Positions 1 through 64,000 of a stretch of 64,000 nt of DNA are shown here, in pieces. How positions within the stretch are numbered: position 1 is the first letter of the stretch; each line of letters opens with the position of its first letter. Location of the stretch: contig JBDKTA010000043.1 in assembly GCA_039680605.1 (NCBI GenBank), positions 1 through 64,000 on the forward strand, given 5' to 3'. The translations under genes and the position numbers were made by a program. This DNA is from Planctomycetaceae bacterium (GTDB lineage Bacteria > Planctomycetota > Phycisphaerae > SM23-33). The notes beneath the pieces are model-generated. The model did no database searches, was not told where the DNA came from, and was given only the letters and a program-made list of their open reading frames with translations.

Positions 1-169
1 ACCTGCCGTCGAGGATGAAGATCATGCCCCCGCCGCTGACTGCTTCGTAGCGATGTAGTGAAGACTTTCAGGGCGCTGCCCTTGATAATAAAGCACTTAC
101 GTCGCCAACTGCGGAAGTTGGGCTAACTTTCGGCGGGAGGTTCGTCAGAACCCTCGGTTTTCCCAAAAA

Positions 170-201
170 ACCTCTGCGAACTCCGCGATCTCTGCGGTGA
201 A
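170..201. repeat. Dispersed repeat, CACCGCAGAG family (copy 1)
   Basis: This stretch reads CTCTGCGAACTCCGCGATCT followed by CTGCGGTGAAAC. It belongs to a family seen at about nine places in the window, always between genes. This copy directly abuts the 3' end of the fucosidase-like gene. Confidence 0.75.
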
Positions 202-203
202 AC

Positions 204-1157
204 CTATTGCCGCAATGTGCCCGTTGCTTTGCCGACGGCCTTGAGTTGCGCGACGATCGCGTCTGTCAGGCGGCCTTTGGTGTCGTGCGGGCAGTCCCAG
301 GTCACGGCGCCGCCGGCGTCGGTGAGGCGCTTGGTGATGACGGTGGCCTCATCGCCCTGGTAGCGCGGGCGGGCGCTGCCCCAGGTGGTGCCCAGGTAGC
401 ACAGCGTGTGCCACTGACAGCCGTCGACGAAGCGCCCGGGACAGACGACGTTGTTGAGCTTGTGCAGGTTGCCCGCGGTGTAGTCGTCGAAGGGGGTATT
501 GCGTTGCGTGCCGTGGGGCGGGCTGAAACCCAGATTCGCGTTGGGGTTGCCGGCGCGGGCGGCCTCGGCGATCAGCTTTTGAAACGCGGTGTTCCTGGCC
601 GCATCGATCTTCATTGCCGGGTCGTGCCTGGCGAAGCTGTTGTCGAACCACCAGCCCTTGACCTTGGTGCCGTAGCGGAGGGAGAATTCTTTCAGCATGT
701 CGGCGTGGAATTGCACGTCGGCATCGTTGGGCTTCCACTTGATGTTGGTGTTGAAATAGAGCATCAGCGGCAGATCGTACTTGGCCAGTTCGTCGGCCAG
801 TTCCACGATCAGGTCGCGCTTGGGGCACTTGCCCGGGAACCGCTTCTCGTAGACGGCGCTGGGAGCGATGGGGTGCTCGGCGTGGATCGACGTGATCATG
901 AGATACCCCGCCCCGACCTCATGCGCCTGCCGCGCCAGGGCAGCCACGTCGAACCCGTCCATCGCCTGAGCCCAGGTTCCCTTGGGCAGGGTGCTGCCGG
1001 CGTGAATCATCACGCCCCACTTGGCCTTGTGCATCCAGTCGGTCTTGCCAGGCCGCGACGCCGTCGCCGGTTGCGTCTGCGGCTGCGCAACCGCCAGCGC
1101 CGTCGCCAGGGCGAAACCCGCCAGGGCGAGCATTAAAATCACCGTTCGTGCGAGCAT
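204..1157 (-). CDS. Exported alpha-L-fucosidase-like protein (GH29-type barrel)
   Basis: This is a 317-residue protein with a clear N-terminal signal peptide (hydrophobic residues about 5-24, then a Gln/Thr/Pro linker). The mature part begins KAKWGVMIHAG, which resembles the KFGIFIHWG opening of GH29 barrels. WWFDNSF near residue 170 resembles the WFDG nucleophile region, so Asp there is the candidate catalytic residue. It is shorter than typical fucosidases (over 400 residues) and has no visible C-terminal beta-sandwich. The usual HHDGF motif is replaced by a divergent stretch (ITSIHAEHP). Activity on fucosides is therefore uncertain; a related glycosidase fold is likely. Dispersed repeats lie at both ends of the gene. 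Confidence 0.65.
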   Translation of the reverse strand: MLARTVILMLALAGFALATALAVAQPQTQPATASRPGKTDWMHKAKWGVMIHAGSTLPKGTWAQAMDGFDVAALARQAHEVGAGYLMITSIHAEHPIAPSAVYEKRFPGKCPKRDLIVELADELAKYDLPLMLYFNTNIKWKPNDADVQFHADMLKEFSLRYGTKVKGWWFDNSFARHDPAMKIDAARNTAFQKLIAEAARAGNPNANLGFSPPHGTQRNTPFDDYTAGNLHKLNNVVCPGRFVDGCQWHTLCYLGTTWGSARPRYQGDEATVITKRLTDAGGAVTWDCPHDTKGRLTDAIVAQLKAVGKATGTLRQ

Positions 1158-1169
1158 GATCTTTCCCTG

Positions 1170-1203
1170 CCGTTCTCTCTGTGTTCTCTGTGTCTGTGTG
1201 GCC
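1170..1203. repeat. Dispersed repeat, CACCGCAGAG family (copy 2)
   Basis: This degenerate copy (TTCTCTCTGTGTTCTCTGTG followed by TCTGTGTGGC) lies just upstream of the fucosidase-like gene start. The gene is thus bracketed by two members of the family. Confidence 0.55.
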
Positions 1204-1352
1204 TAACGTGTCGCCAAGGGACCGTGGCTGTCGGTCTGCTGCCTCCCGCCACGGCGCCCGGGGGTGATAGTTTTAACCCGGCGTCGCGCTGTTAATCTTG
1301 CAAGAAAACTCGTTCTGCCATACCATACGGTGCTTTTCAAAGAGGATCATGA

Positions 1353-2633
1353 ATGGACCTGACCGTCTGGAAAAGTGCGTCGCTGAAGGGCACAGCGAAA
1401 CTCCCGCCCAACAAGAGCCATTCCTTCCGCGCTCTGATCATGGCGTCGCTGGCCGAAGGCGTCAGCAAGATCATCGCCCCGGCCGTCTCCAACGACTGGA
1501 TGCGCGGGATCGAGGCCCTGGAAATGCTCGGCTCGACGGTCTCTCCCAAGGCCGAACAGGTCTGGGAAGTGACCGGGGTCGCCGGCAAGCTCAAGACGCC
1601 CGAGGACATCCTCGACTGCGGCAACAGCGGGATCATCCTGCGGTTCTTCACGGCCCTGGCCTCCTGCTGCGGCGGCTACACCGTCCTCACCGGCGACCAC
1701 TCGCTGCGATTCATCCGCCCGTGCCAGCCGCTGCTGGAGGCGATCAACCACCTGGGCGGGTGGGCGGTTTCGACCAAGGGCGACGGCCATGCCCCCGTCG
1801 TGGTGCGCGGGCACCTCAAGGGCGGGCGCTGCGAGATCGACGGGGCCGACAGCCAGCCGATCTCGGCGCTGCTGATCGCCACAAGCCTGGCCGACGCGCC
1901 CAGCGACATTATCGTCTCCAACCCCGGCGAGAAGCCCTGGGTCGCGATGACGCTGGACTGGCTGACCCGCTGCGGCGTCGAGTTCAGCAACGACAACTAC
2001 ACCCACTACCGTATCCGCGGGCGCAGCGTCTGGAAGGGCTTCGACTTCCGCGTCCCGCTGGACTGGTCGGCGGCGCTGTATCCCATCGCCGCGGCGGTGC
2101 TCTCGCGCGATAGCGAAGTGACGCTTCCAGGCCTGGACTTCGCCGACAGCCAGGGCGACAAGGGCGTCATCACCATCCTGCAGGAGATGGGCGCCAGGAT
2201 CGACGTCACGCCTGAGGGCGTGACTGCACGATCGTCGCAGCTCAAGGGCCGCACCATCGACTGCAACGACTTCATCGACCAGTTCATGCTGCTGGCCGTC
2301 GTCGGCGCCTGCGCCGAGGGCGAGACGGTTCTGACCAACGCCGAGATCTGCCGCCACAAGGAATGCGACCGCATCAGCGAAATGGCCAAGGCCCTCAAGA
2401 TCATGGGCGCCGAGGTGCAGGAACGCCCCGACGGGCTGATGATCCGCCGCAGCCGCCTGCGCGGCGCCGAACACGACAGCCGCAACGACCACCGCATGGT
2501 CATGACCCTGGCCGTGGCGGGCATGGTCGCCGAAGGCAAAACCCTCATCAAGAACATCGACTGCGTCAAAAAGACCTTCCCCGAGTTCGTCCACCAGATG
2601 CAGTGCATCGGCGCCGAACTGCAGGTGGATTGA
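1353..2633 (+). CDS. aroA: 3-phosphoshikimate 1-carboxyvinyltransferase (EPSP synthase)
   Basis: EPSP synthase joins shikimate-3-phosphate and phosphoenolpyruvate in the shikimate pathway of aromatic amino acid synthesis. At 426 residues it has the normal family length. The phosphate-binding motif PPNKSHSFRA gives Lys21, Ser22 and Arg26. CGNSGIILR (N91, G93, R97) stands where most enzymes have LGNAGTAMR. RHKECDRI and DHRMVMTLA match the C-terminal RxKExDR and DHR motifs. The start is supported by AGAGGA six bases upstream. The CGNSG and NKSHSF variants make this a divergent member; glyphosate sensitivity cannot be judged. No other aro gene is nearby, and an esterase gene follows 35 bases later. 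Confidence 0.93.
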   Translation: MDLTVWKSASLKGTAKLPPNKSHSFRALIMASLAEGVSKIIAPAVSNDWMRGIEALEMLGSTVSPKAEQVWEVTGVAGKLKTPEDILDCGNSGIILRFFTALASCCGGYTVLTGDHSLRFIRPCQPLLEAINHLGGWAVSTKGDGHAPVVVRGHLKGGRCEIDGADSQPISALLIATSLADAPSDIIVSNPGEKPWVAMTLDWLTRCGVEFSNDNYTHYRIRGRSVWKGFDFRVPLDWSAALYPIAAAVLSRDSEVTLPGLDFADSQGDKGVITILQEMGARIDVTPEGVTARSSQLKGRTIDCNDFIDQFMLLAVVGACAEGETVLTNAEICRHKECDRISEMAKALKIMGAEVQERPDGLMIRRSRLRGAEHDSRNDHRMVMTLAVAGMVAEGKTLIKNIDCVKKTFPEFVHQMQCIGAELQVD

Positions 2634-2668
2634 GCAAAAGCTATCCGGACCTGCAACCGGAGGACATT

Positions 2669-3706
2669 GTGGAAGCGTTGAGTTACAGCAGACAGTTTCG
2701 CCTCGACGATCATCTGGAGAAGCTGTACCGCCAGGCTGCCCGGCCGCTGGCGATGAAAGCGACCACCATCGCCGCCTTCAATGTCTGGAAGGCCGAGCTT
2801 CGGGCGGCCGTGCTCAAGCTGCTGGGAATCGCGGGGCGCAAGCGTCCGCGGCCGGCGGCGCAGATGCTCCGCGAAATCGACTGCGGCAAGTACGTCGAGC
2901 AGAAGTGGTCGCTCGATGTCGGCGAAGGCGCAGCGGCCCCGATGTATCTGCTGGTGCCCAAGACGCCCCCGCCGTGGAAGCCGATCCTCGTCGTCCACGG
3001 CCACAACGCCAGCGCCCAGACCATGCTGGGCCATTCTTCCGACCAGAAGACCCGAGCGGCCGATCTGGCCATCGACGACAACTACGCCCAGGCCCCGGCC
3101 GAGGCGGGCTACTTCGTCTGCGCGCTGGAGCAGCGGGGCTTTGGCGAGCGGCTCAGCCGCGACGTCGAACCGGGCGGCTGGACATGCACCGACCGGCACA
3201 TGGCGTTCTTCCTGCAGATGATGGGGCGCACGCTGATCGGCGAGCGGTGCCACGACGCGATGTGCGCGATCGACTACCTGCTGACGCGCGACGACCTGGT
3301 CAAGGGCACGCTGGGCATGACGGGCAACTCCGGCGGCGGCACGACGACGCTCTGGACGGCCGCCCTCGACGAGCGGATCGCCTGCCCGGTCACGAGCTGC
3401 TACCTGTGCTCGTTCAAGGCCTCGATCATGGACATCACGCACTGCGAGTGCAATTACGTACCCGGCATCGCCGCGCTGTGCGAGATGGGCGACATCGCCG
3501 CCATGATTGCCCCGCGGGCGGCCATGTTCATCGCCGGCGAGAAAGACACGATCTTCCCCATCGCGGCGGTGCGCGAGCAGTTCGCCACCGTGCAGAAAGC
3601 ATACGACCTTCTCAAGGCGTCCGACCGCTGCAAGCTGGCGGTGCATGAGGGCCCGCACGCGTACAAGCACGCCTTCGCGCAGGAATGGTTCGTCAAGCAC
3701 CTCTAG
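2669..3706 (+). CDS. Alpha/beta-hydrolase, acetyl xylan esterase / dienelactone hydrolase type
   Basis: This is a 345-residue protein with the alpha/beta-hydrolase pattern. PILVVHGHN forms the oxyanion strand, GNSGGGTTT contains the nucleophile Ser221, and AGEKDTIFP and HEGPHAYK supply the likely Asp and His. It resembles the esterases found beside sulfatases and glycosidases in planctomycete genomes, which remove acyl groups from glycans. No signal peptide is visible. I chose the GTG at 2669 because GGAGG ends five bases before it. The frame is also open from a TTG at 2630 that overlaps the aroA stop. It lies between aroA and a sulfatase and is probably cotranscribed with both. Confidence 0.8.
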   Translation: MEALSYSRQFRLDDHLEKLYRQAARPLAMKATTIAAFNVWKAELRAAVLKLLGIAGRKRPRPAAQMLREIDCGKYVEQKWSLDVGEGAAAPMYLLVPKTPPPWKPILVVHGHNASAQTMLGHSSDQKTRAADLAIDDNYAQAPAEAGYFVCALEQRGFGERLSRDVEPGGWTCTDRHMAFFLQMMGRTLIGERCHDAMCAIDYLLTRDDLVKGTLGMTGNSGGGTTTLWTAALDERIACPVTSCYLCSFKASIMDITHCECNYVPGIAALCEMGDIAAMIAPRAAMFIAGEKDTIFPIAAVREQFATVQKAYDLLKASDRCKLAVHEGPHAYKHAFAQEWFVKHL

Positions 3707-3720
3707 TCAGGCAGATCGAC

Positions 3721-5064
3721 ATGGCAAAAAGCGCCCGCCCCAACATCCTGTTCTTCTTTTCCGACCAGCAGCGCTGGGACACGTGCGGTTGTTACGGTCA
3801 GCCGCTGGGCGTGACGCCCAACCTCGACGCCATGGCGCGCGACGGCGTGCGGTTCGCCAACGCCTTCACCTGCCAGCCGGTCTGCGGGCCCGCGCGGGCG
3901 TGCATTCAGACGGGGCGCTGGGCTACCGAGCTGAGCTGCCCCACAAATGGCTGCCGCCTGCCCGTCGAGCACCCGACGGTCGCGCGGCTGCTGCGCGGCG
4001 CCGGCTATGAGTGCGGGTACATCGGCAAGTGGCACCTGGCCAGCTACGACGGGGCCGGCACGAGCTACTATGACCGCCCCGTTCCCGCGGCGCTGCGAGG
4101 CGGATATGACGATTACTGGCTGGCCAGCGACGTGCTCGAGTTCACCAGCCACGGCCACGACGGGCACATGTGGGACGGCGCCGGCAACCAGCGCGACTTC
4201 CCCAAGGGCCGCTACCGCGTCGACGCCCAGACCGACTGGGTGCTGGAATATCTCGACTCGCGGCGCCAGGACCGCCCGTTCTTCCTGATGACCAGCTACA
4301 TCGAGCCGCACCACCAGAACGACCATGCCCGCTACGAAGGCCCGCACGGCAGCAAGGATCGCTGGGCGGATTATCTCGTCCCCGGCGACCTCGTCGGCAC
4401 CGGCGGCGATTGGCGCAAGAACTATCCCGACTATCTCGGCCAGTGCAACAGCCTGGACCTGAACCTCGGCCGCATCCGCGCGCGGCTCGAAAAACTCGGC
4501 ATCGCCGACAACACGCTGATCATCTATACCAGCGACCACGGCAGCCACTTCTGCACCCGCAACAGCGAATACAAGCGAGCCTGCCACGACGGGTGCATCC
4601 ACATCCCGATGGTGATCGCCGGGCCGGGCTTCACCGGCGGCAAGGTCATCGAGCCGCTGGCGAGCCTGATCGACATCCCCGAGACGATCCTGGCCGCCGC
4701 CGGCGTCGCGGTGCCCGCGTTCATGCGAGGCCGCCCCCTTCAGCAGGTGGTCAAAAAAACTCCGCGCGACTGGCCGAGGGAAGTCTTCATCCAGATCAGC
4801 GAAGACCACACCGGCCGGGCGCTGCGCACGCACCGCTGGACGTACGAGATCCAGGCCAAGCGCGCCGACTGGTATCGCATCCACGGCTTCGATTACGTCG
4901 AGGCCTACCTGTACGACAACCAGGCCGATCCGCACCAGAAGACCAACCTCGTCGCCGAGCCCGGCTTCGCAAGCATTCGCGCCGAACTGGCCGCGCGGCT
5001 GGCGCAGTTGATGATCGACGCCGGCGAACCGCGCCCGGCGATTTCCGCCGCCGCGGCAACATAA
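3721..5064 (+). CDS. Cys-type sulfatase
   Basis: This is a 447-residue arylsulfatase-superfamily enzyme that hydrolyses sulfate esters, probably on polysaccharides. It opens with RPNILFFFSDQQRWDT, the metal-binding Asp motif. The sulfatase signature is CGPARACIQTGR; Cys55 should be converted to formylglycine by a maturase not seen in this window. Further motifs are GKWHLA, SYIEPHHQND and YTSDHG. There is no obvious signal peptide, which is unusual since many bacterial sulfatases are exported. The start at 3721 avoids the overlap with the upstream esterase that an earlier in-frame ATG at 3685 would cause. It lies 14 bases after the esterase and 8 bases before a PHP hydrolase. Confidence 0.92.
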   Translation: MAKSARPNILFFFSDQQRWDTCGCYGQPLGVTPNLDAMARDGVRFANAFTCQPVCGPARACIQTGRWATELSCPTNGCRLPVEHPTVARLLRGAGYECGYIGKWHLASYDGAGTSYYDRPVPAALRGGYDDYWLASDVLEFTSHGHDGHMWDGAGNQRDFPKGRYRVDAQTDWVLEYLDSRRQDRPFFLMTSYIEPHHQNDHARYEGPHGSKDRWADYLVPGDLVGTGGDWRKNYPDYLGQCNSLDLNLGRIRARLEKLGIADNTLIIYTSDHGSHFCTRNSEYKRACHDGCIHIPMVIAGPGFTGGKVIEPLASLIDIPETILAAAGVAVPAFMRGRPLQQVVKKTPRDWPREVFIQISEDHTGRALRTHRWTYEIQAKRADWYRIHGFDYVEAYLYDNQADPHQKTNLVAEPGFASIRAELAARLAQLMIDAGEPRPAISAAAAT

Positions 5065-5072
5065 GGACGCAC

Positions 5073-5864
5073 ATGGGTACCGGCAGCAAGATTCCGCGTT
5101 ACGATTTCCACATTCACGCCAAGTACTGCGCCTGCGGCGGATGCAGCATGGAGGTTGCAGAAATCGCCCGCCACGCCGCTGCGGCCGGCACGACGGCGCT
5201 GGCCATCACCGACCACGTCAACAACGTCGCAATGCTCGAAAAGCACCGCCCGGTTCCCGCCGACATCCGCGCCGCCGGCAGCGACCTGGAGATCTTCTTC
5301 GGCGTCGAGGTGAACTTTCTCGACCCCGCCCAGCCGCTGCCGTTCACGGCCGAGCTCAAGGCCGAGTACGGCGTGCAGTTCGCCATCGGCGGCCCGCATC
5401 ATCATTATCTTGAAGAGCGCGATATCCCCAAGATCATCGACGCTGTACACCGCATGCACCTGATCATCTGCGAGAATCCACTCATCGACGTGCTGGTGCA
5501 TCCGTACTGGTTCGGGCACGGGTCGTTCACGCCCAAGGGCTGGGCGATGTTCGACGTGAACGACTTCAAGACGGTGCCCGCCTCATACGCCCGCGAGCTC
5601 GGCCAAGCGGCCGCCGCGACGGGCACGGCCATCGAGATCAACGCCAGCGCCTGCTTCCTGGCGATGGGCGGCGACGACTGGCGAGCGGCCTACATGGACT
5701 ACCTGGCGATTCTCGCCGAGCAGGGCGCGACGTTCTCGACCGGCTCGGACTCGCACGGCTACGACGGCCTAAAGCAGATCGAGTGGTCCTGGAACGCCGC
5801 CGAAAAGCTCGGCCTCGACGAGACCCGCATGTTCCGCCCCAAGTGCAAACCGTTGAATAAATGA
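5073..5864 (+). CDS. PHP-domain metal-dependent hydrolase
   Basis: This is a 263-residue protein of the PHP (polymerase and histidinol phosphatase) superfamily. Metal-binding motifs appear in order: DFHIHAKYC, ITDHVNN, FFGVEVNF, GGPHHHYLEE, HPYWFGHG and GSDSHGYD. These resemble histidinol phosphatase-like PHP enzymes that hydrolyse phosphoesters, but the substrate is unknown. AAGGA five bases before the ATG supports the start. It is the last gene of the aroA-esterase-sulfatase-PHP run. A Cys cluster near the N-terminus (CACGGC) is unusual beside the first metal motif. Confidence 0.8.
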   Translation: MGTGSKIPRYDFHIHAKYCACGGCSMEVAEIARHAAAAGTTALAITDHVNNVAMLEKHRPVPADIRAAGSDLEIFFGVEVNFLDPAQPLPFTAELKAEYGVQFAIGGPHHHYLEERDIPKIIDAVHRMHLIICENPLIDVLVHPYWFGHGSFTPKGWAMFDVNDFKTVPASYARELGQAAAATGTAIEINASACFLAMGGDDWRAAYMDYLAILAEQGATFSTGSDSHGYDGLKQIEWSWNAAEKLGLDETRMFRPKCKPLNK

Positions 5865-5879
5865 ACGTTGTTCTGCGTC

Positions 5880-6036
5880 CCATAGGGACGCCGGGGATAT
5901 AGCCGGGGGCGCAGCCCCCGGAACGGTGGAATATACCGGTTCCGCCCCGAAGGGGCGGGAGGAGTTCCGGGCACACGATAACCTCGTCGCCCCGTCGGGG
6001 CCCCCGGCTATGCTCCCAGAGCCTCTTCGAGGCTCA
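5880..6036. repeat. Compound palindromic intergenic element
   Basis: This gap between the PHP gene and truB (convergent) is a chain of short perfect inverted repeats: CCGGGGGCGCAGCCCCCGG, CCGCCCCGAAGGGGCGG, GCCCCGTCGGGGC and GAGCCTCTTCGAGGCTC. Folded as RNA it would give several consecutive GC hairpins. It may end transcription from both sides, but no T-tract follows. Confidence 0.65.
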
Positions 6037-6044
6037 GAAGAACG

Positions 6045-7004
6045 TCACGTGCTTACAAACACCTTGCGCGGTTTGAGCAGGCGGTCCGGCGTTGGCTCGG
6101 ACAGCGCGAGAAGGCCGCCGTCCGGTGCGAGCAGGACCACCTCTTTCGCTGTCGTGAATTGATTGTCCGCAAGGCGCAGCGGCTGGCCCATATTGATGCG
6201 CTTCACTTGCTCATCATCGAGCGTCAGCTTCGGCAAGTGCTCGACGGCCGCCAGCGGGGAGATCAAGTCGCCAGGCAGTTCCACTGCGTCGACGCTCTTG
6301 GCGTTTTCCAGGCGGAACTCGCCCACGGCGGTTCGGGTCAGCGCGGAGCAGTAACCTCCCACACCCAGGGCGGCGCCGATGTCGCGCGCCAGCGAGCGGA
6401 TGTACGTGCCCGCCTGGCAGCGCACGTCGATCTCCAGGTGCGGCCAGTCGTAGCTCAGCATCGTCATCTCGTACACGTGTACGCTGCGGGCCTTGAGGTC
6501 GAAACTCTTACCCGCGCGAGCGAGCTTGTACGCCCGCTGGCCATCCACGTGGACGGCAGAATGCGCCGGCGGCACCTGGGAGATCGTCCCGGTGAATTGC
6601 CGCAGCGCCGCGCGCACGGCGGATTCATCCGGCGTAGCATGGGCGTCTCGCCCATGAGTCGCAGGGGCATCTTGCCCCTGCCTTAGATCTGATTCCACGG
6701 GCGAGACGCCCGTGGGACTCACAGGCAAGATGCCCGTGCTACGGGTGATGGGCCCTTCGGGGTCGTCGGTGGCGCTGACGGCCCCGAGGGTGACTTGCGC
6801 GCGGTAGCACTTGACGGCCGCCTGCACGTAGTCGGCCAGTCGCGTGGCGTGTCCGACGCAGAGCACCAGCACGCCGTTGGCGAAGGGGTCGAGCGTACCG
6901 GCGTGGCCGATCTTGACGCCGCGCCCCAGGCGGCGGCGCGCGGCGGCCACGATATCGTGGCTGGTCGGCCCGGAGGGCTTATGGATGTTGAGGAATCCGA
7001 ACAT
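6045..7004 (-). CDS. truB: tRNA pseudouridine(55) synthase with in-frame repeat insertion
   Basis: TruB converts U55 of tRNA T-loops to pseudouridine. The 319-residue protein begins FGFLNIHKPSGPTSHD and has the catalytic motif GHAGTLDPFANGV with Asp39. QAGTYIRSLARDIG is the conserved KGTYIRSL-type motif, and a PUA-like tail follows. Residues 88-125 (TGILPVSPTGVSPV through HGRDAHATP) are not TruB sequence. They are the translation of a 109-bp dispersed element that also occurs at 38975-39083. The insert falls after DDPEGPITR and before DESAVRAALRQFTG, a surface-loop position in known structures, so the enzyme may still work. All core motifs on both sides are intact and in one frame. Confidence 0.93.
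   Translation of the reverse strand: MFGFLNIHKPSGPTSHDIVAAARRRLGRGVKIGHAGTLDPFANGVLVLCVGHATRLADYVQAAVKCYRAQVTLGAVSATDDPEGPITRSTGILPVSPTGVSPVESDLRQGQDAPATHGRDAHATPDESAVRAALRQFTGTISQVPPAHSAVHVDGQRAYKLARAGKSFDLKARSVHVYEMTMLSYDWPHLEIDVRCQAGTYIRSLARDIGAALGVGGYCSALTRTAVGEFRLENAKSVDAVELPGDLISPLAAVEHLPKLTLDDEQVKRINMGQPLRLADNQFTTAKEVVLLAPDGGLLALSEPTPDRLLKPRKVFVST
6634..6742. repeat. 109-bp quadruple-palindrome element inside truB
   Basis: The element has four blocks: GGGCGTCTCGCCC, GGGCATCTTGCCC, GGGCGAGACGCCC and GGGCAAGATGCCC (the first two slightly varied). It is bounded by GTAGCA and TGCTAC. Blocks 1 and 3 are reverse complements, as are blocks 2 and 4. Each block is also a small GGGC/GCCC hairpin. 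The same layout and length recur at 38975-39083. Confidence 0.93.
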
Positions 7005-7137
7005 TCGTGCGCGAATTTTACGGCGCCGGCGGCGTTGATGGAACGCAAATTAATGAAATAGAAGAACTTGCGGAGATTTCAGTGTTTTGTGCCGCGGGCT
7101 CATGTCGGGGGGCGTGTTTTGCCGATAGTTACTTCGC

Positions 7138-7596
7138 GTGTCCAATAGACTCAACAACACGACGCAACATGCCAGGCCCGCCCGAACGCGGCGAAAGCAC
7201 TTCAGCATCGACCACGCCAACCGCTGCCTGGTGCTGCTCAACCGCGTGGTAGCCGACATCGTCGTCGAATACCAGCGCCTGGGTGAATACCAGGAGACGC
7301 TCGAGGCCGGCGGGTCCGACGACGACGTCCGCCGCCGCACTGAAGGGCTGCTGACGCGATCGGTCACCCGAATCCGAATGTGCCTGGAAGAGCTAGACGA
7401 CCTGGGCGTGGAGATTACCGACTGGTCGCGCGGGTCGGTGGATTTTCCCTCCCTGGCGGCTGGGCGCGAGATCCGGCTCTGCTGGGCCCTGGGCGAAGAC
7501 CGCGTGCGCTTCTGGCACGAGGTCAACGAAGACCCCGCCGCCCGCCGCGCCATAGACACTGTTCCCATTGCCGACGCTGCCCCCGCGGAGCTCTGA
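7138..7596 (+). CDS. DUF2203 family protein
   Basis: This is a 152-residue protein matching the DUF2203 pattern. KHFSIDHANRCLVLLNRVV is an N-terminal helix of the type seen in this family. DLGVEITDWSRGSVDFPSL, AGREIRLCWALGE and VRFWHEVNE are the family core. The function of DUF2203 is not established. The start is a GTG without a clear ribosome-binding site; the family core begins near residue 20, so a later start is possible. A strong terminator follows the stop codon. Confidence 0.75.
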   Translation: MSNRLNNTTQHARPARTRRKHFSIDHANRCLVLLNRVVADIVVEYQRLGEYQETLEAGGSDDDVRRRTEGLLTRSVTRIRMCLEELDDLGVEITDWSRGSVDFPSLAAGREIRLCWALGEDRVRFWHEVNEDPAARRAIDTVPIADAAPAEL

Positions 7597-7626
7597 AGCT
7601 CCGCATCTGCACCATCGGCGCAGATG

Positions 7627-7663
7627 AGCGGCCCCTGAACGTCCGACAGGGGCCGCTTTTTTT
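7627..7663 (+). terminator. Intrinsic terminator after the DUF2203 gene
   Basis: An 11-bp perfect stem, AGCGGCCCCTG with CAGGGGCCGCT, encloses a nine-base loop and runs into seven T residues. It ends the DUF2203 transcript. The minus-strand flotillin transcript stops within the same short gap. Confidence 0.92.
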
Positions 7664-7713
7664 CTTCTCCAGGAAGCCGCTACGCCGCAAGCGGGCTCGC
7701 TTCGACAAAACGC

Positions 7714-9234
7714 TTATGCCCTCGGCGGCGCGGGCTTTTCGACAATCGCGGGTACCACCGCCGGGGCGGGGGCGTCCGCCTTTGGTTCGCCGGAGGCCTT
7801 GCCCAGGTACTCGGGCAGTTCCAGTCCGGCGAGTTTGGCCAGCTCGTGGATCGGAGGCAAGACGCCCATGAGCCGTCGGCCGAGGCCTTCGATCCCGCCG
7901 CCGTTGCCGTTGCCGCCGCCGTCCCAGACGACGATCTTTTCGATGGGCAGGTCCTTGATGGCCTGGGCCTGGATCGCGGCGATCTCCTGCATCTTTTCGA
8001 TCAGCAGCAACCCCGCCGCCTGCTGGGCGCTGGCGCAGGCCTCGACCAGGCGCTTGTAGCCCTCGGCCTTGGCGTTGAGGACGGCCTGGACGCCCTGGCC
8101 TTCGGCGGTCATGCGTTTGATGGTGGCCTCGGCCTCGCCTTCGGCGATGCGGATGGCTTCCTGCCTTCGCGCGTCGGCGGCGATAACGACTTTCTCGCGC
8201 TGGATGTTGATGGGCACGATTACTTCGGCGTTGAGGCGGGCCTGCTCGCGCAGGGCCTTGGCCTCTTCGGCCTGCTTCTGGGCGATCTGCTCGGCCACGC
8301 GGATGGCGCCGTCTGCCTGCCGCGAGGCGGTTTCGGATTTGTTGCGGGCTTCCTGCTCGGCAACGGATTGCGTGGCGCGATAGGCGGCTTTTTGAGCCTC
8401 GGCGGCCGTTTCGGCGTTGACCGCTTCGGCCTCCAGCGCCGCGGTCTTCTGGCGGCGGTTGCGTTCGGCGGTGGCCTCGCCGATCTGGGCCTCGGCGGTG
8501 GCGGCCGCCACAGCGACGCGCTGGTCGCGGTTGCGTTCGGCCACGCCGGTCTGTCCGGTCTTTTCCTGCTCGGCCACGTCGATGTTGGCCTGGTTGATGG
8601 CTTCGGCGGCGGCGCGGCGGCCCAGGGCCACGATGTATCCCGACTCGTCGTCGATGTCGCGGATGTTGACGTTGATCAGCGCCAGGCCGATCTTTTCGAG
8701 CTCGCCGCTGACGGAGTCGTTGACGGCCGCCAGGAATGCCTGGCGGTCGCGGTTGATGTCTTCGATGCGCATGGTCGCCAGCACCGCGCGCATCTGGCCG
8801 AGGATGATGTCCTGCGCCTGGTCCTGGATCTGCGTGCGGGTCAGGCCCAGCAGTCGCACGGCGGCGTTCTGCATGATGCCCGGCTCGTTGCTGATAGCGG
8901 CGGTGACGGTGGTGGGGACGGTGACGCGGATGTTCTCGCGCGAGAGGGCGTTGCTCAGGTCGATGGGCACGACGAAGGGCTCGAGGTCGAGGTACTCGTA
9001 CGCCTGGATCAGCGGCCAGACCATCGCCGCCCCGCCGTGGACGCACTTGGCAGCCCCGCTGCCGGTCTTGCCGTAGATCACCAGGATCCGGTTGGCCGGG
9101 CAGCGCTTGTACCGCTGAACCAGCGTCATGAACAGCACAAGCGCAACAATCCCAAGGATGATCATCAGGATCAAGCTGCGCGGAGACCCTTCCTCTTGGG
9201 CCACCAGGCCCGCCGCAAGCATCAATAGTTCCAT
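7714..9234 (-). CDS. Flotillin-like SPFH-domain membrane protein
   Basis: This is a 506-residue flotillin-type scaffold protein. One N-terminal membrane segment (about residues 19-40) is followed by an SPFH/band-7 domain containing RENIRVTVPTTVTAAIS and DIILGQMRAVLATM. A long Ala/Glu/Gln-rich coiled coil (about 220-390) contains repeated EAE and AEA heptads. The C-terminal region has IEKIVVWDGGGNGNGGG, typical of YuaG/FloT proteins. Bacterial flotillins organise membrane microdomains and affect fluidity and protein assembly. It lies 11 bases after an NfeD-like gene, the same pairing as the Bacillus subtilis yuaF-yuaG operon. Confidence 0.92.
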   Translation of the reverse strand: MELLMLAAGLVAQEEGSPRSLILMIILGIVALVLFMTLVQRYKRCPANRILVIYGKTGSGAAKCVHGGAAMVWPLIQAYEYLDLEPFVVPIDLSNALSRENIRVTVPTTVTAAISNEPGIMQNAAVRLLGLTRTQIQDQAQDIILGQMRAVLATMRIEDINRDRQAFLAAVNDSVSGELEKIGLALINVNIRDIDDESGYIVALGRRAAAEAINQANIDVAEQEKTGQTGVAERNRDQRVAVAAATAEAQIGEATAERNRRQKTAALEAEAVNAETAAEAQKAAYRATQSVAEQEARNKSETASRQADGAIRVAEQIAQKQAEEAKALREQARLNAEVIVPINIQREKVVIAADARRQEAIRIAEGEAEATIKRMTAEGQGVQAVLNAKAEGYKRLVEACASAQQAAGLLLIEKMQEIAAIQAQAIKDLPIEKIVVWDGGGNGNGGGIEGLGRRLMGVLPPIHELAKLAGLELPEYLGKASGEPKADAPAPAVVPAIVEKPAPPRA

Positions 9235-9245
9235 GGAGGTTCTTC

Positions 9246-9851
9246 CTAAGCTGATTGGGTTGGACCGACTTCTACGGTCGTCGCATCGATCGTTTTGAGC
9301 ACGGTGACAGCCGTGCCGGCTTTCATGTCATCCGTTCCGCGGGCGCGGGCCTTGATGAAGCTGACCCGCCCGCCCAGCAGCACCCGCACCTGTCCGCAGC
9401 CGCCGGAGGGAATGTCCAGGTACACCGTGGCGTTGGTCCCGACGCATTGGCTGATCGCCACGTTGCCGCTCTCGGTCAGGCGGCGCATCAGGTAGAAGAT
9501 CGTCGCGACGACCACCATGCCGATCAGGCCCCAGACCAGCCCCCACGTCATCGCCTGCCACAGCGGCACGGCGTCCGAGCCCGTCAGGTACAGCGCGCCG
9601 GCCCAGGCAAACAGCGTAAAGAACGTCACCACCGACCGTACGCTGAGCAGCTTGAAAGCCGCCGTCGAGGCCGCGGCGTCGTGATGATCGTCGCCATGGT
9701 CCATGTCGCCGTCGTGATCGGCCTGGCCGTCGTCGTCTCCGCCCATGCCCAGCAGTGCGGCGATGATCTGCCAGATCAGGAAGACGCTGAAAAATGCCGC
9801 CATGCAGTAGAAGACCTTCGCCGCGGTGCCCAAATCGTTCCACCAGTCCAT
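9246..9851 (-). CDS. NfeD-like membrane protein, flotillin partner
   Basis: This is a 201-residue protein with three predicted membrane segments (about residues 10-35, 75-92 and 98-118). An Asp/His-rich cytosolic or periplasmic stretch (GDDDGQADHDGDMDHGDDHH) lies between the first two. The C-terminal domain (about 125-195) resembles the OB-fold NfeD domain found next to SPFH proteins. The gene directly precedes the flotillin gene and both are probably one operon. The Asp/His run could bind metal, but this is only suggested by composition. Confidence 0.8.
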   Translation of the reverse strand: MDWWNDLGTAAKVFYCMAAFFSVFLIWQIIAALLGMGGDDDGQADHDGDMDHGDDHHDAAASTAAFKLLSVRSVVTFFTLFAWAGALYLTGSDAVPLWQAMTWGLVWGLIGMVVVATIFYLMRRLTESGNVAISQCVGTNATVYLDIPSGGCGQVRVLLGGRVSFIKARARGTDDMKAGTAVTVLKTIDATTVEVGPTQSA

Positions 9852-10040
9852 GGCCAGCTCCTTTCACCCTGTCAGACGCAGATGACTGCCCATTTCTTCG
9901 CGCTTTTTTCAAATTGTCAGCGCCACATCGCGCGGAGAGGCGCCAGCACGATACCCGGACATGCAGCAATTCTCAAGCATTAGCGGTTTCATGGCGACCC
10001 CTGTAAAACAACAACGCGTGTCGCCATGCCACCCAAGCTC

Positions 10041-10107
10041 TTGCTTCTTTCCCGATCCCAATCCTCTTAATCTCTTCCCAATCCGCGTAATCCCGCTCTC
10101 CCCGTCC
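10041..10107. repeat. Dispersed repeat, GGATTACGCG/AAGAGGATTGGG family (copy 1)
   Basis: On the minus strand this contains AGAGCGGGATTACGCG, ATTAAGAGGATTGGG and a GGGAAAGAAGC tail. It matches copies at 44163-44222 and 56221-56272. It fills the gap between top6B and the NfeD-like gene; otherwise I see nothing in 9852-10128. Confidence 0.8.
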
Positions 10108-10128
10108 CTGGCGCGCCGCGTGAAAAGG

Positions 10129-12000
10129 CTACATCTTGCGGCTGCGCTCCAGCACGTCGCGGAGGTTGTCGCAGACTTTTGTTACCTGCGGGTCCTTAAG
10201 CTCCAGGATGTCGCGAAGCGCCTCGCCGATGGCGGGGATGTACTTCTCGATGTACCCCCGCTTCTTGAGCTCCTGACGCAGGCGCACGTTCCTGCGGATG
10301 TGCATGCCGAGCTTGCGGCCGCAGTCTTGCAACGCCAGGCGGATCTCCTTGAGGATCTCCGGATACAGGGCGATGGCTTCCTTGCTCTCGCTGGTGAAGG
10401 GCACCCACACCGAGGCCATGTGCAGCACGACCGTCAGCGGGCCCGTCGGCAGGGCGCCGCGCGACTGCTGCAGACCGTACGAGCGCCAGTTCAGTCCCGC
10501 GACGGCTTTGTAGATCGCGCAGGCCGACTGCTGATACAGCAGCGGCACACGGTTGGCGAAGCGCAGCAGACGGGCAAGCTGCGACTCTTCTTCCTCATCG
10601 GCCTTGGCTTCGGTCACCTCGCCGGTCTCTTCGTCGACGCTTTGGCCGCGGGCGGCGCCGCCGTTGGCGCCTTCGGGTTTGCCAAACGCCAGGGCTGCCT
10701 CAATGATGAACGGGTTTCCGCGGTACACCGCCGGGCTGCGAGAGGTGGCCGAGTAGAACTCAGCCGCGACCACCTGCTTGAGCCCCGCCACCAGCGCCTC
10801 TTCGCCGATGGGCACGACGCAGTCGGTCGCCGGGGCCATGATCTTGGTGGCCTGGATCGCCTGGTAGATGCTCTTGACGTCTTCGCCGGTGAGCTTGTTG
10901 GGCCGCGTGCGCGGGCTCAGGCCGGTCTTGGCCAGAATATCCTGCGCCACGCGCGGCGAGACGCGCGAGAACTCGCTGGTGAGGAACTGCTGCACGGTGG
11001 CGGCCTTGCTGTCGCCGGCCATCTTGATCAGCACGCCCAGCTCGATCCCATGCGGATGCGGGCGGATGCTCTTGGGCTGGGCGGGCAGATGGGCCACCGA
11101 CGACTTGTACTCGCTCACCGTGCCGTCGGGGGCCTTGTAGATCACCGTCACGTGCGGGTTGGCGATGGCGGTCTGTTCGAGGTAGTCGTCCACGCTCTGG
11201 CGGCCGCGGAGGTACTTGGCCTCGAGCTCGATCTCGACTTTGGTGCCGTGCGGGGCGTCCCACTCGACGCTCTCCTCGCGCATGATGTCGGGGCGGTTCT
11301 TGCGCGTGTCGATCTGCAGCTCGTAGTAGTGCGCGCCGCTCTTGGCGCCGGTGCGGCTGGTGATCTTGACGGGCTTGCCCGTGGTGAGTAGCCCGTACAT
11401 GCCGGCGGCCGAAATGCCGATGCCCTGCTGGCCGCGGCTCATCTGCAGGCGGTGGAACTTGCTGCCGTAGAGCAGGCGGCCGAAGATGCTGGGGATCTGG
11501 GCCTTGACGATGCCCGGGCCGTTGTCCTGGATGATCACGCGGAAGTGCGTCTCGCTGACCTGCTCGATGGTGATGCGGACGACCGGCATGATGCCCGCTT
11601 CTTCGCAGGCGTCGAGGGAATTGTCGACGGCTTCCTTGACCGTCGTCAGCAGGGCCTTGCGCGGGTTGTCGAAGCCCAGCAGGTGGCGGTTCTTGGCGAA
11701 GAACTCGCTGACGGAGATCTCGCGCTGCGCCTTGGCCATGCTCTCGGCCGTGGCGTACGTGCGTTTCTTCGGCGGCGCTCCGGGCTCGGCCAGCAGCGCC
11801 TCCTCGACCGCCCGTTTCGTCGCGTCGACATCGGGCGTGGCCGCCGGCGAATCCGGCACGTGCGGAACATGTTGCGTAGCAGCGGTAGCCGCCGCCGGCG
11901 CTGCCGGAGCGAACAACTCGCCTTGAGCTGATTTGCCCTTGGGCAGCTTCTTGCCCGCAGGAAGTTTCTTCGCAGATTTTGCAGTCTTCTTTGCGGCCAT
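10129..12000 (-). CDS. top6B: DNA topoisomerase VI subunit B
   Basis: This is a 623-residue type IIB topoisomerase ATPase subunit. It contains the complete Bergerat fold: N-box KEAVDNSLDACEEAG (Glu123, Asn127), DNGPGI (Asp159), and LYGSKFH followed by SRGQQGIG. The later H2TH and transducer regions are present, and the C-terminal RRNVRLRQELKKRGYIEKY is characteristic of the family. Topo VI is typical of archaea and plants and sporadic in bacteria. About 90 residues precede the canonical ISVSEFFAKNRHLLGF start; they are Lys/Ala/Pro-rich. The start at 12000 has AGGAGG six bases upstream. Topo VI needs an A subunit to cut DNA, and none is encoded in this window. Confidence 0.96.
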   Translation of the reverse strand: MAAKKTAKSAKKLPAGKKLPKGKSAQGELFAPAAPAAATAATQHVPHVPDSPAATPDVDATKRAVEEALLAEPGAPPKKRTYATAESMAKAQREISVSEFFAKNRHLLGFDNPRKALLTTVKEAVDNSLDACEEAGIMPVVRITIEQVSETHFRVIIQDNGPGIVKAQIPSIFGRLLYGSKFHRLQMSRGQQGIGISAAGMYGLLTTGKPVKITSRTGAKSGAHYYELQIDTRKNRPDIMREESVEWDAPHGTKVEIELEAKYLRGRQSVDDYLEQTAIANPHVTVIYKAPDGTVSEYKSSVAHLPAQPKSIRPHPHGIELGVLIKMAGDSKAATVQQFLTSEFSRVSPRVAQDILAKTGLSPRTRPNKLTGEDVKSIYQAIQATKIMAPATDCVVPIGEEALVAGLKQVVAAEFYSATSRSPAVYRGNPFIIEAALAFGKPEGANGGAARGQSVDEETGEVTEAKADEEEESQLARLLRFANRVPLLYQQSACAIYKAVAGLNWRSYGLQQSRGALPTGPLTVVLHMASVWVPFTSESKEAIALYPEILKEIRLALQDCGRKLGMHIRRNVRLRQELKKRGYIEKYIPAIGEALRDILELKDPQVTKVCDNLRDVLERSRKM

Positions 12001-12032
12001 CCTTGGCCTCCTGAACATCGCCATTCGCAAAA

Positions 12033-12070
12033 TACTCAACGTCCTGGGCAAATTTACTCAATGTATTGAG
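12033..12070. promoter_or_regulatory. Possible operator upstream of top6B
   Basis: TACTCAA occurs at 12033 and 12055, exactly 22 bases (two helical turns) apart. The second copy is part of the inverted repeat CTCAAT-GT-ATTGAG at 12057-12070. The sites lie 33-70 bases upstream of the top6B start, where a repressor could bind. The role is inferred from position and symmetry only. Confidence 0.35.
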
Positions 12071-12091
12071 CAAATGCAAAAGCTTACGAAC

Positions 12092-12197
12092 GTTAGCGGT
12101 CGAGCCCGCTCGACGCGGTTTCTTCTTTGACCCCGAATCAGGGAAACAACCCCGTCGAGCAAGTCGAAGATCCGCCGTGGCGGGCTCGACCGCTAAC
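12092..12197. repeat. Dispersed repeat bounded by GTTAGCGG/CCGCTAAC (copy 1)
   Basis: A 106-bp inverted repeat starts GTTAGCGGTCGAGCCCGC and ends GCGGGCTCGACCGCTAAC. Its right half, reverse-complemented, nearly matches the left half of the copy at 23610-23700, including GATCTTCGACTTGCTCGACG. It separates DUF190 from top6B. Confidence 0.88.
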
Positions 12198-12205
12198 ATG
12201 TTCAT

Positions 12206-12553
12206 CTACGTCTTGCTGGGCTCTGCGTGGCGATAGGCCAGCACGCGAACCTTTTCCAGCGTCACCAGGCCTTCGCCGATCATCGCGTCGATCTCGGGCA
12301 GCACCTCGGCGATGCGATCGGGTTTGTCGACGATCTCGATCACGATGGGCAGGTCCTCGCTGAGGCGCAGGATCTTGGCTGTGTGGATGCGGCTGTGCGC
12401 TCCAAAGCCCATCACGCCGCGCAGGACCGTCGCCCCGGCCAGCCCCTTGCTGCGAGCCAGTTGCACGATGGCCTCGTATAGCGGCTGGCCGTGATGCTTG
12501 TCGCTCTCGCCGATGAAGATCCGCAGCAGTTCGGCTTCCGATGGAAGATGCAT
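12206..12553 (-). CDS. DUF190 family protein
   Basis: This is a 115-residue protein of the DUF190 family (small ferredoxin-like fold). Matching sequence includes LLRIFIGESDKHHGQPLYEAI, GLAGATVLRGVMGFG and LPIVIEIVDKPDRI. DUF190 genes are commonly found beside crcB fluoride channel genes, as here, and may regulate or assist them; the exact role is not established. An in-frame ATG 45 bases earlier exists, but the protein beginning MHLPSEAELLRIFIGE fits the family start better. It lies downstream of crcB on the same strand. Confidence 0.85.
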   Translation of the reverse strand: MHLPSEAELLRIFIGESDKHHGQPLYEAIVQLARSKGLAGATVLRGVMGFGAHSRIHTAKILRLSEDLPIVIEIVDKPDRIAEVLPEIDAMIGEGLVTLEKVRVLAYRHAEPSKT

Positions 12554-12569
12554 GAGAGGCCCTTTCTTT

Positions 12570-12626
12570 CGTGCCGCGGACATCTTGTCCGCGAGCACCG
12601 CGGGCGTCTCGCCCGCGACACGTCTA
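12570..12626. repeat. Half copy of the quadruple-palindrome element
   Basis: Two blocks, GCGGACATCTTGTCCGC and GCGGGCGTCTCGCCCGC, match the ATCTT and GTCTC block types of the 109-bp element in truB. Compensatory changes (GGGC to GGAC with GCCC to GTCC) keep the hairpin paired. It lies between crcB and the DUF190 gene. Confidence 0.75.
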
Positions 12627-12628
12627 CT

Positions 12629-13030
12629 TCAGATTGCCCGCCCAGCCGCGTAGCCCACGAACATCGCCGCGATGCCGGTGATGTTCTGCAGAAGGATATT
12701 CCCGCCCGCGTAGAGCCATTGGCCCTCGGCCATCAGGCGCGACGTTTCGCCGGCGAAGCTGGAAAACGTGGTGAAGGCGCCCATGAAGCCGATCAGGATG
12801 ATCGTTCTCAGTTCGGCGCTGATAGCCATCCGCTCGGTCCCCAGCGACCAGACGAGCCCGAACAAGAAGCACCCCAGCACATTGACCGCCAGCGTGCCCC
12901 AGGGAAAGATTGCCGAACCGGCTTCAGAGGGCGCCCACCGCTGCACCAGGCCGCCCAGCCCATAGCGCGCCAGCGTCCCCGCCGCCCCCGCCAGCGCCAG
13001 CCACATCAGTTTTTGAATCGCTGCAGTCAC
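12629..13030 (-). CDS. crcB: CrcB/FluC fluoride channel
   Basis: CrcB (Fluc) proteins are dual-topology membrane channels that export fluoride. The protein has four hydrophobic segments and the motifs GAAGTLARYGLGG, WGTLAVNVLGCFLFG and GFMGAFTTFSSFAGE. The TTFS region supplies the phenylalanine and polar track residues of the pore. I give the start as GTG at 13030 (MTAAIQKLMWLALAG); an ATG at 13006 is also possible and neither has a clear ribosome-binding site. The frame extends upstream to a TTG at 13069. The gene pairs with DUF190 downstream. I see no fluoride riboswitch upstream. Confidence 0.9.
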   Translation of the reverse strand: MTAAIQKLMWLALAGAAGTLARYGLGGLVQRWAPSEAGSAIFPWGTLAVNVLGCFLFGLVWSLGTERMAISAELRTIILIGFMGAFTTFSSFAGETSRLMAEGQWLYAGGNILLQNITGIAAMFVGYAAGRAI

Positions 13031-13091
13031 GTCGTAACTTATTACATGGCAAGTGCGGCTGGAATGCAACGGGGTTCAAGATGAGGATCTA

Positions 13092-13120
13092 TTGACTTGC
13101 GCAGTCGCCGCATCTATGGT
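13092..13120 (+). promoter_or_regulatory. Candidate sigma70-type promoter
   Basis: TTGACT at 13092-13097 and TATGGT at 13115-13120 are separated by 17 bases. They lie about 40 bases upstream of the small membrane protein gene at 13161. Confidence 0.5.
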
Positions 13121-13160
13121 TGCATGCGCTCGGGGGGGCAACTATCAGAAAGGGATTCCT

Positions 13161-13571
13161 ATGACTCAGGTCCCACTTACTGCAAGCACCCAATCCGACA
13201 GCCCTGTGATGCCAAAGAAGGCCAAGACCGCAGCCAATCTGCTGCTGGCGCTGGCGATCTTCAAGACGGCAGTTATTTTAATCGTCCTGGGCGTCATATC
13301 GGCTCGAGATGACCAGATCGACGATGTGGGAAAGGTGATGATGGCAGTGTGGCTGGGGCTTTATATTCCTGGTATTGTGCTGGCGATTTTCTCGTCAGTG
13401 CAACTCCGCGCCGGCCACAGTGTGCGGGCATTTGGCATCATCGCGATGCTGCTCCTGCTGGTGCCGGGCGATATTGTCACGATCTTGTTAATCGTTCTTG
13501 GCTTCATCTCGCTGATGTCCCGTGAAACCAGGGAGTGGTTGGCGGCGAAAGCGACTTCCCGTTGCGACTGA
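13161..13571 (+). CDS. Small membrane protein, function unknown
   Basis: This is a 136-residue protein that I do not recognise. A polar N-terminus (about 25 residues) is followed by three hydrophobic segments (about residues 25-47, 60-80 and 90-115) and a short charged tail (SRETREWLAAK). The start has AGAAAGGGA seven bases upstream and a plausible promoter at 13092-13120. The gene stands alone between crcB (divergent) and recJ. Confidence 0.65.
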   Translation: MTQVPLTASTQSDSPVMPKKAKTAANLLLALAIFKTAVILIVLGVISARDDQIDDVGKVMMAVWLGLYIPGIVLAIFSSVQLRAGHSVRAFGIIAMLLLLVPGDIVTILLIVLGFISLMSRETREWLAAKATSRCD

Positions 13572-13675
13572 TCCTTGGCTGCGGCCTCAGGTAGAAACCG
13601 CTCCCGCATGGCGAATCGCTGACTGGCGGCGGTATAATCTCGTCGTAGTCGGAGCGGGTGGCAAGAAAGGGACTG

Positions 13676-15424
13676 ATGGCCGGATTTCGATCATGGAGGC
13701 GCGGGCAGTGGCGGTGGGATGTCGCTGCGCCGTTTGACGGCGCGGCCGATATGGCGCGGCAGTTAGGGACGGCGCCGCTGGTGGCCCAGATCCTTCATAA
13801 TCGCGGGGTGGTCAACGAGGCGGCGGGCAGGGCCTTTCTCAATCCCAAGCTCACCGACCTGCACGACCCGGCGATGCTGGCAGGGGCAGAGGCGGCGGCG
13901 GAGCGCATCGTCGCGGCGGTCCGCAACAAAGAGCCCATCGTTATCTACGGCGACTATGACGTCGACGGCATGACGGCCACGGCGATTCTGCACGCGTGCA
14001 TCGTGATGATCGGCGGCCGGGCGGATTACTACGTGCCGCACCGGCTTGAGGAAGGCTACGGCGTCAACGTCGAGGCCATGCGCAAGATCGTCGCCGGCGG
14101 GGCCAAGCTTGTTATCACGGTCGACTGCGGGATCAGCGCCCTCGAGCCGCTGACGGAAGCGGCGGCCGCCGGCGTGGACGTGATCGTGACGGACCATCAC
14201 ATTCCCGGTCCGCAGTTGCCGCACGCCTGCGCGATCGTGCATCCGGCGCTGGGCACGCCGGCGTATCCCAACCCGGATTTGTCCGGCGCGGGCGTGGCGT
14301 TCAAGGTGGCCTGGCAGGTTGCACGGGCGCACTGCGGGGCCGTCAAGGTCAACGAGACACTCAAAGAGTTCCTGCTCAACGCCACGTGCCTGGCCGCGCT
14401 GGGCACGATTGCCGACGTGGTGCCACTGGTGGGGGAGAACCGGGCTTTGGCGACGTTTGGCCTGCGGGGGCTTCCGGCGAGCAAGCAGGCGGGCCTGCGG
14501 GCGCTGATCGAGTCGGCCAGCCTGACCGGGCAGAGCCTCGGGGCGTACGACGTGGGATTCAAGCTGGCCCCGCGGCTCAACGCGTGCGGGCGCATGGGGC
14601 ACGCCCGCGACGCGGTGGAAATGCTCACCGGCGAGGACGAGACGCGATGCCGCGCCATCGCCAAAGATCTTTCGCAGAAGAACACCGAGCGCCAGACCGT
14701 CGAGCGCCAGATCGCCGCCGAGGCCGTCGAGATGGTCCGCGCCCGCGGACTCGATGGAGACGCCAACCGCGTGATCGTGCTGGCCAGCCCCGCCTGGCAC
14801 GGCGGGGTGATCGGGATCGTCGCCAGCCGCCTGGTCGACCAGTTCCACCGTCCGGCGGTGCTGATCTCGCTCAACGGCAGCGGCGGCCAGGGCTCCGCGA
14901 GGAGCATCCCCGGGTTCCACATGGCCGACGCGCTGTCGGCATGCGGCGCTCACCTGATCAGCTTCGGCGGCCACGCGATGGCCGGAGGCCTGCGCATCGA
15001 AGAGGCCAACGTGCCCGCCTTTGTCGAGGCGATGTCCACCTACGCCGCCACGGCCGTCAGCGACCGCCAGATGACCTCCGCGTTGCAGATCGACGCGGAG
15101 GTTTCGCTCTCGTCGTTGAACTACATGGCCGTCGATCACCTGGCGCGTCTGGCGCCGTTCGGCCAGGGCAATCCCGCGCCGCTGGTGGCCGTTCGCGGCT
15201 GCCGGGTCCTCGTGCCGCCCAAGCGCATGGGCAAGAGCGGCCAGACGGTGGGCCTGATGCTCGCCCAGGGCGACGTTCGGATGCGCGCGGTGGGCTTCAA
15301 CATGGGCGACCTGTGCGACGAGATGGCGGCAGTGAATACGATCGACGTCGCCGCCCGCCCGTCCCTGAACACCTTCAACGGCAACACCAGCATCGAACTG
15401 CAACTCGAAGACGTGACGTGGTGA
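13676..15424 (+). CDS. recJ: Single-stranded-DNA-specific exonuclease RecJ
   Basis: RecJ degrades single-stranded DNA 5' to 3' in recombination and mismatch repair. The 582-residue protein has the DHH phosphoesterase motifs in order: VIYGDYDVDGMTAT, ITVDCGISA and VTDHHIPG, followed by HPALGTPAYP. The DHHA1 region has SFGGHAMAGGLRI near residue 430, and a C-terminal OB-like domain follows. The ATG at 13676 is preceded by AAGAAAGGGA; an in-frame GTG at 13658 would add six residues. A perfect TATAAT lies at 13633-13638 but without a good -35 partner. The gene converges with pssA, four bases apart. Confidence 0.95.
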   Translation: MAGFRSWRRGQWRWDVAAPFDGAADMARQLGTAPLVAQILHNRGVVNEAAGRAFLNPKLTDLHDPAMLAGAEAAAERIVAAVRNKEPIVIYGDYDVDGMTATAILHACIVMIGGRADYYVPHRLEEGYGVNVEAMRKIVAGGAKLVITVDCGISALEPLTEAAAAGVDVIVTDHHIPGPQLPHACAIVHPALGTPAYPNPDLSGAGVAFKVAWQVARAHCGAVKVNETLKEFLLNATCLAALGTIADVVPLVGENRALATFGLRGLPASKQAGLRALIESASLTGQSLGAYDVGFKLAPRLNACGRMGHARDAVEMLTGEDETRCRAIAKDLSQKNTERQTVERQIAAEAVEMVRARGLDGDANRVIVLASPAWHGGVIGIVASRLVDQFHRPAVLISLNGSGGQGSARSIPGFHMADALSACGAHLISFGGHAMAGGLRIEEANVPAFVEAMSTYAATAVSDRQMTSALQIDAEVSLSSLNYMAVDHLARLAPFGQGNPAPLVAVRGCRVLVPPKRMGKSGQTVGLMLAQGDVRMRAVGFNMGDLCDEMAAVNTIDVAARPSLNTFNGNTSIELQLEDVTW

Positions 15425-15428
15425 GTCG

Positions 15429-16382
15429 CTAGGCCGCCGGCGGCTCAGCGTCCTTCTTGGCTCGAAGTCTCCGCCAGGCGCCGCCGATTGGGCCTGAGAG
15501 TGAGAACGCCAGTGACAGCAGGGCCATGGCGACGAAGGGTTGCCACAGCGCCAGCAGCAGCACGACCAGCAGCTTGACCAGATAGGTCACGGGGCGGCGG
15601 CCGCGGAAGGTCTGGTTGATCACGTGGCTGTACTGGAACCGCGAGACCATCAGCAGTCCCAGGACCAGCGTCATGACGGGCATGAAGGCCGCGGCGATGC
15701 CCAGAAAGAACGGATCGGCGGCCGGCGCTGTCGCCGGCGCCGCAGCGGTCGCCATGGGCAGGGCGGGGTCGCTGGCCAACTGGTGCAGCAGCAGCGTCAT
15801 GGCGACAATGGGAGCCGCGGCCCCGGGAGAGGGCAGGCCTCGGAACTTCATGTGGGCCGACTCGTCGGGCTGGTTCTCGACATTGAACCGCGCCAGTCTC
15901 AAAGCGGTGCATGAGAGATAGATCGCGGCGATGGCCCAGATCACGCGCTCGATACCCGGACCCGCCCAGGACACGTCGGACTGCCGCAGCGCCATCACGC
16001 TGGTGCGCAGCATCAGTATCGCCGGGGCCGCGCCGAAGCTCAGCACGTCCGAGAGGCTGTCGAGCTGGCCGCCGAAGTCGCTGGTCTGGCGCGTCATGCG
16101 CGCCACGCGCCCGTCGAGCATGTCGCAGATCATCGCAAAGGCAATCATCCAGGCCGCCAGCGCCAGGTTCTCCAGCGTGGCCGAGCCCAGGGCGTCCTTG
16201 GTGGCGAAATGAATCGACGCCAGTCCGAAGAGGCCGTTGCCCAGGGTGAACATCGCCGGAAGCACGGCGGTGCGTCGCAGGAGCCTCCGCCGCGGGTTGC
16301 GTCGGCGGTGGAATCGTTCGAGCAGGCGGCGGCGCGGTGGTTGCGTCGAGTCGGCGGCATCGGGCGGAGGCAGGTCTGTCAT
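15429..16382 (-). CDS. pssA: CDP-diacylglycerol--serine O-phosphatidyltransferase
   Basis: PssA makes phosphatidylserine from CDP-diacylglycerol and serine in the inner membrane. The 317-residue protein has the CDP-alcohol phosphotransferase signature in DMLDGRVARM followed by DFGGQLDSLSD, with the four expected Asp residues. Six or more hydrophobic segments follow. The N-terminal 45 residues are Arg/Pro-rich and cytosolic. Its ATG overlaps the psd stop as ATGA, so the two genes are translationally coupled. The next pathway step, decarboxylation to phosphatidylethanolamine, is performed by the upstream gene's product. Confidence 0.94.
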   Translation of the reverse strand: MTDLPPPDAADSTQPPRRRLLERFHRRRNPRRRLLRRTAVLPAMFTLGNGLFGLASIHFATKDALGSATLENLALAAWMIAFAMICDMLDGRVARMTRQTSDFGGQLDSLSDVLSFGAAPAILMLRTSVMALRQSDVSWAGPGIERVIWAIAAIYLSCTALRLARFNVENQPDESAHMKFRGLPSPGAAAPIVAMTLLLHQLASDPALPMATAAAPATAPAADPFFLGIAAAFMPVMTLVLGLLMVSRFQYSHVINQTFRGRRPVTYLVKLLVVLLLALWQPFVAMALLSLAFSLSGPIGGAWRRLRAKKDAEPPAA

Positions 16383-17098
16383 CGCGGTTCTCCCGGGGGC
16401 GCTGCGCGCATGGCCCAGGCGGCTTTGAGCAGCGCCGTCCGTCCGGCAAAGACGCGCGCGCCGACCTTGACGCACATTTCACCTACCAGAGTGTCGGGCA
16501 CCATCAGCTCCAGTCGCGAGCCGAACTTGATCATGCCGATGCGCTGTCCGCGCAGGAGCATCTGCCCGACCTCCAGGTCGGTCACGATTCGCCGCGCCAG
16601 CAGCCCGGCCACCTGGCGAACCACCACCGGGTACTCTTCATCCTGGCACAGGTGCGTGATGAAAATGCTGGTGGATTCGTTGCGTTCGAAGGCGGCGGGG
16701 CGACGCACGTCCATGAACGATCCGGCGTGATGCTCGACGCGTTCGACGCGGCCGCTCAGCGGGGCGCGATTGACGTGTACGTTCACCACATTCATGAAGA
16801 TGCCGATCTTCACGCCGCGGCAGCCCAGCGGGCTGTCTGGGCCGATCAGCGTGATGTCCGCCACCCGTCCGTCCGCCGGCGAGACGAACAGACCCTCGCC
16901 CTCGGGCGGCTGGCGCTCGGGGTCGCGAAAGAACACCAGCACCCAGACGAAGAACGCCCCAGGTATGACCGCCAGCAGCCACAGGGGCGTTCCCCAGGCC
17001 GCCGCGGCGGCGGCAATCAACAGCACGACGCCGGCCGTGATCATCATCAAGATGATCACGGTGCGCAGACCGTAACGGGTTAGTCCCAAGACGCTCAT
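16379..17098 (-). CDS. psd: Phosphatidylserine decarboxylase, short form
   Basis: Psd decarboxylates phosphatidylserine to phosphatidylethanolamine. This 239-residue protein is the short family type with an N-terminal hydrophobic stretch (about residues 10-55). Motifs are FFRDPER, VSPADGRV, IFMNVVNVHVNRAP and the self-cleavage site KFGSRLEL. In the short type the cleavage site is GS rather than LGST; the chain is cut before Ser to create the pyruvoyl group. GAGGGG lies nine bases before the ATG. It is the first gene of the psd-pssA pair. Confidence 0.94.
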   Translation of the reverse strand: MSVLGLTRYGLRTVIILMMITAGVVLLIAAAAAAWGTPLWLLAVIPGAFFVWVLVFFRDPERQPPEGEGLFVSPADGRVADITLIGPDSPLGCRGVKIGIFMNVVNVHVNRAPLSGRVERVEHHAGSFMDVRRPAAFERNESTSIFITHLCQDEEYPVVVRQVAGLLARRIVTDLEVGQMLLRGQRIGMIKFGSRLELMVPDTLVGEMCVKVGARVFAGRTALLKAAWAMRAAPPGEPR

Positions 17099-17201
17099 GG
17101 CAAATCCCCTCGCTCCTGTATTTATACGGTACCGCAGAGACCCGGCGAAGTCAAACCGCCTCCCAATGTATAGAATGGTTTGACCTTCAAAGGCCCAATG
17201 C

Positions 17202-18095
17202 ATGAAATCAATGCCGGCGTGGACATTCTCAATGCTATCCGCTCTGGCGGCAGCGGCGGCTGAGCCGCCCGCCGCGCCGGCTTGGCCAGGCGCCGGAGCG
17301 GCCGGGGAGACGGTACAGGCTGAACTGTTGTGCGACTCGACCGCCATCGCCGCCGGCAGCACGTTCCGGTTGGGCGTCCTGCTGACGATAAAACCGGCGT
17401 GGCACGTCTACTGGAAGAACCCCGGCGACTCGGGCGCTGCTACGGAAATCAAATTCACCCTGCCCGAGGGCTTCACCGTCTCGCCGCTGCGGTGGCCGGC
17501 GCCGTTGCGGATGGAACTGCCCGGCAACATCGTTAACTTTGGTTACGAGCGCCAGGTGCTGCTGAGCGTGGAGGTCCAGGCCCCGACCGCGTTGGCGGCC
17601 GGGCCTGTCGCCGCGCAGGCGGAAGTATCGTGGTCGGCCTGCAACAGCGAGCAGTGTGTTTTGGGGCAGGCGTCGCTGCGGTCGTCGCTGAAGACCGCCG
17701 ACCGGCAGGTCCCGGACCGGGACGCGCAGACGATATTTGGACATTGGGACAAGACGCTGCCCGTGACGGCTGCCCAGGCGGGGCTGACGGTGCGGGTCGA
17801 AGGGGGAATCGTGCCGCCGGCCGGCAGCGGATCTGTCACCATCCGCTTGTCGGGCCTGAAGCTTCCCGCCGGCGCCGCGGTGGTTATTGACGCTCCGGGA
17901 AACGTCGTGATCGAAAAGGCGGTCATCAAGCCTGACCCCAGCGACGGAGCCCGGATCACATTCAACGCGAAGACCCCCGGCAAAGCCGCCCCGCCGGCCA
18001 AGATGGAAGTCGTGGTGGTCTATCCCGGCGATGACGGGCGGCAGCATGGCATTAGACTGGACGTGCCGCTGATGGCGGCTATGAATAAGACATAA
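17202..18095 (+). CDS. DsbD N-terminal-domain-like exported protein
   Basis: This is a 297-residue protein with a signal peptide followed by a domain like the N-terminal (alpha) domain of DsbD. The conserved stretch is AWHVYWKNPGDSGAATEI, then GYERQVLLSVEV and WSACNSEQCVLG. The two Cys in CNSEQC match the redox-active pair of DsbD-N (usually CxxxxC). There is no membrane or C-terminal thioredoxin domain, so it is a stand-alone version that may accept electrons in the periplasm. A thioredoxin-fold gene follows 11 bases later and is the likely partner. Confidence 0.8.
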   Translation: MKSMPAWTFSMLSALAAAAAEPPAAPAWPGAGAAGETVQAELLCDSTAIAAGSTFRLGVLLTIKPAWHVYWKNPGDSGAATEIKFTLPEGFTVSPLRWPAPLRMELPGNIVNFGYERQVLLSVEVQAPTALAAGPVAAQAEVSWSACNSEQCVLGQASLRSSLKTADRQVPDRDAQTIFGHWDKTLPVTAAQAGLTVRVEGGIVPPAGSGSVTIRLSGLKLPAGAAVVIDAPGNVVIEKAVIKPDPSDGARITFNAKTPGKAAPPAKMEVVVVYPGDDGRQHGIRLDVPLMAAMNKT

Positions 18096-18106
18096 AGGAG
18101 AGCAAC

Positions 18107-18694
18107 ATGAGACGCATCGTAACGGGTCTGGCACTGGTGGCGCTGGCGGGCCATTGGGCACTGGCGGAGAACGAATCGGCCCCCAAGTACGCTTTCACGC
18201 TCAAGGATCAAACCGGCGCTGACGTGAGCCTGAAGGACTTCGCCGGCAAGATTGTCGTGCTCGAATGGGTGAATCCCGAGTGCCCGACCGTCGTGAGGCA
18301 TTACAAAGCCGCCACGATGAAAAAACTCGCCGAAAAGTACAAGGACAAGGACGTGGTCTGGCTGGCCGTCAACACGACCCACACGTTCACGCCGGAAAAG
18401 AACAAGGCCTTCCATGACCAGCACGAGCTGCCCTATCCGGTCTTGGACGACTCTGCCGGCAAGGTCGGCAAGATGTTCGGCGCCAAGGCCACCCCGCACC
18501 TGTTCATCCTCGATAAAGAAGGCAAGCTCGTCTACAACGGCGCCATCGACGACGACCCCAGCGGCAAGAAGACCACTGAAGGCAAACCCACCGTCAACTA
18601 CGTGCAGCAGGCGCTGGACGAACTGCTGGCGGGCAAAGCCGTCAGCCAACCGCAAACCAAGCCCTATGGCTGCTCGGTCAAGTACGCCTCGTGA
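18107..18694 (+). CDS. Exported thioredoxin-fold / peroxiredoxin-like protein
   Basis: This is a 195-residue protein with a signal peptide (cleavage probably near ALA-EN at residue 21). A redoxin domain begins APKYAFTLKDQTGADVSL. EWVNPECPTVVRHY holds a single Cys where thioredoxins have CxxC. ATPHLFILDKEGK is the cis-Pro region, and the C-terminus KPYGCSVKY carries a second conserved Cys. The pattern suits a two-Cys peroxidase or thiol oxidoreductase. It is preceded by AAAGGAG and probably shares an operon with the DsbD-N-like gene. Confidence 0.8.
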   Translation: MRRIVTGLALVALAGHWALAENESAPKYAFTLKDQTGADVSLKDFAGKIVVLEWVNPECPTVVRHYKAATMKKLAEKYKDKDVVWLAVNTTHTFTPEKNKAFHDQHELPYPVLDDSAGKVGKMFGAKATPHLFILDKEGKLVYNGAIDDDPSGKKTTEGKPTVNYVQQALDELLAGKAVSQPQTKPYGCSVKYAS

Positions 18695-18702
18695 CTGGCG
18701 GC

Positions 18703-18732
18703 TTGCGGCGGGACGAAGCCCTCTGACATAAT
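18703..18732 (+). promoter_or_regulatory. Candidate leaderless promoter
   Basis: TTGCGG at 18703-18708 and CATAAT at 18727-18732 are 18 bases apart. The ATG at 18739 begins six bases after the -10, so transcription would start at or next to the start codon. Confidence 0.45.
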
Positions 18733-18738
18733 GCGGTC

Positions 18739-19662
18739 ATGAGGATTCGTCCAGGCATCTGGATCAGCGTTGGTTTAATCGCTGCCGTCGTCGCCGTGGC
18801 GATTTACGGCGTCCCCGGCTGTGCCGCGCGCATGCTGCCGGCATCGGGGTCGCCCCCGTCGCCGCCGCCCGCCGGACCGCGCGACGTGACGCTCTTTGTC
18901 GCGGCCGATGCGCATTATGGGGCCTCGATGCCCAACGGGTCGCTCAGCATCGACCAGCTCAATCAGCGGCAGATCGACGCGATGAACACCCTGAGCGGGC
19001 GCGCCTGGCCGGGCGGGGCAGGCAAGGTCGCTCCGCCGCGGGCGGTCCTGATGCTCGGCGACATGACCGACAACGGCGCGCCGTGGCAGTGGAACGCCTT
19101 CGTGCGCGACTACGGCCGCACCGGCGCCGAGGGCCTGCTGAAATATCCCGTCTATCTCTGCAGCGGCAACCACGACCGCTATACGGTGTTCTACTGGCCG
19201 GTGCTGCAGGGCATTGCCCAGCGGCATGGCAGCCTGATCTATGCCTGGGACTGCAGCGGCGTGCGAATGATCTGCCTCGACCGCAACCCCACTGCCGAGA
19301 GTTGCCGCTGGCTGGCCGCCGAGCTGGCGGCCGTCGGCGCGGCGCGGCCCGTCATTATCTATTTTCACTACGGCCTGTCCGGACCGTACTCCGGCGAGGA
19401 ATGGTGGAAGCAATCGGACAAGGATTGCTTCGCCGCGGCGGTTGCAGGCTATAACGTCATTGGCGTCTTTCACGGGCACTATCACGGCAGCGAGCATTAC
19501 GTCTGGCGCGGGCTCGACGTGTACAATGTCGGCTCGCCGAGGCACCGAACCCACAGCTTTGCGGCCGTACGCGTGACGGATACGACCATGACCGTGGCGT
19601 CGTGGGACTGGTCGAGGCAGGGTTGGGCATGGGCGTACAGCAAGAACATCAGCAGACCTTAG
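18739..19662 (+). CDS. Exported metallophosphoesterase
   Basis: This is a 307-residue calcineurin-like phosphoesterase. An N-terminal hydrophobic segment (about residues 8-25) ends in GVPGCAARM, a possible but imperfect lipobox. A Pro-rich linker leads into the catalytic domain. Metal motifs in order are AADAHYG, MLGDMTDNG, SGNHDRY, IYFHYG and FHGHYHGSEH. The substrate is unknown. It is one of four phosphoesterase-domain proteins in the window. The start has no ribosome-binding site but a promoter ends six bases before it. Confidence 0.85.
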   Translation: MRIRPGIWISVGLIAAVVAVAIYGVPGCAARMLPASGSPPSPPPAGPRDVTLFVAADAHYGASMPNGSLSIDQLNQRQIDAMNTLSGRAWPGGAGKVAPPRAVLMLGDMTDNGAPWQWNAFVRDYGRTGAEGLLKYPVYLCSGNHDRYTVFYWPVLQGIAQRHGSLIYAWDCSGVRMICLDRNPTAESCRWLAAELAAVGAARPVIIYFHYGLSGPYSGEEWWKQSDKDCFAAAVAGYNVIGVFHGHYHGSEHYVWRGLDVYNVGSPRHRTHSFAAVRVTDTTMTVASWDWSRQGWAWAYSKNISRP

Positions 19663-20072
19663 CGCCGTACCCGCCGACGCCGCTGATGAGCGCGTGCCTG
19701 TTTTTGGCGCGGCAGTCGGCGGTGGTGGCGTTCTTCGGCAGCTTTCTGACATTGTCCGTCGCGGCGCCGGTGGCGATCGTCTTCGGCGACGTGATCCCGC
19801 TGCCGTGGTCGCTGTCATGCATTGCGGCGCTGCTGGTGCAACTGGCGTGCGTCTACCGCCCCCTGTACCGGGCCTCGCCGCTGCGGATGGCCTCGGGCAG
19901 CATCGCCTCGCTCTACTCGATGGTGCTTGGCGTGGCGCTGGCGGCGCAGCTCGATGCAGTGGGCCTGGCGATCGGAGTGGCGCTCATGACCACCGGCGCG
20001 GCGACCATCGCCACCATGGCCCTGGGCGACTGGGTGCGCCGGCGCCTGCTGGCCTATCAGCGGAAGAGATGA
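19629..20072 (+). CDS. Small membrane protein, function unknown
   Basis: This protein of 147 residues has about four hydrophobic segments and ends in a basic tail (RRRLLAYQRKR). I do not recognise a family. The ATG at 19629 is preceded by GGCAGGG but overlaps the phosphoesterase gene by 34 bases; an in-frame ATG at 19686 gives a 128-residue protein starting MSACLFLARQ and avoids overlap. The repeat at 20078 begins six bases after the stop. Confidence 0.55.
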   Translation: MGVQQEHQQTLAPYPPTPLMSACLFLARQSAVVAFFGSFLTLSVAAPVAIVFGDVIPLPWSLSCIAALLVQLACVYRPLYRASPLRMASGSIASLYSMVLGVALAAQLDAVGLAIGVALMTTGAATIATMALGDWVRRRLLAYQRKR

Positions 20073-20077
20073 ATATG

Positions 20078-20159
20078 GAGTGCGGCAGCCTTAGCTGCCG
20101 CTTTGGAAGCTGTTCGTCTGCCAAAAACTCTAAAAGCGGCAGCTAAGGCTGCTGCACTC
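20078..20159. repeat. Inverted repeat, GCAGCCTTAGCTGCCGC type
   Basis: The left arm GAGTGCGGCAGCCTTAGCTG and right arm CAGCTAAGGCTGCTGCACTC form a long hairpin. Each arm also holds the palindrome GGCAGC-CTTA-GCTGCC. In the remaining gap to 20327 I see nothing but a short open frame with no start signal. Confidence 0.85.
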
Positions 20160-20327
20160 ATGGAGCCGCAGGCGAACGTGGTACTCTTTGTGAGAGGAAG
20201 AAATGTGAGCAGCCAGAACAAGTCTGATGCGATCCTGTCCGCGATCATGACGCAGCTTTTCGCAATGCAGAAGCACCCCCTTGCGTTATGATTGAATGCG
20301 GATGCTCCCTTGGGGAGACATGGAACG

Positions 20328-22562
20328 ATGCTCATGAACCGGATGGACTGTATCGCGGCGGTTCTGCTGGCGGCGCTGCTGGCGTGGCCGACAGCATCGG
20401 TGCGGGCCGGCGTCTCCAGCGATGACGTTCGTCAGGCGGTGGCGGCGGGGGTGGCCGAGCTCAAGCAGACGCTGGCGGCGGGGCGCCCCAGAGGCGCGCG
20501 AGGGCGGCGCGGCGGGGCGGTGGATGGCGGCATCACGGCGCTGTGCGTGCTGGCCCTGCTCAACGCCGGCGTGCCAGCCAACGATCCGGTGGTGGCCGAC
20601 GCGCTGGACGATCTGGCGGCCAGCGGCAACGATCGCACGTATGTGGTTTCGCTCAAGGCGCAGTGCTTTGCCGCCTCCGGGCTGGAGAAGTACAAGCCGC
20701 CCCTGCGGGCGGCGGCGCAGTGGCTCATCGCCGCCCAGGTGAACACGGGCATGTGGTCGTACACCCATCAGGGGCGCGGCGATAATTCCAACACGCAGTT
20801 CGCCCTGCTGGGTCTTCACGAGGCCGCCAAGGCGGGCATCGTCGTGCCGCAACAGGTCTGGCAGAAGGCCACCCGCCACTGGACAGCCGCCCAGTCCAAC
20901 GACGGCGGATGGGGCTACCAGGCTCGTGAGGGAGGGTACGGGTCGATGACGGCCGCCGGGCTGGCCAGCATGTTCATCTGCGGACAGCGGCTCAACGTCG
21001 GCGGGCCCAAGGCGTTCGTCAACGGCGCGTACCCGGACTGCGGGCGCTACCAGCAGAACCAGGCCATTGCCGCGGGGCTGCGGTGGATGCAGCAGAATTT
21101 CTCGGTGTCGGCCAATCCCAAGCGTGGCGACGGATGGCACCTGTACTACATGTACGGCATGGAGCGCGTGGGCATGATCTCGGGCCTGCGCAACATCGGC
21201 ACGCATGACTGGTATCGCGAGGGCGCCGCCTGGCTGGTTGCGCATCAGAAGAAGGGAAGCTGGGGCCAGACGTATGATACGGCCTTCGCCGTGCTGTTCC
21301 TGGCCAAGGGCAACCGTCCGGTGTTGTTTCAGAAGCTCAAGTGGGACGGCCAGTGGAATCGCAACATTCACGACCTGGAGAATTTGACGGGCTTCATCGG
21401 CGACAGGCTGGGCAAGGCTGTCACGTGGCAGACGGCGTCGTTAGACATGTCGCTGAAGGAACTGCTGGTCAGCCCGATCACGGTGATCACCGGCCATGAG
21501 TTTCCCAAGTTCACTGATGCGCAGAAGAAGCTGCTGCGCCAATATGTCGAAAACGGCGGAACGCTGCTGTTCGAGGCCTGCTGCGGTTCCAAGGCGTTCG
21601 ACAAGGGCTTCCGCGAGTTTCGCGCCGAGGTCTTCAGGGAGTACCCGCTCAAGCCCCTGCCGGCAGGGCACCCGGTGTTTCGCAGCTACTTCGCGATCAA
21701 AGACAAGGACATGTACGGCTTGGAGGGCGTCGACGTCGGCTGTCGCACCGGCGTGTTCTATTCGCCCAACGCCCTGAGCTGCCTGTGGGAGATGCAGAGC
21801 ATTGAGGAGTACAGCCCGCGGGCGTTCCACCTGGGCACGAATATCGCCGCGTACGCCACCGGGCGCGAGACGCTGGCCGATAAGCTCGACGAGGTCGATG
21901 TCGCCGCCGCGGCCAAGAAGGACAAGCCCTTCGAGATTCCCCGCGGGGCGGTGCGGATCGCCCGGCTGTTCCACAATGGTGAGCACAATGCCGACGCTAA
22001 CTCCCTCGTGCATCTGACAACCGCCCTGCGAGACCAGGCCAAGGTCGACGTCGTCACCGAGGGGCGCGTTTTCAAGGCCGACGACCCCAAGCTGTTCGAA
22101 TACCCCGTGATTTTCATGACCGGGCATTTCTCATTCGAACTGCCCGAGGCCCAGATCGAGAACCTGCGACTGTACCTGACGCGCGGGGGCGTGCTGATCG
22201 CCGACGCCTGTTGCGGCCAGCCCGCCTTTGATGAGAGCTTCCGCAAGCTGGCGGGCAAGCTCTTTCCGCAGTCCAGGCTTGAGCCCATCGCGGCGGACCA
22301 TCCTATCGTTGACGGGCGCATCGGCGTCAAGCTGGGCGAGCTGAAGTACCGCAAGCTGTTGGCCGACGAACTCAAAACCCGCGGCACGATGCTGCCGCCG
22401 CTGGAACTGGTGCGAGTCGAGGGCCGCCCCGTCATCATCTACAGCAAGTACGACTGGTCCTGCGCCCTCGAAGGCGACAAGCCCTACAGTTGCCGCGGCT
22501 ACGACGACGAGAGCGGCAAGAAGCTGGCGATGAACATCTTCCTGTACGCCATCAGCTATTGA
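20328..22562 (+). CDS. Exported squalene-cyclase-type barrel protein with DUF4159 domains
   Basis: This is a 744-residue protein. A signal peptide (about residues 7-30) is followed by an alpha/alpha barrel of the prenyltransferase/squalene oxidase repeat type (about 35-330), with recurring NDGGWGYQ-like and TQFALLGLHEA-like motifs. Two DUF4159-type segments follow. One contains PKFTDAQKKLLRQYVENGG and LLFEACCGSKAFDKGFREF. The second contains PEAQIENLRLYLTRGG, IADACCGQPAFDESF and LEPIAADHPI. Such proteins are frequent in planctomycetes; their function is not known, though DUF4159 resembles glutamine-amidotransferase folds. The start at 20328 fits the signal peptide; a TTG at 20292 is also in frame. 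Confidence 0.82.
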   Translation: MLMNRMDCIAAVLLAALLAWPTASVRAGVSSDDVRQAVAAGVAELKQTLAAGRPRGARGRRGGAVDGGITALCVLALLNAGVPANDPVVADALDDLAASGNDRTYVVSLKAQCFAASGLEKYKPPLRAAAQWLIAAQVNTGMWSYTHQGRGDNSNTQFALLGLHEAAKAGIVVPQQVWQKATRHWTAAQSNDGGWGYQAREGGYGSMTAAGLASMFICGQRLNVGGPKAFVNGAYPDCGRYQQNQAIAAGLRWMQQNFSVSANPKRGDGWHLYYMYGMERVGMISGLRNIGTHDWYREGAAWLVAHQKKGSWGQTYDTAFAVLFLAKGNRPVLFQKLKWDGQWNRNIHDLENLTGFIGDRLGKAVTWQTASLDMSLKELLVSPITVITGHEFPKFTDAQKKLLRQYVENGGTLLFEACCGSKAFDKGFREFRAEVFREYPLKPLPAGHPVFRSYFAIKDKDMYGLEGVDVGCRTGVFYSPNALSCLWEMQSIEEYSPRAFHLGTNIAAYATGRETLADKLDEVDVAAAAKKDKPFEIPRGAVRIARLFHNGEHNADANSLVHLTTALRDQAKVDVVTEGRVFKADDPKLFEYPVIFMTGHFSFELPEAQIENLRLYLTRGGVLIADACCGQPAFDESFRKLAGKLFPQSRLEPIAADHPIVDGRIGVKLGELKYRKLLADELKTRGTMLPPLELVRVEGRPVIIYSKYDWSCALEGDKPYSCRGYDDESGKKLAMNIFLYAISY

Positions 22563-22591
22563 AGCAGTTCAAAGCCCCGGGGAAGAAGACT

Positions 22592-22684
22592 TGCCACAAA
22601 GGTCACAAAGATCACAGAGAATGAAACAGAATCATATTCTTTGTTTCTTTTTGTGTTCTTTGTGATCTCTGTGGCAAAACGCTT
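22592..22684. repeat. Inverted pair, CACCGCAGAG family (copy 3)
   Basis: GCCACAAAGGTCACAAAGAT and CACAGAGAAT face TTCTTTGTGATCTCTGTGGC about 45 bases away, giving a hairpin. It fills the gap between two convergent genes (the DUF4159 gene and ilvE). Confidence 0.85.
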
Positions 22685-23539
22685 CTAATGCGATTTGATC
22701 ATCGCATGGAAGGCTTCATGCAGCTTCATCGTCATGGCGCCGACTTTGCCGGCGCCGATCAGGTGCGCGTCGATCTTGGTCACCGGGATGATCTCGGCGG
22801 CCGAACCGGTCAGGAAGCATTCGTCGGCCGCATAGAGCCTCGCCGGCAGGATAGATTCCTTGGCGACGGGGATGCCCATGCCCTGGGCTATGTCGAGGAC
22901 GACTCCGCGCGTGATGCCGCAGAGGATGCCCGCCTCGTCGGGCGGGGTGACGAGGCGGCCCTTTTCGATGATGAAGATGTTGTCGCCGGTGCATTCGGCC
23001 ACTTCGCCGTGCTCGTTGAGCATGATGGCCTCGGCCGTGCCGGCGTCGATGGCCTCGATCTTGGCCAGGATGTTGTTGAGGTAGTTGAGCGTCTTGGCGC
23101 GTGGGGGCACCATGCGCGGGCTGGTGCGGACGGTTTTGGCGATGATGACTTCCATCCCGTCGCGGTACATTTCCTGCGGATACAGGGCGATGGTGTCGGC
23201 GATGATGATCGTGTTGGGCTGGCTGCACTTGAAGGGGCTCAGGCCCAGGTTGCCCGGCCCGCGCGTCACCACCAGGCGGATGTAAGCGTCGGTGCGCCCG
23301 TTGGCATTGAGCGCCGCATACATGCCGTCGACGAGTTCCTGGCGCGTGAATGGGATCGGCAGGCGAATGAATTTGGCCGAGGCGAACAGGCGGTCGATGT
23401 GCGCGTCGCACTGGAAAATCCTGCCGCCATAGACGCGGATGCCCTCGAACACGCCGTCGCCGTAGAGCAAACCATGATCGAGGACGCTGACCGTCGCCTG
23501 CGCCTCGTCCACCAACGTTCCGTTGAGCCAGACCTTCAT
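22685..23539 (-). CDS. ilvE: Branched-chain amino acid aminotransferase
   Basis: This 284-residue class IV PLP-dependent aminotransferase performs the last step of leucine, isoleucine and valine synthesis. It starts MKVWLNGTLVDEAQATVSV and has DHGLLYGDGVFEGIRVY, the hallmark of IlvE. RAKTLNYLNNILAKIEA contains the PLP Lys149. GEVAECTGDNIFII and GITRGVVLDIA follow. Length is typical for the short bacterial type. GGAGAGAGG just before the ATG supports the start. D-amino-acid transaminase or aminodeoxychorismate lyase are related alternatives but fit less well. Confidence 0.9.
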   Translation of the reverse strand: MKVWLNGTLVDEAQATVSVLDHGLLYGDGVFEGIRVYGGRIFQCDAHIDRLFASAKFIRLPIPFTRQELVDGMYAALNANGRTDAYIRLVVTRGPGNLGLSPFKCSQPNTIIIADTIALYPQEMYRDGMEVIIAKTVRTSPRMVPPRAKTLNYLNNILAKIEAIDAGTAEAIMLNEHGEVAECTGDNIFIIEKGRLVTPPDEAGILCGITRGVVLDIAQGMGIPVAKESILPARLYAADECFLTGSAAEIIPVTKIDAHLIGAGKVGAMTMKLHEAFHAMIKSH

Positions 23540-23609
23540 CGCCTCTCTCCAGAATATTACCGCCGACATCATACCGATTTGCACCCCGAATTCACGCGTT
23601 TCTTGGATC

Positions 23610-23700
23610 TTAGCGGTCCAGCCCGCCACGGGGGATCTTCGACTTGCTCGACGCGGTTTTCCGGTTCGCGAGAACGCGCGGAGCAAGCTGCGCCGCTAAC
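23610..23700. repeat. Dispersed repeat bounded by TTAGCGG/CCGCTAAC (copy 2)
   Basis: This copy starts TTAGCGGTCCAGCCCGCCAC and ends GCGCCGCTAAC. The stretch GGATCTTCGACTTGCTCGAC followed by GCGGTTT matches copy 1 at 12092-12197 on the opposite strand. Confidence 0.88.
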
Positions 23701-23716
23701 ACTCCGAACGCTTGCC

Positions 23717-23744
23717 TTGCTTCTGTTCCATCAGCGCGTAGAAT
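23717..23744 (+). promoter_or_regulatory. Candidate short-leader promoter
   Basis: TTGCTT at 23717-23722 and TAGAAT at 23739-23744 are 16 bases apart. The ATG at 23755 follows ten bases later, so the leader would be only a few bases long. Confidence 0.45.
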
Positions 23745-23754
23745 CGGCGATTCT

Positions 23755-25266
23755 ATGAGTGACACGCTGCGACTGCTGATCCTGGGCGACCTGCACTATG
23801 CCCGCGGGGACGACCCGTTTACGCGCCCGGCCGACCAGGCCGTGCGGTACCAGGGGTGCGAGATGATCGCCCGCGCCGTCGCGTGCGCGCGTGCCCGCGG
23901 CGCTATCGACGCCATCCTCCTGACCGGCGATATGGCCGACATGCCCGGCGCGATGACCTTCCAGAGCGAGTCCAGCCCCGTCGCGCGGCAGGCCCTGCAG
24001 GACGTGCGTGACGCCCTCGATGCGGCGGCTCCGGGCGTGAGCGTTATCGCCGTCCCAGGCAATCATGACGGGCCCATCGCCGACGCCGAGGCGGTGTTCG
24101 GCCGCTGGCCCGGCGTCGTCGAGATCGGTCACTGCCGCATCGCCGCATTCTGTGATGATCAGTCGCCGCAGCGAGTTCGCCGCGGCGAAGACCTTGCGCT
24201 GCTGGAGCGCCTGGCGTCGGACGCACGGCCGCTCATCACGCTCCAGCACTATCCCCTGCACCCGGACTCGGGCGAGATGTACACGCTGCTCAATCGCGAC
24301 GAGGTGATGGCCGCGTACGATCGCGCCGGCGTGCTGCTGGCTGTCAGCGGCCATGCGCACGTGGGCCTGCCGCCGCGCCGGCAGGGGGGCGTGTTGTGCC
24401 TCACCGCCACGGGAATGTATCAGCCGCCTCACGCCTTTGCCGTCGCGACCATCCGCGGTCGCGAGGTGACGATCGAAACCATTCCGATGCAACTGTCGAG
24501 CGGCGACCCGCCGGTGGTCGACATGCACGCCCACACCGAGTTTGCCTACTGCGGCAAGAATATCTCGGCGGATGAGGTGATTGTCCGCAGCCGCCAGTTC
24601 GGCCTTTCAGGCGTGACCTTCGCCGAGCACGCGCCGCAGCTTTACATGCTCAGAGACGACTTCTGGCAGGGGCGGCACATCTACGAACCGGCCCTGTGGC
24701 GGTCGCCTTTGCAGAACCGCATGGGCGACTACCGCCGCATGATGGACCAGCGACGCAGCGATTACGTGCGCGCGGGCTTTGAAGTCGAACTCGACAGCAG
24801 TGGCGATCTGACGATTTTCGACGAGGATCGCGACTGGGCGCAGGTGCTCGTCGGCGCGGTACACTGGCTGACCGTGCCCGAGCAGGGGCGCACGGCTGCG
24901 GAGATTGTCAGCACCTTCATGAACGACTGCCGCCGCCTCTGTGAAGCGGGCATCGACGTGCTGGCCCATCCGTGGCGATACTTCCGCCGTTCCAAGAGCC
25001 CCACGCCCAGGGATCGCTACGGCGAATTGGCCGACATCCTGGCCGCCACGGGCACAGCCGCCGAGATCAACTACCACACCAATGACCCCGACCCGGCCTT
25101 CTTCGCCGAGTGCATCGCCCGAGACGTAAAGATCGCGTTAGCCAGCGACGGCCATCTCCTGGCCGAATCCGGCGCCTTCCGCAGCCACCTGGACTGCCTC
25201 CGCGCCGCCGCGGGTTCGACCGCCGACCTGGTGCCGCTGATATTCAGCCAGTCACGCGGGGATTAA
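23755..25266 (+). CDS. Fused metallophosphoesterase and PHP hydrolase
   Basis: This 503-residue protein joins two unrelated metal-dependent phosphoesterase folds. Residues 1-245 form a calcineurin-like domain: LILGDLHYA, LLTGDMADM, AVPGNHDGP, LQHYPLHP and SGHAHVGL. Residues about 255-500 form a PHP domain: VVDMHAHTEFAYC, VTFAEHAPQ, AGFEVELD, VGAVHWL, VLAHPWRY, EINYHT and ASDGHL. Both sets of metal ligands look complete. No signal peptide is seen. The fusion suggests consecutive steps on one phosphorylated substrate, but this is inference. I do not recognise a named family with this architecture. Confidence 0.85.
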   Translation: MSDTLRLLILGDLHYARGDDPFTRPADQAVRYQGCEMIARAVACARARGAIDAILLTGDMADMPGAMTFQSESSPVARQALQDVRDALDAAAPGVSVIAVPGNHDGPIADAEAVFGRWPGVVEIGHCRIAAFCDDQSPQRVRRGEDLALLERLASDARPLITLQHYPLHPDSGEMYTLLNRDEVMAAYDRAGVLLAVSGHAHVGLPPRRQGGVLCLTATGMYQPPHAFAVATIRGREVTIETIPMQLSSGDPPVVDMHAHTEFAYCGKNISADEVIVRSRQFGLSGVTFAEHAPQLYMLRDDFWQGRHIYEPALWRSPLQNRMGDYRRMMDQRRSDYVRAGFEVELDSSGDLTIFDEDRDWAQVLVGAVHWLTVPEQGRTAAEIVSTFMNDCRRLCEAGIDVLAHPWRYFRRSKSPTPRDRYGELADILAATGTAAEINYHTNDPDPAFFAECIARDVKIALASDGHLLAESGAFRSHLDCLRAAAGSTADLVPLIFSQSRGD

Positions 25267-25305
25267 TTGAGCCGCTGAGGTCGCTGAGGACGCTGAGGAT
25301 GAAAG
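25264..25305. repeat. Dispersed repeat, CACCGCAGAG family (copy 4)
   Basis: GAGCCGCTGAGGTCGCTGAG followed by GACGCTGAGG is a GCTGAG variant of the family. It starts at the stop codon of the phosphoesterase-PHP gene. Confidence 0.6.
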
Positions 25306-25439
25306 AAGACGGGGAGCGGATGGAGAAAAGGCAGAAGTTAGGTGGAGGAGAAAAGAGTGTTGAGACGGGCGGGTGGCTTAAGCATAATGCCGGTCAACCC
25401 CAACGCTTCCGGGACTAATGGGGAAAGGAAAGGTGAGCC

Positions 25440-25838
25440 ATGCCCATGTCCGATTCGCTGTCGATGCTGATAAACTTCATTCCGCTGATGCTCCACTGGC
25501 TGGTTTACGCGGCCATCATCGTCGGCGTCATCGTTGGGATGAAACGCCAACACCATTGGTCTTTCATCCTGATGCTCTGCGGCATGGCGTTGCTTCTGGT
25601 GACGTCCGTGGGCGGCGCGGTGGTTTGTCAGTACCTGATTGCACGCCACGGCCCTGAGGGCCTCCGGATATATGTTATCATTTCCAAAATAACTTGGATC
25701 CTATCGGCTCTCAGTCATGCCGCTTTTGCGGTCGGCTTCATTGTGCGCATGGCCACGCTCAAACGGTTAAATGTGCCGACGGTCCAGCCTGCAGCCGGTG
25801 TCGCCGCAGACATGCCCTCCCGGTTCCCGGTTCCCTAG
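25440..25838 (+). CDS. Small membrane protein, function unknown
   Basis: This is a 132-residue protein with three hydrophobic segments (about residues 15-33, 42-65 and 80-105) and no recognised family. GGAAAGGTGAG lies just upstream of the start. The last residues, PSRFPVP, are encoded by a tandem CCCGGTTCC sequence that continues past the stop (CCCTAGCTCCCGGTTCCC), so a repeat has probably replaced or truncated the natural C-terminus. Confidence 0.6.
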   Translation: MPMSDSLSMLINFIPLMLHWLVYAAIIVGVIVGMKRQHHWSFILMLCGMALLLVTSVGGAVVCQYLIARHGPEGLRIYVIISKITWILSALSHAAFAVGFIVRMATLKRLNVPTVQPAAGVAADMPSRFPVP

Positions 25839-25879
25839 CTCCCGGTTCCCGCGTTATGGACGTATCATCGCCGAAACAG

Positions 25880-25908
25880 TTGAACATCTTGCGTGCGGGT
25901 GATAGCCT
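25880..25908 (+). promoter_or_regulatory. Candidate leaderless promoter of the toxin-antitoxin pair
   Basis: TTGAAC at 25880-25885 and TAGCCT at 25903-25908 are 17 bases apart; the antitoxin ATG follows after six bases. The -10 is weak. Confidence 0.35.
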
Positions 25909-25914
25909 TTAGGT

Positions 25915-26097
25915 ATGACCGCAAAAGAGAAAATGCTGCAGGCCGTCCGGGATCTCCCTGACGATGCGTCTATTGAAGATGCGATGGAGCGGTTGCTGTT
26001 CCTGTCGAAGATCGAGAGAGGGCTTCAGCAAGCCCGGGACGGCAGGACGCTGGCTCACTCGCAAGTCAAAGAGCGGATGAAGAAATGGCAGAGATAA
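25915..26097 (+). CDS. Antitoxin of a ParDE/RelBE-type toxin-antitoxin pair
   Basis: This is a 60-residue acidic-then-basic protein with the pattern SIEDAMERLLFLSKIERGLQ, followed by a SQVKERMKKW tail. This is typical of the small antitoxins that precede RelE/ParE toxins in many genomes. It should bind and neutralise the downstream toxin and repress their promoter. Its last 13 bases overlap the toxin start, so translation is coupled. Confidence 0.83.
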   Translation: MTAKEKMLQAVRDLPDDASIEDAMERLLFLSKIERGLQQARDGRTLAHSQVKERMKKWQR

Positions 26098-26381
26098 GGT
26101 GGACTCTTCAGGCCGCCGAGGATTTTGATTCAGCCGCAGCATTTATCGCAGCAGATTCGGCTCATTACGCCGAAATATTCGTCGACGACGTCTTCGCGGC
26201 CATTGACCGTTTGGCGTTATTTCCACAGAGCGGAAGAATTGTTCCTGAGTCTGGTGACCCGGCGATACGCGAAGTCATCTTGGGAAACTTTCGGCTCGTG
26301 TACCGACTCGAGGCCGATGCAATAACCATATTGACGATATATCATGGTTCTAGGCTTCTGGACCCTTCAAGACTGAAATAG
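26085..26381 (+). CDS. RelE/ParE-family toxin
   Basis: This is a 98-residue RelE/ParE-fold protein: IRWTLQAAEDFDSAAAFIA, IDRLALFPQSGRIVPE, REVILGNFRLVYRLE and TILTIYHGSRLLD. ParE members poison DNA gyrase and RelE members cleave mRNA on ribosomes; sequence alone does not separate them. The region FPQSGRIVPE followed by GNFRLVYR fits the ParE branch slightly better. It overlaps the antitoxin gene by 13 bases. Confidence 0.87.
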   Translation: MAEIRWTLQAAEDFDSAAAFIAADSAHYAEIFVDDVFAAIDRLALFPQSGRIVPESGDPAIREVILGNFRLVYRLEADAITILTIYHGSRLLDPSRLK

Positions 26382-26428
26382 GCTTCAACTCCCTGTCGTG
26401 GCTGTCGTCCCTTCGAGGCTGCCAACAA

Positions 26429-27121
26429 TCACTTCTGCCCGTAATATGCGCCCGGGCCATGCTTGCGCAAAAAATGTTTGTCCAGCAGGGTCTGGCTGAT
26501 GGGCAGGGGGAACTCGGCGATGCGGAACGTCTCGCTGGCCAGGCGAGCCAGGTGCTCTAGGATCACCGCGTTGTGGACGGCCTTGTCGGCGTCGGGGCCC
26601 CAGGCGAAGGGGCCGTGTCCGGCGACCAGGCACGCCGGCAGTTGCGCCGGGTCCAGCCCGGCCATCCGCTCGGCGATCACCTTGCCGGTGTTGAGCTCAT
26701 AGGCCGAGGTGATCTCCTCGTTCTTCATCACGCGCGTGCAGGGGACCGGTCCGTAGAAGTAATCCGCATGCGTGGTGCCCAAGGCCGGGATCTCGCGTCG
26801 GGCCTGGGCCCACGCCGTGGCATAGATGCTGTGCGTATGCACGACGCCGCCGATCGAGGGCATGGCGCGGTAGAGCTCCAGGTGCGTAGGCGTGTCGCTG
26901 CTGGGTTTGAGATCGCCGGCGACCACTTTGCCGGTTTCGAGCGAGACCAGCACCATCGTCTCGGCCGAAAGCTGATCGTACGCCACGCCCGAGGGCTTGA
27001 TGGCCACCACGCCGGCCGCGCGGTCGATCCCGCTGACATTGCCCCAGGTCTCGATCACCAGCCCGCTGTCCATCAGCTTGAGGTTGGCACGGCACACATC
27101 CTGGCGAAGTTTGTCATGCAT
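26429..27121 (-). CDS. araD: L-ribulose-5-phosphate 4-epimerase
   Basis: AraD converts L-ribulose-5-phosphate to D-xylulose-5-phosphate in arabinose breakdown. The 230-residue protein matches E. coli AraD closely from memory: TWGNVSGIDRAAGV, IKPSGVAYDQL, KPSSDTPTHLELY, GGVVHTHSIYATAWAQA and GTTHADYFYGPVPCTR. The zinc-binding His residues in HTHS and the later HGPFAWG are present, and it ends KHGPGAYYGQ. GGAG lies six bases before the chosen ATG; an ATG three bases earlier is equally possible. It follows araB on the same strand. Confidence 0.95.
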   Translation of the reverse strand: MHDKLRQDVCRANLKLMDSGLVIETWGNVSGIDRAAGVVAIKPSGVAYDQLSAETMVLVSLETGKVVAGDLKPSSDTPTHLELYRAMPSIGGVVHTHSIYATAWAQARREIPALGTTHADYFYGPVPCTRVMKNEEITSAYELNTGKVIAERMAGLDPAQLPACLVAGHGPFAWGPDADKAVHNAVILEHLARLASETFRIAEFPLPISQTLLDKHFLRKHGPGAYYGQK

Positions 27122-27138
27122 CATGGGCTCCAGAAAAC

Positions 27139-27270
27139 TCGAAATCCGAAATTCGAAGTAAACAACGATAAACAAAGACGCAAAGGAAGAAATAACTAAT
27201 CAGCCGCAGTCCCTATTGTTGTTTGTCTTTTGTTTATTGTTTCGGATTTCGATATTCGGATTTAGGATTT
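27139..27270. repeat. Inverted repeat, AAATCCGAAATTCG family, between araB and araD
   Basis: AAATCCGAAATTCGAAG and AAACAACGATAAACAAAGAC face GTTTGTCTTTTGTTTATTGT and TTCGGATTTCGATATTCGGA. A related short copy lies at 36325-36356. It splits the araBD operon and could form a long hairpin in the transcript. Confidence 0.82.
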
Positions 27271-27273
27271 TCT

Positions 27274-28956
27274 TCAAACCTGTCCACGGGTTTCGCTGCG
27301 GATGGCCAGCAGGTCCTTCATGATGTTGTGCAGGTTGCCGTTCCAGCTTGTGGTGCCCATCGCGTCGTGCAGCGTCTTGTACATGCGGTACAACTTGCGA
27401 TAGACGCCGTTGGCCTGTGCGTCGGGCATGAAGACCTTGGCCTTGATGCCCGTCATGGCCGCCTGCGCTTCGGTGAAGGTGGCATGCCCGCCGCCGGCGG
27501 CGCCGGCCGCCACCGCCCCGGCGATGGCCGCGCCCAGGGCGCACGTCTGCGAGGAGCGGCTGATCTTCATCGGCCGGCCCGTCACGTCAGCGTATATCTG
27601 CATGACCGTCTCGTTCTTCTCGGCAATACCGCCGCAGGCGATCACTTCGTCGACCTTGACGCCGTTGTCTTCCAGCCGCGCGATGATCGTCAGGGCGCCG
27701 AACGCCGTCGACTCGATCAACGCGCGGTAAATCTCCGCCGGGCGCGTGTGCAGCGTCTGACCCAGGATCAGGCCCGTCAGGCGCTGGTCGCACAGCACGG
27801 TGCGGTTTCCGTTGTTCCAGTCCAGCGCCAGCAGGCCGCTCTGGCCTGGCGCCAGGCGGGCGGTCTCTTTCGTCAGCGCCTCGTGCGTTCCGCCCTTGGG
27901 GGCGATGACCTCGACGAACCAGTTGAAGATGTCGCCCACGGCAGACTGTCCGGCCTCGAGGCCGATGCAGTCCGGCAAAACGCTTCCGGGCACGATCCCG
28001 CACAGGCCCGGGATGTCGCGCAGCGGCTTGTTGGACGGATGCACCATGATGTCGCACGTGCTGGTGCCGATAATCTTGACCAGCGTTCCGGGCTTGATGC
28101 CCGCTCCGACGGCGCCCAGGTGCGCGTCGAAGGCGCCCACCGCCACCGGCGTGCCGGCTTTGAGACCGGTCTTCTTGGCCCACTCGGGGGTAAGGCCGCC
28201 GACGCTGCGGTCGATGCTGTAAGCCTTTTCCTTCAGCCGCGAGGCCAGGCCCTCGAGGCGCTTGTCCAGTCCGGCCAGGAACCGCACGTCGGGATAGCCG
28301 CCCCATTCGTCGTTGTACATCGCCTTGTGCCCGGCGGCGCAGATGCCGACGGTGAGCTTGTCGGGGTGCTCGGTGCCGGTGAGCATCGCCGGAATCCAGT
28401 CGCAGCACTCGACCCAGGCGTAGGCGGCCTCGTACACCTTCGGCGCCGTGCGGGCACAGTTGAGCACCTTGCTGAAGAACCACTCGCTGCTGTACGTGCC
28501 GCCGCACTTGTCCAGGAACCGCGGGCGGTTGCGCTTGGCGTAGGCGGTGATCTCCTCGGCCTCGGTGACGGAGGTGTGGTCCTTCCACAGCCAGGCCATG
28601 GCCGCCAGATCTTTGGAAAACGCCGAGTTCAGCGCCAGCGGCTTGCCGTCGCCGTCGACGGGCAGGGGAGTGCTGCCGGTGGTGTCGACGCCGATGCCGA
28701 TCACGTCGTGGGGGTCAAAGCCCTTGAGGGCCTTCTTCGCCGACTCCAGCGCCCGCACCAGGACCGTTTCGGTGCCCTTGATGTAGTCGGCCGGATGCTG
28801 GCGGGCAAGATTTGGATCGTCGCTGAGCAGGATTCCGGCGCTGCCGTGTTTATAGGCCCAGACGCTGCTGGCCATCTCGCGGCCGTTGGCCACGTTGACC
28901 ACCAAAGCGCGTACCGAGTTCGTGCCGTAATCCAGTCCGATTGCGTATTTAGCCAT
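27274..28956 (-). CDS. araB: L-ribulokinase
   Basis: AraB phosphorylates L-ribulose. The 560-residue FGGY-family kinase has the expected length. Motifs are YAIGLDYGTNSVRALVV, GIGVDTTGSTPLPVD, GGTYSSEWFFSKVL, VAVGAFDAHLGAVGAG and IACGGIAEKNETVMQIYAD. AGGAAGG precedes the ATG by ten bases. It is followed by araD. The isomerase AraA that would supply ribulose is not in the window. Confidence 0.95.
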   Translation of the reverse strand: MAKYAIGLDYGTNSVRALVVNVANGREMASSVWAYKHGSAGILLSDDPNLARQHPADYIKGTETVLVRALESAKKALKGFDPHDVIGIGVDTTGSTPLPVDGDGKPLALNSAFSKDLAAMAWLWKDHTSVTEAEEITAYAKRNRPRFLDKCGGTYSSEWFFSKVLNCARTAPKVYEAAYAWVECCDWIPAMLTGTEHPDKLTVGICAAGHKAMYNDEWGGYPDVRFLAGLDKRLEGLASRLKEKAYSIDRSVGGLTPEWAKKTGLKAGTPVAVGAFDAHLGAVGAGIKPGTLVKIIGTSTCDIMVHPSNKPLRDIPGLCGIVPGSVLPDCIGLEAGQSAVGDIFNWFVEVIAPKGGTHEALTKETARLAPGQSGLLALDWNNGNRTVLCDQRLTGLILGQTLHTRPAEIYRALIESTAFGALTIIARLEDNGVKVDEVIACGGIAEKNETVMQIYADVTGRPMKISRSSQTCALGAAIAGAVAAGAAGGGHATFTEAQAAMTGIKAKVFMPDAQANGVYRKLYRMYKTLHDAMGTTSWNGNLHNIMKDLLAIRSETRGQV

Positions 28957-29007
28957 GGTGCGGTACCTTCCTGCAGGCCCGTAAGCGGGCGCTATAGTTC
29001 GACTGGT

Positions 29008-29036
29008 AATATGACCATAACGAGCGGCGATTGCAA
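29008..29036 (-). promoter_or_regulatory. Candidate araB promoter
   Basis: On the minus strand TTGCAA (29031-29036) and CATATT (29008-29013) are 17 bases apart, about 50 bases upstream of araB. No AraC-type operator was recognised. Confidence 0.4.
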
Positions 29037-29048
29037 GGGACGGATAGG

Positions 29049-29120
29049 CTTCGGACCTCAGACTTCAGACCTTGGGCGCGGCGCAGTCTGGCGCCCGAGG
29101 CCCCAGGTCTGGAGCCTTCA
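29049..29120. repeat. Inverted repeat, GACTTCAGACC type
   Basis: CTTCGGACCTCAGACTTCAG and CCAGGTCTGGAGCCTTC form imperfect arms around a GC-rich loop. It lies in the gap between divergent araB and yjbQ. Confidence 0.6.
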
Positions 29121-29132
29121 CGAGGGTAACCC

Positions 29133-29537
29133 ATGAAGACAGCCCAGTTCGATGTTAAGACGGCAGATCGCAACCACATGCTGGACATCACAGACCGCGT
29201 CGCGCGCGTTGTGGCGGACTCAGGCGTCAAAAGCGGTTCGGTGCTGGTCTTCGTACCGCACACGACCGCCGGCGTGACGATCAACGAAAACGCCGACCCG
29301 GACGTCGTGCATGACATGCTGGCCGCCCTCGACAAGGCCATCCCCTGGCGCCAGGACTTCTATCAGCACGGCGAAGGCAATTCCGCCGCCCACGTCAAGA
29401 GTTCGCTGGTGGGCTGCTCGGCCACGATCCCGATCGCGGACGGTCGCATGATCCTGGGCACCTGGCAGGCGATCTATTTCTGCGAGTTCGACGGCCCGCG
29501 CACGCGCCGGGTCATCGTCACCGTCGCCGGCGAATAG
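29133..29537 (+). CDS. yjbQ: YjbQ family protein (UPF0047)
   Basis: This 134-residue protein belongs to the YjbQ/UPF0047 family. HNHMLDITD-like opening (RNHMLDITDRV), VFVPHTTAGVTINENADP, HGEGNSAAHVKSSLVG and GTWQAIYFCEFDGPR are all family hallmarks. Family members form trimers with a His cluster and have weak thiamin-phosphate synthase activity; the true role is uncertain. GAGGG a few bases before the ATG supports the start. Confidence 0.92.
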   Translation: MKTAQFDVKTADRNHMLDITDRVARVVADSGVKSGSVLVFVPHTTAGVTINENADPDVVHDMLAALDKAIPWRQDFYQHGEGNSAAHVKSSLVGCSATIPIADGRMILGTWQAIYFCEFDGPRTRRVIVTVAGE

Positions 29538-29552
29538 AAACTCACCACGTCT

Positions 29553-29592
29553 TGTTTTTCACCTCAGTGACCTCTGTGTCTCTGTGGTAAGT
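29553..29592. repeat. Dispersed repeat, CACCGCAGAG family (copy 5)
   Basis: TTTTTCACCTCAGTGACCTC followed by TGTGTCTCTGTGGTAAG lies between yjbQ and the GH29 gene. Confidence 0.65.
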
Positions 29593-29657
29593 TTCTTCCC
29601 CGCTCTGGCCGCGCGAGCGTGCGCACGCTATCATGTCGCCACTTACAGGAGACCATC

Positions 29658-30695
29658 ATGGCCGCTGATTACACGATTGAGAACTCATCCAAAGCCAAGC
29701 TGCAGGTTACGCCCGAAGGCGCAGCCGCCTATCTGGCCAATCCGTACATCCTTTCGGTACACTGGGGCCTGTACGCCCTCCAGGGCCGTGGCGAATGGGT
29801 GTACTGGAACGAGCGAATCCCCCTGGACGTCTACCGCCGGCGGCTGAGCCAGTTCAACCCTGTGCGGTTCAACGCCGAGGAGTGGGCGGACCTGCTCGTT
29901 GAGAGCGGCCTGCGCGGCCTGTTGATCACCACCAAGCACCACGACGGGTTCTGCATGTGGGACACGCAGCTTACCGACTGGAACATCACCCGCAGCGTCT
30001 TCAAACGCGACATCATCGGCGAGCTGGCCCAGGCGCTGCACGACCGCGGCCTAAAACTGCACTTCTACTACTCGCTGCTGGACTGGACGGCGCCGAGCTA
30101 TCGCAATGATTGGCCGGCGTACGTGGCGTACTACCAGGGACATCTCCGCGAGCTGCTGACCCACTACGGCAAGATCGACGGCGTGATCTTCGACGGCTAT
30201 TGGCCACGCGCCAAGTTCGAGGGCGAGTGGGCCGAGGCCTTCGCCGCACGCGGCAAGTGGGACCTGGCTGGCACGTACGACCTGATCCACTCGCTGCAGC
30301 CGCAGGCCATGGTCTGCAATAACAGCCACGTCCCGCCTCAGCCGGGTGAGGACTACCAGGTCTGGGAGCTGGACTTCCCCGGCGAGAACACCACCGGCTT
30401 CAACACCACCGAAATCGGCGCCATGCCCAAGGCCGTCTGGTGGAACCTCAACAGCGGCTGGGCGTATAACCCCGGCATCCACAACGTCAAGAGCCCCGAG
30501 ACGATCCTTCAGGCGATGGCGAAAGCTCGCTCGACAAACTCCGTCTTCTATCTCAACGTCGGTCCGCGTCCCTGGGGCGACATCCACCCCGAGGAGCAGC
30601 AGGCGCTGCGAGCCATCGGCAAATACGTACGCGAGTACCGCATGCTGGACAACCGCGCCCCCGCGGCGGCGCCGCAAGCGGCGCCTAAGACCTGA
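29658..30695 (+). CDS. Alpha-L-fucosidase (GH29)
   Basis: This 345-residue protein has the GH29 barrel. ILSVHWGLYAL is the opening strand. LLITTKHHDGFCMWDTQ is the conserved KHHDGF motif, and KIDGVIFDGYWPR holds the likely catalytic Asp. No signal peptide is seen, so it probably acts in the cytosol on imported oligosaccharides, unlike the exported relative at 204. AGGAG lies about seven bases before the ATG. The last codons (PAAAPQAAPKT) come from a perfect palindrome at 30668-30685. Confidence 0.85.
   Translation: MAADYTIENSSKAKLQVTPEGAAAYLANPYILSVHWGLYALQGRGEWVYWNERIPLDVYRRRLSQFNPVRFNAEEWADLLVESGLRGLLITTKHHDGFCMWDTQLTDWNITRSVFKRDIIGELAQALHDRGLKLHFYYSLLDWTAPSYRNDWPAYVAYYQGHLRELLTHYGKIDGVIFDGYWPRAKFEGEWAEAFAARGKWDLAGTYDLIHSLQPQAMVCNNSHVPPQPGEDYQVWELDFPGENTTGFNTTEIGAMPKAVWWNLNSGWAYNPGIHNVKSPETILQAMAKARSTNSVFYLNVGPRPWGDIHPEEQQALRAIGKYVREYRMLDNRAPAAAPQAAPKT
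30668..30685. repeat. Perfect palindrome in the GH29 3' end
   Basis: GGCGCCGC-AA-GCGGCGCC is an 8+2+8 palindrome. Its core CGCCGCAAGCGGCG is also found in the REP-like element 70 bases downstream. Confidence 0.75.
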
Positions 30696-30717
30696 AAATC
30701 GCATGCGTGAATCTCTC

Positions 30718-30775
30718 CCGCTTTGCGGCGTCGCGCTCTTCAGAACTCAGAAGAAACGCGCGACGCCGCAAGCGG
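30718..30775. repeat. REP-like palindrome upstream of the RAYT gene
   Basis: CCGCTTTGCGGCGTCGCGC and GCGCGACGCCGCAAGCGG form a stem with a single bulged base and a 21-base loop. This is the arrangement seen around REP-associated tyrosine transposase genes. Confidence 0.8.
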
Positions 30776-30787
30776 CGGGAATCGTAG

Positions 30788-30816
30788 TTGCGGTTTCTTC
30801 CGTTGCGAGGTAGCGT
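30788..30816 (+). promoter_or_regulatory. Weak candidate leaderless promoter
   Basis: TTGCGG at 30788-30793 and TAGCGT at 30811-30816 are 17 bases apart; the ATG at 30824 follows after seven bases. Confidence 0.3.
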
Positions 30817-30823
30817 CGAATTC

Positions 30824-31471
30824 ATGGGATACCCCATCGTCATCGCCCATCATCTGATCTGGACCGTCTACGGGTACTGGTTGCCCAATGACCCCCGCGG
30901 AAGCATGTCGCGCACGATTCGATGCGACGTGTTGCGCGAACTGGGCGAGTTGCATCATGGGCGGCGGGCGGTGCAACCTGCGTCGCGAGACATCAAGGCG
31001 TTCTATGCGCAAGCTGTGCAGCTTCTGCGCCACGAGTTGCTCGTGCTCGACGCGGCGGCGAGAGCGGTTGTTGCTGAGAGCGTTGCGGAAACGATTCGTG
31101 ACAGGCGCTACACATGCTGGGCTTGCGCCATCATGGACGACCATGTGCATATGCTCCTTCGCAAGCATCGAGACCCTGCGGAGGAAATGATCCGAGCATT
31201 TCAACTGGCGACGCGGGATCGACTTGGGGCTCTAGGGCACAGGAAGATCGGTCATCCCACCTGGGGCGGACCAGGGTGGAGCGTGTTCCAGGATTCTCCT
31301 GACGATGTTTGGCGGACGATCTGGTACATCGAGAACAACCCCCCCAAACTCGGATGGGCGCGTCAGAAGTGGGCGTTTGTGACGCCATACAACAATTGGC
31401 CTCTGCACGCCGGCCACAGTCCCCATTCCCCCTACGTCCGCCGAATGGGCGGACACAACGCAAGTGGGTAA
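30824..31471 (+). CDS. REP-associated tyrosine transposase-like protein (RAYT, Y1 family)
   Basis: This is a 215-residue protein of the Y1/IS200-like superfamily. HLIWTVYGYWLPNDPRGS is the characteristic opening, CWACAIMDDHVHMLL contains the HxH metal motif, and TIWYIENNPPKLGW matches the conserved YIxNNPxKxGL segment. RAYTs are single-copy domesticated relatives of transposases thought to spread or process REP palindromes. No IS ends or second ORF are seen. A REP-like palindrome lies just upstream, and a related sequence (GCGCTTGCGGCTTCGCG) lies just after the stop. Confidence 0.8.
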   Translation: MGYPIVIAHHLIWTVYGYWLPNDPRGSMSRTIRCDVLRELGELHHGRRAVQPASRDIKAFYAQAVQLLRHELLVLDAAARAVVAESVAETIRDRRYTCWACAIMDDHVHMLLRKHRDPAEEMIRAFQLATRDRLGALGHRKIGHPTWGGPGWSVFQDSPDDVWRTIWYIENNPPKLGWARQKWAFVTPYNNWPLHAGHSPHSPYVRRMGGHNASG

Positions 31472-31624
31472 CTTGCTCCCATTGCGCTTGCGGCTTCGCG
31501 AAACTTTTCAAAAGATTCGTGGCGCCATTGGTCAAAACTGACTTCTATGGAACATTTGCTCTGCAAGTCCGTCCAATAAAGGTGTACATTTTGGAAAATC
31601 AGCAGGTGCAGTTGGGGCAAGACT

Positions 31625-34600
31625 ATGAAGACACTTGGCGAACGGTATCTATGGACGCTGGCGGTGAACGCCGTGATCGTTGCCATCATCGCAGCCGTAC
31701 CGGCCGCGAAGGCTGCGCAAGGCGATTTGGCAGACGACCTAAAACCCGTGGAACCGGCGATTGAGAAGGGGGCCAAGTGGCTGGCGGAGAACCAGGCAGC
31801 CGATGGGCACTGGGGCGCAGACAAGAAGACCGGGCCGACGGCCTTGGCGATGATGGCCCTGCAGGCCCCCAGCCCGCAGGGCGCCTACACGGTGCAGATT
31901 GACAAGGCGCTGCAGTACCTCCTTCGTCTCAGCGAGAGCCGACGCGGGTTCATGGGCGAGAGCATGCACGAGCACGGACTGGCGATGATGGGCTTGGCCC
32001 AGCATGTGCAGGGCAAGCGCGGGCAGGAAGTCGCGCGGGCTTTGGAACAGGGAGTGGCGGTTATTACCCGCGCCCAGAACGCAAGCGGCGGATGGACATA
32101 TCAATCCGCCCCAGGTCGCGACGACCTGTGCAACACGATCGCGGCCGTCAACGGCTTGGCGGCGGCGCGCCTGGCGGGCATCGCCGTGCCCGATGGCGTG
32201 CTGACCAAAGCGGCGGGCTACATCGAGTCCTGTCAGGCGGCGGACTCGGGCGGGTTTGCCTACACGCCCGGCGCCGCGCTGGCGGGCTATCACCGCACCG
32301 CTGCGGCCGCGGCGGCGCTGTTGGCGTGCGGCCGAGCCGACAGCAAGGCCTTCAAGAGCGGTTTGGAGTACCTGACGCGGCAGATCGGCAAGGTCAACCC
32401 CGCCGACGAGAATTATCTGTATGGCCAGTATTTCGCCTCGTACGTGATGCCCCTTGCGGCGCGGCCGGCGTACGCGGCGTGGTATCGCGCCGCGGCCATT
32501 GCCGTGATGAAGAAGCAGGCGGCGTCGGGCAGCGCGGCCGGGTCGTGGCCCGGCGGCATCGGCCATGAAACGCCCATGGCGATCCTGATCCTGGGTGCGG
32601 CAAAGCGCAATGCCTCGGCCGCCTCGCAGCCGGCGACACAACCCGGCGACATTCTCGATTACGCCGCGAGGCTGCCCAGCAACACCATCCGCGTCGATGA
32701 CAACGGCGCGCCGGTCAGTCCCAAATACGGCGCATTCGAAGTCGACGCCGCCGCCAAGGCGCTGGCCGACATCCCGCGCCCCTGGACGGTCGAGAAGATG
32801 ATCGCCCTGTACCGCACCGCGAAGGACCCCCAGCGCAAGGCCCACATCCTATGGGTGCTGGCTGCCAGCCGCGACCCACGAGCCGGAGTCTTGCTTGGCG
32901 AAGTGTTGATAAACACCGACGAGCCGGGCCCGCAAACCGCGGCCGCGACCTACGGCCTGATGACCTTCTTCGTGACCGAAGTGGTCGAGGGCGGCAGCGA
33001 GCAGCACGCCCAGGCCGTCCTGCAATGGTGGCGCAAGAACGAACGCCGCCTCCGCGCCGAAGCCGCCGCCCTGACCCCCGCCGTCCCCGCGGCCACGCCC
33101 CAACCAAGCACGCAGCCGGCCCACTCGGATCCGCTGGCACTGGCGGCGAAGGAGACGACCGCGCTTGTTGAGGCCATTCGCAAGAGAATGCCTGCAAACT
33201 GGCATGTTCCAGTAGCCGAGCCCAGGTCCCCTGCCGGCGGCGGCAACTGGCCCCGCGGGGCTGCTGTGGTGATCCACTTGGAGCGAATCGGCTTCAAGCC
33301 GCGCGACGCAAAGCGCGGCATCGGCGGGGCAGTGACGATCATGGTGATGGTCGGGGAATTTGCTCCCATCTCCGTGCCACCCGATGCGGCCGCGGCCGGC
33401 AACGCCGGTGATCTGGGACCGTGGCGGGGACATCGCGTCTTCGCCCTCGGCCATGCAAGAGATTGGCAGAAGTGGCAGACCGATGTTCAGGCGGCAATGG
33501 ATGACACGAAGTCTCCGGCCCCGCCATCGGCTCTGCCGGCCAAAGGGCAGCCCGGCATGGGCGCGCCGGCTCCCACCTTGGCCGCTCCTTCTGGTCCGGC
33601 CGCGTCTCAACCACAGTCGGCGGCATCGGCGGCCGTGTCGCCCATTTTGCCGGCTGGGGAGCTTCCGGCCAAGCAGGTCGGCGACCCGCCCGACGACGGG
33701 AGCAAGGCGGAGAAACTGGACTCTATGCTTTCCTCCGGCGTCACGCATCGGCGCGTGGTCAAGGATGCCCAGGGCCGCCCCGTCCGCACGATCCTCTACA
33801 CGTCGGGGCCGGTGCAACGAGGGTCGGATGAGCTCGCGCTGGCTGAGTGGGGGACGACGACGTTCGCGTATGACGCTGCCGGCCGGCTCGTCACCACGGC
33901 CGAATACCGGAACCGCACGCTGATTTGGTTCGTTCAATTCGAGTACTGGCCCAACGGAAAGAAACGGCTCCAGGTCTGGCGGACTGCCGACGGCGTGCGG
34001 ACGCACGAACTCCGCTATCCGGCGGACTACCCGGCCGACTTCAGCAAACAATGGCCGTTGACGGAACTGCACTTCGACACCCAGAGCGGCGGCCGCTTGC
34101 TCTACATGGCCGGGCCGATTCCGGAGGACCACGACCTGGCCGAGGGGTGGGGCAAGCCCACCGGGCCGCTGCGGTGCGGCATCAGTGTGAGGGACGGCAC
34201 CGTCACAGCCACCATCGCCAATACCGGCGATACGCCTTCGCCGCTGGCAAGGGATACCGATGGCAACATCGCGCGGCTGGAGTTGTTCGACGCCTCCGGC
34301 AAGGCCATGGCGTATCACAAGAGCCGTTGGCTGTCGGGCACCTCGCACGGCGGAGCGCCGACGCTGCGCCCCAAGCACGCGACGTATGAGCATTACTCGG
34401 TGGAGGACTGGTTCGGCAGAGTCCTGCCGGGCAAGTACACCGTCCGCCTCGTGCGGCGATCGACCGGCCGGACCTTCGACCTGGTATCCAACACCGTCAC
34501 ATACGAGGCGCTGCCGCCGACGCCCCGGGCGCCCACCTCCGTGGCTCCGCAGCCGGAAGTTAAAGATAGATTGCGTGTCGCCAAACCGGCCGAGTACGCC

Positions 34601-34801
34601 AAGTTGGTCGACAAGGTGAAAGCGGGAATGCCCCGCAAAGAGGTGGTCGACCTTCTCGGCCCGGTCAAGGACCCTGCGGGCGACGTGCTGGTGTACTACG
34701 TGATTTTTCCCAATCAGCATGTCATCCTGCTGACCCTGGGCCTGAAGGACGACAAGGTCGTCAGCGTCAGGAAGGACGAATGGATCATATACGTGCCATG
34801 A
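31625..34801 (+). CDS. Large exported mosaic protein: terpenoid-cyclase-type barrel, linker, YD-like region, SmpA-like tail
   Basis: This is a 1058-residue protein. A signal peptide (about 1-31) precedes a squalene-cyclase-type alpha/alpha barrel (about 40-330) with DGHWGADKKTGPTALAMMAL and NASGGWTYQ motifs. A helical HEAT-like part follows (about 370-490). A Pro/Ala-rich low-complexity linker lies near 630-690. A region with TTFAYDAAGRLVTTAEY resembles YD/RHS repeats (about 735-800). The C-terminus, EYAKLVDKVKAGMPRKEVVD followed by LLGPVKD, resembles the SmpA/OmlA (BamE-like) fold. The function is unknown; envelope location is likely. It shares its barrel type with the protein at 20328. Confidence 0.75.
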   Translation: MKTLGERYLWTLAVNAVIVAIIAAVPAAKAAQGDLADDLKPVEPAIEKGAKWLAENQAADGHWGADKKTGPTALAMMALQAPSPQGAYTVQIDKALQYLLRLSESRRGFMGESMHEHGLAMMGLAQHVQGKRGQEVARALEQGVAVITRAQNASGGWTYQSAPGRDDLCNTIAAVNGLAAARLAGIAVPDGVLTKAAGYIESCQAADSGGFAYTPGAALAGYHRTAAAAAALLACGRADSKAFKSGLEYLTRQIGKVNPADENYLYGQYFASYVMPLAARPAYAAWYRAAAIAVMKKQAASGSAAGSWPGGIGHETPMAILILGAAKRNASAASQPATQPGDILDYAARLPSNTIRVDDNGAPVSPKYGAFEVDAAAKALADIPRPWTVEKMIALYRTAKDPQRKAHILWVLAASRDPRAGVLLGEVLINTDEPGPQTAAATYGLMTFFVTEVVEGGSEQHAQAVLQWWRKNERRLRAEAAALTPAVPAATPQPSTQPAHSDPLALAAKETTALVEAIRKRMPANWHVPVAEPRSPAGGGNWPRGAAVVIHLERIGFKPRDAKRGIGGAVTIMVMVGEFAPISVPPDAAAAGNAGDLGPWRGHRVFALGHARDWQKWQTDVQAAMDDTKSPAPPSALPAKGQPGMGAPAPTLAAPSGPAASQPQSAASAAVSPILPAGELPAKQVGDPPDDGSKAEKLDSMLSSGVTHRRVVKDAQGRPVRTILYTSGPVQRGSDELALAEWGTTTFAYDAAGRLVTTAEYRNRTLIWFVQFEYWPNGKKRLQVWRTADGVRTHELRYPADYPADFSKQWPLTELHFDTQSGGRLLYMAGPIPEDHDLAEGWGKPTGPLRCGISVRDGTVTATIANTGDTPSPLARDTDGNIARLELFDASGKAMAYHKSRWLSGTSHGGAPTLRPKHATYEHYSVEDWFGRVLPGKYTVRLVRRSTGRTFDLVSNTVTYEALPPTPRAPTSVAPQPEVKDRLRVAKPAEYAKLVDKVKAGMPRKEVVDLLGPVKDPAGDVLVYYVIFPNQHVILLTLGLKDDKVVSVRKDEWIIYVP

Positions 34802-34859
34802 AGTCGCGGATGCCTCATGATGGTGGCATCTTCAGAGTGACACGGGACTGAGGTGCTTT

Positions 34860-35264
34860 ATGGGAAAGTTCATACTGCGTGCTCTGCTCATCGCCGTCGT
34901 GCTTCTGGTGGCGTCATTCGCCGTGGTTCGCCACGAGGGTAAAGTGGATGCCTTCTGGGAAAATCGGTGGACAGCCCGACGCGACGCATACGACAAGCCG
35001 TTACAGTACGTGCTCTTGAGCAACCCCGGACCGACCAACAAGGTTGTCGCGTATGAACGCCGGCATTTCGGGTGGCCGATGCCGGTTCTGTATGTCGACA
35101 GCCCTGCAACGGACGGCACGCTGGCTGCCAACTTCGTCGCAGCTTGCGTACCTGCATTGGCTGTGGCTATCATCCTGGCAATTCGCCGGCGGCGGAGCGA
35201 ATCTTCACCGGATGCGACACAGACTGAGACCAAACGGAGGCACACGGGGGGGCTTGGGGCCTGA
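34860..35264 (+). CDS. Small membrane-anchored protein, function unknown
   Basis: This is a 134-residue protein with an N-terminal hydrophobic segment (about residues 5-24), a polar middle region and a second membrane segment (about 86-106) followed by a basic tail. GAGGTG precedes the ATG by five bases. No family was recognised. It follows the 1058-residue gene by 58 bases. Confidence 0.6.
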   Translation: MGKFILRALLIAVVLLVASFAVVRHEGKVDAFWENRWTARRDAYDKPLQYVLLSNPGPTNKVVAYERRHFGWPMPVLYVDSPATDGTLAANFVAACVPALAVAIILAIRRRRSESSPDATQTETKRRHTGGLGA

Positions 35265-35355
35265 GGTCCTACGGCGACGGCGGTCGGCGAAATCGATTGA
35301 GAGTTCAGGCGGCGACTTTGGTTGTTCCGCAACTGCCGTTCGTACCTGTGGCGGG

Positions 35356-35384
35356 TTGATTGCCGCAGCGCCGCCCACTACCAT
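35356..35384 (+). promoter_or_regulatory. Candidate leaderless promoter
   Basis: TTGATT at 35356-35361 and TACCAT at 35379-35384 are 17 bases apart. The ATG at 35391 follows after six bases, so the transcript would begin at the start codon. Confidence 0.45.
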
Positions 35385-35390
35385 GCCACC

Positions 35391-36254
35391 ATGAAATTAC
35401 GACCGTACAGTCTTTCGCAGATGCAGTTCGGCGATTTCTCGCTGGCAGGGTACAGCGTGGCCGGCGAGGAGACCATCATCATCGCGCCGGAGCTGGACTG
35501 CTGCTTCGACATCGGCAAGTGCCCGCGCGAGGCCCTGGCGGTCAATCACGTGCTGCTTTCGCACGGCCACGCGGATCACGTCGCGGGACTGACGTACTAT
35601 TTTGCCCAGCGCGACTTCCAGGGCATCGAAGGCGGCACGGCGCTGGTGCCGGCCAATCTCGTCGGGCCGCTGGAAGACCTCATGAGCGCCTGGGGGCGCG
35701 TCGAGGGGCACGTGCCGCCGCACCGGTTCGTGGGGATGGTCGCCGGTGACGATTTCGAGATTCGCCGCGGCCTCATCGTGCGGGCCTTTGACAGCAACCA
35801 TATTCGCGGCTCGCTGGGCTTTTCCGTCATCGACGTCCGCAAGAAGCTCAAGAGCGAGTTCGATGGCCTGACGGGGCCCGAGCTCGTCGAGCTCAAGAAG
35901 CGCGGCGTGCAGATCGACAACCGCATCGAGGTGCCCTTGGTGGCGTTCCTGGGCGACACCGGCCCGGCGCCGTACAGAAACCTGCCCCACGTGGCCAACG
36001 CCAAGGTGCTGCTGGCCGAGTGTACGTTCTTTGACGAAGAGCACCTCAGCCGCGCCCGTGCCGGCCGCCACACCCACGTTCAGGACCTGCCCCGCGTGCT
36101 GGAGGGCATGAACAACGAGCACATCGTGCTGATCCACGTGACCCGCCGCACGAACATGACCGAGGCCCGCAAGCTCCTGCGCAAGACCCTGCCCGCCGCC
36201 ACGCTGGAGCGCATCAGCTTCCTCATGTCCCGCAAGTACATCGAGGAAGAGTAA
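35391..36254 (+). CDS. Metallo-beta-lactamase-fold hydrolase, RNase Z-like
   Basis: This is a 287-residue MBL-fold protein. LLSHGHADHVAGLTYYF is the HxHxDH metal motif. VAFLGDTGPAPY, LLAECTFFDEEH and VLIHVTRR supply the remaining metal ligands. The pattern ECTFxDExH with a following HVQDL-type His is typical of tRNase Z and its relatives. It may mature tRNA 3' ends, but the family also has other phosphodiesterases. The start lacks a ribosome-binding site and lies six bases after a promoter -10. Confidence 0.8.
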   Translation: MKLRPYSLSQMQFGDFSLAGYSVAGEETIIIAPELDCCFDIGKCPREALAVNHVLLSHGHADHVAGLTYYFAQRDFQGIEGGTALVPANLVGPLEDLMSAWGRVEGHVPPHRFVGMVAGDDFEIRRGLIVRAFDSNHIRGSLGFSVIDVRKKLKSEFDGLTGPELVELKKRGVQIDNRIEVPLVAFLGDTGPAPYRNLPHVANAKVLLAECTFFDEEHLSRARAGRHTHVQDLPRVLEGMNNEHIVLIHVTRRTNMTEARKLLRKTLPAATLERISFLMSRKYIEEE

Positions 36255-36324
36255 GGCCTACGCTGCGATCTTCTTCGTGGAAGCGACGTGCATTTTCCGC
36301 TAGAATCCTCCCGTTGTTGTTCAA

Positions 36325-36356
36325 TTGAAAATCGGAAATTCGCAATCGGAAATTGA
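36325..36356. repeat. Short copy of the AAATCCGAAATTCG family
   Basis: TGAAAATCGGAAATTCGCAA followed by TCGGAAATTGAA lies directly before the PfkB start codon and forms the last part of its leader. A TAGAAT box lies at 36301-36306. Confidence 0.6.
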
Positions 36357-36357
36357 A

Positions 36358-37263
36358 ATGTCTCTACTGGTCACTGGCAGCATCGGCATCGATACGGTTG
36401 AAAGCCCCTCGGGCAAGGCCGCCGACATCCTGGGCGGCTCGAGCATCTATTTCGCGATGGCCGCGAGCTTCTTCTCGCCCGTGCGCCTGGTGGGCGTGGT
36501 GGGGGAGGACTGCCCCGAAGGCTTCCTGGCCCCGCTGGAGAAGAACACGCGGATCGACCTGGCTGGCCTCGAGGTGCGACCGGGCAGCAAGACCTTCCGC
36601 TGGCATGGCAAGTATCGCGACGACGTCAACGAGCGCGACACCGTCTCGGTGGACCTCAACGTGCTGGCCGAGCGCGGGCCGAGCATCCCTCCGCAGTTCC
36701 GCGACAGCCGCTATGTCTTCCTGGCCAACACGCACCCGGCGCTGCAGGTCGAGCTGCTTGGCCAGCTCGACAGCCCCTCGCTGGTCGTCGCCGACACGAT
36801 GGACCTGTGGATCAGCGGCGAGCGCGCCGCGCTGATGGAACTGCTGGGCCTCATCGACGGCCTGGTCGTCAACGACTCCGAGGCCCTGCTGCTGACGGGC
36901 GAAAGCAACATCATCGGCGCCGGGCTGACGATCTCAGAGATGGTGCGGCAGTTCGTCGTCGTCAAGAAGGGCCAGCACGGCAGCCTGCTGTTCGTCGGCC
37001 GCAAGGTCTTCGCCCTGCCCAGCTACCCCGTGCTCAACGTGGTAGACCCCACCGGCGCCGGCGACAGCTTCGCCGGGGCGATGATGGGGTACCTAGCCGC
37101 TCAGGACAACGCCGACGAAGCCACGCTCTGCCGCGCCCTGGCGTACGGCACGGTGACCGCCAGCCTCGAGCTGGAAGACTTCTCCGTCAACCGCCTGGCC
37201 GAGATCGCCCGCAAAGACATCGACCAGCGCCTGGAACACTTCCAGCAGGTCTGCGCTTTCTGA
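36358..37263 (+). CDS. PfkB-family carbohydrate kinase
   Basis: This is a 301-residue ribokinase-like kinase. LVTGSIGIDTVESP and ILGGSSIYFAMAASFF form the N-terminal substrate region. VVDPTGAGDSFAGAMMGYLA is the PfkB signature 2 with the catalytic Asp. VVVKKGQHGSLLF precedes it. The substrate (sugar, nucleoside or sugar acid) cannot be assigned. No ribosome-binding site is seen; a repeat occupies that position. Confidence 0.87.
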   Translation: MSLLVTGSIGIDTVESPSGKAADILGGSSIYFAMAASFFSPVRLVGVVGEDCPEGFLAPLEKNTRIDLAGLEVRPGSKTFRWHGKYRDDVNERDTVSVDLNVLAERGPSIPPQFRDSRYVFLANTHPALQVELLGQLDSPSLVVADTMDLWISGERAALMELLGLIDGLVVNDSEALLLTGESNIIGAGLTISEMVRQFVVVKKGQHGSLLFVGRKVFALPSYPVLNVVDPTGAGDSFAGAMMGYLAAQDNADEATLCRALAYGTVTASLELEDFSVNRLAEIARKDIDQRLEHFQQVCAF

Positions 37264-37265
37264 CG

Positions 37266-37316
37266 GAGAGATTCACCGCAGAGCTCGCAGAGGACGCAGA
37301 GATAGGAAAAGAATGA
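37266..37316. repeat. Dispersed repeat, CACCGCAGAG family (copy 6)
   Basis: TTCACCGCAGAGCTCGCAGA followed by GGACGCAGAGATAGG is the cleanest copy of the family. It begins a few bases after the PfkB stop. Confidence 0.85.
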
Positions 37317-37368
37317 GACGGGGTAGTCACATGGGGTTATCATTTATATGAGGTGAGACGGTTCATAC

Positions 37369-37734
37369 ATGATGAGGATGCATACCTATCACTGTCCCCG
37401 ATGCGGTGAGGCGCTGGCTCGTCAACCGCTGCGCATCGGTCCGCTGTCGCTGCCGTGGTTTGGCAGGCTGGTCTGCGATCGATGCGGATTGACCGTGCGC
37501 ACGGGGACGGGACTGCTGGCGGTTGTAGGGTTGATCGCGGCGGCGTCGCTGGCGGCGATCGTGGTGGCGTCTTTTGCGATCCTGGCGCTGATCGTGGCCG
37601 TGCCGGTGCTGGGCTATCTGGCGGCGCGGGTGTGGATTCTCCGCCGCCGCCTGAGCAAGGCCTCGCCGCGCCAGGACCGGATCATCGACGTCAAAATCAT
37701 CGACGATCACCATGGAGATCGAACGCTTCCTTAG
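37369..37734 (+). CDS. Small zinc-ribbon membrane protein
   Basis: This is a 121-residue protein. YHCPRCGEAL and LVCDRCGLTV form a four-Cys zinc ribbon near the N-terminus. A long hydrophobic stretch (about residues 48-88) gives one or two membrane segments, followed by a basic tail. Function is unknown. The start has GAGGTGAG about ten bases upstream. Confidence 0.65.
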   Translation: MMRMHTYHCPRCGEALARQPLRIGPLSLPWFGRLVCDRCGLTVRTGTGLLAVVGLIAAASLAAIVVASFAILALIVAVPVLGYLAARVWILRRRLSKASPRQDRIIDVKIIDDHHGDRTLP

Positions 37735-37741
37735 GCTTCTG

Positions 37742-37775
37742 CTTTTCTCCTCAGAGTCCTCTGTGCCTCTGTGGC
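37742..37775. repeat. Dispersed repeat, CACCGCAGAG family (copy 7)
   Basis: CTTTTCTCCTCAGAGTCCTC followed by TGTGCCTCTGTGGC occupies most of the 52-base gap before thpR. Confidence 0.65.
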
Positions 37776-37786
37776 AGGTGTTTGAA

Positions 37787-38341
37787 ATGCGAACGTTCCT
37801 TGCTCTGGACATTGACGAGGCCGCCCGGCGGGGCATCGAACTGGCGGTGCGGCAGCTTGATCCGCCGCCGGCCACCCTGCGCTGGGTCGAGAGTGAGAAC
37901 CTGCACGTGACGCTGAACTTTCTGGGCGAGATCGACGACACGGCCCTGCACGAGGTCTGCGACCTGGTGTCTGACGTGGCGGCAGACCACGAGCCCTTCG
38001 ACTTTACCGTGCGCGGGATCACGCTCGAGCCGCGCCACAAGCCGCACATGTTCTGGGTCGGCGTCGGCGAGGGCGCCGCGGCCATGGCCGCCCTCCAGCG
38101 CGACCTGACAGCCGCGCTGGCGGGCGTGGGGTTCCGCGCCGAGACGCGCACGTTCCGCCCGCACTTGACGCTTGCGCGGATCAAGTTTGTGCGCCACCCG
38201 CGCGAGCTGGCGGCCCACGTGTTGCCCTTTGCCGAGACCATCTTCGGCGCCTGCCACGCCGACTGCGTGAGCGTCTACACCAGCGAGCTGGCCCGCGAAG
38301 GCTCCAAGTATACCGCTATAGCGCGCTTGCCGCTGGGATAG
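37787..38341 (+). CDS. thpR: RNA 2',3'-cyclic phosphodiesterase (2'-5' RNA ligase family)
   Basis: This 184-residue protein has the 2H phosphoesterase fold. The two catalytic motifs are NLHVTLNFLGEID and FRPHLTLARIK. It starts MRTFLALDIDE, the typical ThpR opening. Members hydrolyse 2',3'-cyclic phosphates on RNA and can join tRNA halves in vitro. An earlier in-frame ATG lies inside the upstream gene and would add sequence translated from the repeat, so I use 37787. Confidence 0.92.
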   Translation: MRTFLALDIDEAARRGIELAVRQLDPPPATLRWVESENLHVTLNFLGEIDDTALHEVCDLVSDVAADHEPFDFTVRGITLEPRHKPHMFWVGVGEGAAAMAALQRDLTAALAGVGFRAETRTFRPHLTLARIKFVRHPRELAAHVLPFAETIFGACHADCVSVYTSELAREGSKYTAIARLPLG

Positions 38342-38503
38342 GATTCACCGCGGAGATCGCGGAGGTCGCAAAGAAGGATTAAAGGTCGGGAGGATGAATG
38401 GATGACTGGATGGGTGGATGACTAAACTGTCGAAACAACCTGATCTGCTTCTTTTATACTTCTGTCTTCCTCTGCGTTCTCCGCGATCTCTGCGGTGAAA
38501 TCC
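38341..38503. repeat. Inverted pair, CACCGCAGAG family (copy 8)
   Basis: ATTCACCGCGGAGATCGCGG followed by AGGTCGCAAAG faces CTCTGCGTTCTCCGCGATCT followed by CTGCGGTGAAAT about 90 bases away. Between them is a GGATGAATGGATGACTGGAT simple-sequence stretch. The right arm ends two bases before the next start codon. Confidence 0.85.
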
Positions 38504-38504
38504 C

Positions 38505-38978
38505 ATGCCGTTCCTGATCGACGCGAACAATCTGATGCACGCCCTGGCTTCGGCCGGAGTGCTGGTCGGGCGCGAGGGGCTGGCGAAGCTTCTGGCGCCG
38601 CTGGTGCTGAAGGACCGCGTGCATGTGGTGTTTGACGGCGCGCGGCCGCCGCTGCACGTGGCCCAGCAGATCGACGCTTGCGGCGTGCAGTCGACCTTCT
38701 GCCCGGCCGGACCGGCCGACGCGATGATCATCAAGGCCATCGCGGCCGACAGCGCCCCGCGCCGCCTTACGGTCGTCAGCAGCGACCACGAGATTCGCGC
38801 CGCCGCCCATCACCGTCGGTGCATCAGCGTCACCAGCGAAGCGTTTGCCGCCACGCTGGCGCATTCGCGCACGCCCGCGGCGGGGCAAGAGGACGAGCCG
38901 CAAGAGAAGACCAAAGGCTTAACCGAATCCCAGACTCGGGCGTGGCTCAAGGAGTTCGGGTTCGACGATGACGATTAG
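38505..38978 (+). CDS. NYN-domain nuclease-like protein (YacP type)
   Basis: This is a 157-residue protein with the NYN/PIN-like pattern: FLIDANNLMHAL, VHVVFDGARPP, GPADAMIIKAIAAD and TVVSSDHEIRAAA. The conserved Asp residues are present. YacP/Rae1 relatives cleave mRNA at the ribosome. The gene has no ribosome-binding site; a repeat ends just before its ATG. Its stop codon TAG (38976-38978) lies in the end of the 109-bp element. Confidence 0.82.
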   Translation: MPFLIDANNLMHALASAGVLVGREGLAKLLAPLVLKDRVHVVFDGARPPLHVAQQIDACGVQSTFCPAGPADAMIIKAIAADSAPRRLTVVSSDHEIRAAAHHRRCISVTSEAFAATLAHSRTPAAGQEDEPQEKTKGLTESQTRAWLKEFGFDDDD

Positions 38979-39083
38979 CACGGGCGTCTCGCCCGTGAGT
39001 CCCACGGGCATCTTGCCTGTGGCGAAGATCATCCTGCACGGGCGGGACGCCCGTGCGACTCATGGGCAAGATGCCCATGCTAC
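38975..39083. repeat. 109-bp quadruple-palindrome element between convergent genes
   Basis: The block order is the same as in truB: GGGCGTCTCGCCC, GGGCATCTTGCCT, GGGCGGGACGCCC, GGGCAAGATGCCC. The length is also 109 bases when aligned end to end. The left end TTAGCA supplies the TAG stop of the NYN gene. The right end TGCTAC supplies, on the other strand, the TAG stop of the GH28 gene. Confidence 0.94.
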
Positions 39084-40393
39084 TGTTTCGCCCCGCCCAG
39101 GTCCGCCTCCTGGACGTCATGGCAGAAGATCGTCGGCCGCGCGTCGGGCTTAACAGGGTGAAGCCGAACGTTTCGCAGCGTCAGGCCGCGGAGGTGCGCG
39201 GCATAGAGGCCGCTGGCGGGAACCGTGCGCTTGAAGCAGAAATACTCCGGCCACCAGCGCCCGATCTGCTCGGGCGTCAGGTCCGGCAGGGGCGAGGGGT
39301 CGATCTCGCCCGCGGCAGCGCCTCCGCCGGTGGTCAGCGATATGTCGGCCAGCGTGATATTCTCGATGCAGTGGCCGGCCAGACCCAGCAGCATGATGGC
39401 CGAATCTTTGCCGCACATGGACGAATCGGCCACGATGTTGCTGAAGGTCATGTGACCCATCCGCTGCATCGGCGCCACGCCCGGTGGCGCGTCGACGCAG
39501 GCCCGCTGCTGGCCGAAGGTCATGAAGATCGGCCGCGGGACGTTCTCCATCACCAGGTTCGAGAACGCCATGTTCTCCATCACGCCGCCCTCGTAGAGCT
39601 GGATCTTGAGGCCGCTGTCTTTGATGTCGCGAAAGACGCAGTTGGTGACGGCCACGTTGCGGATGTCGCCGCGCGACAGCAGCCCGATCCGCATCCCCGC
39701 CCAGTGGCTGCAGAAGACGCAGTTGCTGACCGTCACGTCGCGGCAGGGGCGGTCCGGCCGCGACGCCTGCAGGCAGATCGAATCGTCGCTGGTGTCGAAG
39801 GAGCAGTTGCTCACGCGGACGGCGGTGCAGCCGTCGAAGTCCAGCCCGTCGCCGTTGCCGTTGGCGCGGCTGGAGATGGTGACGCCGTCGACGGCGATGT
39901 CGTCGCAGTACAGCCACGCCGAAGTCCACGCCGCCGGGTCGCGCAGCGTGATGTCGCGCATGCGAATGCCCGAGCAATCGAGAAAGCGGATCATCATCGG
40001 CCGATAGAACGGCTTTTGCCCAGTGTGTCTGAAGGTCTCGTGCCCGCCGCTCCCGTCGATGGTGCCAGCCCCCTCGATGGCGATTCGTCGCGCCCCGCGC
40101 GCGAAGATCAGGCACCGGTCCATGTGCGGCTCGTCGCGGTACATGTTCTTGTACACGTCGGTAGCGTAGTCGGCGATGTCCGTGCTGCCCACCAGCGCCG
40201 CCCCAGCCGCCACGTGTAGCGTGACATCATCTTTAAGAAAGATCGTCCCGATGACAAACCGCCCGCCCGCCACCAGCACGCCGGCTCCCTTGACGCGGCT
40301 GCACTCATCAATCGCCGCCTGCACCGCACGCGTGTTGACGGTATCGTCATCGCCGATCGCCCCGAATGTCCTGATGTCGATCATGTCGTTCAT
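39080..40393 (-). CDS. GH28 polygalacturonase-like protein
   Basis: This is a 437-residue right-handed beta-helix protein. It opens DIRTFGAIGDDDTVNTRAVQ, typical of GH28. NGNGDGLDFDG and FDTSDDSICLQ match the NxD and DD catalytic motifs; SHWAGMRIG stands where GHG is usual, and DSGLKIQLY matches RIK. Loss of the His in GHG makes activity on plain polygalacturonan uncertain. No signal peptide is seen. The start is taken at ATG 40393; a GTG seven codons earlier is in frame. Its stop codon lies in the 109-bp repeat. Confidence 0.83.
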   Translation of the reverse strand: MNDMIDIRTFGAIGDDDTVNTRAVQAAIDECSRVKGAGVLVAGGRFVIGTIFLKDDVTLHVAAGAALVGSTDIADYATDVYKNMYRDEPHMDRCLIFARGARRIAIEGAGTIDGSGGHETFRHTGQKPFYRPMMIRFLDCSGIRMRDITLRDPAAWTSAWLYCDDIAVDGVTISSRANGNGDGLDFDGCTAVRVSNCSFDTSDDSICLQASRPDRPCRDVTVSNCVFCSHWAGMRIGLLSRGDIRNVAVTNCVFRDIKDSGLKIQLYEGGVMENMAFSNLVMENVPRPIFMTFGQQRACVDAPPGVAPMQRMGHMTFSNIVADSSMCGKDSAIMLLGLAGHCIENITLADISLTTGGGAAAGEIDPSPLPDLTPEQIGRWWPEYFCFKRTVPASGLYAAHLRGLTLRNVRLHPVKPDARPTIFCHDVQEADLGGAKQ

Positions 40394-40491
40394 GGGCGGC
40401 ACTATACCGTGCAAACTAAATGGCCAGGTTTAAATTTGCATGAGCGTCTAAATTGCACTTGGCTCCCCGTGCGACGGTGCCGGCAACAGGA

Positions 40492-40518
40492 CATGGCGGC
40501 TGAACAACGGCCGCCATG
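40492..40518. repeat. Hairpin downstream of glycerate kinase gene
   Basis: CATGGCGGC and GCCGCCATG form a perfect 9-bp stem with a nine-base loop, 13 bases beyond the glycerate kinase stop. It lacks a T-tract, so termination is not certain. Confidence 0.5.
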
Positions 40519-40530
40519 GCACCAGGCAAC

Positions 40531-41745
40531 TCAGTTCTGGAGAGTCGCTTTCACTGCCTGTGCTGCTCTTTGGCGAAGGAGGTCGCGGGCGTTGGTCTTG
40601 GCGGCGGTGGGCGTGATGCCTTCGGCGGCGAGGGGATAGACGGCGGCGAAGTGCTCGCGGGCGGGGCTTTCGGGGTCGGTTTGGCCGGGGATGCAGACGG
40701 CCGGCACGTCGGCTTGCATCGCAAGTCGCGCGACGCCGATGGTGGCTTTGCCTTCGAGGCTTTGGTTGTCAAGGCAGCCCTCGCCGGTGAGGCACAGGTC
40801 GGCGCCGGCCAGACGCCGGGGCAGACCGATGGCATCGGCGATGATCGCCAACCCATCCTGCAGGCTGGCGCCGGCGAAGGCGGCCAGGCCCGCACCGAGT
40901 CCTCCGGCGGCGCCGGCTCCCGGGCGGTCGGCGATATCGACGCCGAGCTTGCGGGCGATCAAACCGGCCAGGTGGGCCAGGCCGTGCTCCAGGCCAGCGA
41001 CCATCTCGGCGGTGGCGCCCTTTTGCGGCGCGAAGACGGCCGAGGCCCCGCGGGGACCCAGCAGAGGACAAGTCACGTCGCAGGCGGCGCAGAGGACGGT
41101 TTCCGCAAGCCGCGGGTTGCGTGTGGACAGGTCGAAGTCTTCAATCTCCAGCAGGTCGCCGCCGGCGAGCGGATAGACGGCCTTTCGCCCGCCGCGGAGG
41201 ATGAACGTGACGCCCAGGGCCTGGGCGGCGCCGCATCCGCCGTCGACGGTGGCCGAGCCGCCCAGGCCGACGATGATGCGCCGCGCGCCGGCGTCGAGGG
41301 CGGCGGCGATGAGCTGGCCGGTGCCGAAGGTGCTGGTGCGCATCGGGTCGCGCCGGTCGGGTGGGACCAGCGCCAAGCCGGAAGCGGCGGACATTTCGAT
41401 CACGGCCACACTGCCGCCGGCGGGCGCCTCGCTCTGTCCATGCGCGCGGGCGAGGGCGGCGGTGAGACCGAGGCGGCCGGGCAGGGCGGCGTCGGTGTCG
41501 GTGCCGATCAGGGCAAAGCGGGCGCGCAGGGGCGAGCCCAGCGGGCCAAAGACGTCGGCGGTGAGCAGTTGCCCGCCGGCCGCGGCGAGCACGGCGTCGA
41601 TGGTGCCCTCGCCGCCGTCGGCGACGGGGCAGATGTCGATGACGGCGTCAGGGCGAACTTCGAGGACGCCTTCGGCCATGGCGGCGGCGGCCGCGGCGGC
41701 AGAAAGGCATTCTTTGAACTTGTCCGGCGCGATGATGATTTTCAT
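40531..41745 (-). CDS. glxK: Glycerate kinase (GlxK/GarK family)
   Basis: This 404-residue enzyme phosphorylates D-glycerate (to the 2-phosphate in this family). It starts MKIIIAPDKFKECLSAAAAA and has PVADGGEGTIDAV, TFGTGQLIAAALDAG, IIVGLGGSATVDGGCGAAQALG, CDVTCPLLGPRGAS, FAPQKGA and LTGEGCLDNQSLEGKA. All are family hallmarks. The ATG overlaps the stop of the upstream htrA gene as ATGA. It completes a phosphoesterase-HtrA-glycerate kinase operon whose logic is not obvious. Confidence 0.94.
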   Translation of the reverse strand: MKIIIAPDKFKECLSAAAAAAAMAEGVLEVRPDAVIDICPVADGGEGTIDAVLAAAGGQLLTADVFGPLGSPLRARFALIGTDTDAALPGRLGLTAALARAHGQSEAPAGGSVAVIEMSAASGLALVPPDRRDPMRTSTFGTGQLIAAALDAGARRIIVGLGGSATVDGGCGAAQALGVTFILRGGRKAVYPLAGGDLLEIEDFDLSTRNPRLAETVLCAACDVTCPLLGPRGASAVFAPQKGATAEMVAGLEHGLAHLAGLIARKLGVDIADRPGAGAAGGLGAGLAAFAGASLQDGLAIIADAIGLPRRLAGADLCLTGEGCLDNQSLEGKATIGVARLAMQADVPAVCIPGQTDPESPAREHFAAVYPLAAEGITPTAAKTNARDLLRQRAAQAVKATLQN

Positions 41746-43241
41746 ATTTCGGTGTCGCCCGACCCGGAGGGGGCGGCGCGTGGCTTGGGGGGTGCGGTCG
41801 CTCCGCCGCGGGCGCGAATGGTTGTCCAGGCCCGCATGTTGCCCCGCACGATGCCGATCCGCAGCGCCGTTCCGGCGGTCACATCTTCCAGGATCATGCC
41901 CAGCGTGTCGAGGTCTTTGACGTAAAGTTGTCCGGCCTGGAAGAGGACGTCGCCGGCGCGCAGGCCCAGTTCGGCGGCGGGGCTTCCCGGCTCGACGTGC
42001 GTCACCACCAGGCCGCTGTTGACGGCCAGACGCAGGCGGCGGGCCAGGTCTTCGTCGACGCCCGTCAGCGTCACGCCCAGGAGCTTGGCCGCCAGGGCGG
42101 CGCCGTCGGGGCGGGGCTTGGGCTGAAGCGTCACGACGGCGCTGATGTCATTGCCCGCGCGGACGATCGCGAAGGTCACGGCCGAGTCTTTGCCCGCCTG
42201 CAGCATCGCGCAGGCGTACTGGGGCATCTGGGTGGCGCTGCGTCCGTTGACGGCCGTGATCCAGTCGCCGGCCTTGAGCTTGCCTTCGGCGGGCGTTCCG
42301 GCGCGAACATCGGCGATGACGAGCGTGTCTCGTCCGTCGATGCGTCGCGGCACGACGGTGGCGCCGAGGACGACTCGGTTGATGCGTTCGAAGTCGAGCA
42401 GTTGCGGCAATTCGGCGTGCAGGGAGTCGATGGCGATGGCGAAGCCGATGTTTTGCGCGTCGGCGCGGATGGCGGTGTTGATGCCGATCAGTTCGCCGGC
42501 GATGTTAAGCAGCGGTCCGCCGCTGTTGCCGGGGTTGATCGGCGCGTCGGTCTGGATGAGCCCGGCGTACTCGACGCCTTCCTTGAACGTCAGGGTGCGA
42601 TTGGTGGCGCTGACGACGCCGGTGGTGACGGTGCTGGCCAGGCCCATGGGGTTTCCCACGGCGATGACGGTCTCGCCGACCATCAGGTCGTCGCTGCGCC
42701 CCAGGGGCAGGAAGGGCAGGGGCTGGCCCTTGGGGTCGATCTTGAGCACGGCCAGGTCGTGGCGGGGCTCGGTGCTCAGGACGGTGGCGGCGAACTTGCG
42801 GTCGTCGGCCAGCGTGACGGTGACTTCCTGCGCCCGCTGCACCACGTGGGCGTTGGTGACGACGTACCCGTCGGGGTGGATCAGCACGCCGCTGCCCAGG
42901 CTCTGCACCGGCACCTGGCGCGTCAGCGGGCTGGGGAAGATGTCGTCGAAGATATCGCCGCCGAACATCCCCAGGCGCGTGCGGACGAGCTGCGTGGTGG
43001 AGATGTTGACCACCGCAGGACCCGCCGCGCGGTACGCCTTGACCACCGGCGTCTCGCGCTGGCTTTGCGGGACGGCGCCCCATGCGGGTGCGACGCTGAC
43101 AGCGCAGATGGCGAGGAGACAGGCGATGGAACGAAAAACGATCCTAGATCCTAGGTCCTCGATCCTAGGTAAAGACTCCGAGATGTTTGCCCGAGGATCT
43201 GGGACCGAGGATCGAGGATCTGTTTCTTTCTTCACGTTCAT
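41742..43241 (-). CDS. HtrA/DegP-like periplasmic serine protease with repeat-derived N-terminus
   Basis: This is a 499-residue trypsin-fold protease with the triad His132 (VTNAHVV), Asp162 (PRHDLAVLK) and Ser240 (NPGNSGGPL). Two PDZ domains follow (about 285-375 and 395-475). A hydrophobic signal sequence lies at about residues 36-55. The 35 residues before it (including DPRSSVPDPR and LPRIEDLGSRI) are encoded by an inverted dispersed repeat at 43137-43222. No alternative ATG, GTG or TTG exists between the repeat and the signal sequence. HtrA proteases degrade or refold misfolded envelope proteins. Confidence 0.92.
   Translation of the reverse strand: MNVKKETDPRSSVPDPRANISESLPRIEDLGSRIVFRSIACLLAICAVSVAPAWGAVPQSQRETPVVKAYRAAGPAVVNISTTQLVRTRLGMFGGDIFDDIFPSPLTRQVPVQSLGSGVLIHPDGYVVTNAHVVQRAQEVTVTLADDRKFAATVLSTEPRHDLAVLKIDPKGQPLPFLPLGRSDDLMVGETVIAVGNPMGLASTVTTGVVSATNRTLTFKEGVEYAGLIQTDAPINPGNSGGPLLNIAGELIGINTAIRADAQNIGFAIAIDSLHAELPQLLDFERINRVVLGATVVPRRIDGRDTLVIADVRAGTPAEGKLKAGDWITAVNGRSATQMPQYACAMLQAGKDSAVTFAIVRAGNDISAVVTLQPKPRPDGAALAAKLLGVTLTGVDEDLARRLRLAVNSGLVVTHVEPGSPAAELGLRAGDVLFQAGQLYVKDLDTLGMILEDVTAGTALRIGIVRGNMRAWTTIRARGGATAPPKPRAAPSGSGDTEI
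43137..43222. repeat. Inverted repeat, GATCCTAGGTCCTCGATC family, in the htrA 5' end
   Basis: GATCCTAGATCCTAGGTCCT followed by CGATCCTAGG faces AGGATCTGGGACCGAGGATC followed by GAGGATCTG. It covers codons near 7-35 of the protease gene. Confidence 0.88.
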
Positions 43242-43250
43242 GAGCCAACC

Positions 43251-44120
43251 TCACAACTCCAGTGTTTCAAGCTTCTTCTCTACATACGTGCTGCCGATGT
43301 TGACGACGGTCAATCGTCCGATTTTTCTACGGTCGGGCCAGTGCGAGTGCCCGCAGTACACGTGCGTGACTTTTCGGCAGGCCAGCAGCACCTGGCCGAA
43401 CCTGGCGGCTCCCATGTAGGCGGCGGCGAAGGCGAAGCGGTCCGGACGGTCCGGGGGCACCTGCTGGGCGAAGGGCAAGTGGTGCATGAAGGCGACGATG
43501 CGTTTGACCCGCGGCGCCACGGTCTTGAGCTGGGTTTCGAGGGTGTGGGAAAGCTGCTGCACGAACTCCTTGTCGCTCATGCCCAGTCGCACATGATGGC
43601 CGTCCATCCAGCGGGCGAGAATCTCCATCTGTCGCTGCGTCAGGGCGTCGCGGTGGGCCTCGACCAGATCGTCTTGCCCGATGTGCGCCGCGGCCCCGGG
43701 CGAAAGCTTGGCCTCATAAAACGCTTCCGGAATCCCCAGCGCCGGGTCGGCCATCGAGTAGTCGTACCAGCCGACCGAGCCGACGAGCCCGACGTCGCCG
43801 ATGATCTGGGGATGGTGATCGAGGACGACAAAGCCCGCCTCGGCGGCCAGCGCCGGCAGCAACTCGTAATAGCGCTGGATGGAGGTTTCATTATGCCGGC
43901 ACCAGAGGCAGTGGTTGCCCGGCACGATCAACTTCATTCCGGGGAAGCCCTGAAACAGCGCCAGGCACTTCTGCCACGGGGCTGGTTCGCTGCCGGCGGT
44001 GTCGCCGACGAGGACCAGCGCGTCGCCGCCGGCCTCCAAGGCACGGCGCGCCAGGTCCTCGGCCCCGGCGCGTGAGCGGGCAATGTCGTAGTGCAGATCG
44101 GCTGTGATCAGAATCCTCAT
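43251..44120 (-). CDS. Metallophosphoesterase
   Basis: This is a 289-residue calcineurin-like phosphoesterase: MRILITADLHYD, LVLVGDTAGSEP, IVPGNHCLWCR, FMHHLPFAQQ and YCGHSHWPDRR. The ADLHYD, GDT, GNHC and GHSH metal motifs are complete. No signal peptide is seen. It is the first gene of a minus-strand operon with the HtrA protease (nine bases downstream) and glycerate kinase. The substrate is unknown. Confidence 0.85.
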   Translation of the reverse strand: MRILITADLHYDIARSRAGAEDLARRALEAGGDALVLVGDTAGSEPAPWQKCLALFQGFPGMKLIVPGNHCLWCRHNETSIQRYYELLPALAAEAGFVVLDHHPQIIGDVGLVGSVGWYDYSMADPALGIPEAFYEAKLSPGAAAHIGQDDLVEAHRDALTQRQMEILARWMDGHHVRLGMSDKEFVQQLSHTLETQLKTVAPRVKRIVAFMHHLPFAQQVPPDRPDRFAFAAAYMGAARFGQVLLACRKVTHVYCGHSHWPDRRKIGRLTVVNIGSTYVEKKLETLEL

Positions 44121-44162
44121 CCGCCGCTCATTATAGGGGCAATCGGTAGCCGCTAGCCAGTG

Positions 44163-44222
44163 GACGGGACGGGGAGAGCGGGATTACGCGATTGAGAAGA
44201 TTAAGAGGATTGGGAAGAAGCA
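44163..44222. repeat. Dispersed repeat, GGATTACGCG/AAGAGGATTGGG family (copy 2)
   Basis: AGAGCGGGATTACGCGATTG followed by AGAAGATTAAGAGGATTGGG and AAGAAGC matches copies at 10041-10107 (opposite strand) and 56221-56272. Confidence 0.85.
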
Positions 44223-44284
44223 GAACAGGGAAAGCGGGAGCAATCTTTCTGGCAGATCGTCAGCAGGATGCAGGCGGCGTAAAC

Positions 44285-44366
44285 AAACCTTGCCACAGAG
44301 CACACAAGGTGTCTTCCCGCCGTGGCTTAATTCACTCTGTGATCTCAGTGTTCTCTGTGGCAAAGT
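44285..44366. repeat. Inverted pair, CACCGCAGAG family (copy 9)
   Basis: TTGCCACAGAGCACACAAGG faces CTCTGTGATCTCAGTGTTCT followed by CTGTGGCAAAG. The 398-base gap 44121-44518 otherwise holds the repeat at 44163 and a small inverted repeat ATCCTA-TACG-TAGGAT at 44490-44505, 13 bases before the next gene. Confidence 0.8.
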
Positions 44367-44518
44367 TGTTGCTGCTATGTGCTGCCAGAGAGTTTGGGCA
44401 CACCTGGAAGAGCGGGATTGCTCAAGAGGCGCTGGACTGTGGGCGGCGATCATCATATTATTTTGCTGCACTTGCATTGGATTTGATGCATCCTATACGT
44501 AGGATAAGCCGTGATCTT

Positions 44519-45556
44519 ATGGTACGAGAACGTGAAACCTTCGCCGTTGACGAGTTGGCGATCTGCCTGAGTCATTTTGATTTGGGGCTGATTTCCAAGG
44601 TCGAGGACTTTCCGCGCGGATCGCGCCGCAGTCCCAAGATCGTCATCGAGGCCCAGAAGGGCAAGTTCCTCTTCAAGCGCCGCGCCCGCGGCAAGGACGA
44701 CCTGGCCAAGGTCGCCTTCACGCACCAGATCCAGTTGTGGCTGGCGGCGCAGAGTTTTCCGCTGCCGCACCTGATCGGCACGCGCGGCGACAACAACTCG
44801 ATGTTCGTCCGCAACGGCACCATCTACGAGATGTTCGAGTACATCGAGGGCGTCCCCTACGACGGTTCACTCGATGCCACCTTCCACGCCGGGCGCGTGC
44901 TGGCGCTGTACCACAAGCTGCTGGCCGACTTCCAGAGCGACTACACCCCGCCCCAGGGCAGCTATCACAACGCCCCGGCCATCCGCCAGGCCATCCGCAA
45001 CACCGTGCGAGCGCTGCCCATCGACAAGCGCCCCAGCGTCGAGGTGCTGACCGCCACCGTCGACACGCTCGAAAATGTTTACAACACCTCTGCCGAGAAG
45101 GTCAACGAACTGGGCCTCAACGACTGGGGCAAGCAGATCGTCCACGGCGACTGGCACCGCGGCAACATGCTCTTCCGCGACCACAACGTGGTGGCCGTCA
45201 TCGACTACGACTCCGCCCGCCTGCAACAGCGCGTGATCGACTTTGCCAACGGCGCCCTGCAGTTTTCGATCATCCGCAAGGGCGACAACCTCGACGAGTG
45301 GCCCGACCATCTTGACGAGAACCGCTTCAAACGGTTCATGCGCGGCTACGACTCGGTCAACGTGATCTCCGTCGCCGAGCTCAAGGCCGTGCCTCACCTG
45401 ATGTGCGAGTCGATCATCGCCGAGGCGGCGTTGCCCATCGGCACCACCGGTCTGATCGGCCATCTTGAAGGCTTCCCCTTCCTGCAGATGGTCGAGCGAA
45501 AGGTTCGGTGGATGCTCGCCCACGCCGATCATCTCTACCAAGTGGCGGCGCAATAA
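44519..45556 (+). CDS. APH-fold (CotS/HSK-like) kinase
   Basis: This is a 345-residue protein of the aminoglycoside phosphotransferase superfamily. FLFKRRARGKDD contains the probable ATP-binding Lys. IVHGDWHRGNMLFRD is the catalytic loop HGDxHxxN, and VVAVIDYDSAR is the metal-binding DxD segment. The spacing and YTPPQGSYHNAP region recall spore-coat CotS-type and homoserine-kinase-like members, whose substrates are mostly unknown. I take the ATG at 44519; an in-frame ATG at 44486 is possible, and no ribosome-binding site is evident for either. Confidence 0.8.
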   Translation: MVRERETFAVDELAICLSHFDLGLISKVEDFPRGSRRSPKIVIEAQKGKFLFKRRARGKDDLAKVAFTHQIQLWLAAQSFPLPHLIGTRGDNNSMFVRNGTIYEMFEYIEGVPYDGSLDATFHAGRVLALYHKLLADFQSDYTPPQGSYHNAPAIRQAIRNTVRALPIDKRPSVEVLTATVDTLENVYNTSAEKVNELGLNDWGKQIVHGDWHRGNMLFRDHNVVAVIDYDSARLQQRVIDFANGALQFSIIRKGDNLDEWPDHLDENRFKRFMRGYDSVNVISVAELKAVPHLMCESIIAEAALPIGTTGLIGHLEGFPFLQMVERKVRWMLAHADHLYQVAAQ

Positions 45557-45807
45557 CCGCCGCGCCCGCGTCAACGGCGACAATCGCTAATCGGACAGCG
45601 AAGCATACCCGCAGGTTTATGAATTTCGTGGACAGAGACCCGCAGGGCGTTAGAATTATCCAGGCATAGACAGAATCAGGAAATCCCCTTACGGCAATGA
45701 GGGCACGAGCCGGCCTGGGATTGGCCGGACCCTTCCAGCGCGGTGCAGAGTTCGAGTAGTTTCGGCAAGACTGGCGGCAGAATACCCCGGCCGCCCAAGG
45801 AGCCGCT

Positions 45808-47217
45808 ATGGCTACTGCAAGCTGCGCTCGACGATGCGCGATGACGCTGACGGAATTGCTGGTTGTTGTCGCCGTGATCGCAGTTCTGGTGACGCTGATG
45901 CTCCCGGCGGGGTCGAACCTCATACAGCGGGTGAACGTCACCCTCTGCCAGAACAATCTGCTGCGAATAGCCCAGACGCAAACCATCCAGCAGCGGGAGT
46001 TCGACAGGAGCATCGCCGCCAAGTTCACTTCGCCCGAGAGTTGGCCGCTGCTGGTGAAGACCGAGACCGGCGGCGGAAGCATCCTGCGCTGTCCGGAAGG
46101 ATACGGAATATCCGTTTCCAGTTCTTCGGGCGGCGGCGGTTCAGGCGGCGGCTCAAGCGACCTCCGCAGCGCCGCGCGATCGGCATTTTTCAGCGACTAC
46201 TACTATCGCATCGACATCATCCCCACCTACCTCTCGGCCGCCTGGTCAGGCTGCTTGCCCTGCCAGTACTTTCCGGTCAACAACAGCTACTTCGTCCGCC
46301 GCCTGAGCGAAAACCAGCGCGTGACGCTGCCGCCGCAGGACATGACCAACCCCAATCACAACAACTACGGCTATGTCTTCTGGGACCGCTGGCCGAGCAA
46401 GCAGGCCGACTTCTGCTGTCAGAAGACCTACGTCGAGGACGCCAACCCCTACCGGTTCTGGATGTACAACGAAGTGATGGTGCTTCCGGGCAATTTTGTG
46501 CCCGGCAACATCCCCTCGCGGGCGCCCACCGACGCGGTTGACCCGCACTGGTACAGTTGGCAGGCCGGCGGCAGCGGTCTGGGCGACGCCTGGTGCCGCG
46601 ACTCGGCCTTTCGCATCCAGTTCCTGGAAGACGGCTCCACCGAGGTCAAGATCCGCGCCAACAACATCCGCTACAGCGGCACGTTCCGTCCGGGACTGGT
46701 CAAGAAAGCCGCCAGCGGCGTCTACACCGAGGACACCAGCTATCAGAGCGCGAACGGACCGGACGGGCGGCCGACCACCACGCTGCTGGGTCCGGCGGCG
46801 CCGACGACGTATGTAGACGGTTGGGACACCGAGGCCAATCCCGACCCGCGATGGTTCCAGACCAATCCGGAACTGTACCCGACCGTGATTATCCCCACCG
46901 TCTCGGGCACACCGCCGCCGGCCGATCCGCCGCCGGCAGACGAGACCGGCGACTATGTCGTCAGCTACGGGATCAACACCCAACTGGTCGGCGCAAGCGG
47001 TCTCTCTCCCGATCGCGTGCTGGCGATCGACTACTCGCACCTGGCGGTGCGCGCCTTGACGGATCCCGCCGAAGCCGCCGAATGGGACGCCGCTGAATTT
47101 GCCCGTCACCAGGGCAAGCTTAACGTCCTGTTTAGCCGCGGGAACGTCAAACTGATGTTGCCCGACGAAATCGATCCGCGGATCCCCACGAACCAACAGA
47201 TGTACTGGAATCCCTGA
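45808..47217 (+). CDS. Pseudopilin-like exported protein (type II secretion prepilin N-terminus)
   Basis: This is a 469-residue protein. MTLTELLVVVAVIAVLVTLM matches the prepilin N-terminal methylation/cleavage segment (Glu5 after cleavage). The large variable domain contains Cys pairs and a Gly/Ser linker (GGGGSGGGSS). The C-terminal segment FARHQGKLNVLFSRGNVKLM resembles the planctomycete H-x9-DG motif but has RG for DG. It ends DEIDP...YWNP. AAGGAG lies five bases upstream. A HEAT gene starts one base after the stop. A second such pair lies at 49940-52019. Confidence 0.8.
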   Translation: MATASCARRCAMTLTELLVVVAVIAVLVTLMLPAGSNLIQRVNVTLCQNNLLRIAQTQTIQQREFDRSIAAKFTSPESWPLLVKTETGGGSILRCPEGYGISVSSSSGGGGSGGGSSDLRSAARSAFFSDYYYRIDIIPTYLSAAWSGCLPCQYFPVNNSYFVRRLSENQRVTLPPQDMTNPNHNNYGYVFWDRWPSKQADFCCQKTYVEDANPYRFWMYNEVMVLPGNFVPGNIPSRAPTDAVDPHWYSWQAGGSGLGDAWCRDSAFRIQFLEDGSTEVKIRANNIRYSGTFRPGLVKKAASGVYTEDTSYQSANGPDGRPTTTLLGPAAPTTYVDGWDTEANPDPRWFQTNPELYPTVIIPTVSGTPPPADPPPADETGDYVVSYGINTQLVGASGLSPDRVLAIDYSHLAVRALTDPAEAAEWDAAEFARHQGKLNVLFSRGNVKLMLPDEIDPRIPTNQQMYWNP

Positions 47218-47218
47218 T

Positions 47219-47893
47219 ATGTTGGAAGTGCGATGGGGTACGTCCGGTTTGCTGACGCCCAGACGGTCGATTACGGCCGGTGCGGTGGCGCTGGCATTGA
47301 CAGGGCTCTGGTTCTACACGCGCCCCGCCGGCGCCGACGGCGCGGTCGCCAAGCTCGCTGCCGAGGGAAACGTCGAGGCGCTGGGCAAGATTGCCCGCGG
47401 CAGCGATGACGCTCGTGCGATGCGCGCCGCCAGTGCCCTGGGCACGCTGGCGAAAGACCCCCGCACGGGAGGCATCCTGCTGTCGCTGCTGAAGGACTCG
47501 CGCCCCCCGGTGCGCGAACGCGTCGTGCTGTCGATAGCCAAGACCCCGGTCCCCAGGCAGCACGCCAAGATTGTGATGGACGTGCTGCGCAGCGACCCGT
47601 CCCCCGCCGTCCGGGCGGCAGCGGCCGAAGCCCTGGGGCAGATGAAGGCCGTGGAAGCCGTGCCCGTGCTGGCCGACGCCCTGAGCGACCAAGACATCGT
47701 GTACGACCGCTCACGCGTTGCCCTGAAGAACATCATGGGCGTGATTCCCGGCTTCAGCGAACGAGACTCCCCCGCGCGACGACAGAAGATGGCCAGGTAT
47801 TACCGTACCTTCCACTTCAACTACGGCCGTGCCATCCAGGACTGGCAGGCGCTCAACGAACAACAGCCACCACCTCAGGAACACAAGCCCTGA
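47219..47893 (+). CDS. Membrane-anchored HEAT-repeat protein
   Basis: This is a 224-residue protein with one N-terminal membrane segment (about residues 17-33) followed by HEAT repeats: RPPVRERVVLSIAKTPVP, SPAVRAAAAEALGQMKAV and EAVPVLADALSD. The C-terminus has ARYYRTFHFNYGRAIQDW. It starts one base after the pseudopilin stop, so the two are coupled. The protein at 49940 has the same layout and a related YYRTGRF motif near its end. HEAT repeats usually mediate protein binding. Confidence 0.78.
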   Translation: MLEVRWGTSGLLTPRRSITAGAVALALTGLWFYTRPAGADGAVAKLAAEGNVEALGKIARGSDDARAMRAASALGTLAKDPRTGGILLSLLKDSRPPVRERVVLSIAKTPVPRQHAKIVMDVLRSDPSPAVRAAAAEALGQMKAVEAVPVLADALSDQDIVYDRSRVALKNIMGVIPGFSERDSPARRQKMARYYRTFHFNYGRAIQDWQALNEQQPPPQEHKP

Positions 47894-47911
47894 TTGATCT
47901 GCGATCACCCG

Positions 47912-49927
47912 ATGCTGAACCTTGCACATCAACCTCTCAATGCCTCGGGCGCCGCCGGCGGCCTGGAGGTGCGTCCCGACATTGCGGGGCAGCCGGATTC
48001 TTCCGGTGTCCTGCTGGAGGAGCCGCTGTCTCTGCCGACGTTCGAGATCGCCGCATACTTCGCCAACCCCTGGTGGTGGCCGGGGGCGGGCAACCTGCGA
48101 CATCCGTATCTCACAGCCGACTTCGCCGGCGAGTTTCCTGAGGGTGGGCAGTTTCTGCTGGTGCGAATGGCGCCGCAACGGTACCTCGCGGTGCTGCCGA
48201 TGGCCGGCGAGCAGTCGTACGCGTGGCTGGCCGTGACCGCGGGCCGGCTCGCGTTGCGCGTCGGAACGCACGGCCGCGGGGAGGTCGCCGGCGACCTGCC
48301 CCTGTTCGCCTGGGCGGTCGCGAGCGACCCGTACGACGCCTGCCGGCAGGTCTGGCGCGAGGCGATGAAGTGGCCCGGCGTCACGGTCCGCCTGCGCGAA
48401 GACAAACCGTATGCGGAAGTTTTCCGTTATCTGGGGTGGTGCTCGTGGGAAGAGTTCTCCCGCGGGATCACCGACGAGAATATGCCCGCCGCCCTGCGCG
48501 CCCTGGCCGAGGGGCCCATCCCCGTGCGATATGCCATCATCGACGACGGGCACCAGGACTACTCGCGCGAGGAAACGTACTTTGACCGCGCGCTGGTGAG
48601 CTTCAAGCCCCATCCGCAGCGCTTCGCGCGCGGCTATGGCCCGCTGGTGGCGCAGAAGTCGCCCGGCGCCCTGCGCTGGCTGGGCGCGTGGTCGACGCTG
48701 CTGGGCGGTCTGGCCGGGGTCGCCCTCGACAACGCCCTGGGCGACCTCAACGACGCTCTGGTCAAGGCCGCCAACGGCTGTCTGCTCGTCAAGGACGACG
48801 ACGCATCGGCTACGCGGTTCATGGAGACGATGATCGGCGCGTTCAGGGACTACGGCTTCGACCTGGTCAAAATCGACTTCATTTCGTCGATGATCATGTG
48901 GTACCTCGGGGCCACGGAGATGCTCCGGCGTCCCGGGGACAATTCGGCGGCCTTCGAGAACCCCGCCCGGGTCTCGGCGCGCCTGTCGCGGGCACTTGAG
49001 GCGGCGGTCGAGAAGTTCGACATCGAACTGCTCAACTGCAACGGCAACGGAGCGACGAACCTCTTCAACCTGTCGCACTCCAACGCCGCCCGCTGCAGCG
49101 ACGACTACACCAAGGGCAATCGCGAGCGGGCGCGGGCGCATCTGTACCATTCCTTCACCATCATGCCCTGGCTGGGGCAGGTCGCCTGGGGCGACCATGA
49201 CATGTTCCACTCCTGCGACCCGATGGCCGGGCGGCAGATGGCGATCTCCAAAGCCGTCTCCGGCGGACCGGTGTACCTGTCCGACAACCCGCGAGATTTC
49301 GTCGCCGAATACATCATGCCCCTGTGCTACGCCGACGGCCGCCTGCTGCGCCCGCTGGCCCCGGGCGTGCCTCTGCCCGAGAGCCTGTGGATCGACCCGG
49401 TGGAGCAACCGGCGCCGTATCGGGTGGTGGCCCCGCTGGCAGGGGGCGCCGCGGCCATCGTCGCGTACAACCTATGCAAAGACGAGCAGGACCTCCACGC
49501 CCGGGTCGTCCCGGACGACTACCGATCCGCCGGCTGCATGATGCAGACCTGTGCCGCCCTGTGGGACCTCCCGCCCGAGGGGCTGGTGATCTGGGACTGG
49601 CACCAGCGGTGCGGCCGCGTGCTCGACGCGCCGTACGAGTTCGACCTTGCCCCGCTGTGCGACCGCCTGCTGCTTCTGGCGCCGATCCGCCACGGATGGG
49701 CTGTCATCGGGCTGGTGAACAAGTACCTCTGCCCCGCGGCCGCAAGTGTCATATCCATCTCGCCGGCGCATCTGGATCTGGCGCTGGAGGAAGGCGGTCC
49801 GCTGGTGGTTTATTGTGTCGGTTGCCCTCGGGCTGAAGGCCTGGCGTTTGAGCAGGTGGGTGAGGATTTCTGGCAGACGAATGCCGGTCCCGGTCAGACG
49901 AGAGTTTCGATATCCGTTGCCATGTAG
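47912..49927 (+). CDS. GH36 raffinose synthase / alpha-galactosidase-like enzyme
   Basis: This is a 671-residue GH36-family protein related to plant raffinose synthases and alkaline alpha-galactosidases. RYLGWCSWEEFSRGI and YAIIDDGHQDYS match the family's LGWCTWDAF and LIIDDGWQ. DLVKIDFISSMIMW contains the predicted nucleophile Asp. NLSHSNAARCSDDY contains the predicted acid/base Asp. SGGPVYLSDNPRDF follows. No signal peptide is seen. The start is ATG 47912; a TTG at 47894 is in frame right after the HEAT gene's stop. Confidence 0.87.
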   Translation: MLNLAHQPLNASGAAGGLEVRPDIAGQPDSSGVLLEEPLSLPTFEIAAYFANPWWWPGAGNLRHPYLTADFAGEFPEGGQFLLVRMAPQRYLAVLPMAGEQSYAWLAVTAGRLALRVGTHGRGEVAGDLPLFAWAVASDPYDACRQVWREAMKWPGVTVRLREDKPYAEVFRYLGWCSWEEFSRGITDENMPAALRALAEGPIPVRYAIIDDGHQDYSREETYFDRALVSFKPHPQRFARGYGPLVAQKSPGALRWLGAWSTLLGGLAGVALDNALGDLNDALVKAANGCLLVKDDDASATRFMETMIGAFRDYGFDLVKIDFISSMIMWYLGATEMLRRPGDNSAAFENPARVSARLSRALEAAVEKFDIELLNCNGNGATNLFNLSHSNAARCSDDYTKGNRERARAHLYHSFTIMPWLGQVAWGDHDMFHSCDPMAGRQMAISKAVSGGPVYLSDNPRDFVAEYIMPLCYADGRLLRPLAPGVPLPESLWIDPVEQPAPYRVVAPLAGGAAAIVAYNLCKDEQDLHARVVPDDYRSAGCMMQTCAALWDLPPEGLVIWDWHQRCGRVLDAPYEFDLAPLCDRLLLLAPIRHGWAVIGLVNKYLCPAAASVISISPAHLDLALEEGGPLVVYCVGCPRAEGLAFEQVGEDFWQTNAGPGQTRVSISVAM

Positions 49928-49939
49928 TACCCCTCGACC

Positions 49940-50641
49940 TTAGCGGGCATACTTGCGGTAGACCGTCTTGAACCGCCCCGTGCGGTAGTAGCCCACGACT
50001 TTGGATTGATACTTCTCATCGTGCCATTGGTTCTTGAGGATCTTGAGAAAGGCGTCGCGCTGGGGTTTCTCGTCTTCGACGTTGTAGTCCAGTTTCAGGC
50101 AGAGGATTTTGTTGACGGCCGCCAGGGCCGCGCGGCGGACCTCGATCTGCTCATCGTTCATCGCGTCGATCAAATCGTCCATCGTTTCATATGAGCGGGA
50201 CAGGCCCAGCGTGGTCGCGGCCGAGACTCGCACCTCGTGGGCAGGGTCTCGCCTGAGCGACTCGACCAGCGCCTTGACGGATTCCCCAAAGGCGTCCTTG
50301 GGCTGGTCGGCGGGCAGGGTGGCATTGAGGGCGGTGGCGGCTTTGGCTCGCACTTCGAGACGTGGTTCGTTGCGGCGGTCGAGCAGCCGGTTGAGGGCGG
50401 GCTGGGCGGGCAGGCCGAGTTTGCCCAACGCGCGGACATAGGCCCCGGCCTCGGAAACGGGCTTGGTCTGAACCTGGCCGACGATGGCATCGTAGTCTTT
50501 GCGGTTCAGCGCCTCACGGGCGGCGGTCATGTCCGGTCCTTCCGGCGGGCGAGGCGCCAGGCCGCGCCAGAGATAGACCACCCCTGCGGCCAGAACGGCC
50601 GCGGCGACCAGGGTGATCTTCATCGTTTTGGTGACCTGCAT
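49940..50641 (-). CDS. Membrane-anchored HEAT-repeat protein (second copy)
   Basis: This is a 233-residue protein. A membrane segment (about residues 8-25) is followed by Pro-rich linker and HEAT repeats: NEPRLEVRAKAATALNATLP, AHEVRVSAATTLGLSRSY and QIEVRRAALAAVNKIL. The C-terminus KVVGYYRTGRFKTVYRKYAR resembles that of the HEAT protein at 47219. It lies ten bases downstream of a pseudopilin-like gene, mirroring the other pair. Confidence 0.78.
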   Translation of the reverse strand: MQVTKTMKITLVAAAVLAAGVVYLWRGLAPRPPEGPDMTAAREALNRKDYDAIVGQVQTKPVSEAGAYVRALGKLGLPAQPALNRLLDRRNEPRLEVRAKAATALNATLPADQPKDAFGESVKALVESLRRDPAHEVRVSAATTLGLSRSYETMDDLIDAMNDEQIEVRRAALAAVNKILCLKLDYNVEDEKPQRDAFLKILKNQWHDEKYQSKVVGYYRTGRFKTVYRKYAR

Positions 50642-50651
50642 CGGCGTATCT

Positions 50652-52019
50652 CTAAGGCATCCAATAGGTCGCCCGCATGGCCTGGTCCTGCGGGTCGATC
50701 TCATCGGGAGTCATCTGCCGCACGGTGCCGTCGACAAAGAGAACGTTCACCCTGCCGCCATGCCTGGCGAAGTCCAAGGTCCCGTCGCCGTCGGCGTCCC
50801 AGGTGGGTCCGTTCCAGTTGTCTTCGGTGGGCTTGGCGACGGTGTCAGGATAGTCCAGCGCCAGGATTTGTCCGCCGCGCGACATGGCGACGGCCTGCTC
50901 GTTCATCCCGTAGTTGGTGGCGCTGTAGACGATCTGCCCGCCGCCGCCGGAGGGCGGCTCGGGCGAGCCTGTCGGATCGCCCAGGATGATCCAGTCATTG
51001 CGCCCGGTGCATCCGCCGCTGCATCCGGGTTGGCCCCCGGAGCAGCCTTCGGTCTGCAGCAGGCCCGGACCGGGACCCTGCCACAACTGCGTTTCGTACG
51101 TCGTCACGCCGTTGTTGACGACCCAGGCGTACCCGTTGGGCGTGTTGGGGGCGTAGCACAGCGGGCCCCAGTGGTTCACCCCGTGAAGCACCGCCGTGGC
51201 GAAGGCGCAGTCTCTTGCCAGACCCATCGGACCTTTGCTGGTGGGGCAGTTCTCGTTAGCGGTGGCCCAGAGGCACGCATACGTGCTCCACCAGCTTCCG
51301 GCGATCCCGTCCCATTGCGTCCAGAGCCTTACACCCTTGCCGTCGGGCTCGACCTTCATGAACACGTTCGTGCAAGCCGCTCCCCACCAGGTGCCGAAGG
51401 TGACGCCCCAGTACGAACTGCCCGTGCCATCGGGCACGTAGGCAATGTCCTGCAGGGGCAGGGCCTTGCCCGTTCCCCAATAGGCGCCGGTGTCGCCGAA
51501 ATAGCGGCCGGAGCCGTCCGTGACGGTGCTCTTCTGGTGCTGCGAAAAATGCAGCATCCACGGGCTGTCGTCGCTGAGGGGGTACCCGGCCCCGACATAC
51601 GTGTCATACCCCCAGGCGAAATTCGCCTGCGCATAATGCGTGCGCACCAGCACGTAGTTGCTTTCGACATTGCCCCCGCCGGGGATTACGCTCCCGCCGT
51701 CGTCGCCCGACAGCGCCGTCGGTTGGGGCCCCTCGGGGCAGTAGAATATCCGCCCGGCCTTGTCTACCTTCGGAGAGAGCGTGACGTACCAGTTGGCGGC
51801 CGTGAGGTCATTCTTTTTGCCGCCGGCGCCGACGACCATGGCCGCGGCCTCGCCGATGCGTTTTAGATTGTTGCGGCAGGTGATGTCGTTGACGCGTCGC
51901 AGGAGGTTGGCGCCGGCCGGCAGCAACAGCGCGACCAGAACAGCCAGAACGGCCACCACTACCAGCAGTTCCGACAAGGTGAACGCCCGCCATGCCGCAT
52001 GGGATCTCGGTGGAGTCAT
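50652..52019 (-). CDS. Pseudopilin-like exported protein with H-x9-DG motif
   Basis: This is a 455-residue protein. RAFTLSELLVVVAVLAVLVA is a clear prepilin N-terminus with Glu5. The large domain is rich in Trp, Tyr, Gly and Cys (GCSGGQPGCSGGCTG). FARHGGRVNVLFVDGTVRQM is the H-x9-DG motif of planctomycete pseudopilin-like proteins. It ends DEIDP and TYWMP, like the protein at 45808. The N-terminal hydrophobic segment allows processing by a prepilin peptidase not seen here. Its role is unknown. Confidence 0.85.
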   Translation of the reverse strand: MTPPRSHAAWRAFTLSELLVVVAVLAVLVALLLPAGANLLRRVNDITCRNNLKRIGEAAAMVVGAGGKKNDLTAANWYVTLSPKVDKAGRIFYCPEGPQPTALSGDDGGSVIPGGGNVESNYVLVRTHYAQANFAWGYDTYVGAGYPLSDDSPWMLHFSQHQKSTVTDGSGRYFGDTGAYWGTGKALPLQDIAYVPDGTGSSYWGVTFGTWWGAACTNVFMKVEPDGKGVRLWTQWDGIAGSWWSTYACLWATANENCPTSKGPMGLARDCAFATAVLHGVNHWGPLCYAPNTPNGYAWVVNNGVTTYETQLWQGPGPGLLQTEGCSGGQPGCSGGCTGRNDWIILGDPTGSPEPPSGGGGQIVYSATNYGMNEQAVAMSRGGQILALDYPDTVAKPTEDNWNGPTWDADGDGTLDFARHGGRVNVLFVDGTVRQMTPDEIDPQDQAMRATYWMP

Positions 52020-52070
52020 GTCACGGCCCTTCTCGCGCGAGAGTGTTGCCGCCAGTTCCCGAGCAAGATA

Positions 52071-52099
52071 ATACTAGCCGCCGCCTGTCAGACGGTCAA
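52071..52099 (-). promoter_or_regulatory. Candidate promoter of the pseudopilin-HEAT pair
   Basis: On the minus strand TTGACC (52094-52099) and TAGTAT (52071-52076) are 17 bases apart, about 50 bases upstream of the pseudopilin start. Confidence 0.5.
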
Positions 52100-52155
52100 C
52101 ACTTGCCCCTGATGCTGCATATCATTCCCGCGTGTGGAGGAGATCGTGATTGTGC

Positions 52156-52184
52156 TGGAAATTCCACCCGGCAGAGGCTATAAG
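52156..52184 (+). promoter_or_regulatory. Candidate promoter of tRNA-Gln
   Basis: TGGAAA at 52156-52161 and TATAAG at 52179-52184 are 17 bases apart, about 78 bases before the tRNA. A perfect hairpin GTTGGGG-TGATGA-CCCCAAC follows at 52206-52225. Confidence 0.4.
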
Positions 52185-52261
52185 ATCATGGTCGTGTTGT
52201 AGCTGGGTTGGGGTGATGACCCCAACGGCGAGGATCGGGAGCTTTTCCCGGGTCCCCACAC

Positions 52262-52332
52262 TGGGGATTGGTGTAACGGTAGCACGACTGACTCTGGATC
52301 AGTTAGTCAAGGTTCGAATCCTTGATCCCCAG
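52262..52332 (+). tRNA. tRNA-Gln (anticodon CUG)
   Basis: The 71-base sequence folds into a cloverleaf. TGGGGAT pairs with ATCCCCA in the acceptor stem. The D-arm is GTGTAACGGTAGCAC. The anticodon stem ACTGA/TCAGT encloses the loop CTCTGGA, giving anticodon CTG. The T-arm is CAAGGTTCGAATCCTTG. The discriminator is G, and CCA is not encoded. It reads the glutamine codon CAG. Confidence 0.95.
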
Positions 52333-52345
52333 GTCGTGTACAAAA

Positions 52346-52373
52346 GGCCATCGGAATTTCCCGATGGCCTTTT
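52346..52373 (+). terminator. Intrinsic terminator after tRNA-Gln
   Basis: GGCCATCGG and CCGATGGCC form a perfect 9-bp stem with a six-base loop followed by four T residues. It lies 13 bases after the tRNA 3' end, so the tRNA is a single-gene unit. Confidence 0.85.
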
Positions 52374-52480
52374 GCATTGGGAGGCCGGGCCGCTCTCGGC
52401 TTTGCGGTTTGCCGACGCAAAACCGGCAGCGCGGGGTTTAACATGCAAAAGGCAAAGGCGACTTTCACAAGGATCACCCC

Positions 52481-53953
52481 ATGAACTTTCCACGACGGAT
52501 CGGGTGCTTGTCTTTGGTGGCGACAATCGCGGCGATGGCGACTTGCAGCGCCGGCGCCTGGGCGGATGAGCCCCCGGCCAAGCCTGAGGCGGGGCAGAAA
52601 ATCAAAATCGCCATCCTGGGCGACTCGATCTCGACGCAGCCGCACTGGCCCGACCGCCTGCAGAAGCTTCTCGGCGAGGGGTACGAGGTCAAGGCCTTCG
52701 CCGCCAACGGCACGGGCATTATCCGCTCCAACTCCCGCTCGATTTGGCGCCGCTACGAACTGGCCCACGCCGTCGAGTTCCAGCCCAACGTCATGATCCT
52801 CATGTACGACCACGCCGCCAGCCGCAAGGGCGAATGGAACGAGGCGGGGTTCCTGGACGGCTACAAGGAACTCATCACCCGCCTGCAAACCAAGGTCGCC
52901 TCCAAGCCCAAGCTCTACATCTGCCTGCCCGTGCCGGCGATGGAAGAGTGCTACTTCGGCATCGTGGCGGCCACATTGAACAACCAGGTCGTCCCGGCGG
53001 TTCGCAAAGTGGCGCAGGAGACGGGCGTGCCGCTGATCGACACGCACAGTCCCATGAAGGGCAAGGCCGATATGATCGGCATGGACGGCGTTTTTCCCAC
53101 CGAGCGCGGTTATGCGACCATCGCCGTGACGGTCTACAAGGCCCTGACCGGCAAGGACGCCCCGCCGCAACCGGAGATCCTCGCCCCGGTTCCGGTCGTC
53201 AAAGCCGTCACGCCGGCCGAGGAGCCGGTGGCAGGGTGGAAGGACAAGCCGGTCGCGGCGGCGGTTGAATTGAAAGCTTCAATCGTGCTCGATCCCAAAG
53301 GCGACGGACCCGACGGCAAAGCCAACACCGACGACGATACCTGGGGCTTCTGGTTCATGCTGGCCGACCCCACGCACCGCTACAATCGCCTGGACCTGCC
53401 GACGTGGACGATGTCCGACGACCAGCGAAAGAACGGGATCCGCGACCCCAACTCGCCCGTGGGGCACCAGGCCAAAGTCGCCGGCCCGATCGCCTCGTCG
53501 CTGCCGGACCTGGTGGACTCGGAAGGATGGATCTTCCACAGCGACTGGGACGGGCGTTATGAAGGCATCTGGGGCAACAAACGCGTCGACTGCGTGTTGA
53601 TGCACCCGTATGTCGAGAAGAACGGCCATCATCCCGTCGCCGTCACGTACAGCGTGCCGGCAACGGGCGTGTACACCATCTCGGGCAAGGTGACGGACTT
53701 GCAGGTCGTCAACAACTACGTCAAGTGCGACGGGATCACGTGGAAGATCGAAATCGCCGAAGGCGGCGAAAAAGGCGTGCTGCTGGGCAAGGGCACAGCC
53801 GGCGACGGCCACGGACGCCCTGACTCGACGGAGTTCAAAATCGAGAAGGTCAAGATCGGCGGCGGCAAGAACATCCGCCTGGTGATCCATCCCAATTACT
53901 GGTGGGGGACCGATCTGACGCGCATCGACTACTTCAGGATCGAGAGACAGTAG
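52481..53953 (+). CDS. Exported SGNH/GDSL-hydrolase-like protein with C-terminal domain
   Basis: This is a 490-residue protein with a signal peptide (cleavage near AWA-DE, residue 29). KIAILGDSIS is the GDSL block with Ser49. The usual second block and the GxND block are altered (MYDHAAS). The final block normally reads DxxH, but here it is DGVFPTERGY with Phe205 in place of His. Hydrolase activity is therefore doubtful unless another His serves. A C-terminal region (about 250-490) with Trp/Asp-rich strands and NPNYWWGTDLTRIDYFRI-like ending (HPNYWWGTDLTRIDYFRI) may be a binding domain. Confidence 0.75.
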   Translation: MNFPRRIGCLSLVATIAAMATCSAGAWADEPPAKPEAGQKIKIAILGDSISTQPHWPDRLQKLLGEGYEVKAFAANGTGIIRSNSRSIWRRYELAHAVEFQPNVMILMYDHAASRKGEWNEAGFLDGYKELITRLQTKVASKPKLYICLPVPAMEECYFGIVAATLNNQVVPAVRKVAQETGVPLIDTHSPMKGKADMIGMDGVFPTERGYATIAVTVYKALTGKDAPPQPEILAPVPVVKAVTPAEEPVAGWKDKPVAAAVELKASIVLDPKGDGPDGKANTDDDTWGFWFMLADPTHRYNRLDLPTWTMSDDQRKNGIRDPNSPVGHQAKVAGPIASSLPDLVDSEGWIFHSDWDGRYEGIWGNKRVDCVLMHPYVEKNGHHPVAVTYSVPATGVYTISGKVTDLQVVNNYVKCDGITWKIEIAEGGEKGVLLGKGTAGDGHGRPDSTEFKIEKVKIGGGKNIRLVIHPNYWWGTDLTRIDYFRIERQ

Positions 53954-53962
53954 TACAGCAGT

Positions 53963-54025
53963 GTTGTGAGTGGTGAGAAAGACTCCAAGCGCGAGTAAGG
54001 CATCTCACCACTCACCACTCACAAC
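53963..54025. repeat. Inverted repeat, GTTGTGAGTGGTGAG family
   Basis: GTTGTGAGTGGTGAG (53963-53977) and CTCACCACTCACAAC (54011-54025) are perfect 15-bp arms. The right arm contains the stop codon and last codon of the glycyl radical enzyme gene on the minus strand. Confidence 0.88.
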
Positions 54026-56163
54026 TGGTGTTCCGTCCGCGCGATGACGTCGTCCTGGTAGCCTTTGCACAGTTCGACGAAACGGGCGCTCATGCCCCAG
54101 ACTCGCACCACCAGGTCGGGGTACTTTTCCGGTTCGCGCTGGGCGTCGCGCAGCGTCTGGGCGCTGACGACGTTGAGCTGCAGTTGCATCCCGCCCATCG
54201 CGAAGAACGCCTGGAGCAGGTGCGTGAACTTGGCCAGGCCCTCGCGGCCGCGGACGGCGGAGGGATGAAAGCTCATCAGCAGGGCGTTGTTCCACTGCGA
54301 GAGCATCGGGTCGATCTTGGCGACGGATTTCATCACGGCGGTGGGCCCGCTGCGGTCGGTGCCGTTGGCGGGGCTGAGCGTGACGGGGATGCCCTCGCCG
54401 CTGCGTCGCCCGTCGGGCGTGGCGGTGTAGCACGTGCCCGCTCCCCAGGGGTGCGGTTGATGCACGCCCGACAGCACCCGCGCGCCCGAGGCCGTGCGGT
54501 GCGTCAGGATCTCGCGGCAGGCGAACTCGATGACCTCCTTGCCCAGCAGGTCGACGTAGTCGTCGTCGTTGCCCCACTTGGGCGCCGCCAGGCATTTCTG
54601 CCGCAGCGACTCGTGCCCCTGCCAGTCGGCGGCCAAGGCGGCCTGGAGTTGGCTCAGCGTCGCCTCCTTGCGGTCGAAGACGATCGCCCGCACGGCCGCC
54701 AGGCTGTTGATCGCCGTGACCGGCGCGCTGACCATCATGCCCTTGTCGTTGAACCGAAGCCCGCCCTGGGTGATGTCGAGGGCCTTGTCGATGCAGTCGT
54801 CCATCGTGCCCGACAGGAAGGGCAGGGGGCTGATGGTTTCGCGGCCGTCCACGTTCTCCCGGGCGTTGTAGTGGCGCACGCAATCGGTGATGTTGTCGGC
54901 GACGCGTCGCTTGAAGTATTCGAGCAACTGCTCGAAGGTCCAGGAGTCGTCGGCCTCGGCGAGAACCTGCTGAAACAGTCCTGTCAGGGTGACCGCGGCC
55001 AGGACGAAAAAGCTGCTCTTGCCGTCGATGAGCACGTCCTGGCAGGCGTCGAGGACGTAATCTCGCGCGTCGGCGGGCGAGTAGCCGACGCCCTCGAGAG
55101 CGGGCACGAAGGCGTCATCATTATAAAAGGCCAGTTGCCCCATGTGCGAGGTCGACAGCTCGGCCAGGCGGTGGATGTACCGTGGCGGGCTGCCGCGATG
55201 CACGCGGGCGCCGATCTGCGGATTGGGCAGCTTGAGCTCGCCGGCGGCGTCGAGGATGGCGTAGGTCAGGTCGTTGACGCCGTCGCGGCCGTCCGGGAGC
55301 AAGCCGCCGACGATGACGTTGTCCATGCCGTCATAGGAGACGTCGCCGAGCTTGAGGTCGCCCATATCGTTGAGCTTGATCAGCAGGCAGCGCAGCAGCA
55401 GGGCGGCTCGGTCGGCGTCGCAGGCGGCGTAGAAGGGCAGCAGGTACTGGTCCATGCGCCCCTGCGAGAGCAGGCTGTAGTTTTCGATGACCGTGATCAG
55501 GTGCAGGAAGAACGCGAGCTGGCAGGCCTGGTGGAAGGTCGCCGGCGGGTCGGTGGCGACGTGTCGGCAGACGGCGGCGATCTCGTGCAGCTCGGCGGCG
55601 CGCTCGGGCGAGGCGTCCAGGGCCTGCTCGTCGGCCAGGGCGGCGTAGCGGTTGGCCAGGGCGGCGGCGCTTTGGAACATGATGATGACCGCACGGAGGA
55701 AGTCGCGCCGGCTGGCGATAGTCTCGCCGGCAAGGCGCTGGGTGGCCTGGGCGATAATCCCGCCGAAGCCCAGGCGCATCACCTTGGGATAGTTGGGCAC
55801 GTAGTGCCCCTGCGAGCCGCCTTCGCCGCGGCCGAGGCGCTCGAGCTCCTCGTCGCGTGCATACCGCGGGCAGCAGTATTCGAGTGATTCCTTGCTGGGA
55901 TGGTTGGGGCGTTCCAAGGCCTCGAGGCCGCCCCCGCGCCGCCCCATGATTGTGCGCCCGCCGACGATCAGCTCGTCTGGCTCGATGAACGCCGGCATGC
56001 GATCGACGAGCATCGCGATGGCATGGGCCTTGCGCTCGACGAGCGGGCAGTCCCGGTCGCGCACGTCCCAGTCGGCGGGCATGAAGATGCGATGCCGCCC
56101 GTGACGCCCTTGGAGCATTGCCTGTCGCAACCGCGCGATTCGATCCGTGTCAGCGTTAATCAT
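54019..56163 (-). CDS. Glycyl radical enzyme, pyruvate formate-lyase-like, unassigned substrate
   Basis: This is a 714-residue glycyl radical enzyme. The C-terminal radical loop VVRVWGMSARF holds Gly690, and YATPDGR-like (TATPDGRRSGEG) and SGPTAVMKSVAKID are family hallmarks. The active-site Cys lies in YVLDACQDVLIDGKSSFF: Cys374 followed by Gln-Asp, where most dehydratase-type members have GCxE. No activating radical-SAM enzyme is in the window, although one is required. The substrate cannot be assigned; the neighbouring FGGY kinase and deoC suggest sugar or polyol metabolism. The last codons lie in an inverted repeat. Such enzymes are oxygen-sensitive, so anoxic metabolism is implied. Confidence 0.9.
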   Translation of the reverse strand: MINADTDRIARLRQAMLQGRHGRHRIFMPADWDVRDRDCPLVERKAHAIAMLVDRMPAFIEPDELIVGGRTIMGRRGGGLEALERPNHPSKESLEYCCPRYARDEELERLGRGEGGSQGHYVPNYPKVMRLGFGGIIAQATQRLAGETIASRRDFLRAVIIMFQSAAALANRYAALADEQALDASPERAAELHEIAAVCRHVATDPPATFHQACQLAFFLHLITVIENYSLLSQGRMDQYLLPFYAACDADRAALLLRCLLIKLNDMGDLKLGDVSYDGMDNVIVGGLLPDGRDGVNDLTYAILDAAGELKLPNPQIGARVHRGSPPRYIHRLAELSTSHMGQLAFYNDDAFVPALEGVGYSPADARDYVLDACQDVLIDGKSSFFVLAAVTLTGLFQQVLAEADDSWTFEQLLEYFKRRVADNITDCVRHYNARENVDGRETISPLPFLSGTMDDCIDKALDITQGGLRFNDKGMMVSAPVTAINSLAAVRAIVFDRKEATLSQLQAALAADWQGHESLRQKCLAAPKWGNDDDYVDLLGKEVIEFACREILTHRTASGARVLSGVHQPHPWGAGTCYTATPDGRRSGEGIPVTLSPANGTDRSGPTAVMKSVAKIDPMLSQWNNALLMSFHPSAVRGREGLAKFTHLLQAFFAMGGMQLQLNVVSAQTLRDAQREPEKYPDLVVRVWGMSARFVELCKGYQDDVIARTEHQL

Positions 56164-56220
56164 GGCGGAGCATTGTAGCGAGGGTATTCCTGTTTAGACA
56201 TAGCGTCGAGGAAAAGACCG

Positions 56221-56272
56221 GCAGTGCGGGATTATGGGATTGAGAAGGTTAAGAGGATGGGGAAGAAGCTTG
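56221..56272. repeat. Dispersed repeat, GGATTACGCG/AAGAGGATTGGG family (copy 3)
   Basis: GTGCGGGATTATGGGATTGA followed by GAAGGTTAAGAGGATGGGGA and AGAAGC matches the copies at 10041 and 44163. Confidence 0.82.
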
Positions 56273-56281
56273 GGCGAAGAT

Positions 56282-56352
56282 GTTAGCGGCGGGGCTTGCC
56301 CCGCGCGTCTTTCACCCTCTGATTAACGCGCGGGGCAAGCCCCGCCGCTAAC
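56282..56352. repeat. Dispersed repeat bounded by GTTAGCGG/CCGCTAAC (copy 3)
   Basis: GTTAGCGGCGGGGCTTGCCC followed by CGCGCG faces CGCGCGGGGCAAGCCCCGCC followed by GCTAAC. The ends match the copies at 12092 and 23610 but the interior is different. Confidence 0.85.
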
Positions 56353-56372
56353 GTCCCAATTCCGCTTCGCGG

Positions 56373-57902
56373 CTATAGGCGGGCGATATCGTCACCGATG
56401 GCGCTGCAGCAGGCGTTGAGTTTTCGGAAGATCTCGAGGCGTTTGGCGCAGGCGGCGGTTTGGGCGGGGACGGGTGTTTTGATGTCGATCACCTTGTGGA
56501 TGTCGTTGATGGGGCTCAAGTCGGTCCAGAGCCCGGCGCCGACGCAGGCGACGGCGGCGGCGCCGAGGGCGGCGGCCTGCTGGCCGATCTGCGTACGGAC
56601 CATCTTCTTGTTGTAGAGATCGGCGTAAATCTGCATCCAGAAGTCGCTGGCGGCCCCGCCGCCGACGGCGAGGATCTCGTCCGACAGCGGCGCCAGGGCT
56701 TCGAGGCTTTGCAGCGCCAGCGTCTGGGCCATGGCGATTCCCTCGACGGCGGCGCGGCACAGGTCGGCCTGCGTGGTGCCAAGGTTAATATGCACGAAGG
56801 CGCCCCGCACGTTGGGGCTGGGATCCAGCGACGACCCGCCGGCCAGCGTCGGCAGGAACATCACGCCCCGCGCGCCCGGCGGCGAGGAGGCGGCCAGCTC
56901 GAGCATCAGCTCGAAGGTGCTGCAGCCGCGCCGCTGCGCTTCGGCGTCGAGATTCGTACATAGCGTCTCGCGCAGCCACCGCAGCGAGGAGCCGGTCGAG
57001 AACACGCCCATCGCCGAGGCGAACATGCCCGGCACGACGTGGGCGAACACATAAGGACGCGTCGCGTAGTCCAGCAGTGGCCGCGAGCCGGCCACGGCGA
57101 TCCAACTGCTCGAGCCCATCGAGTTGTAGGCGTCGCCCTCGCGCCAGGCGCGGGCGCCCAGGGCCATGCAACTGTTGTCCACCCCGCCGGCGACGACCTT
57201 GATGTTGGCGGGCAGTCGAAGCTCAGCCGCGGCCGCCGCGGTCAGATGGCCGATGACTTCGCTGGAAGGCACCGCCTCGGGAAAGATCGACGCCGGCAGG
57301 CCGCTGGCGCCGATGAGGGCGTCGCTGTATCGCCACGCCGCCAGGTCCCACACCCCGCTGCCGCTGGCGTAGGAGTAATCGGTGGCCATCACGCCGGTCA
57401 TGCGGAAGTTGATGTAGTCTTTGGAGCCCAGCACGCGGTGGATGCCGGCGAAGACCTCCGGCTCGTTGTCGCGCAGCCACATGATCTTGAAGACGCTGTA
57501 CAACGGCGGCGGAAAACCGTTTCCGGTGGTCAGGTACCAGGTTCGTTCGTCGACGTGGCGGAAAAATTGCCCCGGCTGCACGTCGGGGCGGCTGTCCGAC
57601 CAGATCATCGCGTACGGGCGCAGCAGGTTGCCCGCTTTGTCGAGGGGCACCACGCCCAGCGAGTGACCGGAGATTCCGATAGCCGCAATCGCATCGGGCG
57701 AACCGTTCCACTGCGACATCAATTCGCCGGTGGCCGCGACCGTGGCGGCCCACCACGTTTGCGGATCCTGCTCGTGCCAGAGCGGGCGCGGATAGTGTGT
57801 TTCGTATGAGGCGTAGTGCGACGCCAGGCACGCGCCGCCGCCGTCATAGAGCGAGGCCTTGATCCCGCCGGTGCCGAAGTCGTATGACAGAACGATGCTC
57901 AT
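56373..57902 (-). CDS. FGGY-family sugar kinase (xylulokinase-like)
   Basis: This is a 509-residue FGGY kinase. SYDFGTGGIKASLYDGGG is the phosphate-binding opening. GISGHSLGVVPLDKAGN and MIWSDSRPDVQ form the substrate region. VAGGVDNSCMALGA and LAVGGGAASDFWMQIYADLYN are the C-terminal ATP-binding motifs. The WxDxR segment resembles xylulokinases, but the substrate (a pentulose, polyol or deoxysugar) is not certain. It lies between deoC and the glycyl radical enzyme gene on the same strand, with repeats in both gaps. Confidence 0.88.
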   Translation of the reverse strand: MSIVLSYDFGTGGIKASLYDGGGACLASHYASYETHYPRPLWHEQDPQTWWAATVAATGELMSQWNGSPDAIAAIGISGHSLGVVPLDKAGNLLRPYAMIWSDSRPDVQPGQFFRHVDERTWYLTTGNGFPPPLYSVFKIMWLRDNEPEVFAGIHRVLGSKDYINFRMTGVMATDYSYASGSGVWDLAAWRYSDALIGASGLPASIFPEAVPSSEVIGHLTAAAAAELRLPANIKVVAGGVDNSCMALGARAWREGDAYNSMGSSSWIAVAGSRPLLDYATRPYVFAHVVPGMFASAMGVFSTGSSLRWLRETLCTNLDAEAQRRGCSTFELMLELAASSPPGARGVMFLPTLAGGSSLDPSPNVRGAFVHINLGTTQADLCRAAVEGIAMAQTLALQSLEALAPLSDEILAVGGGAASDFWMQIYADLYNKKMVRTQIGQQAAALGAAAVACVGAGLWTDLSPINDIHKVIDIKTPVPAQTAACAKRLEIFRKLNACCSAIGDDIARL

Positions 57903-57904
57903 AG

Positions 57905-58065
57905 TGGTGGAAGAACGGAAGGATGGAATGATCGAAGATCGGGTAACGCGGAACAGGAGATGGAATGATGGAATAATGGATGAATGACCAATCCGAAAGC
58001 GTCATGCAAACTGTGCTGGGTTTCTTTCAACATTCCAACCTTCCAATCTTCCATTCTTCCAATCT
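57905..58065. repeat. Simple dispersed repeat, TTCCATTCTTCC/GGAATGATGGAA type (copy 1)
   Basis: GGAAGAACGGAAGGATGGAA and GGAGATGGAATGATGGAATA face CAACATTCCAACCTTCCAAT followed by CTTCCATTCTTCC. A related pair lies at 63147-63211. It separates deoC from the FGGY gene. Confidence 0.72.
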
Positions 58066-58069
58066 CCCG

Positions 58070-58753
58070 TCAGTAGTCGCTGCCCGTGGAAGTCGACAGC
58101 CCTTCGAGGATGGATCGCGCGGCTTTGACGCTGATGCCGAATCGCGTGGCGCCCAGGCGGTGCATGGCCAGGATGGTTTCGAGGCCGCGCACGCCGCCGG
58201 CGGCCTTGACGGAGCAGCGGTCGCCGACGGTCTGCTTGATCAGCTTGATGTTCTCCAGCGTCGCTCCGGTGGGCGCCCAGCCGGTGGCGGTTTTGACGAA
58301 GGCGGCTCCGGCCTCGACGGCCAGGTTGCACGCGCGGACGATCTCGGCGTCGCTGAGGTAATGGCATTCGAGGATCACCTTGACGGGCATGCCCTGCGCC
58401 TCGGCGACGACGGCGGCGATGTCCTGGCGGTACAGATCGTCTTTGCCGGCCTTGAGCCAGGTGATGTTGTTGACCATGTCGAACTCGCGGCATCCGAGTT
58501 TGCGCTGCTGGGCGACCTCCTGCGTTTTGGTCGCGGTAGACGCCGAGCCGCTGGGAAACCCTGCCGTGGCGCCGATGACGATGTCGGCGCCGCCAGCCAG
58601 TTCCAGAGCGTAGGGCACGTGCGAGGGAAGCACGAAGACGGCGGCGACGGGAAATCGTTTCGCCATGGCGATGGACTGGGCGATTTCGTCGAGCGTGCTC
58701 TGAGCCTGGACGCAGCTCACGTCGATCATCCGGGATATTTCGGCGGCCATCAT
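58070..58753 (-). CDS. deoC: Deoxyribose-phosphate aldolase
   Basis: DeoC splits 2-deoxyribose-5-phosphate into glyceraldehyde-3-phosphate and acetaldehyde. The 227-residue protein has GATAGFPSGSAST, REFDMVNNITWLKAG, KVILECHYLSD, FVKTATGWAPTGAT (Schiff-base Lys) and SVKAAGGVRGLE. Length is typical. GAGGAG eight bases before the ATG supports the start; a second ATG follows directly. The promoter (58947-58975) is about 190 bases upstream, with a terminator-like hairpin in between. Confidence 0.93.
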   Translation of the reverse strand: MMAAEISRMIDVSCVQAQSTLDEIAQSIAMAKRFPVAAVFVLPSHVPYALELAGGADIVIGATAGFPSGSASTATKTQEVAQQRKLGCREFDMVNNITWLKAGKDDLYRQDIAAVVAEAQGMPVKVILECHYLSDAEIVRACNLAVEAGAAFVKTATGWAPTGATLENIKLIKQTVGDRCSVKAAGGVRGLETILAMHRLGATRFGISVKAARSILEGLSTSTGSDY

Positions 58754-58852
58754 GGGGCGTACTCCTCTAGGGGATGCATGCGGCTGACTATCGTTTAAAC
58801 GGGGCGGCTGCGGTTTGAAAAGAAAAATCACGGGGGGGCGGAAGCGTATCCC

Positions 58853-58890
58853 AAAAAAATTTCCCTGGCTGGCGTTAACGCCAACCAGGG
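58853..58890 (-). terminator. Terminator-like hairpin in the deoC leader
   Basis: On the minus strand CCCTGGTTGGCG and CGCCAGCCAGGG form a 12-bp stem with a UUAA loop, including one U-G wobble. AAA and seven U residues follow. On the plus strand the wobble becomes a C-A mismatch, so the minus strand is the better folder. It lies about 100 bases before the deoC start. Confidence 0.75.
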
Positions 58891-58940
58891 ATGGTGGCCT
58901 GGTCATGGTTCATTGAGTGCAGCCAAATGGTAACCAAACC
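58853..58940 (-). ncRNA. Possible small RNA or attenuated leader upstream of deoC
   Basis: A promoter at 58947-58975 would start transcription near 58940, and a terminator ends it near 58853, giving an RNA of about 88 bases. It contains a 12-codon frame, MNHDQATIPGWR, whose stop codon lies in the terminator loop. The RNA could be a free small RNA or an attenuator for deoC. Neither role is shown by sequence alone. Confidence 0.4.
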
Positions 58941-58946
58941 TGAATT

Positions 58947-58975
58947 ATGATAGGCGCGAAGGGCGAATCTGTCAA
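58947..58975 (-). promoter_or_regulatory. Strong sigma70-type promoter directed toward deoC
   Basis: On the minus strand TTGACA (58970-58975) and TATCAT (58947-58952) are exactly 17 bases apart. This is the best promoter match seen in the window. Confidence 0.7.
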
Positions 58976-59108
58976 AGTGTTTCCTGAGGATTTCTCCCAG
59001 TCCTCCTGCGACTATCCGGCATGGCATGGCGGCGTTTTCCGCGACACAAGCCCTCGCGAGGGGGCAAGGCCCCGGCAGAGGCGCCAGCCCCATCAATGAT
59101 TTCATTGC

Positions 59109-59137
59109 TTGTGTCCGCTCACGCCACTAACTATAAT
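59109..59137 (+). promoter_or_regulatory. Candidate promoter for the large HEAT protein gene
   Basis: TTGTGT at 59109-59114 and TATAAT at 59132-59137 are 17 bases apart. The transcript would have a leader of about 150 bases before the ATG at 59293. I see no known riboswitch in that leader. Confidence 0.55.
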
Positions 59138-59292
59138 CTTCGTCATAGGCAGCGCACGCGCGAGCGGCTGGCCTGGAAATAATCCACCGCCATCCGCTGC
59201 ACGGTTTCCCGCCAATATGACGATATAGTGCCCCAAGGCCGCGTGCGCACCAGCCCTGTGGCACAAGAGGCCGACAACCAGGTGGAGAGCCC

Positions 59293-61647
59293 ATGAGTAC
59301 GCGAAGATTGACCGTATCCGCGGCCGCTATGTCTGTCCTGACTTTCCTGTTCGTCCTGGCGTCGTGGCAGCCACTGACTGCCCAGGAGGCGCCAGCCTCG
59401 ACAGAGCCTGCCGCGGCGCCGGCCGCCGCAGGCGAGCCCATGATCCCCAGCGGCAAGGTCGAAGGGGACAAGATGGCCGACGATGTCGAGGAGGCCGCCC
59501 GCAAGGCCATGGGCGCCGCCACTCAGCCGGCGGGCCAGGACGCTGCCCCCGACGGTGTCGGGGCGCAGGCCGCTCGCGACAAGGCCGCCTCGACCTGGAA
59601 CGACTTCATGCACTTCGCTCGCATCGGGCAGGTCAAGGCTGCCCAGAGCTACGCCATGGCCCTGCTGGACTCGGGCACCGACTCGCGCACCATCTACCTG
59701 CTCTCGCTGGAAAGCAGCGACACGCGCCAACTGCTCGACCGGGCGGAAAAGCTGCCCGAGATGAAGGACGTCGTTGCCCGCCTGCGAACGGCGATCGAAG
59801 AGGGATACTTCAAGCTCAGGCAGGACCCCGCCGAGATCGCCAAGGCGATCAACTCCCTCGAGCGCAGCGTTCAGGCGTATGAGCTGGGCGCCCGCCGCCT
59901 GGCTGTCAGCGGCCAGTACGCCCTGCCGCAGATCATCCAGCGCCTGATGGACCCCAAGCTGCCGCCGCTGCTTCGCGAGCGGTTGATCACCGTTCTTCCG
60001 CGCCTGGGCAAGGAAGCGGTCCTGCCCCTGGCCGAAGCGCTGCAGAGCGACAACCCCAACCTGCAGGAGATCTTCGCCGACACGCTGGGGCGCATCGGGT
60101 ACCCCGCCGCCGCCCCGCGCCTGCGAGAACTCTATGAACGCAAGGACCTGCTGCCCAAGGTCAAGAAGACCGCCGAGTCGGCGCTGCTGGCCTGCGCAGG
60201 CCCCGACGGACTCAAGCGGCCCCTGGCGGAAATGTTCTACGACATGGGCCAGAAGTTCTACTACCAGGCCGAATCGTTGCGCCCCGACGAGCGGGTTTCC
60301 ACCGCCAACGTCTGGTTCTGGACCAGCGACCTGGGCCTGATCTACCGGCCCGTCCCGCGACAGATCTTCTGCAACGTCTACGCCATGCGCATGTGCCGCC
60401 TGAGCCTGGATCACGATCCCAACCTGTACCCCGCCGTCTCGCTGTGGCTGGCGTCATACCTCAAACGCGAGTTCGACCTGCCCGCCGGCGGGAAGGATCC
60501 GCTGCTGGCCGAAGGCGAAATGCCCGCCACGTTCTACCTGCAGTCGGCCAGCGCCCGCTATCAGCAGGCCGTCCTGCAGCGCGGGCTCAACGACTACCAC
60601 ACGCCGACGGTGCTGGCGGCGATCAACGCCCTGATCAACACCAACGGCGCCCAGAACATGATCCGCACCGGGCAAGGCACGCAGCCGCTGGTCGACGCCC
60701 TGACCTACCCGGCGCGAGAAGTGCGCTTCCTGGCGGCCGAGAGCCTGGCCTTGGCCCAGCCGACCGAGCGGTTCACCGGTTCGCAGGGCGTTCTGCCGGT
60801 GCTGTGCGAGGCCCTGCGCCAGGTGGCTCAGCCCCGGGCGATGATCGTCGTCAGCGACCAGGATGCCCGCAACGCTTTGAAAGATTCGGTCCGGGCGGCC
60901 GGCTATGAAGTCTTTGAAGAAGCAGACGCGGACAAGGCCGTCACTGCCGCCCATGCCGCCGGCGGCGTCGACGTGTTCGTTACCGCCTCGGCGCCGGACC
61001 CGATGGCGGTTCTGGGCCTGCTGCGGCGCGAGGGGCGATTCGCCACCACGCCGCTGGTCGTGGCGGCAGAGGCCACCGAGAACCGCCGCGTCCTGGCCGA
61101 GCGAGACAAGCGAGTGCTCCTGATCGGGCACGACGCAGCCAAGACAAACGTCGCCGAAGCGATGGCCAAGGCCGTCGAACTGGGCGCCGGCAAACCCATG
61201 GACAAGGCCCGCGCCGAAATGTGGGCGGTCCGCTCCGCCAACGCCATCCGGCAATTGGCCCTGACCAACAACAAGGTCCTCGAGTACGTCCAGTGCCAGC
61301 CGGCGCTGGTGACGGCGCTGGTGGGTCCGGGCAAGGTGCAGGTCGCCGTCGCTGAAACCCTGGCCCACTACAGCGATGCCCCCTCGCAGCGGGCCATCGC
61401 CGCACTGGCCTGCAGCGCCAAGACCGCCGCCGCCGTGCGCGTGCCCGTCTACGCGTCGGCCACCGTCAGCGTGCGGCGGTTCGGCAACCAGTTGACCGAA
61501 AGCCAGGCCGGCGACATCGTCCATTGCGTCGTCGAGCCCAAGAACGCCGGCCCCATCCGCATGGCCGCCAGCCAGTTGATGGGGGCCCTCGACCTGCCCA
61601 GCGAGAAGATCAAACCGCTGATCCTCTCGACGGAAAAGATGGACTGA
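59293..61647 (+). CDS. Large exported HEAT-repeat protein with receiver-like insert
   Basis: This is a 784-residue protein. A signal peptide (about 1-30) and a Pro/Ala-rich linker precede a long helical HEAT-like array (about 100-500), for example PPLLRERLITVLPRLGKEAV and NPNLQEIFADTLGRIGYPAA. A segment near 515-600 (AMIVVSDQDARNALKDSVRA, then VDVFVTASAPDPMAVLGLL) resembles a response-regulator receiver fold lacking a clear phospho-Asp pocket. Further helices complete the protein. The start has GGTGGAG before the ATG. Its function is unknown; an envelope scaffold is possible. Confidence 0.75.
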   Translation: MSTRRLTVSAAAMSVLTFLFVLASWQPLTAQEAPASTEPAAAPAAAGEPMIPSGKVEGDKMADDVEEAARKAMGAATQPAGQDAAPDGVGAQAARDKAASTWNDFMHFARIGQVKAAQSYAMALLDSGTDSRTIYLLSLESSDTRQLLDRAEKLPEMKDVVARLRTAIEEGYFKLRQDPAEIAKAINSLERSVQAYELGARRLAVSGQYALPQIIQRLMDPKLPPLLRERLITVLPRLGKEAVLPLAEALQSDNPNLQEIFADTLGRIGYPAAAPRLRELYERKDLLPKVKKTAESALLACAGPDGLKRPLAEMFYDMGQKFYYQAESLRPDERVSTANVWFWTSDLGLIYRPVPRQIFCNVYAMRMCRLSLDHDPNLYPAVSLWLASYLKREFDLPAGGKDPLLAEGEMPATFYLQSASARYQQAVLQRGLNDYHTPTVLAAINALINTNGAQNMIRTGQGTQPLVDALTYPAREVRFLAAESLALAQPTERFTGSQGVLPVLCEALRQVAQPRAMIVVSDQDARNALKDSVRAAGYEVFEEADADKAVTAAHAAGGVDVFVTASAPDPMAVLGLLRREGRFATTPLVVAAEATENRRVLAERDKRVLLIGHDAAKTNVAEAMAKAVELGAGKPMDKARAEMWAVRSANAIRQLALTNNKVLEYVQCQPALVTALVGPGKVQVAVAETLAHYSDAPSQRAIAALACSAKTAAAVRVPVYASATVSVRRFGNQLTESQAGDIVHCVVEPKNAGPIRMAASQLMGALDLPSEKIKPLILSTEKMD

Positions 61648-61668
61648 CCTGATTCCACAACCCAACGA

Positions 61669-61697
61669 AAAGGCCGCCGAATCCCGGCGGCCTTTTT
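61669..61697. terminator. Bidirectional intrinsic terminator
   Basis: AAGGCCGCCG and CGGCGGCCTT form a 10-bp stem with a five-base loop. T residues follow on the plus strand and A residues precede it, so it can end the HEAT transcript and the convergent glycosidase transcript. Confidence 0.9.
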
Positions 61698-61746
61698 CAT
61701 TTCCAGGGCTGCCACCCGGCCGCCCGGCGCGCGGATCACGAGCGTG

Positions 61747-63135
61747 TCATCGCCAGGCGTGCAGGTCGGTCACCTCGCCGATGAAGCCGATCGTGCCTTC
61801 GGCGGCGCTGGGCAGGCTGAAGCAATGGATCAACTGGTCCGCGAGGTAGAACTCCATCAAGTCGCGCTTGAGCACGAGGCGGAACGTAGGCGCAGGGCCG
61901 AAATCGTACTGGCGGTCAATGGAGATCTCGCACTCGAACGAGCCGGGATAGAGCTTGAGCTGGCCCAGCCGCGCCGCCCCTGCCGAATTGAGCAGGACGG
62001 CCGTGCCCTCCCCCGCGCCGGTTCGGATGAACAGGCCGCACTCCCTGGCCGAGGGCGTTGGGGGCAATGCGATCACGCCTTCGAGAATAATGCCCTCGCT
62101 GGTCGGCAGCGTCTCGGCGAGGATCTTGAAGGAATCCATGGCGATCCCCGGCACGCGCGGCGCCGCGGCGCCGCCCGGGGCCGCCCCGCGCGGCGGGGCG
62201 ATGTTCAGCGCCTGGGCCTTGAGGGCGTCGTTGCCCGCCCACCACGCCAGGCGCATCGTGCCGTCGGCGTCGAAGACCGCCCGCTTGAGCAGGCCAAAAT
62301 ACACCATGCGGTCCAGCGGACCGCTGACCGGCGCCTGGCGCCCAATGGCGTGGTGGTTCACCAGCAGCCCGTCGGGGCTATGAAAGAACCGAGAGAAATA
62401 CGTGTGGAGTTTGCCCCAGCCGTTGTTGGTCAGCAAGCCGCTGTTGCGCTGCTGGCGGACGAGCGGACCGCCCGGCGCCTCGGCGGTATAAGCGATCATG
62501 CTGCCGTTGACGCCCAGCATGTGATAGTACGTCTCGCCCACGCGGGCCACCCCGCCGTGTTCGCACGGGCTTTCCAGCGGCGGCTCGATCGCCGGCGGCG
62601 GCAAAGCCTCCCACGTCGCGCCGTCGGCGGAGCAGCCGTGCCCGACGCCGTGATGCGCGGCGGGGCTGGCGGTCCAGTAGCCCCACAGGCCGCCTTCCTC
62701 TCGTGGGCAGGTGAAGATGCAATCCCAGCGCGCGGTGTCGTTGTCGGCAGTTTTATACCAGCGCGTGTCGGGGCGGGTGCAGTACTGCGCCCCCATCGGC
62801 CTCCAGTTCACCAGGTCCGTCGACTCGGCCATGCAGATGCGCTGCCCGCCCTGGGAGTACGAGAAGTTCATGAAGAACTTGCCGTCGCGATCGAAGTCCG
62901 GGCTGGCCCAGGTCGACCCGGTGCCCATCCAGGCGACGTCGGGTTCCTTGGTCAGCACCGGCCCGTGTTCTTTCCAGTGTACGCCATCGGGGCTGGTGGC
63001 CAGGGAGACGTTGTCCCACATCGCCCCCGAGTTGGCGAGGTAGTACAGGTAGTACGTGCCCTCGTGCCAGTACAGCCAGGTATCCCACATCTTGCCCGTC
63101 GCGGGCATCTGTGGCTGGTAGAACATCTCTCCCAT
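61747..63135 (-). CDS. Five-bladed beta-propeller glycosidase (GH32/GH43-like)
   Basis: This is a 462-residue protein. The N-terminal part has blade-like repeats: MWDTWLYWHEGTYYLYYLA, SLATSPDGVHWKEHGPVLT, WASPDFDRDGKFFMNFSY and AESTDLVNWRPMG. This is the GH32/GH43/GH130 propeller pattern. A C-terminal beta-sandwich (about 310-460) with LEGVIALPP and FRLVLKRDLMEFYLADQLIH resembles that of GH32 fructosidases. Candidate catalytic acids are Asp18 in WDTW and the Glu in SPCEHGG. No signal peptide is seen. GAGGT lies five bases upstream. The substrate is not assignable. Confidence 0.72.
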   Translation of the reverse strand: MGEMFYQPQMPATGKMWDTWLYWHEGTYYLYYLANSGAMWDNVSLATSPDGVHWKEHGPVLTKEPDVAWMGTGSTWASPDFDRDGKFFMNFSYSQGGQRICMAESTDLVNWRPMGAQYCTRPDTRWYKTADNDTARWDCIFTCPREEGGLWGYWTASPAAHHGVGHGCSADGATWEALPPPAIEPPLESPCEHGGVARVGETYYHMLGVNGSMIAYTAEAPGGPLVRQQRNSGLLTNNGWGKLHTYFSRFFHSPDGLLVNHHAIGRQAPVSGPLDRMVYFGLLKRAVFDADGTMRLAWWAGNDALKAQALNIAPPRGAAPGGAAAPRVPGIAMDSFKILAETLPTSEGIILEGVIALPPTPSARECGLFIRTGAGEGTAVLLNSAGAARLGQLKLYPGSFECEISIDRQYDFGPAPTFRLVLKRDLMEFYLADQLIHCFSLPSAAEGTIGFIGEVTDLHAWR

Positions 63136-63146
63136 CGGTTACCTCT

Positions 63147-63211
63147 TAATAGCTGGAAGATTGGAATGATGGAATGATGGCTTCCAATCTTCCATTATTC
63201 CATTCTTCCGT
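63147..63211. repeat. Simple dispersed repeat, TTCCATTCTTCC/GGAATGATGGAA type (copy 2)
   Basis: TAGCTGGAAGATTGGAATGA followed by TGGAATGATGG faces CTTCCAATCTTCCATTATTC followed by CATTCTTCC. It lies between the propeller gene and the phosphoesterase gene. Confidence 0.75.
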
Positions 63212-63219
63212 TTTTGCTC

Positions 63220-63996
63220 TTAGGCCCATTTGGCCAGGTCCCATCGCCAGTCGGCGATATCGACGCGGGGGCCTTTGACGCGCACGACGTTGAACACGCG
63301 CCCGAAATCGGGGTCGATGGCGTGATTGCGACAATGCCCGGCGATCAGGTAAGGACGGCCCTTCCACTGATACCGCGACGGACCGAACTTGGTCTGCAGA
63401 TGCGTGTGCCCTGCCGCCATCAGCGCGACGTTGGCCGGGGCGATGGCGGTTTCGAACTCGCTTTCGTTGGGGAGCGTTTCGGGCGTTCCGTGGGAGAAGA
63501 AGACCATCGGCCGCCCCGCGGCGCCCTCGACCTGTCCGGCCAGCCACCGCAGTTGCACCTCGTGCATGGGCGGGACCGTGTCGTAGACGCCGAAGGGGAT
63601 ATACATCGAGACGAACCTGACGCCGCCGGCGTCGAAGGCGTAGTACCGCCCGCCGTGGCGGCAGATGAACCACGTGACCGCGTTGCCGTTGGCCAGGTCG
63701 TGATTGCCCAGCGTCTCGTAGGCGGGCAGGGTGGCTGTTTGCATGGCCGCCTGATAGAGGGCCAGTTCTTCGCCGTTGTTGGGTCCGTCGACGAAATCGC
63801 CGCAGTGCAGCATGAACGCCGGCCGCTCGACGCACCCGCCCAGCGCCGCGGGCCAGGGTTCGCCGTCGAGATGCTCCATCTGGTCCAGGGCCTGGTGGCG
63901 GATATCGGCAGGGCCCTGGCGCGGCTCGTATCCGAAATGGGTATCCGACCAGACCAGGAAGGTTATATCTGCTTTCAAGTTCTTCGCCTCGTTCAC
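63220..63996 (-). CDS. Metallophosphoesterase, possibly 5'-truncated by the window edge
   Basis: This is a calcineurin-like phosphoesterase of at least 258 residues: FLVWSDTHFGYEP, MLHCGDFVDGPNN, ETLGNHDLANGN, VFFSHGTPETLP and MAAGHTHLQTKFG. The metal ligands are complete. The only start in the window is a GTG at 63996, four bases from the window end, so the true start may lie outside. It probably shares a transcript with the propeller glycosidase downstream. Confidence 0.85.
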   Translation of the reverse strand: MNEAKNLKADITFLVWSDTHFGYEPRQGPADIRHQALDQMEHLDGEPWPAALGGCVERPAFMLHCGDFVDGPNNGEELALYQAAMQTATLPAYETLGNHDLANGNAVTWFICRHGGRYYAFDAGGVRFVSMYIPFGVYDTVPPMHEVQLRWLAGQVEGAAGRPMVFFSHGTPETLPNESEFETAIAPANVALMAAGHTHLQTKFGPSRYQWKGRPYLIAGHCRNHAIDPDFGRVFNVVRVKGPRVDIADWRWDLAKWA

Positions 63997-64000
63997 GCCG

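Follow-up and report, generated by a model that had tools for sequence, protein, structure and literature searches.

A GTAG-type REP read in frame within a planctomycete truB gene, and RAYT transposases lodged in housekeeping enzymes

The truB gene of Planctomycetaceae bacterium (assembly GCA_039680605.1) is interrupted by a 109-bp palindromic repeat through which its reading frame passes without a stop. Judged by its sequence features, the insert is a REP of the GTAG REP/RAYT class and not a Rickettsia palindromic element (RPE), and we consider it quite likely that it is a non-autonomous REP, placed by a RAYT in a loop of TruB, with a reading frame that already existed in its family. A RAYT transposase is found in frame inside EtfB of the same genome, and others inside valyl-tRNA synthetase (ValS) and further enzymes of related bacteria. 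The window referred to throughout is the whole stretch analysed, positions 1 to 64,000 (64,000 nucleotides) of contig JBDKTA010000043.1.

The truB gene and its insert

The gene and the parts of the element are as follows, with the basis of each in brackets.

6045-7004, minus strand: truB, tRNA pseudouridine(55) synthase, 319 aa, with an in-frame interruption (TIGR00431, E 3.4e-65; Pfam TruB_N in two stretches)
6634-6742, no strand: REP element, tandem REP units paired head to head (inverted), each outer end carrying GTAG (sequence, repeat searches)
6634-6637, plus strand: GTAG foot of the left REP (sequence)
6638-6656, plus strand: outer left hairpin CATGGGCGTCTCGCCCATG (sequence)
6661-6681, plus strand: inner left hairpin GCAGGGGCATCTTGCCCCTGC (sequence)
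6682-6694, no strand: central spacer of 13 nt, at the place of the RAYT gene in embedded REPtrons (comparison with embedded REPtrons)
6695-6715, minus strand: inner right hairpin CCACGGGCGAGACGCCCGTGG (sequence)
6720-6738, minus strand: outer right hairpin CACAGGCAAGATGCCCGTG (sequence)
6739-6742, minus strand: GTAG foot of the right REP, CTAC on the plus strand (sequence)

The minus-strand frame from 7004 to 6045 is stop-free across 6634-6742, and TIGR00431 and TruB_N each match both flanks and break at the insert. The REP encodes about residues 88-124 of the protein (~37 residues, TGILPV...HGRDAHATP), bounded by GPIT and PDESAV. A search of the genome found no second TruB. We aligned 29 relatives, alignable on both sides of the insert and 42-58% identical, so that none is an empty-site close relative, a point that counts against the favoured explanation. 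All 29 are without the insert and have a short variable linker at that place, which puts the REP in a hypervariable linker of the enzyme, at about residues 93-101 of the solved TruB 1sgv. An earlier note, made from the DNA alone, had given the coordinates of the palindrome exactly, had read truB straight through it with ordinary TruB on both sides, and had expected some relatives to be without it; all of this is borne out.

The AlphaFold model of the protein has a mean pLDDT of 90.8, with the insert mostly below 60, and superimposes on E. coli TruB 1k8w with Z 31.2 and an rmsd of 1.7 over 284 residues. GHAGTLDP, the TruB motif with the catalytic Asp, is intact. From the normal fold in the model and this motif we infer that TruB is probably folded and active, carrying a floppy loop.

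The element reads GTAG-CATGGGCGTCTCGCCCATG-AGTC-GCAGGGGCATCTTGCCCCTGC-spacer-CCACGGGCGAGACGCCCGTGG-GACT-CACAGGCAAGATGCCCGTG-CTAC, with four hairpins, two in each orientation. It is strongly self-complementary, at about -78 kcal/mol when folded as RNA, and the core of the inner left hairpin lies 24 nt from the outer core, 24 being the commonest spacing in the genome sample. Its length of 109 bp is not a multiple of 3, which also counts against the favoured explanation; the true unit or the target change would therefore differ from 109 bp.

A dispersed repeat family of the GTAG class

Over both strands of the 5.2-Mb genome, GTAGNNNGGGCNTCTYGCC is present as 141 exact units (71 + 70) and, at up to one mismatch, as 399 (205 + 194) versus 3 + 0 for a reversed control pattern, giving about 400 REP units; with the element as blastn query there are 82 matches. 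The dispersed nature claimed for it in the earlier note is thereby confirmed. Among the sampled loci, a non-random set made up of the best matches and the first-listed contigs, 166 units have the GTAG tag and 88 have GTGG, and there are 38 head-to-head elements. A search of 60 genomes, counting this one, found the exact unit in 19, some of which hold dozens of copies. One further family member lies in the window.

38976-39083, no strand: second member of the family, apparently intergenic (repeat searches)

The TAG foot of this copy appears to serve as the stop codon of the ORF directly upstream, which ends in ...FDDDD.

A GTAG/GTGG hairpin foot and head-to-head dimers are marks of REPs, which are thought to be mobilised by RAYTs (PMC3733652, PMC6006769 and PMC8266576). 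The family described here has GTAG at both hairpin feet, a high dispersed copy number, inverted dimers and a RAYT gene flanked by the repeat (a REPtron, at locus L010/L134). The earlier note had compared the element with RPEs while calling its sequence different. The difference stands as to the tag, which is CGTC in RPE-4/6 against GTAG/GTGG here; the in-frame palindromic insert in a housekeeping gene also stands, and the interpretation needs amending in that it overlooked the described GTAG REP/RAYT class.

In-frame copies within other genes, which the same note had proposed to count, were found in the sampled loci. REP inserts split the Pfam profiles of RsmA/KsgA and of a Ser/Thr kinase (locus L019, 704-827), the latter in its activation loop, where FGLAKLVS precedes and HVMGTPR follows the insert. 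A sulfatase has its Pfam match in two stretches around such an insert, and an HI0933-like flavoprotein and a DsbH-like protein are further Pfam-supported genes with in-frame REPs; other bearers in these loci are less sure. Open frames across REPs that have no Pfam support, which are many in this GC-rich DNA, were left out of the gene counts. In a relative (G038), a MiaB-type enzyme bears SSMGILPMSPTGVPPVEEEENQGQDAPGTHGRDARATV. The copies in TruB, RsmA, the kinase, the DsbH-like protein and the MiaB-type enzyme have one frame in common, [TM]G[IV][LS]P[VML] ... G[RQ]DA.AT.

RAYT transposases inside housekeeping enzymes

The genome has 15 matches to Y1_Tnp, and among the ten whose surroundings were read, only one is flanked by these REPs: that inside etfB. 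There, a single frame of 545 residues encodes, in order, EtfB, REP peptides, the RAYT, HGRDAHAT peptides and EtfB again. The ETF profile reaches position 88 before the insert and restarts at 87 after it, and therefore nothing of EtfB seems lost. A second pair of ETF genes lies on another contig. The units on both sides of this RAYT are tagged GTGG, versus GTAG on the truB element, which again counts against the favoured explanation.

In relatives searched with the EtfB RAYT, the open frames that carry the transposase are mostly 900-1350 residues long. Eight genomes (G002, G007, G015, G020, G022, G027, G030 and G038) have a RAYT at one site inside ValS, between the YPL and VATTRPETM motifs, where it separates the CP1 editing domain from the N-terminal catalytic part, and G006 has one at a different ValS site near the C-terminus. 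All of these but G022, whose gene is divided between two contigs, have no ValS over the family cut-off other than the RAYT-bearing one. The ValS of the window's own genome has the empty site RYPLVDGGKVETLTVATTRPETM. The embedded RAYTs lack a stop behind them and a conserved ATG ahead, where GTG and TTG are seen. Hairpin pairs of the truB type (GGGCATCTTGCCC, GGGCGTCTCGCCC), usually 24 nt apart, flank them on both sides, the two flanks sharing exact inverted repeats that reach 28 nt, and these REPs read in the TruB frame as TG[IV][LS]PV ... GRDAHAT. The ValS of G002 has, besides its RAYT, a further in-frame REP insert (VGILPACPEGVSP...).

The RAYTs match E. coli TnpAREP 4er8. The HUH motif and MPNH[VI]H occur in 10 of 10 sequences, each of which keeps at least one Tyr at the Tyr pair, and WQ and Y..xNP in part of them; by these motifs, rather than by the profiles of the authors of the classification, we provisionally assign them to subclass 2.4, or group 4. 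Their median pN/pS is 0.37, with synonymous sites near saturation. The REP was found in 10 of 10 genomes with this RAYT clade versus 9 of 50 others (uncorrected for relatedness); several REP-bearing genomes have no detected RAYT of the clade, a further point counted against the favoured explanation.

A survey of the phylum (392 genomes, 58 with a RAYT match) added in-frame RAYTs in AlaRS (two genomes, one common site), PurH, an FAD/FMN oxidoreductase, a DinG-like helicase and Eco57I-type methylases; for AlaRS, PurH and the oxidoreductase, Pfam recognises host domains on either side of the RAYT. Many other RAYTs in the survey have ordinary genes, 190-280 aa long. In TruB and 15 embedded-RAYT frames, Pfam revealed no Hint/splicing (intein) domain. 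In the open-licence PMC literature we found no earlier report of RAYTs in frame inside essential enzymes, tRNA synthetases among them. In one surveyed genome (G436), the repeat bordering in-frame RAYTs of methylase-type genes is a different one, read as QASSL...QDAC[DA]T, and turns up again at other places in those proteins.

Identities of RAYT and ValS are not correlated between genomes, and the same-genus pair G022 and G030 has ValS 88.5% but RAYT only 60.9% identical, with an AU p of 0.026 against RAYT sisterhood. Simple vertical inheritance of the ValS RAYT is thus unsupported, though fast RAYT evolution might explain the difference, and the data suggest, without proving, repeated occupation or replacement at one ValS site. 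A poor AlphaFold model of the ValS-RAYT region (pLDDT 54.8, six-row alignment) was set aside.

The reading frame and the origin of the truB insert

Among 30 head-to-head elements of <=165 bp read on both strands, the TG[IV][LS]PV frame is open in 50 of 60 reads versus 28 expected from shuffles, and the remaining two frames, with 19 and 9 stop-free reads of 60, fall under expectation; of 154 spacings between same-strand neighbours, 132 are divisible by 3 (24: 88, 33: 33, 30: 7), both sets of figures resting on related copies rather than independent events. The lack of stops in this frame characterises the repeat family as a whole and is not peculiar to the truB copy. When that copy alone is dinucleotide-shuffled, the TruB frame is open 34% of the time. 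The suggestion in the earlier note that avoidance of stops may be selected thus holds as to the open frame; selection in truB itself is unsupported, since the bias is family-wide and a shuffle so often stays open.

A rival account, to which we give a tentative but real chance, has the frame open by accident in GC-rich REP hairpins that land anywhere, survivor bias alone keeping the in-frame, loop-borne copies in essential genes and selection playing no part in the frame of the repeat. It would fit the shuffles of the truB copy, the majority of sampled REP-spanning open frames that have no Pfam support, and the other frames used by some gene-embedded copies, such as those in a sulfatase, FliO and DUF2961. 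It sits poorly with the excess of one frame over the others, with spacings that so regularly follow the codon, and with RAYTs that, lacking a stop, continue into that frame in many genomes.

The explanation that we prefer is that the truB insert is a non-autonomous element of two tandem GTAG REP hairpins facing two inverse ones, the layout that flanks a RAYT. A RAYT of TnpAREP subclass 2.4, probably the etfB one or its ancestor, would have delivered it to a variable loop on the TruB surface. The open frame would predate this insertion and have been present in the family, and TruB would tolerate the insert owing to a frame without stops in the element and a permissive loop, gaining a disordered loop of ~37 residues and probably still working. 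With two hairpin pairs 24 nt apart and a 13-nt spacer where the RAYT stands elsewhere, the element looks like a RAYT-bearing one minus its transposase, i.e. a deletion derivative. The cognate transposase appears to reside in housekeeping genes, EtfB here and ValS, AlaRS, PurH and DNA methylases elsewhere, and with transposase and REPs in the same frame in such genes, readable repeats would therefore persist. Extended further, to a scheme for which we see an even chance, REP transposases without their own start or stop would persist as internal domains of essential enzymes and reoccupy one ValS site in a homing-like manner, while the REPs turned codon-periodic and deletion derivatives such as the truB insert scattered without breaking genes.

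That the element regulates truB as an RNA or DNA structure, an mRNA hairpin or a protein-binding site, with translation incidental, strikes us as unlikely: the hairpin is very stable, and REPs in other settings are bound by gyrase and believed to influence mRNA (PMC3733652), but this copy lies in frame in the middle of the gene, not at its end. Still less probable is an adaptive insert, with the 37 residues conferring on TruB some new ability, for instance to bind RNA or a partner. REPs do recur in the pseudouridine synthase genes of several bacteria, according to PMC3733652, but the insert is predicted to be disordered, is present in 1 genome among 30 TruBs, and has similar peptides in unrelated proteins. 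An assembly artefact is scarcely credible, even for a multi-contig assembly, with the element inside a 154-kb contig, the frame continuous on both sides and the same kind of insert in many independent genomes.

Relation to known systems

The truB copy joins a phenomenon already described, REPs in frame inside genes, truB included: the available part of Di Nocera et al. (2013; PMC3733652) reports in-frame REPs in truB of S. maltophilia, E. litoralis and S. alaskensis and lists 24 families of a GTAG REP superfamily. Our family resembles that superfamily, as presented there, in its GTAG-tagged hairpins, head-to-head dimers, high copy number, PVC hosts, in-frame genic copies and TAG foot used as a stop codon; it differs in its tandem-plus-inverted layout and codon-multiple spacing, the comparison being one of general features. 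A planctomycete truB is not mentioned in that part of the paper.

With RAYT group 4, equivalent to TnpAREP subclass 2.4 (Quentin et al. 2018; PMC6006769), the present transposases have in common the NH[VI]H motif, the Tyr region, GT[AG]G 'double foot' REPs and REP insertion without a break of frame. Unlike that group as described, the whole RAYT is here internal and in frame, in ValS, AlaRS, EtfB, PurH and methylases; that study discarded 'unexpectedly long proteins'. RPE-1 and RPE-4/6 are likewise in-frame palindromes in housekeeping genes, including R. conorii truB, but RPE-4/6 are grouped with CGTC-tagged repeats, a class lacking a dedicated transposase (PMC3733652). The embedded RAYTs recall inteins with homing endonucleases as DNA-processing enzymes in frame in an essential gene and recurrent at one site; unlike inteins they show no sign of protein splicing.

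In the part of PMC3733652 available, in-frame REPs in housekeeping genes were listed and the survival of the frame left unexplained. The frame common to the truB insert and the in-frame REPtrons offers an explanation: repeat and transposase both seem adapted to read-through. Lodged in the sole valyl-tRNA synthetase, a transposase domain would amount to a selfish element hard to delete, intein-like though apparently without splicing, and the embedded RAYTs are a direct route to testing how RAYTs are maintained and spread.

Other repeats in the window

An Rfam scan of the window gave one tRNA and nothing else. Directly downstream of truB, at 5870-6040, lies a GC-rich palindrome cluster distinct from the REP. 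A palindrome of another family (GGCGGGGCTTGCCCCGC) at 56279-56355 forms a 30-bp near-perfect inverted repeat with a 17-nt loop. Two longer-range pairs were also noted: a 52-nt inverted pair, 92% complementary, at 12148-12199 and 23607-23658 with 11 kb between, and a 42-nt direct repeat (CCTCTGCG..CTCCGCGATCTCTGCGGTGAAA), 86% identical, at 171-212 and 38469-38510.

Follow-up and report, generated by a model that had tools for sequence, protein, structure and literature searches.

Two convergent genes in the window, by which we mean the whole stretch of 64,000 nucleotides analysed here (contig JBDKTA010000043.1 of a Planctomycetaceae bacterium), are separated by a palindromic element at 38975-39083, and both of them end on it. 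This raises the question why one palindrome should carry the stop codons of both its neighbours. The gene on the left (38505-38978, + strand) is identified as a YacP-like NYN gene by its ORF and a match to PF05991 (NYN_YacP); it ends in GAC GAT TAG, giving the protein end WLKEFGFDDDD*. The gene on the right (39080-40414, - strand; ORF and PF00295 match) belongs to the GH28 family and ends on its own strand in AAA CAG TAG, with the stop at 39082-39080. The initial annotation had assigned the NYN stop to the TAG of the left end (38976-38978, + strand) and the GH28 stop to the TAG of the right end (39080-39082, - strand, CTA on the + strand). Both assignments are exact in the ORFs, so that one palindrome indeed caps both proteins with the TAGs of its outer tags.

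Sequence, arm complementarity, folding and the family consensus describe the element as a REP doublet, that is, a head-to-head dimer of GTAG-tagged palindromes that belongs to neither strand in particular. It reads TTAG-CACGGGCGTCTCGCCCGTG-AGTCC-CACGGGCATCTTGCCTGTG-(15 nt)-CACGGGCGGGACGCCCGTG-CGACT-CATGGGCAAGATGCCCATG-CTAC, in agreement with the ends TTAGCA and TGCTAC noted at the outset, and has the look of a repeated, mobile palindrome. Its two inverted halves hold four 19-nt palindromes, again without strand: CACGGGCGTCTCGCCCGTG at 38979-38997, CACGGGCATCTTGCCTGTG at 39003-39021, CACGGGCGGGACGCCCGTG at 39037-39055 and CATGGGCAAGATGCCCATG at 39061-39079. The arms of the inverted repeat (I1) are 46 nt long and 80% complementary, and the folding energy is -80.2 kcal/mol (z = -9.8 against shuffles). 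The left tag TTAG differs from the family tag GTAG in one base, and the right tag CTAC is GTAG read inwards. A different inverted repeat, accgcggagatcgcggaggtcgc ... cgttctccgcgatctctgcggtg, lies at 38345-38500 between the LigT-like and the NYN genes; a similar motif occurs downstream of an NYN relative in locus L056.

The source genome (G000; 5.23 Mb in 72 contigs) contains many such elements. The exact pattern GTAGCAYGGGC(N5)GCCCRTG occurs 178 times in it, and its reversed control not once. Of 35 genomes in the same family, 12 contain the exact pattern. Element statistics were taken from 2.46 Mb, about 47% of the genome, in which a home-made codon-usage caller found 1921 genes. This part holds 87 clusters of one to eight palindromes each, 68 of them outside genes. 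Among the 71 clusters of the first 2.06 Mb, the outer tag is most often GTAG (32/71 left and 33/71 right ends), followed by GTGG and GGAG. The family tags point outward, as in head-to-head dimers. The TA...TA ends had suggested a mariner-like MITE with a TA target-site duplication, a reading that was dropped because the conserved tag is GTAG. In the case of the intergenic copies, a depletion between divergent genes was observed directly (4/65 against 24% of the intergenic space, p = 1.6e-4), and between convergent genes there was no enrichment (13/65 against 19%, p = 0.46). Tandem GTGG- or GGAG-tagged palindromes with a period of 31-33 nt, often inside ORFs (C9:148451-148760, C4:28862-29102 and similar), resemble a stop-free subfamily.

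The initial annotation also suggested that the element may end both transcripts. A functional bidirectional terminator selected between convergent genes, with TAG stops that are incidental, would fit the very stable hairpin (-80 kcal/mol) and the convergent position. Moreover, one consensus terminator-like match was found at 39061-39079 (+), where 0.3 were expected in shuffles, its tail being only CTACTGTTTC. Against this, at least six T in 10 nt were found in only 2 of the 174 flanks in the 2.46 Mb, and without a T-tract downstream of the elements intrinsic termination is not supported. The missing convergent enrichment and the copies inside ORFs, where termination would do harm, also speak against it, and we consider a selected terminator distinctly unlikely.

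How common the use of the outer TAG as a stop codon is could be determined on the other copies. In the 2.46 Mb, of the 78 outer ends tagged with TAG, 20 coincide exactly with the stop of a called gene, whereas only 545 of 16527 TAGs overall (3.3%) are gene stops (p = 7e-13). When the element ends were slid by 1-25 nt, only 0-6 coincidences remained. The suggestion that TAG ends are used as stops more often than expected thus holds for the copies in this part of the genome. It follows that a TAG which merely happens to lie beside a palindrome is refuted as an explanation for single ends. The double cap is a different matter: of the 13 convergent sites in the 2.46 Mb, the one in the window is alone in having both genes capped exactly, and the single-cap rate alone predicts at least one such case with P = 0.63. 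The double cap is therefore real but not special. To this extent it agrees with coincidence, which as an account of the whole we regard as practically negligible.

The next point is whether the element made these gene ends, as the initial annotation implied. NYN orthologues from other genera, which are without the element, mostly stop at TGA and end at the same place or within about 12 residues of it (e.g. WLREFGYDE* or WLREFGFDE*). The nearest GH28 orthologue (60% identical) has an element-free TAG stop nine residues earlier. As these element-free orthologues stop almost at the same place, the element lies at native gene ends, and the idea that it created them is not supported; judged from these alignments, it would trim or add at most a few residues.

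Native ends could also mean that the transposase targets stop-codon sequences (e.g. TAG/TAA tetranucleotides) and that the element was inserted beside stops already there. The excess of exact coincidences at zero distance, the nearby ends of the NYN and GH28 orthologues, and five further ends directly preceded by a native TAG (TAGTAG) are all in line with this. However, the NYN orthologues mostly have TGA, not TAG; a valS target within one genus, described below, is an internal linker without TAG; and TAG is constant in the family tag wherever the element lies. Stop targeting as the general explanation is accordingly rather unlikely.

What happens to a gene that enters an element depends on the phase of entry. 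Genes entering TAG-tagged ends stop at the TAG in 20 cases, stop at a TGA 20 nt further in in 6 cases, and read through in 5 cases, all five inside ORFs and in one and the same phase. This split deviates from 1:1:1 (p = 0.001), with the TAG phase taking 20/31 (p = 0.0004). In the window element, the TGA that stops an entry in phase 2 is at 38996-38998 (+), 20 nt inside the left end, with a mirror site on the - strand, and is formed by the palindrome end ..RTG plus A. Phase 1, which the initial annotation had overlooked, meets no stop anywhere in the element on either strand (38977-39081), reading STGVSPV...HGQDAHA on the + strand and SMGILPM...HGRDARA on the - strand. One base off the TAG, all 35 codons are thus open on either strand, the + translation being STGVSPVSPTGILPVAKIILHGRDARATHGQDAHA. 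As a whole, the phase sets the effect on the gene: a TAG cap, a TGA cap, or a read-through linker. Part of this phase bias could stem from target preference at stop codons and not from selection. This rule of stop, stop and open is testable, and describes how a mobile palindrome may be tolerated anywhere in a coding sequence. We count the three-phase behavior as new, whereas the TAG stop habit of GTAG-REPs is already published (PMC3733652).

The tips themselves have a known function elsewhere. In biochemically studied REP systems, recognition depends on GTAG 5' of the hairpin, and so does the choice of the cleavage site in the Marinomonas group 3 system (PMC8266576). The termini of GTAG-REPs often supply TAG stops (PMC3733652). 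As GTAG is a transposase recognition and guide motif (PMC8266576), the stop role is probably a by-product. This bears on the proposal that inward-pointing TAGs make insertion near gene ends harmless. Tips selected as such a safety device would agree with the over-representation of the TAG phase; on the other hand, the transposases of characterized REP systems require GTAG (PMC8266576), and REPs in many phyla carry it (PMC3733652). Moreover, another phase of this very element is open, and copies tagged GTGG spread well with no stop at all. The guide motif is the better explanation of the inward TAG, and selection of the tips for safety appears very unlikely, if slightly less so than pure coincidence.

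It is, in our opinion, highly probable that the window element is a non-autonomous REP doublet (REPIN/BIME type) whose TAG is a by-product of the guide motif, whose phase decides its effect, and which is kept where it does little harm. Such an element would probably be moved by a REP-associated tyrosine transposase (Y1, RAYT/TnpA-REP). The TAG at each end would belong to the GTAG guide motif, so that recognition would fix the inward TAGs. A gene entering in phase 0 would then stop at the TAG, in phase 2 at the TGA 20 nt inside, and in phase 1 it would read through. Copies would be kept where the harm is small, either at gene 3' ends as caps or in the open phase inside genes as peptide inserts. 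We infer from the few divergent copies, together with the few TAG-tagged copies inside genes, that selection may have shaped this distribution; a specific benefit for the host need not be assumed.

In-frame copies inside Pfam-confirmed genes could be observed directly. A second copy in the window (6634-6742, GTAG...CTAC, without strand) lies in the open phase and in frame inside truB (6045-7004, - strand), whose TruB_N match resumes past the insert. In G000, in-frame copies were found in truB and in genes for a KsgA-type rRNA methylase, an ABC transporter, a penicillin-binding protein, a GH3 glycosidase and a DUF255 protein. A TAG tag is present in 6/19 intragenic elements, against 51/68 intergenic ones (Fisher p = 0.0008). 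Both ends carry TAG in four intragenic elements, which are 101, 113, 170 and 230 nt long, all with a length of 2 modulo 3, whereas their intergenic counterparts have no common length modulo 3. The DUF255 gene (C21:97588-99900, - strand) contains one in-frame element inside, and a second element supplies its TAG stop. REPs in unrelated bacteria have also been reported to target truB (PMC3733652).

Regarding the mobilizing enzyme, 15 Y1_Tnp matches were found in G000. Only one of these loci (C4:19301-19939) is flanked by inverted palindromes of the same family, and these flanking copies are of the GTGG type and not of the GTAG type. The other Y1 transposases of G000 were discarded as mobilizers, as none of the remaining PF01797 loci has family palindromes nearby. 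The flanked protein scores 36.8 against PF01797, over the cut-off of 23, and matches NF047646 with E = 3e-21 and 75.7 bits, under the curated cut-off of 80. A PNHVH motif and one tyrosine are invariant in nine aligned RAYTs. From REP through RAYT to REP, the block continues the reading frame of etfB without a stop, giving a 545-residue ORF at C4:18782-20416 (- strand; loci L070/L071 and L202). The window itself contains a 227-residue ORF at 30788-31471 (+) with an HVH motif and weak RAYT similarity (E = 1e-5); no Pfam match was found over its RAYT-like stretch, and by its sequence it is possibly a divergent Y1-type protein.

Close relatives of the etfB-embedded RAYT (51-59% identity) are present in eight other genomes of the family, in each case inside the valyl-tRNA synthetase gene valS. 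Seven of these inserts lie in the linker before the editing domain (..YPL | insert | THVTVATTRPETM..), and one (G006) near the C-terminus. For valS there is one strong match per genome, with G002 showing it in two pieces and a few genomes having only fragments. Among relatives the valS linker is either empty (10-22 residues), or occupied by a REP or REP remnant (G047, G011, G018, G049, G050), or by REP-RAYT-REP. In one genus, three genomes have an empty linker and G047 carries a clean GTAG...CTAC doublet in frame, read as CGT AGC ... CTA CGA, so with TAG out of frame.

A profile scan with the RAYT alignment over 84,980 species genomes then gave 570 relatives; among the best 80 of these 570, 49 have at least 90 open codons in frame on both sides. 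In ten ORFs scanned with Pfam, Y1_Tnp has host domains around or beside it. The hosts include ValS, LeuS, AlaS, MetH and Sua5, and further a DinG-type helicase, NAD synthase (nadE), GcpE/IspG, a chorismate-binding enzyme and ETF; for two of them, the chorismate-binding enzyme and ETF, Pfam recognized just the C-terminal half of the host, and in etfB the N-terminal half was read by eye. Loci with an embedded RAYT in valS, leuS, alaS, metH, sua5, dinG-type, nadE, ispG and other genes are L203-L210, L222-L249 and L252-L326; as the Pfam scan covered ten ORFs, some of the other embedded hosts may be chance open frames. The HUH motif is present in all 79 of the 79 loci checked. No splicing domain was found in the ten Pfam-scanned ORFs, with only Y1_Tnp between the host halves.

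For 19 ValS-RAYT sequences, pN/pS was 0.34 in the insert, 0.58-1.07 in the REP linkers and 0.21-0.24 in ValS, values that serve as a rough guide only since synonymous sites are near saturation. A quick RAYT tree required 34 changes of host label and placed the NAD-synthase copy and the second valS site inside the valS clade. AlphaFold2 prediction of ValS-RAYT with 19 sequences gave a mean pLDDT of 53 and a pTM of 0.30; pLDDT rose to 70-80 only within the RAYT part (about residues 255-390), and hence no conclusion is drawn on the fold of the fusion.

Altogether we think it probable, with somewhat less confidence than for the doublet, that this RAYT lineage lives and spreads as stop-free in-frame inserts in essential genes. 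The hosts, as part of the same reading, would be valyl-, leucyl- and alanyl-tRNA synthetase, MetH, Sua5, the DinG-type helicase, NAD synthase, IspG, EtfB and others. The flanking palindromes would be translated as linkers (TGVSPV... and ...HGRDARAT), the host would stay functional, and at gene 3' ends the same REP ends would serve as TAG or TGA caps.

Inteins are mobile enzyme domains that lie in frame inside essential genes, including those of aminoacyl-tRNA synthetases. The embedded RAYTs are similar in this respect, a mobile enzyme domain in frame inside an essential gene. They differ in that no splicing domain was seen in the ten scanned ORFs, the mobility enzyme is an HUH transposase, and the flanking palindromes would be translated as linkers.

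In the case of the doublets, the closest known system is that of the GTAG-REPs, which were reported also from the PVC superphylum (Di Nocera et al. 2013, PMC3733652). Shared features are a short palindrome with GTAG at its foot, the arrangement in head-to-head dimers around a spacer, a copy number in the hundreds, convergent or unidirectional placement, the use of TAG tips as stops, and the presence of a few copies in frame within genes, among them truB and those of tRNA synthetases (PMC3733652). Compared by text description, the present family differs in that each half consists of two tandem palindromes (GTAG-pal-agt-pal) and in that many copies are tagged GTGG or GGAG. As a stop-codon donor, the window element is an ordinary GTAG-REP, known in kind. 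Similarly, REPINs (Bertels & Rainey 2011, PMC3116915) and REPtrons/RAYTs (Nunvar 2010, PMC2817692; TnpA-Y1 survey, PMC6006769) are non-autonomous palindromic doublets and a Y1 (HUH) transposase gene flanked by the same palindromes. In these three papers the RAYTs are stand-alone genes, whereas the flanked RAYT of G000, like many of its relatives, is embedded in frame in a host gene. The survey excluded TnpA-Y1 proteins of unexpected length as fusions or annotation errors (PMC6006769). Rickettsia palindromic elements (RPEs; PMC3733652, PMC10969869) are also palindromic repeats in frame in unrelated housekeeping genes; they measure about 150 bp, and the text consulted describes no associated transposase, whereas the present family has in addition GTAG tags, stop capping and a RAYT embedded in a host gene.

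It is for the embedded RAYT lineage that we found no description in the literature. This concerns both in-frame embedded RAYTs in general and a RAYT paired with valyl-tRNA synthetase, and is weak evidence, as the search covered few subscription journals. The lineage bears on the long 'HGRDARAT / TGVSPV' stretches and the transposase domains annotated inside tRNA synthetases of planctomycetes and their relatives. A lineage of transposases seems to be carried within essential proteins; there it would be expressed with the host gene, and its loss would require an exact deletion, which bears on the long persistence of REP systems.
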